Source: a virus. Taken from it: a DNA stretch of 39,747 bases. A program made the translations under genes and the position numbers. This document shows, one piece after another, positions 1 to 39,747 of this stretch. The stretch lies in IMG/VR virus record IMGVR_UViG_3300017992_000005, positions 1 through 39,747 of that record; one strand, 5' to 3'. The notes beneath the pieces were generated by a model. It made no database searches and was not told the DNA's origin. It worked only from the letters and a program-made list of their open reading frames with translations. Position 1 is the first letter of the stretch. Every line of letters begins with the position of its first letter.

Positions 1-123
1 CGTCGCCAACCAGCACGACGTTGTGCTTGTCCTGGCTGGGTCGAGTGGCAACACGCTCTCGGCCGCGCTGACTTGGGACAAGAGCTACACGCACCTTGTG
101 GGCATGTGCGCCCCCTCAATGGC
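1..123. repeat. Terminal overlap, identical to 39625-39747
   Basis: The first 123 bases are repeated exactly at the end of the window. The copy lies inside one open reading frame that reads through the join, so it is best explained as the overlap of a circular or circularly permuted assembly, not a biological terminal repeat. Trimmed, the molecule is 39,624 bp. A true direct terminal repeat cannot be excluded from sequence alone. Confidence 0.93.
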
Positions 124-790
124 GGGCCAGCGCGCGCGGATTTTCCAGCTCTCGACGCTGACCGGCGCCTCGCCGTTGATCAACGTCACCGCCTCGGGCT
201 GTATTTTCAAGAGCCTGTACGTGTTCCAGGGCGTTGACGATGCCACGTCGCTGATCAATGTCCAGGTGACTGGCGGCCGCAATTACTTCGAGAACGTGCA
301 CTTTGCTGGGGGCGGCCATGCGACTATGGCTATCAATGGCGGCGCCAGCCTCAAACTCGACGCGGCCGAGGAAAACCTTTTCCGCCATTGCACTATTGGC
401 GTCGATACGGTGGCCGCAGCGACCGGCATGGTTGGCATTCTCTTTGACACGGAGGCCCATCGAAACGTGTTCGAGGACTGCCATCTTTCCATGCTGGCCG
501 GGCACGCTGGCGCCGCGTGGGTCGAGGTGGCCGACGGCACCGGGATCGACCGCTACACCATTTTCAACCGCTGTATTTTCAGCAACACGAACAAAGAGAA
601 CTTTGAGATGTCTAGCGGCTTTGTGATCCCGGCCGTCGCCGCGAACAAGCCCGCTCGGTTCATTCTCAAGAATTGCATCGGCTACGGTGCCGCCAAGTGG
701 GACGCCAACGATCGCGGCGTGCTTCTGGGCGATATGAACGCCGTCACCGGTGCGGATCTTTCCGGCGTGGCCGTCGAGATCGTCACCTAA
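1..790 (+). CDS. Right-handed beta-helix virion protein (3' part; begins at 39458)
   Basis: This is the continuation of the gene that starts with GTG at 39458. Joined across the circle it encodes 318 residues. The reading frame stays open without interruption, and the ATG at 23 is only an internal methionine. The body shows short beta-strand repeats rich in Asn, Phe and Gly (for example FENVHF, FEDCHL, FNRCIF), typical of pectate-lyase-like parallel beta-helices. I see no obvious catalytic motif. Its place directly after the major capsid gene suggests a head-associated protein such as a decoration protein or head fibre; a tail spike is less likely there. Fold assignment is by repeat pattern; function is inferred from position. 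Confidence 0.75.
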   Translation, partial: VANQHDVVLVLAGSSGNTLSAALTWDKSYTHLVGMCAPSMAGQRARIFQLSTLTGASPLINVTASGCIFKSLYVFQGVDDATSLINVQVTGGRNYFENVHFAGGGHATMAINGGASLKLDAAEENLFRHCTIGVDTVAAATGMVGILFDTEAHRNVFEDCHLSMLAGHAGAAWVEVADGTGIDRYTIFNRCIFSNTNKENFEMSSGFVIPAVAANKPARFILKNCIGYGAAKWDANDRGVLLGDMNAVTGADLSGVAVEIVT

Positions 791-838
791 GACGCGGGCG
801 CCCAGCTCGCTTAGATCAAAGCACAAGGAGATCAAGCT

Positions 839-1219
839 ATGGCACAGGGAAAGGGTTGTCTGTATGGCAGCTTGACGGCTGCTACCACGACCGCGGGCGG
901 CGATGCGCTCAACTTGGCTAACCCCGAGGGCGCGGATCTGCTTATTACGCGCTTTATCATCGACGTGACCACGGAGGCCACCGGCGCGGCCACCGTTGAC
1001 GCGGGAGTTGCCGCCACCGGCACCACCAATGACGAGCTTCTCGATGGCGTTGACGTTGGGTCTGCCGCGATTCTGACCGACAACTTGGCCGGGGTCGTTG
1101 CAGGTGACGTTGCCGCCGCAGTTGTGGAGTGGGGCTCTGACGAGTACGTCACTGTCACACCCAGCGCGACGCTCGCCGGTTTGGTCGGCACCTACTATAT
1201 CGAATACGTCCACGCCTAG
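839..1219 (+). CDS. Small structural protein, possible capsid decoration protein
   Basis: 126 residues, with ribosome binding site AAGGAG eight bases before the ATG. The protein is rich in Ala, Gly, Thr and Val, with almost no Lys or Arg and many short predicted beta strands, the composition of small beta-sandwich virion proteins. It sits between the beta-helix protein and the first head-tail connector, in the late operon. No family was recognised with certainty. A decoration or cement role is inferred from composition and position only. Confidence 0.6.
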   Translation: MAQGKGCLYGSLTAATTTAGGDALNLANPEGADLLITRFIIDVTTEATGAATVDAGVAATGTTNDELLDGVDVGSAAILTDNLAGVVAGDVAAAVVEWGSDEYVTVTPSATLAGLVGTYYIEYVHA

Positions 1220-1231
1220 CGGGGGTGACTA

Positions 1232-1600
1232 ATGACCGCAACCGCAACGCAGATCGCAAGGCTCCGCCGGATGGTCGCAGAGCCGACCACCGATACCTAT
1301 GACGATGACGCCCTCTCGACTCTGATCGAAGAGTATCCGCTGACCGACTCTGACGGGTACGAATCCGACGAAGATGACTGGACGGCGACCTATGATCTGC
1401 ACGCGGCGGCGGGGGACGTTTGGGAAGAGAAGGCCGCCTCTGTGGCGAACCGAATGGACTTTGACGCAGATGGCGGCAACTTCTCGGCGTCGCAGCTCTA
1501 CGACCAATACCAGCGCTCGGCGGCGTATCACCTGGCCCGGCGCTCGGCGGCCTCGCGGGTCGTGGTGATCGCGCCAGAGATTGTGACCGATGCTGACTAG
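1232..1600 (+). CDS. Head-tail connector (adaptor), gp6-like
   Basis: 122 residues. The pattern is that of phage adaptor proteins binding below the portal: an N-terminal helix with LRRMVAEP, an acidic stretch, then a conserved helical core ending in tyrosine- and arginine-rich YQRSAAYHLARRSA. The core segment AAAGDVWEEKAASVANRMDF is characteristic of the family. The stop overlaps the start of the next connector gene, as usual in the neck cassette. It would form the first ring of the neck. Confidence 0.8.
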   Translation: MTATATQIARLRRMVAEPTTDTYDDDALSTLIEEYPLTDSDGYESDEDDWTATYDLHAAAGDVWEEKAASVANRMDFDADGGNFSASQLYDQYQRSAAYHLARRSAASRVVVIAPEIVTDAD

Positions 1601-1973
1601 TACTGATTTTGAGGTCATGCGCTTGGCGCAAGAGGCCCACATGCACGATACGTGCATTCTGAGGACTCGCATCAGTGGCGCGGTCGATGAGTTCAACGTG
1701 CCGCAGCAAAGCTGGCAGACCAGCGCCCCGCTCGACTGCGGCCTAACCTTGGCGCGCAGCCGCGAGCTGATGCCGGGTACCGAAGTCCCCATTTATGACG
1801 CCAGGCTCCGTCTGGCGCACGACACCGAATTGACCAGTTTTGACCGGATTCGTGTCACGCACCGATACGGCGAGCATCTGCTCGTCCCGCTCGAGTTCGA
1901 GGTTGTGGGCGAGCCCCGCCTCGGCCCGAGTGGCCTGGTGCTAGACTTGCGGACGGTCATGGAAGGAACCTAA
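1590..1973 (+). CDS. Head closure (stopper) protein
   Basis: 127 residues, starting inside the preceding gene (11-base overlap). It begins with the typical stopper N-terminus (MLTSTDFEVMRLAQEAHM followed by DTCILR), then a beta-rich domain with a conserved-looking EVVGE segment near the C-terminus. Head-closure proteins form the second ring of the neck and gate DNA exit. Assignment rests on this sequence pattern and on gene order (adaptor, stopper, neck, tail terminator). Confidence 0.72.
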   Translation: MLTSTDFEVMRLAQEAHMHDTCILRTRISGAVDEFNVPQQSWQTSAPLDCGLTLARSRELMPGTEVPIYDARLRLAHDTELTSFDRIRVTHRYGEHLLVPLEFEVVGEPRLGPSGLVLDLRTVMEGT

Positions 1974-1976
1974 GAC

Positions 1977-2312
1977 ATGGCGAGAACCACAGTATCAGCC
2001 CAGCTAGCAGCGCGGACGGGCGTCACGCCCAGCTACAACGAGGCGACCGAGACGGACGGCGATGCTTTCCTGAATCACGGAGAGACAATCATCCACATTC
2101 TGAATACCGGCGACGAAACAACGCTTACCATCCAAACGCCGGGCACGGTGGACGGCCTGGCGATCCCCGACCGCGAGGTGACCATCCCAGCCACGACCGG
2201 CGACAAGATCGTCGGCCCATTTCCGCCCGAGAGCTACAACCAGTCGGATGGGAAGGTCTATATCGACTGGTCTCAGGTGACCGGCGTCACGTTCGCCGTG
2301 ATCCAGGTCTAG
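1977..2312 (+). CDS. Small beta-rich virion protein of the neck cassette
   Basis: 111 residues, mostly beta strand, with the pattern seen in a widespread small phage structural protein: an N-terminal ARTGVTPSY, a central HILNTGDETTLTIQTP, then a conserved VGPFPPESYNQSDGKVYIDW segment. It lies between the stopper and the gp10-like neck protein, three bases after the preceding stop. The family is usually annotated as hypothetical; decoration or neck-stabilising function is an inference. Confidence 0.62.
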   Translation: MARTTVSAQLAARTGVTPSYNEATETDGDAFLNHGETIIHILNTGDETTLTIQTPGTVDGLAIPDREVTIPATTGDKIVGPFPPESYNQSDGKVYIDWSQVTGVTFAVIQV

Positions 2313-2322
2313 GCGGCGCATC

Positions 2323-2742
2323 GTGGGTGTCAACTGGTACAAGCAACGGGCGCTGCTCGAAATCGAGGACGCGACCGACGACCTGCTACTCGCGCTGGCC
2401 CTACGCGGCGAGGGCAAGGCGAAAATCAATATCACCGACAACGACCAGATTGACACCGGGTTCATGCGCAACGCCATCTATGCCGTCGGCCCGGGCCAGA
2501 GCAACTATCACGAGACGCAGCCGAGCGGCTTCTACACCAACACTGACGGCGAGCAAGTGGCCCGCGAGCGATTGCCTGAAACAGTCGAGGTCAAAAAGCA
2601 CGAGGCCGCCATCGTGGTCGCCGCCGAGTACGCGGTGCATCAAGAGATGCGGCAATCGTTCCTTTACAAAGCCCTTGAACAGCTCAAGGGTGAAGAGTTC
2701 AAGGCCGCGGTCAAATCAGCAGCACTCAAGGGCAGCCCATGA
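2323..2742 (+). CDS. Neck protein, HK97 gp10-like
   Basis: 139 residues from a GTG start. It has an N-terminal amphipathic helix (WYKQRALLEIEDATDDLLLA), a middle region ending in a Tyr/His/Gly-rich segment, and a final AAEYAVHQEMRQSFLYKAL segment. The conserved Y-A-x-x-x-E near the C-terminus followed by FLYKAL is the hallmark of the HK97 gp10 family of tail-to-head joining proteins. The stop overlaps the next ATG (ATGA). Confidence 0.78.
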   Translation: MGVNWYKQRALLEIEDATDDLLLALALRGEGKAKINITDNDQIDTGFMRNAIYAVGPGQSNYHETQPSGFYTNTDGEQVARERLPETVEVKKHEAAIVVAAEYAVHQEMRQSFLYKALEQLKGEEFKAAVKSAALKGSP

Positions 2743-3131
2743 TCAACGCACCGGCCGCAATTCTGGCCACGCTTCAGGCGGCGCCAGCCGTCACCAACTT
2801 GACCACGACCGCGCGGATCTGGGCAGAACACAACGAGCCGCCCAAGGGTTATGCCATCGCCGACGGCCCATGTATCACGTTCAAGACGCGCGGCGGGGGG
2901 GCGGACTATTCTGACGTGCTGCTTGAGCCCAGCGTGCAGGTGCTTTGCATCGCGGCCACTGTGGCCGATACGCACGAGCTTTACAGGGCAATCTATGACG
3001 CCCTGCAGAATGCCCATAACGGTACGATCAAGTGGGTTCGGAATGAAACGCTTGGACAGACCATCTCCATGCAGGGGACCGGCTGGCCGGCGAATCTCAG
3101 TTATTGGCGGTTTTGCATCGCCAATGCATAG
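2739..3131 (+). CDS. Tail terminator / tail completion protein
   Basis: 130 residues, overlapping the previous gene by 4 bases. The alpha/beta arrangement (N-terminal helix with ILATLQAAPAV, middle strand VLLEPSVQVLCIA, helix ELYRAIYDALQNA) fits the tail completion family that caps the finished tail tube. It directly precedes the tail tube gene, the position this protein occupies in most siphoviruses. Confidence 0.72.
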   Translation: MINAPAAILATLQAAPAVTNLTTTARIWAEHNEPPKGYAIADGPCITFKTRGGGADYSDVLLEPSVQVLCIAATVADTHELYRAIYDALQNAHNGTIKWVRNETLGQTISMQGTGWPANLSYWRFCIANA

Positions 3132-3142
3132 GAGGCCAGACA

Positions 3143-3742
3143 ATGGCAGTAGCAGATATCTTTAAGGGGCCGGTCGCCATCTGGCGCGCCCCGGTTGGGG
3201 AGACGCTTCCCGACGAGAGCACCGTAGCCTATGGGGCTGCGTGGGGTGGAAACTGGGCGACCTACGGGTACACCAAGACGCCCACGAGCTTCAACCCCGA
3301 GTATGAGAACGCCGATGTGATGATCCAGGAATCGCTCGCCGCGGTTGATCGTTTCCGCACGGCGGAGAAGATCACCATCGAGACGACCCTGGCAGAGCTC
3401 ACCGGTGACAACCTTGAGGAAGTCCTCGAGGGCACCAAGACGGTCACCGCCGCGGCTGCCGCACAAGTTGGCATGACCGAGGTCGAGAGCGGCGACGAGT
3501 TCATCCTCACCAAGTACGCTTGGGGCCTGGAAGGGCTCTACCAGACCGACGCTGGCGACCAGTTTCCCGTCCGCTTTTTCCTCTACAAGGGCACTGTCAC
3601 CATTGGCGGACCGCTCGAGTTCGGCAAAGAGGATTATCCCGGCATCACCTGTCGAATCGAGGGGATCGCGGATCTGGCCAAGGATCGTGGCAAGCGATTG
3701 TTCAAGTTCCAGAAAGTCACCGCCGCCGTAACCGGCCCTTAG
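3143..3742 (+). CDS. Major tail tube protein
   Basis: 199 residues from ATG at 3143, chosen because GGAGG lies 7 bases upstream; an upstream in-frame ATG at 3104 overlaps the previous gene and lacks such a site. The sequence opens with a GPVAIWRAPVGE segment, then alternating strands and the LTGDNLEEVLEG helix typical of tail tube monomers. It precedes the tail chaperone and tape measure genes, the canonical position. It would polymerise around the tape measure to form the tail. Confidence 0.82.
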   Translation: MAVADIFKGPVAIWRAPVGETLPDESTVAYGAAWGGNWATYGYTKTPTSFNPEYENADVMIQESLAAVDRFRTAEKITIETTLAELTGDNLEEVLEGTKTVTAAAAAQVGMTEVESGDEFILTKYAWGLEGLYQTDAGDQFPVRFFLYKGTVTIGGPLEFGKEDYPGITCRIEGIADLAKDRGKRLFKFQKVTAAVTGP

Positions 3743-3815
3743 AGCGGTGGGCAACAAATCGGGACAAATGCGGCGGGGTGGCTCGATACCATCCCGCCGC
3801 CAAGGGGAGGGAATA

Positions 3816-4214
3816 ATGCAAACGGTAACGGTCACACTGGGCAGCGTTGAGTACGAGGTAAGGGAGCTGTCCGCGCGCAAGAATCGCAAGTGGCGGGCCG
3901 AGGTCAAGGCCGAGATCGCCAAGCTCTCGGGAATCCTTGACGGCAAAGACCTGGAATTGAGCGCAGAGAACATCAAGGGCCTGATCGACAAGGCCAGCGA
4001 GCTGGTGCTCGAAACGCCCGACCTGATCGCGGATCTCTTGTTCTCCTACTCGCCCGAACTCAGGGCGGACCAGAAGCGCATCCTCGACGAGTGCTACGAG
4101 AGCGAGCTGATGAACGCCTTTGTCGCGGTGCTCAAGCTCGCGTTCCCTTTTGGGGAGCTGATCGGTCGGCTCGTCGGCCTTGGCTCGAACGACGGCACGA
4201 CTATCACGAGCTAG
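3816..4214 (+). CDS. Tail assembly chaperone, zero-frame product (G-like)
   Basis: 132 residues from ATG at 3816, with AGGGGAGGG just upstream; a longer reading from 3747 lacks a good ribosome site. The protein is helical and charged (RELSARKNRKWRAEVKAEIA). Together with the overlapping -1 frame it forms the tail chaperone pair that coats the tape measure before tube assembly, equivalent to lambda G and GT. The slippery site is at 4145-4151. It lies between tube and tape measure genes, the position conserved across siphoviruses. Confidence 0.85.
   Translation: MQTVTVTLGSVEYEVRELSARKNRKWRAEVKAEIAKLSGILDGKDLELSAENIKGLIDKASELVLETPDLIADLLFSYSPELRADQKRILDECYESELMNAFVAVLKLAFPFGELIGRLVGLGSNDGTTITS
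4145..4151 (+). promoter_or_regulatory. Slippery heptamer for -1 ribosomal frameshift
   Basis: CCCTTTT read in the zero frame as C CCT TTT is a perfect X XXY YYZ slippery heptamer. A -1 shift here leads into an open frame that runs to 4420. A possible stimulatory stem (GAGC at 4155-4158 pairing with GCTC at 4169-4172) lies just downstream; this part is weaker. Confidence 0.8.
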
Positions 4215-4420
4215 CCCTTAGCGAGTGGGGCCTTTGGGACGACGAGCTTGATGACATCGATCTGACCCTACTCGTGGATTCATACGTAACGCGCAAGCGA
4301 TACGAGGCCCGCATTTTCGCGATTGCCGCCCTCGAAGTCGAAAACGAAGCATACAAGGCTGCCAAGCATCCCGAAGTCTCGGCGGACACCATGCTCGGTG
4401 ATCTGGGGGTCAATCTCTAA
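4151..4420 (+). CDS. Tail assembly chaperone, -1 frame extension (T part of GT)
   Basis: This frame has no convincing start of its own and should be read only after the -1 shift, giving a fusion of about 201 residues (112 from the zero frame plus 89). The extension carries LSEWGLWDDELDDIDLTLL and a helical tail (VTRKRYEARIFAIAALEVEN), similar to the C-terminal extensions that contact the tape measure. Its TAA shares a base with the tape measure ATG at 4420. Confidence 0.8.
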   Translation, partial: WGADRSARRPWLERRHDYHELALSEWGLWDDELDDIDLTLLVDSYVTRKRYEARIFAIAALEVENEAYKAAKHPEVSADTMLGDLGVNL

Positions 4421-7400
4421 TGGCAATCACTCTGGGCGAGGCGCTGGTCAAGCTCCGCGCCGAGGATTCACAACTAGATAAGGCGTTCGACCAGGGCGAG
4501 AAAAAAGCCAAGGGCTGGGTCTCCAAGGTCGGCGGGCTCATCAGTGGCGGGCTAAAAGCCGGCCTGATCGGTGCTGGCGTAGGAATCACCGGCGCCGCCG
4601 TCGGCATTGGCAAGGCCGTCATGGACGCCGTGCCAGTCAAGGGGATGCAGGCCGCCTTTGATGGGCTCGCCGCGAACGCGGGCAAGACGGGCGAGGAGGT
4701 CATGGAGGAGCTGAAACGCGGCTCCCAGCGCATGATCTCCAAGGGCGACCTTTATCAGACGTACAACTCGGCGGCGCAGCTCGTGTCGCAAGCCTTCGCC
4801 GAGCAACTGCCCGACGCCATGGGGTACCTGGGCAAAGTAGCCCAGGCGACCGGCGAGGACATGGGGTTCTTGCTTGACAGCCTGGTCAAGGGCGTTGGGC
4901 GCCTGAGCCCCGCGATCCTCGACAACTTGGCCATTCAGGTTAACGCAACCGAGGCATACGACGCATACGCCGCCTCCATCGGCGTGTCCGCTGACGAGCT
5001 GACCAAGCAGCAACAGCAGACGGCCATGATGAACATGGTCCTCGAAAAGCTGGCCGAGAACACCGCCGCCATGCCCGAGGTCATGGGCAGCATGACTCAA
5101 ATCGTGGCGGCGACCAAGGCCGAGTTCACCGACGCCAAGGATGCAATCGGCCTGGCGTTCATGCCGGTGGTTCAAGAGCTGGCCACGCTGGCGCTGCCCA
5201 TTTTGAGCGAGGCGCTCGGTAAAGTAGGGCCAATAGCAGAAAACATTGCTGGTTGGCTGGGCGAGAATCTGCCGACCGCCATCAGCACAGCGAGCACGTT
5301 CTTCGGCAATCTGTGGACGGCGATCCAGTGGGTGTTCACCGGCGAGGGTGCCGAGATCGATTGGTGGCACGAGATCGTGGGCGTGTTCGGTTTGAGCGAG
5401 GAGGCCGGCGGCAAGCTGGCGGATAAGCTCTACGCCCTAGGAGTCTGGCTAAGCGAGACCGTTCCCGTGGTTATCGAGGCGGCTCGGAGTGCGTGGTCCG
5501 ACGTGCTGCTCCCCGCGCTCGACGCCGTGTGGTTGTTCGTCCAGGATAGCCTTGTGCCGGCCCTCTCCGTCATGGGCTCCTGGCTGTTGGAGCAACTGCC
5601 GACGGCCATCGAGGGGCTGAAGACTGCTTGGGAAACCGTGCTCTTGCCCGCTATGACGACTGTCTGGTCTTTTGTGCAGACATCGCTTGTGCCCGCGTTC
5701 GAGCAGGTGGCCACGTTTATCTCGGAGAATCTCGATTCAGTCCTGTTCGGGTTGAAAGCGGTGCTTATCACGGTGGTAGTCCCCGCCTTTGTGGCCTGGG
5801 CCGTCGCTGCTGGAACCGCTGCCCTTGCCACTATCACCGCCCTGGCTCCGGTCCTGGTTCCCATCGCCGCTATTGGCGCTGCCGCGGCGGCGCTACACTT
5901 GGCTTGGGAATCGGACTGGCTCGGCATTCGCACCAAGGTGACGACTGCTTGGACCGACCACATCAAGCCGGCATTCGATACGCTGGCGACCTGGTTGACG
6001 ACCACGCTGCCCGAGGGGGCGGCCGCTCTGTGGCTGGCGATCCAAGAGAAGTGGGACGCCATCTCGACCAAGGTGACCGAGGTCAAGGATGCGCTCGTTG
6101 AGCGGTTCGGCACCATCAAGACCTGGCTTACCGAGACGCTGCCCGCCGGCGCCCAGGCGCTATGGGATGCCATCAAAGCCAAGTGGGATCTCATCAGCGG
6201 CAAGGTGTCCTCATCTCGTGACAAGCTGGTGGGCGCCTTCACGTCGATCAAAACCTGGTTCACTAGCCTTCTGCCTGGTGCCCTGGAGGCCATGAAGCGC
6301 GGCTTCTACTCCAAGATGGACGAGCTCAACCCCCGGTGGCGCCAAGATTGGGAGAAGGTCAAAGCCGCGCTCAAGGAAAAGATCGACGCCGCGCGACAGA
6401 AGCTCAGCCTCGCCCTGTTGCTGATTCGGTCAAAGGTCAATTCGTTTCTCACCAAGGTCAAAGACAAGTGGACGGCCGGCTGGGAGAAGGTGCGCAGCGT
6501 TCTTCAGGAAAAGATCGACGCCATCCGCACCAAAATCGTCGCGTGGGCGCTCATCGTCAAGGCCAAGATCGTCACTTTCTTGACCCAGGTTAAGGAAAAG
6601 TGGGACACAATCTGGACTTCGATTGTCACGTTCGTTGCCGGAATCGGGGCCAAGCTCATCACTGCTGCCAGAACAGCACTAAAGCCGTTCGTGACCTTTG
6701 TTCGCACCAAAGTTCAGGAAGTGAAACGCAAGTTCACTGACATCGACTGGGGCCAGGTCGGCCGAAACATCATTGACGGCATCGGCAATGGCATCCGCAA
6801 CGCTGCCCACAGTTTGGGCCAACGGGCAGCCAATGCGGCTCGAGCGGCCCTCGATGCTGCCAAGCGCGCTCTCGGTATCAGCTCGCCCTCCAAGGAGTTC
6901 ATGAAGGTCGGTGACGCCATCATGGAGGGCATGGAGATCGGCCTAAAGCGAAGGGCCAGCCGCCCCGTCGCCGAGGTGGAAAAAACGGCCAAGGCGCTGA
7001 CCGGCGTCTTTTCGAGCATCTCGGGCATGGTCAAGTCTGGCGGCAGCATCGCCTCCGATCTGCCCGACGTATACGACGCCTTGAAGCGGCTCTATGACAA
7101 GGTAGACCCGGCGGAAAAGTTCGTGCAGGTCAAGCTCATTCCCCTGCTCAAGCAGATGCACAAGGTCTTCAAGTACCAGCTCCCGCTCCTGCTCGACGAC
7201 ACAGTGACGGACAGTTTCAAGCGCTGGCAAGACCGCCTGGGCTCGTTGGCCAGCATGATCAAATCCTCGGTGGGAATCGCCACCGACTTGCTCGCCGCCC
7301 ATGACGCCCTGAAAAAGCTATACGCCGGGGTGGATCGAACTGAAAAGTTTGTGCAAACGCTGCTGATTCCCCTGATTCGTCAGATGCACAAGGTGTTCAA

Positions 7401-8802
7401 GTATCAGCTGCCCTTACTGCTTGACGATACAGTGACGGCCAGTTTCAAGCATTGGCAGCAGCGGCTTTCGTCCATCGCCGCCATGATCGCCAGCTCGACT
7501 GGAATCGCCACGGACCTGCTCAAGGCCCACGACGCGCTCAAAGAGCTGTACGCGGGCGTAGATCGAACCGAGAAATTCGTACAGACCCTTTTGATCCCGC
7601 TCATTCGCCAGATGCACAAGGTATTCAAGTACCAGCTACCCCAACTATTCGACGGCTCGATTGACGCCTCGATGCAGCACTGGCAGACCAGGCTTTCGGC
7701 CATCGCGGGGATGATCACCAATTCGACCGCGATTGCTACCGACCTTTTGGCCGCTCACGATGCGCTCAAAAAGCTTTACGACGGCGTGGACCGCACCGAA
7801 AAGTTCGTGCAAACGTTGCTGATCCCGCTTGTCAAGCAAATGCACAAGGTGTTCAAGTACCAGCTCCCCAAGCTGATGGACGACTCTGTAACGGCGAGCT
7901 TTCAGCAATGGCGCGACCGGCTCGCCTCGATTGCTGCCATGATCAAGTCGGTCACCGGGATTGCGACCGACCTGGCAGCGGGACGAGAGGCGCTGGCCAA
8001 GATCGGCGACAACCTCGAAGAGTGGACGATCATTTTGTCCGACCATCTGATCCCCATTATTCGGATGGTTCACAAGGCGTTCAAGTACGAGCTACCCAAG
8101 CTGCTTGACCAGAGCGTCACCGACTCGTTCAACTCTTGGCGGGATCGCCTCGCCTCGATTGCGGGCAGCTTGCAATCGGTGCTCGATATCGTCAAGAACT
8201 TGGGCGAGCTGGCCGAGGCCAAGCTTCCCAAGCGACACATTGCCAACCTGCTCTACAAAGTGCGGACGGTGGCCAGCGGAATCGTGCGAATGGGCAAGAT
8301 CCTCGGCGGCCTCGAAAGCGCGGGAGCGACTGAGGAAGTCGCTGCTATGATCGCGGCTACTCTGGCTCATCTGGCCGAGGCCATCCAATCGACCGAGGGA
8401 ATGCCCAAGATCGCCAGAACGGCGCTGACCCAGCTCGGGCGGATCCTGGCCAACGGCATGGCGCAGCTGCACGAGATTATCACGGGCTCGCTCGAAGGAA
8501 TTGAGGCGACGCTGATTGATCGCACCGAGCCCTTGGCCCTGGCCGCGTTCAACCTGGGCGAAACCATCGGCGCCGAGATCAATCGGGGGTTCGCCTCCCA
8601 GCTTGGCGAGCTGGCGGCCATGGTCAAGGAAGCAACGACGCTGGGCTCCACCGCATTCGGCGCGGCTCAGCTTGCGGCGCAAAACGCCAGCACGACGATG
8701 GAAACCAATCACTATTGGAACCTGACTAACAGCTTCTCGACCCCGACGAACGCCGCCGACGTTTCTGACCAGATCCGAGCTTTGCAACTGGGGGTGGCCT
8801 AG
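4420..8802 (+). CDS. Tail tape measure protein
   Basis: 1460 residues, the longest gene. It begins with a typical tape measure N-terminus (LGEALVKLRAEDSQLDKAF) followed by a glycine/alanine-rich hydrophobic segment at about residues 35-70. A second hydrophobic segment lies near residues 445-495. The middle has loosely repeated tryptophan-bearing helices (TTLPEGAAALWLAIQEKWD, ETLPAGAQALWDAIKAKWD). Residues about 865-1257 hold five 76-residue repeats. Using 1.5 angstrom per residue known for tape measures, the tail would be roughly 200 nm or a little more. I see no lysozyme or peptidase domain. It takes about 11% of the genome. Confidence 0.93.
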   Translation: MAITLGEALVKLRAEDSQLDKAFDQGEKKAKGWVSKVGGLISGGLKAGLIGAGVGITGAAVGIGKAVMDAVPVKGMQAAFDGLAANAGKTGEEVMEELKRGSQRMISKGDLYQTYNSAAQLVSQAFAEQLPDAMGYLGKVAQATGEDMGFLLDSLVKGVGRLSPAILDNLAIQVNATEAYDAYAASIGVSADELTKQQQQTAMMNMVLEKLAENTAAMPEVMGSMTQIVAATKAEFTDAKDAIGLAFMPVVQELATLALPILSEALGKVGPIAENIAGWLGENLPTAISTASTFFGNLWTAIQWVFTGEGAEIDWWHEIVGVFGLSEEAGGKLADKLYALGVWLSETVPVVIEAARSAWSDVLLPALDAVWLFVQDSLVPALSVMGSWLLEQLPTAIEGLKTAWETVLLPAMTTVWSFVQTSLVPAFEQVATFISENLDSVLFGLKAVLITVVVPAFVAWAVAAGTAALATITALAPVLVPIAAIGAAAAALHLAWESDWLGIRTKVTTAWTDHIKPAFDTLATWLTTTLPEGAAALWLAIQEKWDAISTKVTEVKDALVERFGTIKTWLTETLPAGAQALWDAIKAKWDLISGKVSSSRDKLVGAFTSIKTWFTSLLPGALEAMKRGFYSKMDELNPRWRQDWEKVKAALKEKIDAARQKLSLALLLIRSKVNSFLTKVKDKWTAGWEKVRSVLQEKIDAIRTKIVAWALIVKAKIVTFLTQVKEKWDTIWTSIVTFVAGIGAKLITAARTALKPFVTFVRTKVQEVKRKFTDIDWGQVGRNIIDGIGNGIRNAAHSLGQRAANAARAALDAAKRALGISSPSKEFMKVGDAIMEGMEIGLKRRASRPVAEVEKTAKALTGVFSSISGMVKSGGSIASDLPDVYDALKRLYDKVDPAEKFVQVKLIPLLKQMHKVFKYQLPLLLDDTVTDSFKRWQDRLGSLASMIKSSVGIATDLLAAHDALKKLYAGVDRTEKFVQTLLIPLIRQMHKVFKYQLPLLLDDTVTASFKHWQQRLSSIAAMIASSTGIATDLLKAHDALKELYAGVDRTEKFVQTLLIPLIRQMHKVFKYQLPQLFDGSIDASMQHWQTRLSAIAGMITNSTAIATDLLAAHDALKKLYDGVDRTEKFVQTLLIPLVKQMHKVFKYQLPKLMDDSVTASFQQWRDRLASIAAMIKSVTGIATDLAAGREALAKIGDNLEEWTIILSDHLIPIIRMVHKAFKYELPKLLDQSVTDSFNSWRDRLASIAGSLQSVLDIVKNLGELAEAKLPKRHIANLLYKVRTVASGIVRMGKILGGLESAGATEEVAAMIAATLAHLAEAIQSTEGMPKIARTALTQLGRILANGMAQLHEIITGSLEGIEATLIDRTEPLALAAFNLGETIGAEINRGFASQLGELAAMVKEATTLGSTAFGAAQLAAQNASTTMETNHYWNLTNSFSTPTNAADVSDQIRALQLGVA
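7012..8190 (+). repeat. Five 76-residue (228-bp) repeats within the tape measure gene
   Basis: The anchor MHKVFKYQLP (VHKAFKYELP in the last copy) starts at 7156, 7384, 7612, 7840 and 8068, exactly 228 bp apart each time. Each unit also has D-R-T-E-K-F-V-Q-like, LIPL, D-S-F and W-x-x-R-L elements. The DNA copies differ at many positions, mostly synonymous-looking, so the period is held while the sequence drifts. Confidence 0.92.
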
Positions 8803-8803
8803 C

Positions 8804-9703
8804 ATGGCTTGCCGGTGGACCTTCCGAGATATTCGCGGCGAGACGCTTCAGCTCTACCCGCCGCACTATTACCTTTATGGCACCTCGGGGACGGGAATTG
8901 CCAAGACCGTGCACCTGACCCAAGTGGGCGCCTATCAGGACGGCGTCGTTGAGGCTCATGCCCGACGGGATCCACGGGTGATGCAATTCGCCTTTGACGT
9001 GATCGCTGACACATGGGCCGAGCTGCCGACGCTCCGCGACGAGCTCTATTTCATGTTCGCGGACGCCTACAACGGGTGCTACGCCCACGCGCTACGTGAG
9101 GACGGATCCGAGCGAGAGATCCTGGCGCGGCTCATTGGCGCGCTCGATATGCCGCTAACGGCCGGGCAAGATGGGCTTTGCCACCAGCGCGTTGTGCTCA
9201 GCCTCCAGGCGAACGACCCCAACTTTTACGACCCGAACGCTACGACCTGGGTCTACGAGCTGGGCGCGGGCTCTAGTTCGTGGGCCTATTCGCTGGGCTT
9301 CTCGGCCGGATTCGGCGCGGCGACGATTGATCTGACCGAGGTCCGCCCCTATTTCGGCCATCACAAAGGCTGGCCCATCATCACGGTAACTGGCCCTGCG
9401 GACGGGCTCATCATCGAGAACGAGACCACCGACGAACTGCTCGACCTCGACGATAAGAGCTATGACATCGCGGCGAGCGAGGTGGTCACGTTCGACCTTC
9501 GGCCTCGCTACAAGACCATCGAGTCCTCCACCGACGGCGATATCCTGGAGTATCTTTCTGACGATTCGGACCTGGGGACGTTTCATCTAGCGCCCCATCC
9601 CGAGGCCAACGGCGGGCTCAACCAAATGCATATCGAATGCAGCAGCGCAACCAATGAGACGCAGATCGTGGTTCAGTTCAACACCCAATATGCGGGAGTG
9701 TAA
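8804..9703 (+). CDS. Distal tail protein (Dit-like)
   Basis: 299 residues, starting one base after the tape measure stop. An N-terminal domain (about 1-140) carries strands and the HARRDPRVMQFAFDVIADTW segment, resembling the ring-forming domain of Dit proteins. The C-terminal half is beta-rich with DLTEVRPYFGHHKGWPIITV, as in galectin-like Dit C-domains. Position immediately after the tape measure is the standard Dit position. It would form the hub ring at the tail tip. Confidence 0.75.
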   Translation: MACRWTFRDIRGETLQLYPPHYYLYGTSGTGIAKTVHLTQVGAYQDGVVEAHARRDPRVMQFAFDVIADTWAELPTLRDELYFMFADAYNGCYAHALREDGSEREILARLIGALDMPLTAGQDGLCHQRVVLSLQANDPNFYDPNATTWVYELGAGSSSWAYSLGFSAGFGAATIDLTEVRPYFGHHKGWPIITVTGPADGLIIENETTDELLDLDDKSYDIAASEVVTFDLRPRYKTIESSTDGDILEYLSDDSDLGTFHLAPHPEANGGLNQMHIECSSATNETQIVVQFNTQYAGV

Positions 9704-9706
9704 GAC

Positions 9707-10921
9707 ATGGCAGAACTATCGTTCCCTTGGCCCGACACGACGACCCCAGGCCCGCAGGTGGGCGACGGGCGCCCCTACACAAACGCCGAATGGCGCAAGT
9801 TTTGGCGCCTGGTGTTCTCTCGCGGCTACCCTGACGAGTATGGCGTGCTCCCGCTGCATTCGAGCGGCGTGCTTGACACGTTGGAGGTGAGCAGCGACGA
9901 CGACAACGAGGTAACAGTCGCCACCGGTGCAGCGGTCGTCGCTGGATTCGCCTACATGAACGACGCCAGCCTTGACCTGACGGTGGCCAGCGCCCCGGCT
10001 GGCCAGACGCGCAAGGACTATGTGGTGCTCCGCGTCGATTGGAGCGGCGGCGACCAGTACACCGTCCGAGCGGACGCACTAGAAGGATCGTCCGGCTCGT
10101 ACCCCTCGCTCACCCAAACAGACGCCACGACCTGGGAGATCGCGCTCGCGGGCTACACGGTCAACGATGCTGGCGAGATCAGCGGCATAGAGGATCTGCG
10201 CGACTATACCCGCATGGCCACGATGGTCGATACCGACATGCTGGCCGATGACGCGATAACGACGGCCAAGATCGCAGACGATGCGGTCGATACGGACCAG
10301 ATTGCGGCGGGGGCGGTGGACACGGACCAGCTTGCCGCCGACTCTGTGACCGCCGACAAGATCGCCACCGGCGCGGTGGGCAGCTCGGAAATCGCCTCGG
10401 GCGCGGTGGATACCGCCGAGCTGGCGAACACATCGGTAACGCTGGCCAAGATGGACAACGACTCGGTTGGCACCCTCAAGATCGTTGACGAGGCGGTGAC
10501 GAACGCCAAGCTCGACCCGGATTGCAAGCGGATCAAGGGCGAAATCATCATGTGGTCGGGGACGCTGGGCGGTTCGGACGGCGACAGACCCATTGACCCA
10601 GACAGCTCGACGGCCATCGAGGAATGGCACGTCTGCAATGGCGATACCGTCAACGGTGTGGCGACGCCCAACCTGGAGGACAAGTTTATCGTGGGTGCGG
10701 GCAACAGCTATGCGCTGGCGGCAACGGGCGGCGCGGCGTCGCATACTCACGCGGCCGGTACGCTGGCACTGAGCGGCCCGACCGTCGTCGACTACATGAC
10801 GGCGGGCGGGAACGAAGTCGCAGACACTTCTCATGCACACACGGTCAGCGGATCCACGGCCAGCGGCTCTACCCTGCCGCCCTACTATGCGCTGCTTTTC
10901 CTCTGCTACGTGGGCAGCTAG
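9707..10921 (+). CDS. Tail fibre / baseplate protein with collar-like C-terminus
   Basis: 404 residues. The N-terminus (about 1-170) looks like a baseplate-binding domain. Residues about 174-270 form short repeats (DDAVDTDQIAAGAVDTDQL and similar) typical of slender trimeric fibre shafts. The C-terminus ends in PPYYALLFLCYVGS and contains HTHAAG and HAHTVSG motifs; paired H-x-H motifs in phage tips often bind iron or zinc. Together these match the tail collar family. Likely a host-contact fibre at the tail tip. Confidence 0.8.
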   Translation: MAELSFPWPDTTTPGPQVGDGRPYTNAEWRKFWRLVFSRGYPDEYGVLPLHSSGVLDTLEVSSDDDNEVTVATGAAVVAGFAYMNDASLDLTVASAPAGQTRKDYVVLRVDWSGGDQYTVRADALEGSSGSYPSLTQTDATTWEIALAGYTVNDAGEISGIEDLRDYTRMATMVDTDMLADDAITTAKIADDAVDTDQIAAGAVDTDQLAADSVTADKIATGAVGSSEIASGAVDTAELANTSVTLAKMDNDSVGTLKIVDEAVTNAKLDPDCKRIKGEIIMWSGTLGGSDGDRPIDPDSSTAIEEWHVCNGDTVNGVATPNLEDKFIVGAGNSYALAATGGAASHTHAAGTLALSGPTVVDYMTAGGNEVADTSHAHTVSGSTASGSTLPPYYALLFLCYVGS

Positions 10922-10924
10922 CCG

Positions 10925-12016
10925 ATGCTCGTTCAGCACAAGGTCATCCTCAACGATACGACGGGCGCGGCCCAGTCGCCGGTCTTTACCGACTGGGAGA
11001 GCCTGACCTACACGCGCCAGAACAACGGCGCCGGGCCGTACATCCTGCAAATCGGCGGCGACCAATTCGCCGAGCAGGACGCCAGTGCGCTCCGTTCCCT
11101 CTTTGACCTCGACTACCAGGTCGAGGTCTGGCGACGCATCCCCGAGTCGGGCCTCGATTGGTATCTCGAATATGAGGGCTTTCACCGGCAGCCGCGAATC
11201 TGGCGAGACGAGAACGGCTGGCACTTTCAGAGCAAGGGATACGAGTACCCGCACCTGCTTTGGCGTCGGATCATCGCCCAGGCCGCGGGCAGCGACGAAA
11301 GCACCAAGTCGGACAAGGCCGAGACGGTCATCAAAGAGTACGTCGATGAGAACGCCGGGCCGGGCGCCGGGGCGCGGGCATTCTCGGGCCTGACCATCGA
11401 GGCCGACGGCGCAGGCGGCAACACCTGGAGCGGCACGGGAATCGGCAAGAACCTCCTGGAGCAATGTCAGACCATCGCGCGCACTGGCGGCGGCGACTTT
11501 GACATCGTGGGCACCGGCGCGGCGACATTCGAGTTCCGCTGGTACGACGGCCAGCGCGGCACCGATCGCACAGGCTCGGTGCTCTTTGCGGTCAACTATG
11601 ACAATATGGGCGATCCCTACCTGGAGGAGATCGATGGCGGCGCGAATGCTGTCTGGGTCGTGGGGCAGGGACAGGGTGAGACGCGCCAATCCCAATGGGT
11701 GACCGACGCGACGGCCATGGCGCTCAGCCCGTGGAACCGTATCGAGGCTCACCGCGACGCCCGCGACACGAACGATACCGATGTACATGCCGAGCGCGGC
11801 AACGAGATCATCGAGCAGAACCGGGCGCGCAAAGAGCTGGGATACTCGGTGATCCAAACGCCGAGCCGCTGCTATGGCGTTCATTACTTTCTGGGCGATT
11901 TGTTCAAGACGCGGTTTCTGAGCTACGAGGTGGATCGCAAGCTGGTTAGTGTGACCGTCACGGTGGATCGAGACAACAACGAAGAGCTGATCATGGAGAC
12001 CGAAGATGCTGAATAG
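10925..12016 (+). CDS. Tail hub / minor tail protein, Gp37-like
   Basis: 363 residues. The N-terminal half carries LNDTTGAAQSPVFTDWESL, LEYEGFHRQP and WHFQSKGYEYPHLLWRRII, a pattern found in the siphovirus ReqiPepy6 Gp37-like family of baseplate hub proteins. The C-terminal half includes a WNRIEAHRDARD segment and a beta-rich domain that ends in VTVTVDRDNNEELIM. It probably plugs the tail tip and connects fibres. Its stop overlaps the next start by 11 bases. Confidence 0.7.
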   Translation: MLVQHKVILNDTTGAAQSPVFTDWESLTYTRQNNGAGPYILQIGGDQFAEQDASALRSLFDLDYQVEVWRRIPESGLDWYLEYEGFHRQPRIWRDENGWHFQSKGYEYPHLLWRRIIAQAAGSDESTKSDKAETVIKEYVDENAGPGAGARAFSGLTIEADGAGGNTWSGTGIGKNLLEQCQTIARTGGGDFDIVGTGAATFEFRWYDGQRGTDRTGSVLFAVNYDNMGDPYLEEIDGGANAVWVVGQGQGETRQSQWVTDATAMALSPWNRIEAHRDARDTNDTDVHAERGNEIIEQNRARKELGYSVIQTPSRCYGVHYFLGDLFKTRFLSYEVDRKLVSVTVTVDRDNNEELIMETEDAE

Positions 12017-12509
12017 ACCCCAGGACGCGCTCTGGAACGAAGTAGGCGATCTGAAGCGCGCGGTGCGCGACCTCCAGGCCATGGAGATTGTCAGGCCATA
12101 TTGCGTGCTCACCGCGTCGAGTGCGCCATCGATTGCCACCTCGACATGGACGGCTCTCTCTTGGGACACCGAAACTAAGAACGTCGGCGGGATGCACAGC
12201 ACAACGACCAATCCCACTCGGGTGACGGCCGCCGTCCCGGCGCTCTACACCATGAAGGGCGGCGTCGGCTGGTCGGCCTATACCAGCGGCCTGCGGGAGC
12301 TCGAGATTCGCGTCAATGGCACGATTCGGCGACGCGTGCGCCAGGAGGCCGACTCAAGCAGCGGGCAAGTCTATCACGAGATCGCGCTCGATTGGTTTCT
12401 CGACGTGGGCGACTATGCCGAGCTGTACGTCTGGCACAACCGAGGGTCGAATCTTTCGATCTTTCAGAACAACTATTCGCCGTTCTTTTCCGTCGCTCAA
12501 CTCGCATAG
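12006..12509 (+). CDS. Putative receptor-binding protein, C1q-like beta-sandwich
   Basis: 167 residues. A short N-terminal helix (DALWNEVGDLKRAVRDLQAM) that could form a trimeric coiled coil is followed by a beta-sandwich with W-T-A-L-S-W-D, HSTTTNPTRV, YTMKGGVGW and ELEIRVNG segments. This order is common to phage tail modules with the C1q/TNF-like jelly-roll fold. The protein ends with SPFFSVAQLA. Position after hub and fibre genes supports a tail-tip binding role. Receptor unknown. Confidence 0.68.
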   Translation: MLNRPQDALWNEVGDLKRAVRDLQAMEIVRPYCVLTASSAPSIATSTWTALSWDTETKNVGGMHSTTTNPTRVTAAVPALYTMKGGVGWSAYTSGLRELEIRVNGTIRRRVRQEADSSSGQVYHEIALDWFLDVGDYAELYVWHNRGSNLSIFQNNYSPFFSVAQLA

Positions 12510-12521
12510 GAGCCCCCTATC

Positions 12522-12818
12522 ATGCCAGATGACATCACGCGTGCGGACATCGACAGACTCGACGCCAAGCTGGACTCCCTATCGACGCAGCTCGCGCGGC
12601 TCCAGGCTCTCCAAGATACAGAAGCGGAGCGGTGCCCCTACAGAGAAATCCTGGCCCGAGCGGCCAACCACGTCGCGCGCCTGGAGAAAGTCGAGGCGCA
12701 TGTGGACAAAATGCGCCTAAGCTGGGCCAAGCTGGCGGGCGCTGCCGTGGTGGCGGGCGCTGTGGGTGGGATCATCGGCCAACCGCTCGCGCAGGCGTTG
12801 CAAGCACTGACACCTTGA
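12522..12818 (+). CDS. Coiled-coil protein with C-terminal membrane segment
   Basis: 98 residues. The first 70 form a predicted coiled coil (DRLDAKLDSLSTQLARLQAL and further heptads). Residues about 72-90 are hydrophobic and glycine-rich (LAGAAVVAGAVGGIIG), a single membrane helix. The architecture resembles XhlA-type hemolysin/holin accessory proteins, and it sits just upstream of the lysis region. GGAG precedes the start. A holin-partner role is possible but not shown. Confidence 0.65.
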   Translation: MPDDITRADIDRLDAKLDSLSTQLARLQALQDTEAERCPYREILARAANHVARLEKVEAHVDKMRLSWAKLAGAAVVAGAVGGIIGQPLAQALQALTP

Positions 12819-12840
12819 CAACCGAAGAGGGGAGAGGGCC

Positions 12841-13689
12841 TTGCCGAAAGAGAGATGCTGGGTTGGTCTGTCACTGGGCGATCTGCACGTAGGGAGCATG
12901 TATTCCCCGTGCCCGACAGGGTTTCTGACGAGCTATGGGTCTACCCATCGGCCCAACTTTGTGCAGGAGTACCTCAACGAATGCTTTGCCGACATGGTGG
13001 CCAGCTTGCCCCGACTCGACTTTTGCATCCTGGGCGGCGACCTGATCGACGGTGTCCAGCCTAAGAGCGAAGGGCACTACATCTGGGAGCCCGACTCGGA
13101 ATGGCAGGCTATGGCGGCGCTGGCCTTCCTAGAGCCGGTAAAAGCCAAGCTCAAGCGCGGAGCTAAGGTACTATCGGTCGAAGGCACAGAGTACCACGAC
13201 AAAAACTGCGCCGATTGGGCCGAGTACATCGCCCGCGAGATGGGGTGCGAGCCAGACGCTTTCGGTCATTGTGCCCACGACTGGATTCAGGATGGGCGTG
13301 TTGGCGGCATTCGCCTCGACATCGCCCATTGTCAGAGCTACACCATGGTCAACCGAGGAATGCCTCTAGAACGCGAGCTGCGCTATATGTTGATTGAGGC
13401 GGCTGAGCGTGAAGGGCAAACAGCCCACGGGATCATCCGCCATCACACCCACAGTTCGTGGGTAACGCATGGCGCGGGGCTACGCGAGGCCGTGGCCGTT
13501 CCAAGCTGGCAGATTCAGACGCACTATGCCAGGACCGGCAAGACACCCAACCGCATTCGGAGCGCATACATCGGCTCGGCACTGGTGAAGGTGACGCCAT
13601 CGGCGGTGGAACGCAACGACGCGCCGGTCAAGTTTGAGCGGTTGCTGTACAAGCACCCCGAGAGGGCGCCGATCGCGATAGTGGAGTAG
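12841..13689 (+). CDS. Calcineurin-like metallophosphoesterase
   Basis: 282 residues from TTG at 12841 with GAGGGGAGAGG upstream. Metallophosphoesterase motifs are visible in order: GDLHVG (Asp14, His16), GGDLIDG (about residue 60), GTEYH in place of the usual GNHE/D, and RHHTHS near residue 200. The metal ligands look intact except that the third motif is atypical. The substrate is unknown; relatives act on nucleic acid or phosphodiesters. Its location in the late region between tail and lysis genes is unusual for a phosphoesterase. Confidence 0.78.
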   Translation: MPKERCWVGLSLGDLHVGSMYSPCPTGFLTSYGSTHRPNFVQEYLNECFADMVASLPRLDFCILGGDLIDGVQPKSEGHYIWEPDSEWQAMAALAFLEPVKAKLKRGAKVLSVEGTEYHDKNCADWAEYIAREMGCEPDAFGHCAHDWIQDGRVGGIRLDIAHCQSYTMVNRGMPLERELRYMLIEAAEREGQTAHGIIRHHTHSSWVTHGAGLREAVAVPSWQIQTHYARTGKTPNRIRSAYIGSALVKVTPSAVERNDAPVKFERLLYKHPERAPIAIVE

Positions 13690-13697
13690 GAGAGGAC

Positions 13698-13976
13698 ATG
13701 CCAAAGCCAACGCCCGCGTTTTCCTTGGACGATCTCGACGCGCTGCTGGCCGCAACGCAGCGCCTAGAGGCCGACGAAGACCGAGACTGGTTCGCCGTGC
13801 GAGACCTCGTGCCAAGCTGGTGCAGCTCCGAGAGCGGCGCGCAACGCAAGCTCCGGCGGCTGGTCCAGGCCGGGAGCGTCAAGCCCGCAGGCCGCAGGAT
13901 GCTACACGGCATCCTGGACCCGGGCTCGCGGTATTCGGTGCCGACGTACCGGCTCGTTCAGGATAGCGGCGAATGA
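13698..13976 (+). CDS. Small protein, possible winged helix
   Basis: 92 residues, eight bases after the phosphoesterase gene with GGAGAGGAC in between. It has an N-terminal helix (DDLDALLAATQRLEA), then WFAVRDLVPSW, a helix QRKLRRLVQAGSVKP, and two short strands, a shape like a winged helix-turn-helix. No family is recognised. The ATGA overlap with the next gene indicates shared expression. Confidence 0.55.
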   Translation: MPKPTPAFSLDDLDALLAATQRLEADEDRDWFAVRDLVPSWCSSESGAQRKLRRLVQAGSVKPAGRRMLHGILDPGSRYSVPTYRLVQDSGE

Positions 13977-14131
13977 CCGACCCGCGAGTCGTCGCGCTAC
14001 GTCTCCAGGTCGAACGCCTGGAGCGCGAGGTCGCCGAGCTGACGGCCCAGGTGGTGCCGCTCCGCGAGACGATGGCGGCGATTCGAGAGGTTGTGAGCGA
14101 GACCGTGTATCTGCCCGGCTTGGGCAATTAA
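13973..14131 (+). CDS. Small coiled-coil protein
   Basis: 52 residues, overlapping the previous stop (ATGA). Nearly all of it is one predicted coiled coil (LRLQVERLEREVAELTAQVV), ending in YLPGLGN. Function unknown. The overlap with the upstream gene and lack of stops support it as a real gene. Confidence 0.55.
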   Translation: MTDPRVVALRLQVERLEREVAELTAQVVPLRETMAAIREVVSETVYLPGLGN

Positions 14132-14198
14132 CGTCAACGATAGTAAGGCTGGGCGTTATTATCAAAATGGCCGACATCGCTTAATAAGAGGAGGAGAG

Positions 14199-14426
14199 AT
14201 GATGGGTTGGCTATCTTGGCTTCTGAGCGCGACCAGCGCCGCGATGCTCTGGCAGATGGGCAACAAGAGTAAGTGGGGGCCACGGCTGGGCATCGCAAAT
14301 CAAGGCATCTGGATCGTATACGCGGTCGGCACCCAACAATGGGGACTGCTACCCGGTGTGCTAATTTACACCGTTGTGCATGTGCGCAACCTGATGCGTT
14401 GGGAGAAGAAAGAGGAGGAGAGATGA
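14199..14426 (+). CDS. Small membrane protein of the lysis cassette
   Basis: 75 residues; strong GAGGAGGAG ribosome site. Two or three hydrophobic segments: LSWLLSATSAAMLWQM near the N-terminus, QGIWIVYAVGTQQWGLLPG and VLIYTVVHVRNLMRW. The tail is highly charged (EKKEEER). Small proteins of this pattern are common near phage lysis genes. It may be a holin or accessory; the second membrane protein at 14581 is the other holin candidate. Confidence 0.65.
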   Translation: MMGWLSWLLSATSAAMLWQMGNKSKWGPRLGIANQGIWIVYAVGTQQWGLLPGVLIYTVVHVRNLMRWEKKEEER

Positions 14427-14584
14427 ATCTAAGCACTCAGACTATCAAAGCAAGCGAGGTATTCTCGGGCGCGACGTTCACCGTGCATCTTGTGTACGAT
14501 TGGCGAGCGCGTGTTGCGCTGGCCCTGATTCGTCTAGCCGCCTGGATTGTTGGCGCGGGCGTAGAAGTTGAGGAGGAGAGATGA
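14423..14584 (+). CDS. Small protein with amphipathic C-terminal helix
   Basis: 53 residues, starting at the ATG that overlaps the upstream TGA and preceded by GAGGAGGAG. A short beta-type N-terminus (EVFSGATFTVHLVYDW) is followed by one helix ALALIRLAAWIVGAGVEVE. Its end overlaps the next ATG. No known family. Its junctions on both sides share the same GAGGAGAGATGA sequence. Confidence 0.58.
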   Translation: MNLSTQTIKASEVFSGATFTVHLVYDWRARVALALIRLAAWIVGAGVEVEEER

Positions 14585-14889
14585 ACGAGCTTCCCGTTAC
14601 CATCAGCGGAGCGCTATCCGTAGTCGGCATGGTCGTTATCGCTGGCCTGCTGACCGAATGGGTCAAGCAGTATATCCCCGACAAGCCCTGGCGCGGCGTC
14701 GCCGTCAACTCGATATGTCTGGTGCTCTGCCTCGCCATCGCGGGCGTGTTCCAGGCCATCCAAAGCGACTGGGCACCCACCGCGCCCGAGCTGGCCAACG
14801 CGTTGCTGCTGGCGTTCGTCGCCTGCTCCATCGCGACGTTCGGCTACGAGGTGGTCGCCAACCTGATGGCGATGGTAAAGCCGCAATGA
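14581..14889 (+). CDS. Holin-like membrane protein
   Basis: 102 residues with three hydrophobic segments: about 8-28 (SGALSVVGMVVIAGLLTEWV), 42-60 (NSICLVLCLAIAGVFQAI) and 74-95 (ALLLAFVACSIATFGYEVV). Size, three-helix topology and position right before the putative lysin match phage holins. It would form membrane lesions at the end of the lytic cycle. The stop overlaps the next ATG. Confidence 0.68.
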   Translation: MNELPVTISGALSVVGMVVIAGLLTEWVKQYIPDKPWRGVAVNSICLVLCLAIAGVFQAIQSDWAPTAPELANALLLAFVACSIATFGYEVVANLMAMVKPQ

Positions 14890-16505
14890 GGACGCCACCG
14901 ACGCCCGCAATGATGGTCATGCACGACTACACCAACGTGGACCCCGCCGACCTGCCCACCTGGGGGCCGGTTGGCTCGTGGATGTGGTGGGGCTGGGACC
15001 AGCTCAACCCAGGCCAGAATGCCTACAGCTGGCCGATAGTGGACGCCTACCTTGACCGCGCCGCCGAGCTGGGCAAGCCCGTCGCGCTGAGCATGATCCC
15101 GATTCCCGGCCCGAACCAGGATACAACGCCCGATTGGGTCTACGGTGGCGGCGCTGGCTGGGACGATGGCAACGGCGGCACCTATCCCGCATGGAACTCG
15201 TGGGCCTGGGACCAAGCGTTCGCCAAGTTCGTGGCCGCGTTCGGCGAGCGGTACGACGGCGATCCCCGCGTTCACAGCGTCTGGATATGCACCGCCATGT
15301 ATGGCGAGACCGTCACCAACGCCGAGGGCTGCGATCTCAACGGGCACAACCCAGGCCGATTCTTCGCCAACGCGCTCTCCTGGTACGCCGAGGCATTCCC
15401 AACGACGCCGCTCTACATGACCTTGACCGGGCCCACCAACCGACGCGCTCTGGCGCTGATGTGCTGGGAGGCGGGCGTCAACGTCCGCTTCTGCGGCCTG
15501 GTCCGTGACGCGCGCAACCAGCACGGCATCGCTAACATGCCGCCCGGCCCAGATGGCGGGCTGATGGACATTGCCCAGGATGCGGTAGACCGCGGCCTGC
15601 CCGTCTGCTGGGAGCACGCCTATAACATCGACTCGCCGCCCGAGGCCTACTGGGCCATGATCACCGGCGCAGCCAACGGGATGGCGGTGTTTGACACCGA
15701 GATTCGCGGGCTGGATACCATCGCGGCGATCCCCGGGTTGTGGCAATGGGTGCTCGACGTGGCCAACTCACCGCCCGAGACGGTCGCCATGTGGATCGCC
15801 CGCGACACGGACACGCCGCCGCCCGGCAACCAGTATGAGAGCGGCTATCCTGGCCCGTGGGTACGCGGCGAAATCTGGGCCAACGCCATCGTAGGTGGCC
15901 GGGACTCGGCGCTCTGGCGCGGCGCGCCTGCTGGGCTGACCGAGCACATGTATGGCCACGGCGGCATCGGTCGCTGCGACGAGGACGCGCTGTTGATTGA
16001 CGCAGGGCTCCCGGACGGCAACTATCGGGCCAGCGTCATCTATGCGCCCAACGGTAACGAGACGTGGGTCGAGAGCGAGCAGGTGGTCGCCACGGTCGAT
16101 GGCATGGTAGGCCTCGCGCTGGACGGCCATTGCTGGGTCCACCGCATCGTCATTTTGCCCACCGACGACGAGCCGCCGCCACCTCCGCCCGAGCCGCCCG
16201 ACGTGAGCGAGCTAGCCGCCAAGGTCGCCGAGACGACCGAGGGTCTGCTGGCGCTGATCGATGTGGTCAATCGGCAGGACGCCGAGCTGGAAGGGCTCGA
16301 ACATACTATCGACGCCTACCTGGGGCGCATCGACGCGCTAGAGGCCAAGGTCGCCGACCTGAATGCCGACGTAGGCGACACGATGGTCACTCAGGCCAAG
16401 CAAGCTGAGGCCATCGAGGCCGTCAGTGAGGCCGTGGCCTTCGGGCGAGCACGCATCGACGCTTTGGAGGCCAAGCTGGCCAAGGTACGCGAGGCGCTAC
16501 TCTGA
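14886..16505 (+). CDS. TIM-barrel glycoside-hydrolase-like protein, candidate endolysin
   Basis: 539 residues from the ATG that overlaps the holin-like stop; a longer frame upstream is a shadow. Residues about 1-310 resemble a clan GH-A TIM barrel: SWMWWGWDQLNPGQNAYSW, KPVALSMIPIPG, a helix AKFVAAFGERYDGDPRVHSV and then WICTAMYGETV. Glu141 is a candidate acid/base and Glu243 (VCWEHAYN) a candidate nucleophile, by analogy only. A beta-rich domain follows, then a proline-rich linker (about 426-438) and a coiled-coil tail. No amidase, lysozyme or peptidase is found elsewhere in the genome, so position suggests it is the lysin. A tail-associated glycosidase is an alternative. Confidence 0.68.
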   Translation: MRTPPTPAMMVMHDYTNVDPADLPTWGPVGSWMWWGWDQLNPGQNAYSWPIVDAYLDRAAELGKPVALSMIPIPGPNQDTTPDWVYGGGAGWDDGNGGTYPAWNSWAWDQAFAKFVAAFGERYDGDPRVHSVWICTAMYGETVTNAEGCDLNGHNPGRFFANALSWYAEAFPTTPLYMTLTGPTNRRALALMCWEAGVNVRFCGLVRDARNQHGIANMPPGPDGGLMDIAQDAVDRGLPVCWEHAYNIDSPPEAYWAMITGAANGMAVFDTEIRGLDTIAAIPGLWQWVLDVANSPPETVAMWIARDTDTPPPGNQYESGYPGPWVRGEIWANAIVGGRDSALWRGAPAGLTEHMYGHGGIGRCDEDALLIDAGLPDGNYRASVIYAPNGNETWVESEQVVATVDGMVGLALDGHCWVHRIVILPTDDEPPPPPPEPPDVSELAAKVAETTEGLLALIDVVNRQDAELEGLEHTIDAYLGRIDALEAKVADLNADVGDTMVTQAKQAEAIEAVSEAVAFGRARIDALEAKLAKVREALL

Positions 16506-16597
16506 CATCCCTAGGGCCGTCGGTGCGAGTCCGGCGGCCACAACAGACGCCCCTCCCTCCGCGCGCGTACTCCCTCCCGCGCGCATACGGGGGCTAG

Positions 16598-16632
16598 GCC
16601 CGCTCGGTGGACCCTCTCCCCATCGAGCGGGC
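16598..16632 (+). terminator. Hairpin ending the late operon
   Basis: GCCCGCTCGGTGG at 16598-16610 pairs with CCATCGAGCGGGC at 16620-16632, a 13-bp stem (one G-T wobble) around a 9-base loop. It is followed by TGATTTATTAT, which is not a clean T-run. It lies 93 bases after the lysin-like gene and before the promoter at 16688, so it probably ends late transcription. Confidence 0.7.
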
Positions 16633-16687
16633 TGATTTATTATGCCTGTTAGTTGAGATGACTTTGGCAGATTGGCCCGTTTACCCC

Positions 16688-16716
16688 TTGACAAATGTGA
16701 GCACGTGTGCTATAAT
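16688..16716 (+). promoter_or_regulatory. Consensus sigma70-type promoter with operator-like palindrome
   Basis: TTGACA at 16688-16693, a 17-bp spacer and TATAAT at 16711-16716, extended by TGC just before the -10 box. The spacer holds AGCAC-GT-GTGCT (16700-16711), a short perfect inverted repeat that could be an operator. It drives the small-gene set from 16758 to 17752, including the excisionase-like gene. Confidence 0.85.
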
Positions 16717-16757
16717 ATAGCCATAAGCGGATGGGGAAACACACAAGGAGAGACACG

Positions 16758-17021
16758 ATGGCGCTTACAAGCAAGCAGGTAATCGAGCACGTTGCGAACC
16801 ACATCTATAATGATATCTATGGCGACATAGACCACTTTCAGGGGATCAAGGATCCGAAGCAGGCGTCTATCGCCTGGGCGCGGTGGATCAGCGATGGCGA
16901 GGGGTTCACCATCCACACCCCAGGCCACCAAGACGGATGGAGCGTCGTTCACGAGCACGTCACGATCTCCGAGGAGGACGCTGGCAAGGCTTACGATCTG
17001 GCTCAGAGCTGGGCGAGCTAG
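16758..17021 (+). CDS. Small hypothetical protein
   Basis: 87 residues from ATG at 16758, with AAGGAG seven bases upstream; an in-frame ATG at 16731 has no ribosome site. It is acidic and helical at both ends (ALTSKQVIEHVANHIYNDIY, SEEDAGKAYDLAQSW). No family recognised. First gene after the promoter at 16688, so it should be well expressed, possibly in the lysogen or upon induction. Confidence 0.65.
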   Translation: MALTSKQVIEHVANHIYNDIYGDIDHFQGIKDPKQASIAWARWISDGEGFTIHTPGHQDGWSVVHEHVTISEEDAGKAYDLAQSWAS

Positions 17022-17077
17022 GCGCGCTGAGCGGGGCGGGAACAACCCGCCCCCAATCATTGACAGGAGAGGGACCA

Positions 17078-17314
17078 ATGGCAAGCATCATCAGGGGCAG
17101 AGGCACCAGCAGCGAGCAGCGCACCGGAACCGTCAAGACCCACCATTCCGAGACGCTGGGCAGGGTTACGATACCGGGGGCGGGGCTGGTTTCCGCCGAT
17201 GACCGCTGCGGGTTCTGTGGCGAGCGGCGCGCGGACTATCTAACTTGGTGGGGTGACGCCGTAATGTGCGCCACCTGCGGGGCCGTCTACACACCCGAGA
17301 GCCTGGAGGAGTAG
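17078..17314 (+). CDS. Small zinc-ribbon protein
   Basis: 78 residues from ATG at 17078 with AGGAGAGGG upstream; a longer upstream frame is not needed. CGFC and CATC (near residues 44-47 and 64-67) form a CxxC...CxxC zinc ribbon in the C-terminal half. The N-terminal half is basic and likely flexible. Perhaps nucleic-acid binding; no specific role can be assigned. Confidence 0.62.
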   Translation: MASIIRGRGTSSEQRTGTVKTHHSETLGRVTIPGAGLVSADDRCGFCGERRADYLTWWGDAVMCATCGAVYTPESLEE

Positions 17315-17315
17315 C

Positions 17316-17555
17316 GTGATCATCGCCGCCCGCATCGCCCAGGCACGCGAGGAGGGCTTGTTCCTCCTCGACACGACCCAGGCCGCCGAGTTGCTGGGAC
17401 TTAGGCGGCCAACCATCACGCGCTACTGCCGCGAGGGAGTACTAGACGCCCAGCAAGTCGGTCAGACGTGGGTCATCACGTTGGACGCGGTAGCAGAGTT
17501 GGCCGAGCGAGGCTTGCCCAAGGTGGGCAGGCCAGCAGAGAGGGAGGAAGAGTGA
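17316..17555 (+). CDS. Excisionase-like helix-turn-helix protein
   Basis: 79 residues from GTG at 17316. Residues about 18-55 (LLDTTQAAELLGLRRPTITR, followed by a WVITLDAV segment) match the excisionase/MerR-like small wHTH family, in which a helix-turn-helix is followed by a short wing. It lies one gene away from, and convergent with, the integrase. The family and position together suggest a recombination directionality factor, although such proteins also act as repressors. Confidence 0.68.
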   Translation: MIIAARIAQAREEGLFLLDTTQAAELLGLRRPTITRYCREGVLDAQQVGQTWVITLDAVAELAERGLPKVGRPAEREEE

Positions 17556-17752
17556 TGGACTTGGAACTAGAGCACCTGATTGCAGAGTGTCGCACCGCAG
17601 TAATCGATGCAACGCAGAAGGGACGAATCTTGGCCGCGGCGCTGAGGGAGCGCGACGAACACGATCTAGCCCGGCAGGTGGCTCGACACGTGATAACGCC
17701 CATCAGCAACGTGCATCTGATCGAGAAGAAAATCAGGAAGGCATTGTCATAG
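17555..17752 (+). CDS. Small helical hypothetical protein
   Basis: 65 residues, starting at the ATG that shares a base with the previous TGA (TGATG), with GGGAGGAAGAG upstream. It is all helical and charged (LELEHLIAECRTAVIDATQK). It is the last gene before the convergent terminator. Function unknown. Confidence 0.58.
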   Translation: MDLELEHLIAECRTAVIDATQKGRILAAALRERDEHDLARQVARHVITPISNVHLIEKKIRKALS

Positions 17753-17785
17753 TTGTGTCATCCTCACAGCCCGCCCCGCTACAAC

Positions 17786-17825
17786 CGCCAAAGGCCCGCT
17801 GGCACACGCTAGCGGGCCTTTGGCG
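17786..17825. terminator. Bidirectional terminator between convergent operons
   Basis: Perfect 15-bp inverted repeat (17786-17800 with 17811-17825) around a 10-base loop. The core AAAGGCCCGCT/AGCGGGCCTTT gives A- and T-rich ends in both directions. It separates the plus-strand small genes from the minus-strand integrase. Confidence 0.9.
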
Positions 17826-17826
17826 T

Positions 17827-18744
17827 TCACAGCATGTGGTCCACCGGCGACGCCTTGCGGTGGGCATCGCTCAGGTCGGTCTCGGCCAGGTCCAAGTAGC
17901 GGCGCAGGACGGTAAGGTCGCTGTGACCCATCAGCCGTTGCAGGTGGTAGATAGACGCTCCGTTGCGCAGCATCTCAATGGCGAACGTGCGCCGGAACCC
18001 GTGCGCCGTGATCTTGACCCCGCTCCGCTCTGATAGCCGCTCGAACATCTGCCGCAAGCCCCAGTAGCGCAGCGCCTTGCCCCTCTGGTCCATCCACGCA
18101 GGTGCATCGTCTAGCAGGCCATCGCGTTCGCGCCAGTAGCGAATCAGCTCTCGGCGCGTTCGCGGTCCGAGGTAGACCATGCGGTCCTTGCCTCCCTTGC
18201 CTTGGTGCACCATGACGTTGCCGGTACCCAGGTCGATGTCTCCCACGGTTAGGCCCAACGCCTCGGAGGCACGCAAGCCGGTATCCAGCAACACGAGCAC
18301 GATGGCGCGGTCTCTCTGCTGCTTGCAGGCTTTGAGGATGGCGCGCAGTTCGGTGGACGTGTACGCGGGTAGGATGGTCTGCGGCACCTTGGGCATATCC
18401 ACGCGGGCCATGGGGTTAGAGTCGGCAAACTCTTCCCGCTGGCAGAAGATGCAGAACGTTTTGATCTGACGAGCATAGATGTGGACGGCGGCGGGTTTGA
18501 GCCCTCGCTCTTTCTGCGCCACCAGGAACGAGCGGATGTGGTGCGAGGTGATCTGGTTGGGGGTACTGACGCTCTGCTCTCTGAGGTAGGCGACAAAGCG
18601 GGGCAGGTGTGCCCGGTAGTATCGCAGCGTGGACGCGGTGACGCCTTTGGCCTGGCGCGAGACGATGAACGCCTGATAGGCCAGCGTCAGGATATCGCCG
18701 GGCGCGTCGAAAAGCGTCTGCTCTCTTTGGGTCATCCGAGGCAC
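17827..18744 (-). CDS. int: Tyrosine recombinase integrase
   Basis: 305 residues if translation begins at GTG 18744, which has AGGGG nine bases upstream; TTG 18753 and ATG 18735 are alternatives. The N-terminal SAM-like domain (about 12-105) carries LAYQAFIVSRQAKGVTASTL. The catalytic domain has all key residues: Arg158 (GLRASEAL), Lys183 or Lys186 (QGKGGKDR), His248-x-x-Arg251 (HGFR), His274 (LMGHS) and nucleophile Tyr283 (RRYLDL). It resembles XerC/D-type phage integrases. It ends at the bidirectional terminator and lies next to attP-like DNA, so it should integrate this phage at the tRNA-Thr locus. Confidence 0.95.
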   Translation of the reverse strand: MPRMTQREQTLFDAPGDILTLAYQAFIVSRQAKGVTASTLRYYRAHLPRFVAYLREQSVSTPNQITSHHIRSFLVAQKERGLKPAAVHIYARQIKTFCIFCQREEFADSNPMARVDMPKVPQTILPAYTSTELRAILKACKQQRDRAIVLVLLDTGLRASEALGLTVGDIDLGTGNVMVHQGKGGKDRMVYLGPRTRRELIRYWRERDGLLDDAPAWMDQRGKALRYWGLRQMFERLSERSGVKITAHGFRRTFAIEMLRNGASIYHLQRLMGHSDLTVLRRYLDLAETDLSDAHRKASPVDHML

Positions 18745-18748
18745 AAGA

Positions 18749-18793
18749 CACAACCCCTAGTGCGCCGATGATCTCAGCATACTAGGGGTTGTG
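18749..18793. promoter_or_regulatory. Inverted repeat at the integrase start (operator or integrase arm sites)
   Basis: CACAACCCCTAGT at 18749-18761 and its perfect reverse complement at 18781-18793 flank 19 bases. The left arm overlaps the integrase ribosome site and possible start codons, so binding there would block integrase expression. The core CCCCTAGT recurs at four other control regions. Confidence 0.7.
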
Positions 18794-18809
18794 GTCGGCA
18801 GAAAGGATT

Positions 18810-18849
18810 GCTTACGAAGCGTCTGCTCTGCCGATTGAGCCAGGGTGGC
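18810..18849 (-). other. attP: attP-like site containing the 5' half of tRNA-Thr(CGU)
   Basis: Read on the minus strand from 18849, the segments are acceptor GCCACCC, TG, D-stem GCTC, D-loop AATCGGCA (with the conserved GG), GAGC, A, anticodon stem GACGC, and loop TTCGTAA with anticodon CGT (Thr). Homology ends after the next GC; there is no T-arm or 3' acceptor half. A tRNA fragment beside an integrase is a classic attachment core. Carrying the 5' half and not the usual 3' half is uncommon. Confidence 0.8.
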
Positions 18850-18893
18850 TTGCGTACTACTACTGATAGTGTGTGGCTGCGATGTTGGCCCTA

Positions 18894-18901
18894 CCCCTAG
18901 T
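18894..18901 (+). promoter_or_regulatory. CCCCTAGT operator-like site, upstream of the half tRNA
   Basis: CCCCTAGTGTGCCG here differs by one base from the copy at 18754 (CCCCTAGTGCGCCG). A GATAGTGTGTGG motif lies nearby at 18865-18876. Both motifs recur together at 20308-20341 and 21711-21731. Confidence 0.55.
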
Positions 18902-18994
18902 GTGCCGCAATCTTGGCACCCTCTCCCGATTTGGCCGTGGCGTCTGCTCTGTTTTCAGCCCACAGGTCGCCACGACTGGCAAGATTGTACCACG

Positions 18995-19345
18995 CTACTG
19001 CATACGCTCCAAAAGGGCAGAGCGGACCCGAGCCGCCTTGCCGTACCCCTTGGCGACGATCTCCGTGGTCGCGCCGCCTGCCGACTCGATGCGCAGGTCC
19101 CCGTAGCCGAACATTCGCCCGACCATCCCCTGCTTGAGACTGACATCCTGAACGCGCCCGAGCGGGATGCTGCGCTCTTTCTTGCTGAACGTTCCCGAGG
19201 TCAGATAGACCCGGCGAGTGGTGACGACCAGCTTGTTGGCGCCCCAGAAGATGAGCCAGATTCCGCCGGTGAAAATCGCCTTGATCCACCACGCCAGGCG
19301 CCAGGCGCTCTCTCGGGCCACGATGACCGTATCCTCATTCTGCAT
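18995..19345 (-). CDS. Membrane-associated bacterial PH-domain protein
   Basis: 116 residues from ATG at 19345 (GGAGG seven bases upstream). Residues about 17-40 are a membrane hairpin (AWWIKAIFTGGIWLIFWG), followed by a bacterial PH-domain core: NKLVVTTRRVYLTSG, RSIPLGRVQDVSLKQ, GYGDLRIES. This is the pattern of bPH2/YdbT-like proteins. It lies in the same minus-strand operon as the repressor and should be expressed in the lysogen. A role in superinfection exclusion or membrane protection is plausible but not shown. Confidence 0.75.
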   Translation of the reverse strand: MQNEDTVIVARESAWRLAWWIKAIFTGGIWLIFWGANKLVVTTRRVYLTSGTFSKKERSIPLGRVQDVSLKQGMVGRMFGYGDLRIESAGGATTEIVAKGYGKAARVRSALLERMQ

Positions 19346-19505
19346 TCTTGTACCTCCGCCCAACTTCCCACAGCGCGCCCGCCGTGAACGTCACGGCAGT
19401 CGATACCGCCGACACCGACCAGGGCGATATGCCCACGATGCACGCAAACGCGGCGACCATCCCGCCCAGGCCGAAGATCACCAGAACCCCAGCAGCGGTC
19501 CTCAT
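19335..19505 (-). CDS. Small two-helix membrane protein
   Basis: 56 residues, ending 11 bases inside the PH-domain gene. An AAGGA ribosome site lies 9 bases before the ATG. Two hydrophobic segments: AGVLVIFGLGGMVAAFACIV and VSAVSTAVTFTAGALWEV, with a basic tail. Co-translated with the PH-domain protein, so they may work together in the membrane. Confidence 0.6.
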   Translation of the reverse strand: MRTAAGVLVIFGLGGMVAAFACIVGISPWSVSAVSTAVTFTAGALWEVGRRYKNAE

Positions 19506-19584
19506 GCTAGACCATCCTTCCCAGTCGCTCCCCAGCTAGGGAGCGCGTTCGGAAGCAAAAAAAAAGATCAAAGCGGGGGGGGCG
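19506..19584. other. Short intergenic spacer in the lysogeny operon
   Basis: Contains a small inverted repeat (GCTCCC/GGGAGC around 19527-19544), then an A-run of about 12 bases near 19556 and a G-run at 19576. On the minus strand the T-run comes before the hairpin, so this does not look like a working terminator. No gene is visible. Confidence 0.5.
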
Positions 19585-19746
19585 CTAGGCAATACGACGC
19601 ACCTCACGCAAGTGTGCTTCCACCATCTCTCGCACGTAGGCGCTCCCCAGCACCAACCCGCATTCGAGACGCGTTATCGCGGTGCGCAAATCGGCATCGG
19701 GCATAGTTGACAGGCGCGTTCGCAGCCTATCAAGTGGTTTGGTCAT
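19585..19746 (-). CDS. Small helical protein
   Basis: 53 residues from ATG at 19746, with AGGAG nine bases upstream; an earlier in-frame start would lie deep in the repressor gene. It overlaps the repressor end by 17 bases. All helical (DADLRTAITRLECGLVLGSA) with many Arg and Glu. No family recognised. Confidence 0.55.
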   Translation of the reverse strand: MTKPLDRLRTRLSTMPDADLRTAITRLECGLVLGSAYVREMVEAHLREVRRIA

Positions 19747-20299
19747 GGCTTTCGCTCTCCTGGGGGGTTGGCGCATTGGCATCCTCGTTGAAGTCCAGCG
19801 TGTCTGCGTCACCGATTAGATACGCGATATAGCGCTCGCGAACATGGGGGGGCATTTGCAAGGCTGTCTCTTCGAGGGCGTCAACGAGCACGGAGACCCG
19901 CTCGCGGAGGGGCATGTCGGCCCACGGCGGCTCGGGGCGTGGCGGCTGCTGCATCTCGGCGTAACCGAGCATCGCGTCGAGGGCGCCGAGGACGAACCCC
20001 TGCATGTTAGGCTCGAGCTGGGCGAGGCGATCCATGCGGCGGGTGAGGTCGGGCGCGAAGCCACTCGGGCCGGTGCGGATGTAGCCCGCGGCCATGAGCA
20101 GGTCGGCGTCGGTGGCGCCGAGAACATCGGCAAGCGCCGCTACAATATCGGGGCCTGGCAGCTTGACCGTGCCCGTTTCGATCTTGCTCAGATAGCCGCG
20201 CTTGATCGAGACACCATGCCTGGACGCCATTTGCGTGACGACCTGGCCCTGGGTCAAATCACGAGCTTCGCGCAGCTCGAGAACTCTTCTTCCTAGCAC
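19730..20299 (-). CDS. XRE-family repressor (CI-like)
   Basis: 189 residues from GTG at 20299; GGAGGAGA lies just upstream, which makes this start better than the GTG at 20311. The N-terminus is a classic XRE helix-turn-helix (LREARDLTQGQVV, then RGYLSKIETGTVKLPGPD). The rest is helical with no visible peptidase dyad, so it would not be an autocleaving LexA-like repressor. Its promoter region carries both operator motifs, suggesting autoregulation. It is divergent from the ribbon-helix-helix genes, forming the likely lysis-lysogeny switch. Confidence 0.85.
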   Translation of the reverse strand: MLGRRVLELREARDLTQGQVVTQMASRHGVSIKRGYLSKIETGTVKLPGPDIVAALADVLGATDADLLMAAGYIRTGPSGFAPDLTRRMDRLAQLEPNMQGFVLGALDAMLGYAEMQQPPRPEPPWADMPLRERVSVLVDALEETALQMPPHVRERYIAYLIGDADTLDFNEDANAPTPQESESHDQTT

Positions 20300-20307
20300 T
20301 CTCTCCT

Positions 20308-20351
20308 CCACACACTATCTTGATTATACCACGCCCCTAGTGATTTTCCAG
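20308..20351 (-). promoter_or_regulatory. Repressor promoter with two operator motifs
   Basis: On the minus strand: -10 TATAAT (20328-20323) extended by TGG, weak -35 CTGGAA (20351-20346), 17-bp spacer. CCCCTAGT at 20334-20341 lies in the spacer, and GATAGTGTGTGG (minus strand, 20319-20308) covers the predicted start of transcription. A protein bound at either site should control repressor synthesis. Confidence 0.75.
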
Positions 20352-20405
20352 GCCCCCGCGCACCAAATTGGTACGAATCTGGCGCAAAACTCGTGTTAAA
20401 AGCAC

Positions 20406-20434
20406 TTGACGGGTGTGGTATGACGTGGTATAAT
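20406..20434 (+). promoter_or_regulatory. Early rightward promoter
   Basis: TTGACG at 20406-20411, 17-bp spacer, TATAAT at 20429-20434 with extended -10 TGG. GTGGTAT occurs at 20415 and 20425, one helical turn apart, with GGTAT again at 20436, which may be regulator-binding half-sites. The first gene downstream starts at 20478. Confidence 0.85.
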
Positions 20435-20477
20435 TGGTATCATAAGAGTGCGACACGCATTAGATGAGGAGAAGTCA

Positions 20478-20657
20478 ATGGCAGAAGAGAGGGAACGGCG
20501 GGAGAAGCTAAACGTCCGAATGCCGCCGAGCATGATCGAAAAGATCGACGCGGCGGCAGAGAAGGAGACGCGAACCCGCACCAGCATGGTCGAGCATGTG
20601 CTCAAACAGTGGCTGCTCGAGCGCGGCCTAGACGCCACGCAGCGGGCGCGGGGATAG
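20478..20657 (+). CDS. Ribbon-helix-helix regulator
   Basis: 59 residues from ATG at 20478 (GAGGAG seven bases upstream). KLNVRMPPSMIEKIDAAAEK is the strand-helix of an Arc/CopG fold, followed by the second helix TRTSMVEHVLKQWL. It is the first gene of the early operon, opposite the XRE repressor, so it is a candidate Cro-like antirepressor regulator. Its operator may be the GTGGTAT repeats at its own promoter. Confidence 0.78.
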   Translation: MAEERERREKLNVRMPPSMIEKIDAAAEKETRTRTSMVEHVLKQWLLERGLDATQRARG

Positions 20658-20667
20658 GAGGGGAGAG

Positions 20668-20988
20668 ATGGCTGAGCAACCCAAAGAGTCGCGCGAGTGG
20701 TATCTCGGCTACAACGCCGGGATGGAAGCAAGGGTACGCAAGGAGAACGGCGTCGCGGTGACCGATCCAGCGCCAGTGCCGTCGGTCTATCGACCGAGGC
20801 GCAGACGGACACAAGCAGAGCGCAACCACAAGATGGTCAACATCACCTTGCCACCCGAGATCATCGAAGAGCTGGACGCACTCGCCAAAAGGGAGCTGCG
20901 CAGCCGCTCGAACATGGTCGCCTATCTGGTGCGCGAGGGGTTGCGGCGCCGACAAGGGGCGCAGGGAGAAACTATGGCCAACGACTGA
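20668..20988 (+). CDS. Second ribbon-helix-helix regulator
   Basis: 106 residues; GGAGGGGAGAG precedes the ATG. An N-terminal extension of about 50 residues (EWYLGYNAGMEARV, basic RPRRRRT) is followed by MVNITLPPEIIEELDALAKR and RSRSNMVAYLVREGL, a second Arc/CopG domain. It is distinct in sequence from the neighbour at 20478. Two adjacent RHH genes suggest layered control of early genes. Confidence 0.75.
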   Translation: MAEQPKESREWYLGYNAGMEARVRKENGVAVTDPAPVPSVYRPRRRRTQAERNHKMVNITLPPEIIEELDALAKRELRSRSNMVAYLVREGLRRRQGAQGETMAND

Positions 20989-21022
20989 GCATCGTCAAGG
21001 CGACACCACCGCGGGAGGGGAC

Positions 21023-21229
21023 ATGGATGAATACACACCGGCATACGAAGCGCGGACAGGTGGCGAAGGTGGGGCGGCCCATAACAGGCCCCTAACGATC
21101 CAGATCGGGACAGAGTGGACCATCATCGTGGAGGACTGGAATGGCATCAACGTCGATATCGGAGGGGCTGACAGACCAACTATCTGCATTGCAGAAGGAG
21201 CAGGAGTACGCTTCACGGGTCGCTTCTGA
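21023..21229 (+). CDS. Small hypothetical protein
   Basis: 68 residues with GGGAGGGG seven bases before the ATG. Mostly beta (LTIQIGTEWTIIVEDW). Its last 89 bases overlap the next gene in another frame. No family recognised. Confidence 0.5.
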   Translation: MDEYTPAYEARTGGEGGAAHNRPLTIQIGTEWTIIVEDWNGINVDIGGADRPTICIAEGAGVRFTGRF

Positions 21230-21338
21230 GGCCGACGGGGCGCGCAAGGTCTGGGCCGAGGCCAAGATCAAGCGCATCAAGGAGCAGATCGCTGAGCTTG
21301 AGGCGCGCCGGGTCGACGAGTTGGGAGGGCAGAGATGA
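21141..21338 (+). CDS. Small coiled-coil protein
   Basis: 65 residues; GGAGG six bases before the ATG inside the preceding gene. One long helix (LSALQKEQEYASRVASEADG onward) with heptads, so probably an oligomerising coiled coil. Its end overlaps the next start by 4 bases. Confidence 0.55.
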   Translation: MASTSISEGLTDQLSALQKEQEYASRVASEADGARKVWAEAKIKRIKEQIAELEARRVDELGGQR

Positions 21339-21514
21339 AACTGAAACCGACGCCCGCGATGGACCTGGCCGAGCTGAAAATCCTGGCGCGACTCCAGGCA
21401 GCGGCCGTGTGCAAAGCGTACCGGCGCGGCGAGCCCGCCAAGGCTGGCCGACTGGCCGTCGGGCTCAAGCGGACGGTTGACGAAATCGAGCGAGTCGAGC
21501 GATTCATCCAATAG
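21335..21514 (+). CDS. Small helical protein
   Basis: 59 residues, overlapping the previous stop (ATGA), with GGGAGGGC upstream. Two helices (LAELKILARLQAAAVCKAYR and LKRTVDEIERVERFI). No known family; probably translationally coupled to its neighbour. Confidence 0.55.
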   Translation: MKLKPTPAMDLAELKILARLQAAAVCKAYRRGEPAKAGRLAVGLKRTVDEIERVERFIQ

Positions 21515-21524
21515 GAGGGCTAAG

Positions 21525-21659
21525 ATGGCTAACAGGGGCGGGTGCCCCTACGGGCACCACAACCGCTGCATCGGCAAGCGGTGCGACTACTGGGATCACC
21601 GGGCTAGCTGCTGCTCGTTCGAGTCACATACGAGCGGCTATCCAGGACAACGAAAGTAG
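21525..21659 (+). CDS. Small cysteine/histidine-rich protein
   Basis: 44 residues, AGGAGGGC seven bases before ATG. Five Cys and several His (CPYGHHNRC, CDYWDHRASCC) suggest a zinc-binding knuckle. Function unknown. Its stop is the start of the hairpin at 21658. Confidence 0.55.
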   Translation: MANRGGCPYGHHNRCIGKRCDYWDHRASCCSFESHTSGYPGQRK

Positions 21660-21713
21660 CCGCCAGCGGGGCGCAACCCGCAAGCGGCTAGGGCGAGGGA
21701 TGGGCTCTCGCCC
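21658..21713 (+). terminator. Tandem hairpins after the regulatory genes
   Basis: Hairpin 1 is 21658-21689: AGCCGC/GCGGCT outer stem and GCGGG/CCCGC inner stem separated by a 2x2 internal loop. Hairpin 2 is 21691-21713: GGGCGAG/CTCGCCC with a 9-base loop. No T-run follows; hairpin 2 runs directly into the operator motif CCCCTAGT. Termination or RNA processing between the regulatory and recombination genes is likely. Confidence 0.6.
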
Positions 21714-21731
21714 CTAGTATAGCACACTATC
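21711..21731 (+). promoter_or_regulatory. Operator-like pair upstream of the recombination genes
   Basis: CCCCTAGT (21711-21718) and CACACTATC (21723-21731) are separated by four bases. Both motifs also flank the repressor promoter and lie near attP. The sequence TAGTATAG between them may be a -10 element for the gene at 21756; no clear -35 is seen. Confidence 0.6.
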
Positions 21732-21755
21732 AGAGGCAGTTCAAGAGGAGGCGAG

Positions 21756-22415
21756 ATGACAGCAGTTCCTTATGACTTTGACCCGTTCGATGATGCAATG
21801 ACCGATGAGCCCCAGCGATTCGCGGGGCAGGTGCGAGTAGACGCTTGGAAGTGTGTGCTCAAGAAGGGTCAGGGCAAGGTGCCCTTTGATCCCGTGGCGC
21901 ACAAGGGCGAACGCACATCGGTGGCGATTGATGTCACCGTCGAGCCGCTTGATCCCACGCGCAAGCTGATCGAGCGCTCGATGCTCAACTGGACGTCGGA
22001 CTTCAAGCAAGTTATGCGCCCGTCTGTGGAGCGATTGGCCGAAAAGATCGCCGCGATCAAGGGGCTTGAGGTGGGCGAGTTCAACGCCCTCCGCGAGATC
22101 AACGAGTTGTGGGTGATCGGCCAGTTCACCGAGCGCCCCGACAACAAGCCGGGCGAGACATGGACCACCGTCGAGTTCCTCGACGTGTTTGGCACCATGG
22201 CTGAGTGTGAGGCCGCGTACCTGGACGAAAGCGAGCCCGAAAGCGACGCAGCCGCCGCCGAGGATCTTTCACAGTGGGCCGCGTTTCTGCCGCCACTGTG
22301 GGAGAGCGCCGGGCATGACAAAGCCAAGTTTGAGACGCTACTGGCCAGCAATCCCATGCTGGCGGAGCGGTTCTCCATGACGAGCGCGGAGGTGGTCAAT
22401 GTCGTCGGCGCCTGA
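21756..22415 (+). CDS. Hypothetical protein of the recombination module, possible ssDNA-binding
   Basis: 219 residues; GAGGAGGCGAG precedes the ATG. The body (about 20-150) is beta-rich with conserved-looking basic and aromatic residues (DAWKCVLKKGQGKVPFDP, ERSMLNWTSDFKQVMRPS, ELWVIGQFTERPD), then an acidic helical tail (DESEPESDAAAAEDL). An acidic C-terminus and an OB-like beta body would fit a single-strand binding protein, but I do not recognise the family. It starts the operon with nuclease, annealase and exonuclease genes. Confidence 0.6.
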   Translation: MTAVPYDFDPFDDAMTDEPQRFAGQVRVDAWKCVLKKGQGKVPFDPVAHKGERTSVAIDVTVEPLDPTRKLIERSMLNWTSDFKQVMRPSVERLAEKIAAIKGLEVGEFNALREINELWVIGQFTERPDNKPGETWTTVEFLDVFGTMAECEAAYLDESEPESDAAAAEDLSQWAAFLPPLWESAGHDKAKFETLLASNPMLAERFSMTSAEVVNVVGA

Positions 22416-22581
22416 TTGGACGCAGTACGTGCGAGACGTGGAGAGCATGATCTTGGCCTACGTGCCCGAGTCCGAACATCTTGGCTTCTGGCGCGCTGGC
22501 GGGATCGCCTTCGCCCGTGATGAGCAAGCCGCCAACGAGCTGCGCGAGTCGTGCGAGATAGCACTATGCTGCGCGGCGTAG
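22399..22581 (+). CDS. Small hypothetical protein
   Basis: 60 residues; GGAGG lies seven bases before the ATG, inside the previous gene. Helical with WTQYVRDVESMILAYVPE. Overlaps both neighbours. No family recognised. Confidence 0.5.
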   Translation: MSSAPDWTQYVRDVESMILAYVPESEHLGFWRAGGIAFARDEQAANELRESCEIALCCAA

Positions 22582-23267
22582 TGATTGACACCCGCGAGCC
22601 TCCCTGGTGCCAGCAGTTGACGCCAGGGGGGCTCAAGGTCGCCACGAGCGCACTCAGCGCCGGCGATGCTTGGCTGGCCACTGACGACGCCATGATCGTG
22701 GTAGAGCGCAAGACCCTCCACGACTTGATGGGATCCATTGCAGACGGGCGCCTGCTCAACCAGGCCGCCGCGATGCGCGCCACCGGCAAGTGGGCCTACC
22801 TTGTGGTCGTGGGCCTGCCCACAGTGGTGCGGGGCGTCTTGGTGCTCCGTGGCAAGCCGACGCAATGGCAGTGGCGCTCCGTCCAAGGGGCCTTGCTGAC
22901 CGTTCAAGAGCTGGGCGTCGGCGTCGCGTGGTGCGAATCTGACAAGCAATACGCCGAGACGTTGGAGTGGATCGCAAGCCGCAGCCGCGGGCCAGCGCGA
23001 ATCGAGGCGCGCCGCGAAGCCGTGATCGAGACCCCGGCCGAGCGCATCTTGAGCGCGCTCCCTGGCTTGGCATCTGGGCGAGTCGGATCGCTGCTCAAGC
23101 ATTGCGGATCCCCCGCATGGGCGCTCGACTATTTGACGAGAACACAAAACGAGGGCGGCTCTGTACCGGGCATAGGGCCAGCCACAAAGGCGGGCGTCAG
23201 GTCCGCCATGGGCCTGCCTGCCGATATGCGGTTGGCGGTAGTAATGGAGGATGAGGGAGATGAGTAA
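22566..23267 (+). CDS. ERCC4/XPF-type nuclease
   Basis: 233 residues from ATG at 22566 (GTG at 22551 is possible). The N-terminal domain has the XPF/MUS81 nuclease signature: IDTREPPW, then GDAW (Asp34) and VERKTLHDL (Glu47, Arg48, Lys49). Residues about 160-225 look like tandem helix-hairpin-helix (LPGLASGRVGSLLKHCG, SVPGIGPATKAGV), the DNA-binding end of this family. It likely cuts branched or flapped DNA during phage recombination. It overlaps RecT by 8 bases. Confidence 0.85.
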   Translation: MLRGVVIDTREPPWCQQLTPGGLKVATSALSAGDAWLATDDAMIVVERKTLHDLMGSIADGRLLNQAAAMRATGKWAYLVVVGLPTVVRGVLVLRGKPTQWQWRSVQGALLTVQELGVGVAWCESDKQYAETLEWIASRSRGPARIEARREAVIETPAERILSALPGLASGRVGSLLKHCGSPAWALDYLTRTQNEGGSVPGIGPATKAGVRSAMGLPADMRLAVVMEDEGDE

Positions 23268-23994
23268 CGAACTTGTGCCAGTGAACGGTGAGACATGGCA
23301 GGTCATTCAGTCGGTCGCGCCCGTCGTGCAAGCATCGCGGATGTTCGGCGTCACTGAGGAACAGGCCGCAGTCGTGATGCTCAAGGGCCATGAGCTGCAA
23401 CTGGGGCTCGCGTCGGCGTTCGAGTTTATCCACGTGATCGACTCCAAGCCGAGCATTTCGCCCAAGGGCGCGCTCGCGCTGATCCAAAAGTCCGACCACT
23501 TGATGGGGCTGAGCATCAAAGACGAGGTAGACAGCAAGGGCGAGCCGTCGGCTTGTACGGTGACCATGCGCCGCGTCGGTGGGTTCGAGTACACCTGCAC
23601 GTACACGATGGCGGACGCCCAGCGCGCCGGCGTCATCAAAGCGGGCAGCGCGTGGGAGAAATATCCCGCCAATATGCTGCGGTGGCGCGCTGTGGGCTAC
23701 TGCGCCGACGTGGTGTTCCCGGATGTAATCGGGGGGCTGTATCGCCCTGAGGAGTTGGGCGCCACGGTGAATGCAGACGGCGAACCCCTGAAAGAGGTCG
23801 AGGCCGCACCTGCCGTGCAGGTTATTGACGTGACACCGACCGAGGTGCCTCAAGTCGCGGCACAGCTCACCATCGCGGACATCATCGCGGCAGGGTTCAC
23901 CGCCGAGCAGATCGTGGCCGCCAACGAGGGGACGATTCCCTCAACGAGTGAGGAGTGCAGCGCAGTGCTCGAAGCGCTCCAGGTGGCGGCATAA
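23260..23994 (+). CDS. recT: RecT-family single-strand annealing protein
   Basis: 244 residues from ATG 23260, overlapping the nuclease end. The family pattern is clear: MLKGHELQLGLASAFEFIHV, SKPSISPKGALALIQKS, then VGGFEYTCTYTMADAQRAG and WEKYPANMLRWRAVGYCADV. RecT anneals complementary strands for phage recombination. The C-terminal third is an acidic tail with TIADIIAAGFTAEQI. The neighbours supply nuclease activities, giving a complete strand-annealing set. Confidence 0.85.
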   Translation: MSNELVPVNGETWQVIQSVAPVVQASRMFGVTEEQAAVVMLKGHELQLGLASAFEFIHVIDSKPSISPKGALALIQKSDHLMGLSIKDEVDSKGEPSACTVTMRRVGGFEYTCTYTMADAQRAGVIKAGSAWEKYPANMLRWRAVGYCADVVFPDVIGGLYRPEELGATVNADGEPLKEVEAAPAVQVIDVTPTEVPQVAAQLTIADIIAAGFTAEQIVAANEGTIPSTSEECSAVLEALQVAA

Positions 23995-24755
23995 TGTTAG
24001 ACCACCTCAGCTATTCGTCAATCAGCACATATCAGCTCTGCCCGCGATCTTGGAAGTATCGCTACATCGACAAGCCGCGGGTGCCCACCTCGCCAGCGCT
24101 CGTATTCGGTAGCGCGTTTCACGACGCAATCGAACGCGCCATGATCGAGGGCGAGCCGCCCGCCAAACTTTGGGCGGAATCGTGGGAAGACCAACTTAGC
24201 GACGGGCGCAATGCGGTCATTGATTGGGGCGACAAGAGCGAGCCCGAAATGAGAGAGCTGGGCGCGCGGATGTTCGCCGCCTCCGAGGTTGCTGCGCAAG
24301 TCGCCACGATCAAACCCCTTGTCATTGGCGGGGAGCCCGTGATCGAGAAGCGCGTCGAGATGCGCGTCCCTGGGGTTCCGGTGCCCATCATTGGGTACAT
24401 CGACGTTATCACCGAGGATGGGGTGCCTGGGGACTTCAAGACCTCGGCCCGCAAGTGGAACGCCTCGAAGGCGCGCCAAGAGACGCAGCCCATCTTCTAC
24501 CTCGTAGCTCTCAATCAGGAAGGGTGGGAGCACTCGCCGGATCTGCGATTCCGGCACTATGTGTTCACCAAGACCAAGTCGCCGGCAGCCCAAGTATTCG
24601 AGACGACACGCAACCTGAACCAGATGGTAGGACTAGCCGAGATCGTTGTCGGCGTTTGGAAGAGCATCGAAGCGGGCGCGTTTCCTTGCAACACGACGAC
24701 TTGGAAATGCAACCCCAAGTGGTGCTCGTATTACGATCTCTGCCAGGGGTTCTAG
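23994..24755 (+). CDS. PD-(D/E)XK nuclease with Fe-S cluster cysteines (RecB/Cas4-like)
   Basis: 253 residues, sharing one base with the RecT stop. YSSISTYQLCPRSWKYRYI at the start is the typical N-terminus with the first cluster Cys (Cys16). The active site is Asp137 (GYIDVI), Asp147-x-Lys149 (GDFKTS) and Gln165 (ETQPIFYLVAL). Three C-terminal Cys (CNTTTWKCNPKWC, DLC) complete a probable 4Fe-4S cluster as in AddB/Cas4. It would resect DNA ends to give RecT its single strand. Confidence 0.88.
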   Translation: MLDHLSYSSISTYQLCPRSWKYRYIDKPRVPTSPALVFGSAFHDAIERAMIEGEPPAKLWAESWEDQLSDGRNAVIDWGDKSEPEMRELGARMFAASEVAAQVATIKPLVIGGEPVIEKRVEMRVPGVPVPIIGYIDVITEDGVPGDFKTSARKWNASKARQETQPIFYLVALNQEGWEHSPDLRFRHYVFTKTKSPAAQVFETTRNLNQMVGLAEIVVGVWKSIEAGAFPCNTTTWKCNPKWCSYYDLCQGF

Positions 24756-24757
24756 CG

Positions 24758-25567
24758 ATGCGCCGCCCGCAGTATGCCACAATTGACCCCGCGCCGGGGG
24801 GGCTCGCATTTCGCAGCTCCTACGACGCTGGCCTGGTGGCAGCGCTCAAGGCCAAAGTGCCGCACAGTGACCGCCGCTGGGACGCTGAGGGGAAGCAATG
24901 GGTCGTGGCTCCGCAACACGCCGCCATCCTGGCGGATCTTGCGGCCACCTATCTCGGGGTGCATGTGGATGTGCCCCGAGATGTGGCCGCCCCTGCAGCA
25001 ACGCAACGCATGATTCGCTTGGAGTACTTGGGCGCCGCAAAAGATCGCGGCGGCGAATCGACCGCCTCGGGGTGGGTCGATGGCGGCTGGAATGCCATCT
25101 TCCCCTTGCCAGTGTTGCAGCGGTGGTTCTGCGTTGAGACGCGCCCCGATGAGGCGCCCACCATGTGGGGGATCTTGGGGCTGCCCAAGAGCGCAACCGC
25201 CGCTGAGGTCAAGAGCGCCTATCGACGGCTCGCCCGCCAGTGGCATCCCGACGTGTGCAAGGAGCCCGACGCATCGCGGCAGTTTATGGCGATCCAAGAG
25301 GCATACCGCACGTTGAGCGACGCCACCAAGAGGGCGCGCTACGAGGCTGGGTTGCAGCTCACGGCGGGCCTAGATGTGGTGCAAGGCGCGTCAGTCTGGC
25401 GTCCACCGCTGCGGTGCGGCTGGCTGCTTGTCGAGGCAGTCGAGCAGGTGGGGCGCTTCGTCGTGAGGCGCATCAAGCAGTGGGAGGATATTCGCAACAA
25501 TCAAGGGCTTGTCCTGGTGTCGTACTGGCCGCAAGGCGCGACCAAGTTCGCCACGAGGTGGGCATGA
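24758..25567 (+). CDS. HARP-like / J-domain fusion protein
   Basis: 269 residues from ATG 24758, two bases after the nuclease stop. Residues about 17-68 (SSYDAGLVAALKAKVPHSDR, WDAEGKQWVV) resemble the HARP-type motif of annealing helicases. Residues about 136-198 are a J-domain: GILGLPKSATAAEVKSAYRR, with the HPD triad at 163-165 and FMAIQEAYRTLSD. J-domains stimulate DnaK-type ATPases, so it could recruit host DnaK to a phage DNA complex. The C-terminus (about 215-269) is beta-rich and unknown. Linkage of the two domains is the novelty. Confidence 0.82.
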   Translation: MRRPQYATIDPAPGGLAFRSSYDAGLVAALKAKVPHSDRRWDAEGKQWVVAPQHAAILADLAATYLGVHVDVPRDVAAPAATQRMIRLEYLGAAKDRGGESTASGWVDGGWNAIFPLPVLQRWFCVETRPDEAPTMWGILGLPKSATAAEVKSAYRRLARQWHPDVCKEPDASRQFMAIQEAYRTLSDATKRARYEAGLQLTAGLDVVQGASVWRPPLRCGWLLVEAVEQVGRFVVRRIKQWEDIRNNQGLVLVSYWPQGATKFATRWA

Positions 25568-25577
25568 GGTGATCGAT

Positions 25578-25620
25578 GCGGCTGGGTGGTTTATCCGGGC
25601 TGGAACGGCTACCCAGCCGC
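25578..25620 (+). promoter_or_regulatory. Intergenic hairpin
   Basis: GCGGCTGGGT at 25578-25587 pairs perfectly with ACCCAGCCGC at 25611-25620 around a 23-base loop. No T-run follows (GTTCTCT). It lies between the J-domain gene and a small membrane gene, so it may be an attenuator or an RNA-stability element. Confidence 0.6.
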
Positions 25621-25639
25621 GTTCTCTACAGGAGGCGAC

Positions 25640-25720
25640 ATGTTACCTGAGTTCATCTTTGCACTAGCGGTGTTGGGGTTGCTCGTCTGGCAGGCGAAGA
25701 CGTGGCCGGGGAGGGGCTAG
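25640..25720 (+). CDS. 26-residue membrane microprotein
   Basis: ATG at 25640 with AGGAGGCG six bases upstream. It encodes a single hydrophobic helix (LPEFIFALAVLGLLVW) and a short basic end (QAKTWPGRG). Very small, but with a strong ribosome site and open junctions on both sides. Function unknown. Confidence 0.55.
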   Translation: MLPEFIFALAVLGLLVWQAKTWPGRG

Positions 25721-25722
25721 CG

Positions 25723-26283
25723 ATGACCACAACTGCCATGATAACAGGTTCTGTGGGCGCGGTTGCCCAACGCGAGGGACGCCCACTTGCGGAGTCGTTC
25801 CTCAGCGTGGATGCAATCATCTTGGTTGACGTCTCGGGCTCAATGGCAAGCCATGACGCGCCGGACGGCAGGAGCCGCTACAAGGCTGCCTGTGACGAGC
25901 TGGCCACGATCCAGGCAGCCAATCCCGGCAAGGTCGCTGTTGTGGGGTTCTCTGATCGCGTCGAGTTCTCCCCAGGCGGGGTGCCCACCTTTCAGTCGGG
26001 CGGCACCGACATGGCGGCGGCGCTGAGGTTCGTCAAGGTAGCTGATGGCCTCGGAATCAAGCTGATCCTACTCAGCGACGGGATGCCGAACGATGAGGCG
26101 TCCACACTCACAGTGGCCCGCACGTTCGATGCCAAGATTGACACGGTTTACATTGGCCCCGAGAGAGGGCGCGGCCAAGCGTTTTTGCAGCGGCTTGCAG
26201 CAGCAACAGGCGGTCGCTCTCTAGCCACGGATGAGCCCGCGATGTTGGCGGCGCCCGTCCAATTGCTACTCGCGGCGGCCTAG
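25723..26283 (+). CDS. von Willebrand factor A (vWA) domain protein
   Basis: 186 residues from ATG 25723, two bases after the microprotein. The metal-ion-dependent adhesion site is intact: DVSGS (36-40), GGTDM (threonine near residue 91) and LLSDGMPND. A complete small vWA domain with no signal peptide, so cytoplasmic. In bacteria such domains mediate protein interaction, often with AAA+ ATPases; here the next gene is an ATPase/helicase, which makes a helicase accessory role possible. Partner unknown. Confidence 0.82.
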   Translation: MTTTAMITGSVGAVAQREGRPLAESFLSVDAIILVDVSGSMASHDAPDGRSRYKAACDELATIQAANPGKVAVVGFSDRVEFSPGGVPTFQSGGTDMAAALRFVKVADGLGIKLILLSDGMPNDEASTLTVARTFDAKIDTVYIGPERGRGQAFLQRLAAATGGRSLATDEPAMLAAPVQLLLAAA

Positions 26284-26359
26284 CTTCGCCGCTGCCCCTT
26301 GGGCCCGCTGGGTCCAGAGGAGAGCGACGAAATCACAATCAAGCGAGGACGGGGGAGCA

Positions 26360-27661
26360 ATGACAACGCAGACCAAAACCGCTACCGTCACAGAAATTGG
26401 GCGCCAGTATGTGGCCCGCAATCAAGGCACACTCATCTATTCGCGCTCTCAGTGGTGGCGCTGGACGGGCCAGGTCTGGGCGCCCGTCCATGACCTTGCC
26501 CAGCGCGCCGAGTTCTGGCGCCTGCTCGAAGAGTTCGAGGCAAAAGACCACCAGAAGCCATCGCTGAGCAAGTGCCTCTCGGTGCATGACTATGTGCGCG
26601 CCAAGGTGTTTGTTCCCGAGGAACAGCTCGATGCGGCAACCAACCTAATCAACCTCCAGAACGGCGTGTTCAACCTGCACGACTGCCAGCTCTACCCTCA
26701 CGATTCGAGCTTTTATCTGACCACGGTCTTGCCGTTCAACTATGACGAGTTCGCGCGCACCAACATGTGGGACTTGTATCTGATCACCTCGTTTGTGCAT
26801 CCGCGCAGCTCGACGCACGACCAAGAGTTGATTGACTTTGTGCAGGAGGCCATCGGGTATTCGCTCACCACCGACGTTTCGCAGCACGTGACCTTCTGGT
26901 GCATCGGAGAGGGTGCCAACGGCAAGGGCGTCTTGTTCCACGTCCTGGAGCAACTCGCCGGGACCGCCGCGATTGCACTCAACGTGGGCTTGCTGCGCCG
27001 CGAGCAGTACCAGCTCGCCACACTTGCCGGTAAGCGGATCGCCCTTTGTAGCGAGGCATCATCCACGGAGAACTTGGTCGAGGACGCCATGATCAAGGCG
27101 CTAGTCAGTGGTGACACCATGAGCGTGCGCCAGATTCGCAAAGAGCCCTTCGAGCTGCATCCCACGGCCAAATTGTGGTGGGCCATGAATGAGCTACCTG
27201 CCGTCTCTGACACCTCTGAGGGATTCTGGCGGCGGATGCGCGTGATCCCGTTCAACCGCTCGTTTGACGAGAATGAGCGCATCCCCGACCTCAAGGCACA
27301 ACTCGACGGCGAGCTCTCGGGGATCTTCAACTGGGCGGTCAGAGGGTTGCAACGCCTTCGCAATCGCGGCCAGTTCGACGAGCCCACGCAGGTTCAACAG
27401 GCAACCGAAAAATACCGCCGCGAGTCGAACCCTCTGCGCTTGTTTATCGAGGACAAGTGTGACGTAGGTGATACCTATTCCGTCTCTTCGTCGGCCATCT
27501 ACAGCGCCTACAAGGACTGGTGCCACGACTGCGGGTTCCGCAATCTCAGCATCAAGAACTTCAAGAAAGAGATGGAGCGGCTTGCGTTCTACGCGACGCG
27601 CCGCAATACGGGCGTGACCTACGACGGCTTGAAGCTCAACCTTGGCGCCACCTGGCCCTAA
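26360..27661 (+). CDS. D5-type primase-helicase (superfamily 3 helicase)
   Basis: 433 residues from ATG 26360 with GGGGGAG upstream; earlier in-frame starts run into the vWA gene. Residues about 90-175 (ATNLINLQNGVFNLHDCQLY) are the D5 N-terminal region. The Walker A is GEGANGKG (183-190); ALCSEASS is the likely Walker B region and LWWAMNELPAV the sensor/motif C. The C-terminal end (about 370-433) holds a small DNA-binding-like domain. It lacks a primase domain of its own; the primase is encoded beyond the origin at 28001. It would unwind DNA at the adjacent iterons. Confidence 0.9.
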   Translation: MTTQTKTATVTEIGRQYVARNQGTLIYSRSQWWRWTGQVWAPVHDLAQRAEFWRLLEEFEAKDHQKPSLSKCLSVHDYVRAKVFVPEEQLDAATNLINLQNGVFNLHDCQLYPHDSSFYLTTVLPFNYDEFARTNMWDLYLITSFVHPRSSTHDQELIDFVQEAIGYSLTTDVSQHVTFWCIGEGANGKGVLFHVLEQLAGTAAIALNVGLLRREQYQLATLAGKRIALCSEASSTENLVEDAMIKALVSGDTMSVRQIRKEPFELHPTAKLWWAMNELPAVSDTSEGFWRRMRVIPFNRSFDENERIPDLKAQLDGELSGIFNWAVRGLQRLRNRGQFDEPTQVQQATEKYRRESNPLRLFIEDKCDVGDTYSVSSSAIYSAYKDWCHDCGFRNLSIKNFKKEMERLAFYATRRNTGVTYDGLKLNLGATWP

Positions 27662-28000
27662 AAGGTGTAGGGAGTGTAGGGACGCTAAATCTCCCTACAC
27701 TAGCCTAAGCACTACAGGTAGTGGTTGAGATAGTGCAACAGCACTACAGGTAGTGGTAGGTGTAGGTAGTGTAGGTAGTGTAGGGTTATTGTTACATACA
27801 TTGTATGTAAGCGGTTCATACACCTATATATATATATGGTATGGAGCGTTTACCCTACACTCCCTACACTTATTGCACCAGCTACTAGGGATAGTGGTAC
27901 GAGATGGTGAAGCATACTATAGGTAGTGGTTAGGCATGTTTTGTGGTCAAATCGTTTCCCTACACCTCCCTACACTCCCTACACTGAAAGAGGATCAATC
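27662..28000. other. Iteron-rich intergenic region, candidate replication origin
   Basis: 339 bp with no gene. Eleven GTGTAGG-type iterons, five forward and six reverse, occur in clusters spaced 9 bp apart (10 bp once). Two exact 17-bp repeats of GCACTACAGGTAGTGGT (27709-27725, 27741-27757) plus an imperfect one near 27913 are also present. A perfect palindrome (27792-27810) and an AT tract (27825-27837) lie in the middle. The last cluster ends 16 bases before the primase gene. Layout between helicase and primase genes is typical of a phage origin. Confidence 0.75.
27792..27810. repeat. Perfect palindrome in the origin region
   Basis: TTACATACA (27792-27800), a single T, then TGTATGTAA (27802-27810). 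Nine-base arms with one central base. It sits just beside the AT tract and between inverted iteron clusters; a dimer-binding site is likely. Confidence 0.8.
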
Positions 28001-28813
28001 GTGAGCCCAATCGAGGCAGCTCGCAGGTGGCGTCATCTAGGCATAGCAACGATCCCTTGCTGTGCGAGGTCAAAGCGGCCCGCCATTGACAGTTGGCGAC
28101 AGTACCAGTCGGAATTGCCGTCATCGAGGCAGCTTGAAGTGTGGTTCGCGTCGGGGCGGTATAACCTCGCCGTGGTGACTGGGTGGCGTGGACTCGTCGT
28201 CCTGGATTGGGATGACATCATGGCTTATTCGAGGTGGCTGATGGCCCTCGATGGCGAGACAGCCATGATGGTGGGGGGGACGTATCGAGTGCAGACCTCG
28301 CGGGGAGTGCACCTGTACTTCTACTCGCACGAAGAAACACAGTGTGCCAGAGGCGACGGGTGGGACATCAAAGCGGGCGGGGGGTACGTCTTGGGGGCGC
28401 CAAGCGTTCATCCATCAGGGGCGGTCTACACGCCTCGGGGCGAGACCAAGGATATCGTCGAAATTGCCTCGATATGGGATCTCGTCGAGCGGCCGCCAGC
28501 GCCTATCCAGGCCGCCAGAGAGATTGTGCTGGAGGATCCATTCGACGCCGCGATGAGGCCCGAGAGCGCGGGGGTGTCGATTGAGGATGTCAAGCGCCGA
28601 CACTCTGTGGCCGAGTATTTCGGACTCGGGGCTTTGACGCGATATCAGATGGTGCGGTGTCCATTTCACGACGACCAGCACCCGTCATTGGCAGTCTACC
28701 CCGACGATCATTGGCATTGCTATGTGTGTCAGGCCCATGGTGGCGACGTGATTGATTTTTACACCCGCCTCAAGGGCATCACAGTTCGTGAAGCGTTGAG
28801 AGAGCTTGCGTAA
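28001..28813 (+). CDS. PrimPol-CHC2 primase
   Basis: 270 residues from GTG 28001 with AGAGG upstream; ATG-like starts earlier run into the iterons. Residues about 5-165 form a bifunctional primase/polymerase (PrimPol) domain: VVTGWRGLVVLDWDD with Asp69 and Asp71, and RGVHLYF with His104, plus WDIKAGGGYVLGAPS. Residues about 200-262 are a CHC2-type zinc finger with Cys220, His223, Cys240 and Cys243. CHC2 is usually attached to DnaG-type TOPRIM primases, so its C-terminal fusion to PrimPol is notable. It works with the D5 helicase at the origin. Confidence 0.88.
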   Translation: MSPIEAARRWRHLGIATIPCCARSKRPAIDSWRQYQSELPSSRQLEVWFASGRYNLAVVTGWRGLVVLDWDDIMAYSRWLMALDGETAMMVGGTYRVQTSRGVHLYFYSHEETQCARGDGWDIKAGGGYVLGAPSVHPSGAVYTPRGETKDIVEIASIWDLVERPPAPIQAAREIVLEDPFDAAMRPESAGVSIEDVKRRHSVAEYFGLGALTRYQMVRCPFHDDQHPSLAVYPDDHWHCYVCQAHGGDVIDFYTRLKGITVREALRELA

Positions 28814-28824
28814 GGGAGGATGCG

Positions 28825-28947
28825 ATGGGCTGGGCTCTGCTGGGGTGCGTTGGTGCGTTGGTGTTCGTGATCTCGCTGGTCGTCTACGGCGCGTGTTGCG
28901 TGTCGGGGCGATGTAGCGACAAGGAGGGACGAGATGGGCTACTATGA
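28825..28947 (+). CDS. Small membrane protein
   Basis: 40 residues, GGGAGG five bases before ATG. One hydrophobic helix (ALLGCVGALVFVISLVVYGA) followed by Cys-rich CCVSGRC and charged DKEGRD. Overlaps the next gene by 14 bases. Function unknown. Confidence 0.5.
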   Translation: MGWALLGCVGALVFVISLVVYGACCVSGRCSDKEGRDGLL

Positions 28948-29104
28948 CGAGCCGCACACTGCGGCAGAGATGGCGGAGCATAAGGCGCGGGAGCGCGCCG
29001 AGTATGACTGGGGACCAGAGCTCACCATCGAGCAGATGGTGGCGATGCTGGTGATTCTATTCGTGGGCGGGTTCCTAGTATGCGTTGCACTGGGAGCGTA
29101 CTGA
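28934..29104 (+). CDS. Small membrane protein
   Basis: 56 residues, AAGGAGGGACGAG upstream. A soluble acidic part (YYDEPHTAAEMAEHKARERA) followed by one membrane helix (MVAMLVILFVGGFLVCVAL). Stop overlaps the ATG of the next reading frame (TGATG). Confidence 0.52.
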   Translation: MGYYDEPHTAAEMAEHKARERAEYDWGPELTIEQMVAMLVILFVGGFLVCVALGAY

Positions 29105-29318
29105 TGAGCGCGATAGTATGGGTGTACATTAGGTAGAGACAGGCCGCTCCAACTCGCACGACTGGTCTACCTGGGTTGGGTTGGTCGCTATGGAACTTGG
29201 CGAGGTTGCCAAGGCCGTATACCAGGGGCGCGGTGATCCGTTGCGCGAGATGGTCCAGGTTGGTGCTTTGGCGCTGGCCGCTGTGCAAGACAAGATGAGG
29301 GAGGGCGACGATGAGTGA
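29104..29318 (+). pseudogene. MazG-like NTP pyrophosphohydrolase, frameshifted
   Basis: Translation from the TGATG start gives only MSAIVWVYIR before a stop at 29134. A -1 shift near 29133 joins it to an open frame reading VETGRSNSHDWSTWVGLV, then AMELGEVAKAVYQGRGD and LREMVQVGALALAAVQDK. The latter part matches the MazG-like helix pattern with E-x-x-E-V and LVQVGALALA. The shift site is not a slippery sequence, so a one-base indel or sequencing error is more likely than programmed shifting. MazG-type enzymes hydrolyse NTPs. Its end overlaps the next gene. Confidence 0.55.
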
Positions 29319-29763
29319 GTGGATGACCGAAGCCCGGCTGCGCGAGATCGAGAAACGGGCGGGAAGGGCTGCTGAGAGAGCCAGCAAGGCGCCCGAGGGG
29401 CCGTGGGAATGGCAAGGGGCGGAAGATGACGAGTATCCCGGCGCAGTCGTTGCCTCGGGTGCTGATGTGCTGTTGTGCTGGGAGCACTGGGAGCCAGGCG
29501 ACGACGCCGCGTTACAGGAGTTCATCGCCCACGCCCGCATCGACGTGCCGCTGCTGGTCTGCGACAACGAAGACTTGGTCGCCGGGGCCCGGCGGCTCCT
29601 CGCGCGGATTGCGGAGTTAGAGAGACAACAAGGCGTTCGGAGTGTAGAGAGGCTGGAATCCGCCCAGAAACATCTGGCGAGCCTCACCGCCATCCATCTT
29701 GAGTTCCAAGAAATCTTGGGGATGATGCGTCAGCTAATGGGAGAGGAGGCCGACGATGAGTGA
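29311..29763 (+). CDS. Early phage protein, Ead/Ea22-like
   Basis: 150 residues. The pattern APEGPWEWQGAE, then LQEFIAHARIDVPLLV, is common in lambdoid Ea22-type and many actinophage early proteins. The second half is helical (RRLLARIAELERQ). Role unknown; such genes belong to accessory early regions. Its start overlaps the previous stop and its end is part of a repeated junction. Confidence 0.6.
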   Translation: MSEWMTEARLREIEKRAGRAAERASKAPEGPWEWQGAEDDEYPGAVVASGADVLLCWEHWEPGDDAALQEFIAHARIDVPLLVCDNEDLVAGARRLLARIAELERQQGVRSVERLESAQKHLASLTAIHLEFQEILGMMRQLMGEEADDE

Positions 29764-30082
29764 GCGAGAGCGCATATCCTCGGAAATGCTGGGCAATATT
29801 TCCCAACACTTTCGGAAGAGTATTCCCGACGGGAATGCTGTCTGGAGGTCCGTCGGGCTGGCCATTTTTGAGCTGGAAGAGCGCCGCCAGCAGCGGTGCG
29901 AGACGTGCGTTTGGTCGCTGGGGAGGGTGGACCATCCCGAGGTCGATGACCCGAATATTGAGTGTGTGGGATGTGACCAGCGCAACGGAGAGGCGTGGCC
30001 ATTGGACGGCTATTGTCACGTGTACGAGCATAGGAGTCACGCACGTCGGTATGGTACGCGTGAGGAGGCCGACGATGAGTGA
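29756..30082 (+). CDS. Cysteine-containing hypothetical protein
   Basis: 108 residues, overlapping the previous gene by 8 bases. CETC and CVGC, with another Cys/His later (GYCHVYEH), suggest a zinc ribbon at about residues 45-95. N-terminal part helical. Function unknown. Confidence 0.55.
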   Translation: MSERERISSEMLGNISQHFRKSIPDGNAVWRSVGLAIFELEERRQQRCETCVWSLGRVDHPEVDDPNIECVGCDQRNGEAWPLDGYCHVYEHRSHARRYGTREEADDE

Positions 30083-30215
30083 GCAGCCGCGAACGTGCCG
30101 CGATTGTCTGTGGGTGGCGCTGGCTCCGGGCAACCGGGGCCGGTGTCTGCTCAAGGCCAAGGCCGTCGACCCCGACGACGAGGCGTGTGAGGAGTTTGTG
30201 GAGGCCGACGTATGA
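30075..30215 (+). CDS. Small zinc-knuckle protein
   Basis: 46 residues from ATG 30075. CRDC (8-11), then C24 and C38 with acidic C-terminus (CEEFVEADV). Probably metal-binding. Its start junction duplicates that at 29756. Confidence 0.5.
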   Translation: MSEQPRTCRDCLWVALAPGNRGRCLLKAKAVDPDDEACEEFVEADV

Positions 30216-30352
30216 AAAAGCAATGCAAAAACTGTGAGCGTGCTGGCGTTATCAAATCGTGGCCGTTTCGGGTGCGCGTGATCTGCATGATGAGCGGCAG
30301 CGAGGTCGATCCTAACGGCTGGTGCTCGGATGGAAAGGTGATCGATGGATAA
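30212..30352 (+). CDS. Small four-cysteine protein
   Basis: 46 residues, sharing 4 bases with the previous gene (ATGA). CKNC near the start and two more Cys (VICMMSG, GWCSDG) could bind zinc. Resembles small treble-clef-like phage proteins, but no family is recognised. Confidence 0.5.
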   Translation: MKKQCKNCERAGVIKSWPFRVRVICMMSGSEVDPNGWCSDGKVIDG

Positions 30353-30497
30353 ACGCAAGGTTCCATGCGAGGTATATTCCCGCATTGTGGGCTATTTCAG
30401 GCCCGTCAGGCGGGGCAATCAGGCGATGGTCAATCCAGGCAAGGCCCAGGAAATCGCCGAGCGCAAGGTCTACGAGGTGGACGATGGCCTATCCTGA
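30345..30497 (+). CDS. Mini protein resembling the NrdD C-terminal tail
   Basis: 50 residues, overlapping the previous gene. CEVYSRIVGYFRPV followed by a Gly/Asn segment and AQEIAERKVYEV matches the C-terminal motif found in anaerobic ribonucleotide reductases and in stand-alone small relatives. There is no catalytic NrdD body in the genome, so this is not a full reductase. Role unknown. Confidence 0.6.
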   Translation: MDKRKVPCEVYSRIVGYFRPVRRGNQAMVNPGKAQEIAERKVYEVDDGLS

Positions 30498-30675
30498 GTA
30501 TCTGCCCGATCTGGGCGTCTACATCCAAGAGCGGCCCAGGGCCAAGACGCACAAGGTCGTCTTCAGCCCTGCGGGGCAAGACATACCGTTCGAGAGCTGG
30601 GAGGCCGCCTACCGCTGGGCGTGCGACATGGCAGCGTTCGCGCTGGCCAAGATGGAGGAGAGCGATGGCGAGTAA
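30484..30675 (+). CDS. Small hypothetical protein
   Basis: 63 residues from ATG 30484, overlapping the preceding stop. Compact alpha/beta look: LGVYIQERPRAKTHKVVFSP then a helix WEAAYRWACDMAAFALAKME. No family recognised. Confidence 0.52.
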   Translation: MAYPEYLPDLGVYIQERPRAKTHKVVFSPAGQDIPFESWEAAYRWACDMAAFALAKMEESDGE

Positions 30676-30937
30676 TCCCCTCGTGGCGGCGACGGCGCGG
30701 CAGATGGAGTTGCCCATGAGCCTAACGCAGACGACCAAAGAGCCGCTCAACGCATACGAGGCGCGCGCCAACTTTGGTCAGGCGTGCGAGCACTTGGAGC
30801 CGTTGCCATTGATCGCGCTCTACCTGCGATTCAGTGGCTACGGGTTCCAAGAGATCGGCGAGATGCTGCATGTGAGCCATACGATGGCCAGCAACTATGT
30901 TTCTGCGGCGGTGGAGTGTCTGAGATCGCGCGTTTAG
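30665..30937 (+). CDS. Sigma-region-4-like helix-turn-helix regulator
   Basis: 90 residues. The C-terminal half (LIALYLRFSGYGFQEIGEML, HVSHTMASNYVSAAVECL) is a sigma-70 region 4 / ArpU-like helix-turn-helix. It is the last longer gene before the late module, the position of late-gene activators in many siphoviruses. It may switch on terminase and structural genes. Confidence 0.68.
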   Translation: MASNPLVAATARQMELPMSLTQTTKEPLNAYEARANFGQACEHLEPLPLIALYLRFSGYGFQEIGEMLHVSHTMASNYVSAAVECLRSRV

Positions 30938-30966
30938 GTTTCATCTGGCTGTGGGCGTGGTATAAT
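30938..30966 (+). promoter_or_regulatory. Candidate promoter with extended -10
   Basis: CGTGGTATAATTGG (30956-30969) is identical over 14 bases to the early promoter at 20424-20437, including TATAAT at 30961-30966 and the extended TGG. The -35 region (about 30938-30943, GTTTCA) is poor. The next ATG (30978) is so close that its ribosome site would precede the transcript start, so the promoter might serve genes further downstream or be fortuitous. Confidence 0.45.
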
Positions 30967-30977
30967 TGGAGGTGAGT

Positions 30978-31133
30978 ATGCAAGAACCCTTGCATCCCGA
31001 ACGTGCGGAGCAGTTGCGACAGGTGATTGCCCAATACCAGGATATCATCTGCCAGGCCGAGCGAGTGAAGCTGCTCGTCAACTTCGGCGGGGGGGACTGC
31101 TCGGCACAGATCGAGTTCTTGCAGCTCAAATAG
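30978..31133 (+). CDS. Small hypothetical protein
   Basis: 51 residues; a very good GGAGGTGA site precedes the ATG. Helical with RAEQLRQVIAQYQDIICQAE and a glycine-rich CSAQIEFLQLK end. Last gene before the terminator at 31157. Function unknown. Confidence 0.55.
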   Translation: MQEPLHPERAEQLRQVIAQYQDIICQAERVKLLVNFGGGDCSAQIEFLQLK

Positions 31134-31156
31134 CATAGCAAGCCGTTAGCACTACA

Positions 31157-31210
31157 AAAGCGCGGCACTCGGATGTCAACAAGACATCTTGGTGTCGCGC
31201 TTTCTCTTTT
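31157..31210 (+). terminator. Intrinsic terminator before the terminase genes
   Basis: AAAGCGCG (31157-31164) pairs with CGCGCTTT (31196-31203); GCAC/GTGT and GATGTC/GACATC add inner stems. The hairpin ends in TTTCTCTTTT. It closes the early transcripts. Between 31211 and 31321 I see only a 19-codon ORF at 31279 and no other signal; a packaging site could lie there but is not visible. Confidence 0.85.
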
Positions 31211-31321
31211 CCACAAGGTGACGACGGCCTAAACGGTCGGGTGGCCGGCAATGGGCGCAATGGTGAGGGCAACCGGTGATGGGGAGCGCCAAGACAGCAA
31301 AGTACAGCGATTTGGAGCCAA

Positions 31322-31735
31322 ATGGCAACTGTCAATAGCGAGCTTGAGCAAATCTATAGGCAGCTCACAGAGACCGAGATTCGCTTTCTGTCCGCTCGGG
31401 TGCAATGCGACACCAACAAGCAGGCGGCCAAGATCGCGGGCATCTCTGAGGGAACCGTCTACAACTTTCCCCACAAGGACTTGGTCGATGAAGCCGTGCG
31501 GCTGATCGCCCAGGATGGCGTCTCATTGGCGGTCGAACTGCTGAGACGCGCGGTCACCAAAGCCGCCGAGGTCAAGGTAGGCGGCCTTGAAGAGCGAAAG
31601 CCCGAGCTGCGTCAAAGCGTGGCCAGCGAGATCCTTGATCGCGCGGGGCTTGGAGTTGCCCAGAAGGTTGACGTGACCAGCGGCGGCGAACCAGTTCACA
31701 TCTACCTCCCATCGAACGGACGTGATGGTGACTGA
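31322..31735 (+). CDS. terS: Terminase small subunit
   Basis: 137 residues, GGAG five bases before ATG. Residues about 12-55 (LTETEIRFLSARVQCDTNKQ, AAKIAGISEGTVYNF) are a helix-turn-helix like those of small terminases. A helical oligomerisation region follows (AVELLRRAVTKAAEVKVGG) and an EILDRAGLGVAQ segment typical of the family. It selects phage DNA for packaging. Overlaps TerL by 14 bases. Confidence 0.82.
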   Translation: MATVNSELEQIYRQLTETEIRFLSARVQCDTNKQAAKIAGISEGTVYNFPHKDLVDEAVRLIAQDGVSLAVELLRRAVTKAAEVKVGGLEERKPELRQSVASEILDRAGLGVAQKVDVTSGGEPVHIYLPSNGRDGD

Positions 31736-33086
31736 GATTCGACCACAAGCAGGCCCACAAGAGCAATTCCTGGCCACACCGGCGGATATAGCGTTCTATG
31801 GCGGTGCGGCGGGCGGCGGCAAAACGTGGGCGCTGCTGTTTGAGCCCCTGCGGCACATTCACAACCCAGAGTTCACGAGCGTCACGTTCCGGCGCACGTC
31901 GCCTCAGATCCGCAATCCCGGTGGACTGTGGTCAGAGTCGGCCAAGCTCTACCCGCTGGTTGGGGGGGCGCCAAAGCAAGCCGTGCTTGAATGGCACTTC
32001 CCATCGGGGGCATGGTTGAAGTTCGCTCACATGCAGTACGAGGGCAGCAAGCTCGACTGGCAGGGCGCGCAGATTCCGCTCATCTGTTGGGACGAGTTGA
32101 CGCATTTCACTGAGAGTCAGTTCTTCTACATGTTGAGCCGGAACCGCTCGACGTGTGGCATTCGCCCTTACGTCCGGGCGACTTGCAACCCGGATGCTGA
32201 CAGCTGGGTGGCCGAGTTTATCGAGTGGTACATCGGCGACGATGGGTTCCCGATTCCTGCGCGCGCGGGGGCGATCCGGTGGTTTGTGCGTTCGGGAGAT
32301 GAGATCGAGTGGACGGACACTCGGGCAGAGCTTGTCGAAAAGCATCCCAAGATCCCGCCCAAGTCGTTCACTTTCATCCCGGCCAGGCTGGGGGACAACC
32401 CGGCGCTGGTCAAGGCGAATCCCGAGTATGAGGCGAGTCTGTTGGCGTTGCCCTACGTGGACCGCGAACGGTTACTCGGCGGCAACTGGCATGTCAGGCC
32501 GACCGGTGGTGTGCTGTTCAATCGGGATTGGGTTGACCAGGTCGCTATGATTCCCGACGGCGGGACGCTTTGCCGGTTCTGGGATTTTGCGGCCACCGAG
32601 AAAAAGGTGGCGAAAGACGACCCCGACTATACGGCGTCGGTGCTCCTGCGCTCAGTGGCCGGTCGATGGTATGTTGAGGACGTGACCGCCGAGCAGCTGG
32701 GCCCAGCGGAAGTAGAGAAGCGGTTGCGCGCGGTGTCCAGGCGCGATGCTGCACGGGCCGGCGGCGCCCCGTATGTGGTCCGCTGGGAGATCGAACCTGG
32801 CAGTGCGGCGAAACGTGAGAACCGGCGATACGTGGCCATGCTCCGCGGCCTCGACGCCAAGGGGATCCCGTCGCGTGGCGACAAGATCACCCGAGGGAAG
32901 CCGTTTGTGGCCCAGGCCGAGGCCGGCAATGTCTCGGTGCTCAGGGGGGCATCCTGGACGGAGCGGTGGCTCCGTCACATGCACAACCAGCCCGACTTGC
33001 CCCATGACGATATCTGGGACGCGACCGGCGGCGCATTCAATGCCTTGGCGAGTCCCAACAGAAAGGCCCGGAGCTACAGTGGATGA
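31722..33086 (+). CDS. terL: Terminase large subunit
   Basis: 454 residues from GTG 31722 (ATG 31725 is equally possible). ATPase: Walker A GGAAGGGKT (27-35), Walker B LICWDEL with Asp124-Glu125. The nuclease part has RFWDFAAT (Asp288) and a later LPHDDIWDA acidic motif. Packages DNA into proheads with the portal. Its class (headful or cohesive end) cannot be read from sequence alone; the permuted-looking closure is compatible with headful packaging. Stop overlaps the portal ATG. Confidence 0.95.
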   Translation: MMVTEIRPQAGPQEQFLATPADIAFYGGAAGGGKTWALLFEPLRHIHNPEFTSVTFRRTSPQIRNPGGLWSESAKLYPLVGGAPKQAVLEWHFPSGAWLKFAHMQYEGSKLDWQGAQIPLICWDELTHFTESQFFYMLSRNRSTCGIRPYVRATCNPDADSWVAEFIEWYIGDDGFPIPARAGAIRWFVRSGDEIEWTDTRAELVEKHPKIPPKSFTFIPARLGDNPALVKANPEYEASLLALPYVDRERLLGGNWHVRPTGGVLFNRDWVDQVAMIPDGGTLCRFWDFAATEKKVAKDDPDYTASVLLRSVAGRWYVEDVTAEQLGPAEVEKRLRAVSRRDAARAGGAPYVVRWEIEPGSAAKRENRRYVAMLRGLDAKGIPSRGDKITRGKPFVAQAEAGNVSVLRGASWTERWLRHMHNQPDLPHDDIWDATGGAFNALASPNRKARSYSG

Positions 33087-34489
33087 GTGTACTCAACCAA
33101 AGCACTGAAACCGGCGAGGATATAGGCTTGCAGCTTATGTCCGACAACTCGACAGACTTGGAGCGGGCCTACTCGGCGTTGAACGGCAAGCTTGCTGGCT
33201 ACAACGAATACTGGGAATACTACCGGAACCAGCAGAGCCTCGTTTACAGCTCTGAGCGACTGGCCGAGATCTTTGGCTCAGACCTGGCGACGTTTCATTT
33301 GAACTGGTGCAAAGTGGTTGTGGGCTCGGTGTTCAACCGTTTGCGGCTCAGGGGCTGGGGCACTGGAGACAAGGGCGCGAACGCGTTGCTTGATGAGCTA
33401 TGGTCCGCTCTCGGCATGAGTATTGACGCCGACGATGTCCACGAGGCCGCGCTGGTTTGCGGCGAGGCGTTCCTGATCGTATGGCCCGACGACGAGGGGA
33501 ACCCGGCGCCCTATTTCAACGATCCGCGGCTCTGTCATATGTTCTACGACGGCGAGAACCCGCGCAAGAAAGAGTTCGCCGCCAAGTGGTGGGTCGGGGG
33601 CGATGGTCGGCGGTATATGACGCTCTACTACCCCGACCAGCTCGAATACTATGTGAGCAAGGGCAAGGCCGAGGCCGTGACCAGCGCTCAGTCGTTCGAG
33701 CCTTGCGAGGAACCCGCGGCTAAGAACCCGACCGCCGAGATCCCGGTTTTTCACTTCCGGCGCACGACCAATATGGCCAGCGAGCTCGAGCCCGCCAAGC
33801 CGGTGCAGGACGCCATTGATAAGCTGCTGGCCGACATGATGGTGGCCGCTGAATATGGCGCCTTTGCTCAGCGGTACGTCATCACCAACGCGGATATCTC
33901 GAAGCTCAAGAATGGCCCGAATCAAGTGTGGGAGCTGCCCGCTGGCGATGGGGTTGGGCAGTCTACATCGGCTGGCCAGTTCTCACAGACGGATCTTGGC
34001 GGCTTTCTTGACTCGATTCGAGAGCTGGCGTCATCGCTGGCGACGATCACCGACACGCCCAAGCACTACTTGGTCAGCTCCGGCGCATCGGCTAGCGGCG
34101 AGGCGCTACATGCTATGGAGGCGCCGCTCATTGCAAAGCTGCGCCGCATCATGAGCCGGTTCGGGGTGACCTGGCGCGAGGTGGCCGCGTTCATGCTCAA
34201 GCTCTCCAGGCGGCCTATTCCGGCGGCCCAGATTGTCCCGATTTGGGATGATCCTCGAACCGTGCAGCCGGTGACTGAATCCCAGGCGCGTCAAGCGAGC
34301 GTTAATGCTGGGATTCCGCTGGTGACGCAGCTTCGCCGCGAGGGTTGGACGGATGATGAGTTGCGACAACTTGACAAGGATCGAGCCGCCGAGTCAAAGG
34401 CCAAGGCTAACCTAGCGCAAGCATACCTAGAGCAAGCACGGCTACAGTTTGACCAAGAAAGAGACGGAGACGACGAGAATGGCGAATAA
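33083..34489 (+). CDS. Portal protein, SPP1 gp6-like
   Basis: 468 residues, ATGA overlap with TerL. Typical portal pattern: LNWCKVVVGSVFNRLRLRGW, the wing region with YFNDPRLCHMFYDGEN, a conserved RRTTNM segment, and a long stem/crown with DTPKHYLVSSGASASGEAL and helix VTWREVAAFMLKLSRR. The C-terminus is a charged coiled tail (AKANLAQAYLEQARLQFDQE). It forms the dodecameric vertex ring for DNA entry. Confidence 0.9.
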   Translation: MSVLNQSTETGEDIGLQLMSDNSTDLERAYSALNGKLAGYNEYWEYYRNQQSLVYSSERLAEIFGSDLATFHLNWCKVVVGSVFNRLRLRGWGTGDKGANALLDELWSALGMSIDADDVHEAALVCGEAFLIVWPDDEGNPAPYFNDPRLCHMFYDGENPRKKEFAAKWWVGGDGRRYMTLYYPDQLEYYVSKGKAEAVTSAQSFEPCEEPAAKNPTAEIPVFHFRRTTNMASELEPAKPVQDAIDKLLADMMVAAEYGAFAQRYVITNADISKLKNGPNQVWELPAGDGVGQSTSAGQFSQTDLGGFLDSIRELASSLATITDTPKHYLVSSGASASGEALHAMEAPLIAKLRRIMSRFGVTWREVAAFMLKLSRRPIPAAQIVPIWDDPRTVQPVTESQARQASVNAGIPLVTQLRREGWTDDELRQLDKDRAAESKAKANLAQAYLEQARLQFDQERDGDDENGE

Positions 34490-34895
34490 GCTGATACGGG
34501 TCATCGGTGGGGCCATCAAAAAGTATCGGGACATGGGCGATAACACCCACGCCGAGGTGGTGGCGCTGGGGGCCGTCGCCGATAGCAGCTCGGACGTTCA
34601 CGCGCCAGCGGCCAACACGGCGGCGGTTGTGACGTACACGGGCGCGGCGGGCTCCTCTCACGTTATCGCCGGCATCGCGTGGTCCTATGACGGCGCTCCA
34701 ACGGGCGGCAATCTGTTGGTGGAGGATGATTCGGACACGGTGCTGTCTTTGGATGTGACGGCGGCTGGGCCTGGTTTTATCCCGTTTTCCGTTCCCAAGC
34801 GGGCGACGGCAGGGAACGATCTTGTTGTCACCCTGGCAGCTGGGGGCGCCGGGGTCACGGGCAAGGTTTCCGTCTTGGCCCATTGGACGGAGTAG
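34479..34895 (+). CDS. Beta-rich small virion protein, possible decoration protein
   Basis: 138 residues from ATG 34479; GGAGACGACGAGA upstream. It is alternating strands with DDSDTVLSLDVTAAGPG, FSVPKRATAGNDLVVTL and ends VSVLAHWTE. Similar in composition to the protein at 839 although not clearly homologous. It lies right after the portal, where head decoration or neck proteins occur. Role inferred from position. Confidence 0.58.
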   Translation: MANKLIRVIGGAIKKYRDMGDNTHAEVVALGAVADSSSDVHAPAANTAAVVTYTGAAGSSHVIAGIAWSYDGAPTGGNLLVEDDSDTVLSLDVTAAGPGFIPFSVPKRATAGNDLVVTLAAGGAGVTGKVSVLAHWTE

Positions 34896-34942
34896 GCCAT
34901 GGCTGAGCGAGGGGTCTGTGCTGGTTGAGCAGGAGATGCTGA

Positions 34943-35617
34943 ATGGTAACGGCTGGAGTGAGCGGGCTGTCCGGCTTGAGTGGGTTGGTTCCTAACATTT
35001 CGTCCGAGTTGCCAGGCTGGTGGAACGATGACGGGGCTATTTCTAACAAGGTTTACGGGGCGTGGGCTGCGGTCGGCGCATCTGACTATGAGGCAAGCCT
35101 AGTCGATCTTTCGGGCTATGAACGCGACTTAACCGAGGGTGTCGCGCCTACGTGGGATGCTGTCAATGGCTGGACGGGCAACGGGAGTAGCATGTATTTG
35201 CGTATGCCCTTCCCGTGTACGCCGACTATGCTAGTGCTAGTGCGGTTCAGCAACTGCGCGGCTAATATGGCGGTAGCTGGCGTGGCCTCTTGGCCAAACG
35301 GCATTTTGTTGGCTCCCGACTACTATGGCGGATTTTATGGTAGTTTCGGGGACCAATCCTTTTACGATGCGGGAAATCAGCAGACAACCGGGCTGATTGC
35401 TGTGTCCGCTACGGGGATTTGGAATGGTCTCTCTAAGTCGTCATGGTCTGGTGCGACGGGGATGCTTGAGCATAATATCGCGCTCTTGGCGGCCCCTGAC
35501 GGCAACGATACGCCGGCTATGCTCAACAGCGGGCGTGTCTTGCTGGCAGCGTGTTTCGACCCGGCCCCGAGCGATGCGGAAATGCAAACTATCATCGCGG
35601 CGGCGCAGGCGGTTTAG
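34943..35617 (+). CDS. Concanavalin/LamG-fold-like virion protein
   Basis: 224 residues, AGGAG seven bases before ATG. The N-terminus holds GVSGLSGLSGLVP. The rest looks like a jelly-roll lectin/LamG domain: WTGNGSSMYLRMPF, TMLVLVRFSN, GNQQTTGLIAVSATGIWNGL, GRVLLAACFDPAPSDAEMQT (the closing pattern of LamG-like domains). The codons look richer in T-ending forms than its neighbours, which could mean recent acquisition. A second relative-like protein follows at 35627. Location inside the head cassette suggests a head-surface fibre or adhesin. Confidence 0.65.
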   Translation: MVTAGVSGLSGLSGLVPNISSELPGWWNDDGAISNKVYGAWAAVGASDYEASLVDLSGYERDLTEGVAPTWDAVNGWTGNGSSMYLRMPFPCTPTMLVLVRFSNCAANMAVAGVASWPNGILLAPDYYGGFYGSFGDQSFYDAGNQQTTGLIAVSATGIWNGLSKSSWSGATGMLEHNIALLAAPDGNDTPAMLNSGRVLLAACFDPAPSDAEMQTIIAAAQAV

Positions 35618-35626
35618 GTGGGGAGA

Positions 35627-36466
35627 ATGGGAGCAACTCTTGATTTGAACCCCAATCGCGCGGACCTGATGACGTTCACGGCTGGGTTGAGCGTAGCAAC
35701 CTTCCGAGATGTCACTCCGGCGAATCTGTGGGGCTGTGCGCCCCCTTATCGCAATCCCTTGCTCCAAGAGGAAGCGCTGAACGGGCGGCATGTGCTCTTT
35801 TACAACAATGGCGGCTATTATGACTTTTCATCTATCATCGAGAACCCAGAAGGAGCGTCGCGACGCCAGGCGCTAATTGACCTGTTTGGCGTGGGGCCAG
35901 TGAATCCCGGATACACTGTTGTAGCGGTTGTCAAGTTTCCGCCCCAGGCGCAGCAGCGAACGCTACTGCATATTGGCAGCTTCCGCGAGAATAGCGAGGG
36001 AAAGAGAGTCGCGCTTGGCACGTTGGGGGACATGGGGTTTCCTGGTTTTCACTGGGGGGATGGCTACAAGCGCTTCGGGCAAACGCGCATAGACGATGCG
36101 GTGTGGCATGTGGTGGCGTGGCTCTTCCCGGCTGGGGGCGTATATGACGAGGCCTCTCTTTGGGTCGATGGGGATCAATGGGTCGAGGCAATAACCGAAA
36201 CCCCGACGGGCTCGCCGCTCATTGATCTGCTGGAGGATTATGTCGATCATCTTCTGATCGGGGCTAGCTTGTATGACCTGGATACTTGGTTGCCATTCGA
36301 GGGCTACCTGGCGCGCTTGCTGATCTACAATAGCGCGCTGGTTCCGAACCAGGTTGAGCAAGTGTCACACGATCTTGCACATTTGTACGACCTGGGGTGG
36401 GGGCGAACCTCGATGGGGGCGCTGTCGAGCCTGAGCGGCCTGTCGGGGTTGGGAGGCGGAGGGTAG
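35627..36466 (+). CDS. Concanavalin/LamG-fold-like virion protein 2
   Basis: 279 residues from ATG 35627 with AGGTGG upstream; GTG at 35618 is an alternative. Beta-rich core with GYTVVAVVKFPPQAQQRTLL, AVWHVVAWLFPAGG, EASLWVDGDQWVEA, LARLLIYNSALVPNQVEQ, the usual LamG/concanavalin layout. The C-terminus is SLSGLSGLGGGG, mirroring the N-terminal glycine-serine-leucine motif of the preceding protein. This suggests the two are attached or co-assembled at this motif. Function (glycan binding?) is inferred. Confidence 0.65.
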   Translation: MGATLDLNPNRADLMTFTAGLSVATFRDVTPANLWGCAPPYRNPLLQEEALNGRHVLFYNNGGYYDFSSIIENPEGASRRQALIDLFGVGPVNPGYTVVAVVKFPPQAQQRTLLHIGSFRENSEGKRVALGTLGDMGFPGFHWGDGYKRFGQTRIDDAVWHVVAWLFPAGGVYDEASLWVDGDQWVEAITETPTGSPLIDLLEDYVDHLLIGASLYDLDTWLPFEGYLARLLIYNSALVPNQVEQVSHDLAHLYDLGWGRTSMGALSSLSGLSGLGGGG

Positions 36467-36469
36467 GCG

Positions 36470-36541
36470 ATGGGATTCTGCATCGAGACGGACATCGAAA
36501 ACCTGTTGCAGATCGACATTCCGGCGGTCGGGGCGGCCTAG
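36470..36541 (+). pseudogene. 23-codon remnant resembling the start of a head-tail connector
   Basis: ATG at 36470 with a GGAGG site. FCIETDIENLLQIDIPAVGA resembles the first residues of gp6-like connector proteins. It stops at 36541, right before the MuF start. The functional connector is at 1232, so this may be a leftover from a recombination event. It could also be a real microprotein. Confidence 0.4.
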
Positions 36542-37543
36542 ATGCCCGAGCCCTTGGTGGTTCAGGTGATCCGCCGCTTCAAGAACGATGTGCTCATGCG
36601 CGAGGAAGCCCAGCGGATGGAAATGGCGACACGGTACCTTGAGGTCGAGCGACGCCTCGATGCGCAAATAGCCGCGCTGGCCCAGGATCTCGCGGACGTG
36701 CGCGACGACGGCGGCACGGTGTCCGAGTCGAAGCTCTTTGAGATGCACCGCTATAAGGCGATGCGCGCCCAGCTCGACGATGAGCTGACCTGGTACATGG
36801 ACGACTATGCCGAGCCCAGGATCCGCCAAGGGCAATTCTCATTCATGCGGACGGGGCTCGACGAGGCGGCCCAGGCCATTGAGGCAAGCTTTTCGGGCCA
36901 GATGGCGCCCTACTTTGACAGACTACCTATCGAAGCGACGGAGAACATGGTTGGGCTCTGCGGCGACGGCTCGCCGCTCCGAGCTCTACTCCGCCAGGCT
37001 TACCCGGCGACGCTCCAGGCCATCACGACCGAGCTGGTCAACGCGACGGCGCTAGGCGTCAATCCCCGCGAGGTGGCCCGGCGGATGCTACAGGAAAAGC
37101 TCGCGACCGGGCTCAATAGGGCCATGGTCCTCGCTCGAACCGAGCAGCTCCGGGTCTACCGGGAGGCGTCGCGGCAACAGTACTTGACAAGCGGTCTGGT
37201 GACCCGCTTCCGCCGTATCTCGGCGCGCAACGCGCGGACCTGCATGGCGTGCCTGGTCAGTGACGGAGAGTGGTTTCCCATCTCGAAACCTATCACCGAT
37301 CACCCGAACGGGCGGTGTACGGGAGTTCCCGAGGTGCGCGGTGCGCGCACTCCAGTATGGCAGCAGGGGCCTTCGTGGTTCCGAGAGCAGCCCGAATCGT
37401 TGCAGGTCCAGATGATGGGCGCCGACTACTATGACGCTTGGCGCTCTGGGGCGTTCAAGCTCAAGGATCTGCGGTCAACCGTGCGGAATGACACGTGGGG
37501 GGACAGCCCCCAAGTGACGCCGTTGAGCAAGCTCATTCAGTAG
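36542..37543 (+). CDS. Head morphogenesis protein, MuF-type
   Basis: 333 residues, directly after the remnant's stop. Residues about 1-100 are helical (RRFKNDVLMREEAQ). The MuF-type C-terminal region has MVLARTEQLRVYREASRQQY, a CxxC (CMAC) and the signature HPNGRCTGVPEV. MuF proteins are minor capsid proteins near the portal, ejected or needed for assembly. C-terminal 60 residues are polar and flexible. No toxin domain is seen. Confidence 0.85.
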   Translation: MPEPLVVQVIRRFKNDVLMREEAQRMEMATRYLEVERRLDAQIAALAQDLADVRDDGGTVSESKLFEMHRYKAMRAQLDDELTWYMDDYAEPRIRQGQFSFMRTGLDEAAQAIEASFSGQMAPYFDRLPIEATENMVGLCGDGSPLRALLRQAYPATLQAITTELVNATALGVNPREVARRMLQEKLATGLNRAMVLARTEQLRVYREASRQQYLTSGLVTRFRRISARNARTCMACLVSDGEWFPISKPITDHPNGRCTGVPEVRGARTPVWQQGPSWFREQPESLQVQMMGADYYDAWRSGAFKLKDLRSTVRNDTWGDSPQVTPLSKLIQ

Positions 37544-37552
37544 GAGGGGGAG

Positions 37553-37690
37553 ATGATGGAGATGATGCAAAGAAGTATCGAGATCGGGAAGATCCTGGAA
37601 GCGGTGTTGATATGGCTGCCCGCGCTCGCGGTGTGGGGCCATATGGCGATCGACGTGGGCGGCAAGCTGGCGGCCAAGAGGCGGAAGTGA
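37553..37690 (+). CDS. Small membrane protein
   Basis: 45 residues; AGGAGGGGGAG precedes two adjacent ATGs. One hydrophobic helix (ILEAVLIWLPALAVWGHMAI) and a basic end (GGKLAAKRRK). Overlaps the next gene. A holin-like or virion-associated role cannot be decided. Confidence 0.5.
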   Translation: MMEMMQRSIEIGKILEAVLIWLPALAVWGHMAIDVGGKLAAKRRK

Positions 37691-37815
37691 GCGAGCGAGA
37701 CCGCGCGCTCTGGCAAGGCTTGCGCCGCGCGTTGATCATGGCTCTCGGTGCGGTCGAGGACTTTCTCGATATGCCGCGCACCATCACGCCCAGGAGCAGG
37801 CGGCGCAGTAGGTAG
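37687..37815 (+). CDS. Small basic protein
   Basis: 42 residues from GTG at 37687, sharing 4 bases with the upstream TGA. Helical ALWQGLRRALIMALGAVEDF, then a very basic end (RSRRRSR). Small late-region proteins of this shape occur in many phages. Function unknown. Confidence 0.5.
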   Translation: MSERDRALWQGLRRALIMALGAVEDFLDMPRTITPRSRRRSR

Positions 37816-37856
37816 CACGGCTCACGCAATCGAATAAGCCCCCAAGTATTCACTTT

Positions 37857-37911
37857 GCGGCGAACCTTTGAGGACGGCGGGAGATCCCCGTTCCTGGTTC
37901 GCCGCTTTTTG
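37857..37911 (+). terminator. Intrinsic terminator (possible attenuator) before scaffold and capsid
   Basis: GCGGCGAACC at 37857-37866 pairs with GGTTCGCCGC at 37896-37905, followed by TTTTT. Inner ACGG...CCGT strengthens the stem. It sits in the 122-bp gap upstream of scaffold and capsid genes, with no clear promoter after it, so readthrough or antitermination may set capsid levels. Confidence 0.82.
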
Positions 37912-37937
37912 TTGGCGAGATGCCACAGGAGGGCGAG

Positions 37938-38480
37938 ATGCCTGACAATTTGGACAATACGAATGGACAGAGCAACGGAGAGCAAGACCCGGCCGAGGGT
38001 GATCCTAGGCAGGTCGAAACCTATGACACCTGGTATTCGGAGCTCGAGCCCGAGCGCCAGGCCATGATCGACGAGCACACGCAGGGGCTACGCGGCGCGC
38101 TGGACTCTGAGAGGGAGCAGCGCAAAGACCTGGCTGGCAAGTTGCGAGATGCAACGGCCAAGCTTGACGAGGGTTCCGAGGCCCGCGTGCAACTGGAACA
38201 GATCGGCGCAGACCTTGATGCAGCCAACCGGCGGAATGACTTTTACGAGGCCATGGCTGACGAGGGTTGCAACAATCTCAAGCTCGCGTGGCTTGGCGCC
38301 CTGGAGATCGATGCATTCGATCGCAAGGGCAATGTCGATATAGGGGCGCTCACCGAAGCCTATCCGCAGCTTTTTGAGAAACCGCCCGCGCCACGCGGCA
38401 ACGCCGGCAGCGGGACACAATCGACCCCGGACGCGTTCAATATGGATGCGATGATCCGTCGAGCGGCCGGCCGGGGCTAG
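37938..38480 (+). CDS. Scaffolding protein
   Basis: 180 residues from ATG 37938 (AGGAGG five bases upstream; ATG 37920 lacks a site). Acidic N-terminus, then coiled-coil helices (LRGALDSEREQRKDLAGKLR, ATAKLDEGSEARVQLEQI), then a folded-looking LKLAWLGALEIDAFD region and a flexible PAPRGNAGSGTQST tail. This composition and the place just before the capsid gene are typical of scaffolds. No protease domain is visible. Confidence 0.82.
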   Translation: MPDNLDNTNGQSNGEQDPAEGDPRQVETYDTWYSELEPERQAMIDEHTQGLRGALDSEREQRKDLAGKLRDATAKLDEGSEARVQLEQIGADLDAANRRNDFYEAMADEGCNNLKLAWLGALEIDAFDRKGNVDIGALTEAYPQLFEKPPAPRGNAGSGTQSTPDAFNMDAMIRRAAGRG

Positions 38481-38491
38481 GAGAATGAACC

Positions 38492-39448
38492 ATGGCTTAT
38501 AACAACGTCATTGGTCGGACCGATGCGGCCAGCATGATCCCGATGGAATACTCTGACGAGATCTTGAGCATGGCCACCGAGCAGAGCGCCGTTTTGCGCC
38601 TGGCTCGTCGGCTGCGCGACCTGGCGCGCTATCAGAAGACGATGCCCGTCATCAGTGCTCTTCCCGTCGCCTACTTTGTGAATGGCGACACCGGCCAGAA
38701 GCAGACCTCCGAGGTCAACTGGACGGATAAGATCATCACCGCCGAAGAGCTGGCTGTGATCGTTCCCATCCCTGAGAACGTTCTGGCTGACTCCGAGTAC
38801 CCCATCTGGTCCCAGGTGCAGCCGCTGATCGCTGAGGCGTTCGGCAGGGCCATCGACCAGGCGATTCTCTACGGCACCAACGCCCCGAGCTCGTGGCCCG
38901 ACGACATTCACACTGGCGCCGCGGCGGCCTCGCATGATATCTCGCTGGCGTCCTACTCTGACGAGTACGAGGCCATTCTGGGGGAAACTGCCGGAGGCGC
39001 CGACGGCCTGGCCATGCTGGTCGAGGCCGATGGCTACATGGTCACCGGCTATGTAGCGCATCTCTCGATGCGCGGCAAGTTGCGCAACGTGCGAGACGCC
39101 AACGGGCAGCCTATTTTCAAAAGCGACGTGCAGGGCGCGACTCGTTACGCCCTCGACGGAGAGCCGGTCGAGTTCCCACGAAACGGGTCGATCGACGCCT
39201 CGACGAGCCTGATGATCGCTGGCGACTGGCAGCAGATCGTCTACGCAATGCGTCAGGATATCACTTGGAAGCTGCTCACCGAGGCCGTGATCCAGGACGG
39301 CGCCGGGAACATTGTTTACAACCTGGCTCAGCAAGACATGGTGGCCATGCGGGCCGTCATGCGGTTGGGTTGGCAGCTCCCGAACCCCATCAATCGGATC
39401 CAGGAGACGGAAGCCTCGCGGTACCCCTTCTCCTACATGACCAGCTAG
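38492..39448 (+). CDS. Major capsid protein, HK97 fold
   Basis: 318 residues with GGAG upstream. N-arm region (MEYSDEILSMATEQSAVLRL), then ALPVAYFVNGDTGQKQTSEV, the E-loop-like acidic stretch TDKIITAEELAVIVPIPENV, and helix AFGRAIDQAILYGT; C-terminal strand MRAVMRLGWQLPNPINRI. This is the pattern of HK97-type capsid proteins without an N-terminal delta domain. No capsid protease gene is seen near; the separate scaffold replaces it. It builds the shell around the portal. Confidence 0.93.
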   Translation: MAYNNVIGRTDAASMIPMEYSDEILSMATEQSAVLRLARRLRDLARYQKTMPVISALPVAYFVNGDTGQKQTSEVNWTDKIITAEELAVIVPIPENVLADSEYPIWSQVQPLIAEAFGRAIDQAILYGTNAPSSWPDDIHTGAAAASHDISLASYSDEYEAILGETAGGADGLAMLVEADGYMVTGYVAHLSMRGKLRNVRDANGQPIFKSDVQGATRYALDGEPVEFPRNGSIDASTSLMIAGDWQQIVYAMRQDITWKLLTEAVIQDGAGNIVYNLAQQDMVAMRAVMRLGWQLPNPINRIQETEASRYPFSYMTS

Positions 39449-39457
39449 GAGGCGATC

Positions 39458-39747
39458 GTGGGTCTGTTTCCGAAAGCAATCACCGAGTACCTGGCCTTTC
39501 AGGGGATTCCCCGAGGGCCGAACAGTAACATCTACTTGGTGGACGCGGCCAATGGCAGCGACACCAATCCCGGCACGAGTTTTGCGGCTCCCCTGGCGAC
39601 GATCGCCGCGGCCGAGGCGCTCTACGTCGCCAACCAGCACGACGTTGTGCTTGTCCTGGCTGGGTCGAGTGGCAACACGCTCTCGGCCGCGCTGACTTGG
39701 GACAAGAGCTACACGCACCTTGTGGGCATGTGCGCCCCCTCAATGGC
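39458..39747 (+). CDS. Right-handed beta-helix virion protein (5' part; continues at 1)
   Basis: Starts with GTG at 39458, ten bases after the capsid stop, with GGAGG upstream. The frame runs off the window end, and the 123-bp overlap places its continuation at the window start, ending at 790. N-terminal residues: TEYLAFQGIPRGPNSNIYLV, then a D-A-A-N-G-S-D-T-N-P-G-T segment. The latter (often GSDSNPGT) is the usual opening of phage and surface beta-helix proteins. Combined length 318 residues. Confidence 0.8.
   Translation, partial: MGLFPKAITEYLAFQGIPRGPNSNIYLVDAANGSDTNPGTSFAAPLATIAAAEALYVANQHDVVLVLAGSSGNTLSAALTWDKSYTHLVGMCAPSM
39625..39747. repeat. Terminal overlap, identical to 1-123
   Basis: Second copy of the terminal 123 bp. 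Same argument as at the window start: the reading frame is identical and continuous through it. Confidence 0.93.

Follow-up and report, generated by a model that had tools for sequence, protein, structure and literature searches.

The window, by which we mean the whole stretch of 39,747 bases analysed here, is a virus record with terminase, portal and head genes as well as genes for an integrase and a repressor-like HTH protein, and by this gene content it is a temperate tailed phage. No ATP-cone protein or NrdR is encoded in it, and no homologue of ribonucleotide reductase (RNR), including the large subunit, was found in it. The locus of interest is the intergenic gap between the genes of a D5/SF3-type helicase and a prim-pol. 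This gap of 339 bp (27662-28000) is filled by repeats, and its GC content is 44%, compared to 61% for the genome. The genes and repeats that concern us first are as follows.

17827-18753, - strand: integrase gene
19730-20311: repressor-like HTH gene
26360-27661, + strand: D5/SF3-type helicase, presumed origin-binding initiator (Pfam D5_N, DUF5906, Pox_D5)
27665-27680, + strand: left outer iterons GTGTAGG, two copies, 9-bp step (sequence count)
27694-27700, - strand: single reverse iteron within the left outer cluster (sequence count)
27760-27784, + strand: left inner iterons GTGTAGG, three copies, 9-bp step (sequence count)
27792-27810, no strand: 19-bp palindrome TTACATACATTGTATGTAA, perfect except for an unpaired central base
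27796-27840, no strand: AT-rich segment with TATATATATATA, the presumed unwinding element and the lowest-GC 40-bp stretch of the region
27854-27869, - strand: right inner iterons, two copies, 9-bp step (sequence count)
27959-27984, - strand: right outer iterons, three copies, steps of 10 and 9 bp (sequence count)
28001-28813, + strand: prim-pol with a CHC2 zinc ribbon and a GTG start (Pfam Prim-Pol, Zn_ribbon_DnaG)

Among solved structures, the SaPI5 primase-helicase is the closest to the helicase in sequence (E 8.8e-18). An AlphaFold2 model of the protein (pLDDT 92.7) matches the fold of the SaPI5 primase-helicase and of other D5-family helicases, and its C-terminal end forms a winged-helix-like domain. 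The prim-pol is 43% identical to its counterpart in the related phage L001. Shine-Dalgarno-like sequences upstream, together with the relatives, make it likely that 26360 and 28001 are the true starts of the helicase and prim-pol genes, respectively. The prim-pol, fused to its CHC2 zinc ribbon, is a separate gene on the opposite side of the proposed origin from the helicase, unlike in most relatives, where prim-pol and helicase are found in one protein or in neighbouring genes. The helicase gene is preceded at 22551-26283 by genes for an ERCC4-type nuclease, a RecT-like annealing protein, a 447-residue DnaJ-domain protein and a VWA-domain protein, which is unusual company for a replication origin.

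The heptamer GTGTAGG has 13 matches in the 39.7 kb of the window, 11 of which lie within 27665-27984 and two outside the region, while shuffles of the window gave 2.4 matches on average and six at most. The copies start at 27665, 27674, 27760, 27769 and 27778 on the + strand and at 27694, 27854, 27863, 27959, 27969 and 27978 on the - strand, the first of them 4 bp past the helicase stop codon. The iteron consensus is RGTGTAGGG or a close variant, and the step within clusters is 9 bp, with 10 bp occurring once. The clusters face each other in opposite orientation around the 19-bp palindrome and an AT tract at about 27825-27840, and the whole layout is a near mirror image with its centre at 27819.5, between the palindrome and the TATATATATATA tract. 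About this centre, four of the five forward iterons have a reverse-iteron partner within 1 bp. A longer repeat, the 18-mer AGCACTACAGGTAGTGGT, occurs at 27708 and again at 27740, and is joined by a variant at 27913 and a fourth copy at 27881/27882. Counted as a 17/18-bp family, its four members (27709, 27741, 27882 and 27914) form two pairs, each 32 bp apart, which are mirror images of each other. Repeats and symmetry are direct observations.

A sequence-only reading of the region had proposed it as a probable origin of replication, and most of its description held: the repeats are real, forming opposed clusters around a palindrome and an AT tract, the forward iteron coordinates and the 9-bp spacing with a single 10-bp exception were correct, and the palindrome is perfect apart from its central base. 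Its reverse coordinates were one base low because CCCTACAC had been counted instead, and it listed 17-bp repeats at 27709 and 27741 with a variant near 27913, correctly, but missed the fourth copy. Its labels of helicase and primase for the flanking genes were confirmed by Pfam. An Rfam search of the region gave no match, a scan of the region for sigma-70 promoters and terminators found none, and a DNA-level search of the region against annotated phages was likewise without a match. On reading of the sequence, TTATNCACA, used as the check for DnaA boxes, is absent from the region. A classical iteron-plasmid origin of the RepA/Rep_3 type was rejected, as the adjacent genes encode a D5 helicase and a prim-pol and TTATNCACA is lacking.

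Phages with helicases 50-57% identical to that of the window have a matching region after the helicase gene. Copies of GTGTAGG are present in L073 and L071, both of which also have a reverse copy at the place equivalent to 27694-27700 of the window. In L072 the iteron is GTGAAGG (read as CCTTCAC) with spacings of 9 and 11 bp, and in L001 ATATTGCAG repeats with a 9-bp step occupy the place of the window's GTGTAGGTA repeats. The comparison of these four phages shows that step and place are kept while the iteron sequence changes. Absence of the repeats from relatives with the same helicase had been named as an outcome that would refute the origin; the repeats are present, in L001 with a different iteron sequence. 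With the iterons masked, pairwise alignment was significant for L073 only, and DNA conservation outside the repeats is therefore weak. A helicase search of genome contigs and a prim-pol search of viral contigs yielded no new relatives.

To see the arrangement on a wider scale, we analysed 87 loci with homologous helicases, mostly 25-35% identical and including a few near-duplicate contigs, taking the best 7-mer word of each locus. The densest 7-mer cluster starts within -100 to +700 of the helicase stop in 38 of the 87 loci, against 5.6 expected by position, and the same-strand spacings in those clusters are 9 bp (48), 8 bp (12), 10 bp (10) and 11 bp (12). About half of the D5 loci yielded no iteron cluster by this densest-7-mer method. 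A stricter test, which required an exact 7-mer tandem pair and a mirrored tandem pair with the same step, was passed by 23 of 90 D5 loci and by 5 of 80 control loci, and four of the five control positives are records that themselves carry a D5/DUF5906 helicase. The step is 9 bp in 17 of the 23 D5 positives, nearly all of which have the repeats at the 3' end of the gene.

The same association was reached from the DNA side, by retrieving records with GTGTAGGNAGTGTAGGNA and checking them for DUF5906. The domain was present in 19 of 24 records with at least four clustered GTGTAGGNAGTGTAGGNA copies, in 2 of 26 with an isolated match, and in 5 of 50 records found by a control pattern of permuted letters. 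Many of the 19 records belong to one group of related viruses and are not independent cases. Because the control pattern matched more contigs than the iteron pattern (112 vs. 67), raw pattern counts are not evidence, and only the link to DUF5906 is. DUF5906 was assigned with the Pfam model; a custom helicase HMM missed a divergent DUF5906 group. Placement at the helicase 3' end across the family is thus established, and the 9-bp geometry, the commonest spacing and one found mostly just 3' of D5-type helicase genes, is the rule in this family. The sequence-only reading had called this geometry unusual, which did not hold. Mirrored iterons of 9-bp step located 3' of D5-type helicase genes, with their sequence left free, could serve as an origin finder for many uncharacterised phages.

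Two side observations concern the iteron words. GTG/CAC occurs within 16 of the 38 words at helicase 3' ends, compared to 5.9 for letter permutations, and some prim-pols, such as that of pRN1, start primers at GTG; it is conceivable that iterons double as priming sites. In addition, three contigs retrieved by the control pattern (L168, L174 and L218) contain mirrored CTGTTCA pairs with a 10-bp step, in L168 just downstream of a D5-type helicase. This CTGTTCA word is one which we take to be similar to the repeat of phage P4 alpha.

Strand composition was analysed at fourfold-degenerate (silent) sites of + strand genes. The GC skew is -0.12 over the 8 kb to the left of the region and +0.12 over the 8.7 kb to the right, and the cumulative skew has its minimum at 28042. 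Of the block shuffles, 0.34% attained the observed range and 4.6% had their minimum no more than 1 kb from the region. The change of sign itself is shown; it may reflect an origin but does not prove one, and with 4.6% of shuffles doing as well the test is of moderate strength only.

Could the repeats instead be operators of the phage repressor or of another regulator placed between replication genes? Repeated operators are common in temperate phages, and this phage has the repressor-like HTH gene. Against this stand the link between repeats of this kind and D5 helicases across viruses, the precedent of Lactobacillus phage A2 described below, the skew change, and the fact that only two of the 13 GTGTAGG copies lie outside the region. 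We consider the operator explanation very improbable. By contrast, the proposal of a replication origin is well supported by the D5 helicase, the architecture of the relatives, phage A2 and the skew, and 27662-28000 is in all probability the origin of the phage, with the reservations that there are no replication or binding data and that the skew evidence is indirect.

The 17-bp repeats, listed by the sequence-only reading as a second repeat family, turned out not to be a second iteron. They have the dyad CACTA-N4-TAGTG and match paired boxes of NrdR, a repressor of bacteria that acts as a sensor of the dNTP supply. NrdR sites consist of two palindromic boxes about 31-32 bp apart (PMC2892513). 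In the presence of dATP and ATP, an NrdR tetramer binds two boxes about three turns apart; binding needs a C and a G separated by 9 bp in each box, the DNA is kinked by about 90 degrees at each box, and the boxes usually overlap promoters (PMC9110341). The four boxes of the window are given below.

27709-27724, no strand: NrdR-like box 1 (GCACTACAGGTAGTGG), left pair; weight-matrix pair score 15.1, the best of the window
27741-27756, no strand: NrdR-like box 2 (GCACTACAGGTAGTGG), left pair, 32 bp from box 1; conserved in L001, L071 and L073
27882-27897, no strand: NrdR-like box 3 (CTACTAGGGATAGTGG), right pair; pair score 11.3, the second best of the window
27914-27929, no strand: NrdR-like box 4 (ATACTATAGGTAGTGG), right pair, 32 bp from box 3; weight matrix

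All four boxes, and those of L001 and L073, are palindromic and have the conserved C and G at the required distance of 9 bp, and the separation within pairs is 32 bp in the window, L071 and L073 and 31 bp in L001. A search pattern consisting of the window box and a loose second box at 31-32 bp matched 113 stretches of bacterial genomes, 90 of which contain an RNR homologue, and ten out of ten neighbours of bacterial box pairs that were scanned with Pfam are RNR subunits. When the entire window was scored with a weight matrix built from these bacterial boxes, the two origin pairs took the top two places, above the highest score of 7.3 in 200 whole-window shuffles. With the same matrix, the best pair of the complete contig lies in the origin in L001 (10.9), L071 (9.0) and L073 (10.8), where shuffles reach up to 7.5. 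Since the matrix was seeded by a pattern derived from the window, absolute scores favour window-like boxes, but this does not apply to their position in the three relatives. Several of the comparison sets include related contigs, and single box matches in viral contigs, many of which are expected by chance, were not used as evidence. The contig of L072, whose helicase is 50% identical, has no NrdR pair above its shuffles, and at other D5 loci pair scores are at most 5.8, so that the pairs are limited to close relatives of the window and are not a property of the family.

Like the pairs of bacterial RNR operons, those of the window consist of two 16-bp palindromes at a distance of 31-32 bp, each with a C and a G spaced by 9 bp. 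Unlike them, they do not lie at an RNR promoter but inside a replication origin, and no RNR gene is nearby or anywhere in the phage. The match to NrdR sites is shown, and that the boxes are in fact NrdR sites is highly probable, although this rests on sequence and not on binding data. Because L001 kept the boxes and changed the iterons, the two elements are probably read by different proteins. In a phage without ATP-cone protein or RNR, the reader of the boxes would be the NrdR of the host; neither the host nor its NrdR has been identified.

Because NrdR boxes usually overlap promoters (PMC9110341), we considered that the region is an origin in which they control an internal promoter for the prim-pol, as they do at RNR genes. 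On reading of the sequences of L073 and L001, hexamers resembling TATAAT or TATATG are seen after the second box. However, a scan of the window region gave no sigma-70-like promoter, and this explanation accounts neither for the right-hand pair nor for the mirror symmetry, so we regard it as unlikely.

Box pairs also occur elsewhere. At 18748-18903 the window has two further, weaker NrdR-like pairs (18748 and 18857), each 31 bp apart and with scores of 9.0 and 8.3, above all 200 whole-window shuffles. They lie at the 5' end of the integrase gene, and the first of them is also a perfect inverted repeat. No integrase was found in the contigs of the relatives that carry NrdR pairs. Exact NrdR-like pairs 31-32 bp apart are present in 56 viral contigs (L513-L564, L329, L340, L347 and L375), without an RNR homologue within the fetched stretch; some are near prim-pol or primase-helicase genes (L523, L528, L547) and others near terminase genes. 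Iteron clusters near NrdR pairs in other phages are mildly enriched (18% vs. 7%).

These observations bear on a further explanation, in which the region is an origin and the boxes are a decoy without a direct role in firing. Two to four pairs per genome would titrate host NrdR, and as phage copies accumulate, the host RNR would be derepressed and dNTPs raised. In favour of a decoy are the lack of an RNR and an NrdR in the phage, the additional weaker pairs at 18748 and 18857, and the 56 other viral contigs with exact pairs and no RNR homologue in the fetched stretch. On the other hand, the position of a decoy should not matter, yet four phages have the top-scoring pair of their contig within the origin near the inner iterons, with the end of the pair roughly 4-14 bp ahead of these iterons in L001, L073 and the window. 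The decoy remains a possibility, and titration and a direct role of NrdR do not exclude each other.

We hypothesize that the region is an iteron origin of a D5 helicase that is coupled to the nucleotide state of the host through the NrdR boxes, and we assign this model as a whole a probability of roughly 0.8, in the absence of replication and binding data. According to it, the helicase encoded upstream would bind the RGTGTAGGG iterons, spaced by 9 bp, via its C-terminal winged helix, with one multimer on each side of the AT tract and in opposite orientation. The AT tract would then be melted and two forks started, both of them primed by the prim-pol encoded just downstream. Binding of the helicase to the iterons, melting and bidirectionality are all inferred. 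The two box pairs are placed symmetrically between outer and inner iterons, and host NrdR with dATP and ATP would bind them and sharply bend the DNA between these clusters. This may link the origin to the cellular nucleotide state, through either the shape and licensing of the initiation complex or titration of NrdR.

The sign and purpose of NrdR action are likewise inferred: it may license firing, repress firing, control a promoter or mainly be titrated, and without binding data a direct role at the origin can be neither favoured nor dismissed. By a narrow margin we prefer a bolder reading, in which NrdR sites are built into the origin and either let the nucleotide state of the host gate or shape initiation directly or, as part of the origin copies, titrate NrdR and raise dNTPs. 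The boxes would then be a conserved module that persists through changes in the initiator's iteron code. Phages depend on the supply of dNTPs, and here a phage lacking RNR seems to sense or sequester the RNR repressor of its host at the origin. If true, nucleotide sensing and origin firing would be directly linked, which can be tested with two purified proteins and one 339-bp fragment. No paper on NrdR boxes at a phage origin was found by title in the open-access literature searched, which, given the partial coverage, is weak evidence of novelty.

Among known replication systems, pRN1 and Bordetella phage BIP-1/BPP-1 share prim-pol, SF3 helicase and winged helix with the window. In pRN1 an essential region lies 3' of the replication gene, and BIP-1, which is near-identical to BPP-1, was reported to lack an iteron origin, with a stem-loop proposed in its place (PMC4234260). 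Applied to the window, this proposal would have the origin act as a large stem-loop, with iterons that are not protein-binding sites. Indeed, single-stranded DNA of the region folds much more stably than shuffled versions of it (z -8.9). However, the fold is a by-product of the inverted iterons, and single-strand pairing does not need a 9-bp step, yet the step is conserved while the sequence changes. Moreover, BPP-1 itself (NC_005357.1, L280) has mirrored 9-bp iterons: at about 26607-26709, TTTGCCTCG occurs twice with a 9-bp step and twice again in mirror image, on the two sides of a palindromic AT-rich stretch, 468-570 bp past the primase-helicase gene. A stem-loop is therefore a very improbable explanation, and an iteron-free origin of the pRN1/BIP-1 type was rejected for the window, where iterons are present with a spacing conserved in the family. 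Judged from its sequence alone, 26607-26709 of BPP-1 is likely to be an origin that was missed by the published repeat search in BIP-1, which would revise the published claim that BIP-1-like phages have no iterons.

The phage P4 alpha protein is, like the helicase of the window, an SF3 helicase with a winged helix. It binds short origin repeats, at ori1/crr (as cited in PMC4234260), as is inferred for the window, and differs in its fused bacterial-type primase domain. The P4 iteron sequence differs from that of the window. In Lactobacillus phage A2, a rep_origin is annotated 3' of the primase-helicase gene, with forward iterons, an AT tract and reverse iterons in the same order as in the window. 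Its iteron is ACGGGAGGAT, its spacing is less regular, and no NrdR pair was found in the A2 locus.

The closest resemblance is to the origins of SaPIs, with the SaPI5 Rep helicase (PDB 7ola/7om0), and of SCCmec, with Cch2. These elements have the same D5-type helicase with a C-terminal DNA-binding domain, for which the SaPI5 protein matches that of the window in both sequence and fold, and, as in the window, an origin of short iterons just after the helicase gene. In the SaPI and Cch2 helicases it is the C-terminal domain that binds the iterons, which lie immediately 3' of the respective helicase gene, and opposed helicase multimers on iterons with melting of an AT tract have been proposed for SaPI Rep and Cch2 (PMC7581432). 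The window has the corresponding features, namely a D5/SF3 initiator with winged helix, a downstream origin, and multiple short opposed iterons around an AT-rich stretch. Unlike SaPI and Cch2, it has a separate prim-pol gene across the origin, another iteron sequence, and NrdR-box pairs inside. By analogy, the region is best understood as a SaPI5-like origin at which a D5 helicase loads itself, and phage A2 provides a precedent.
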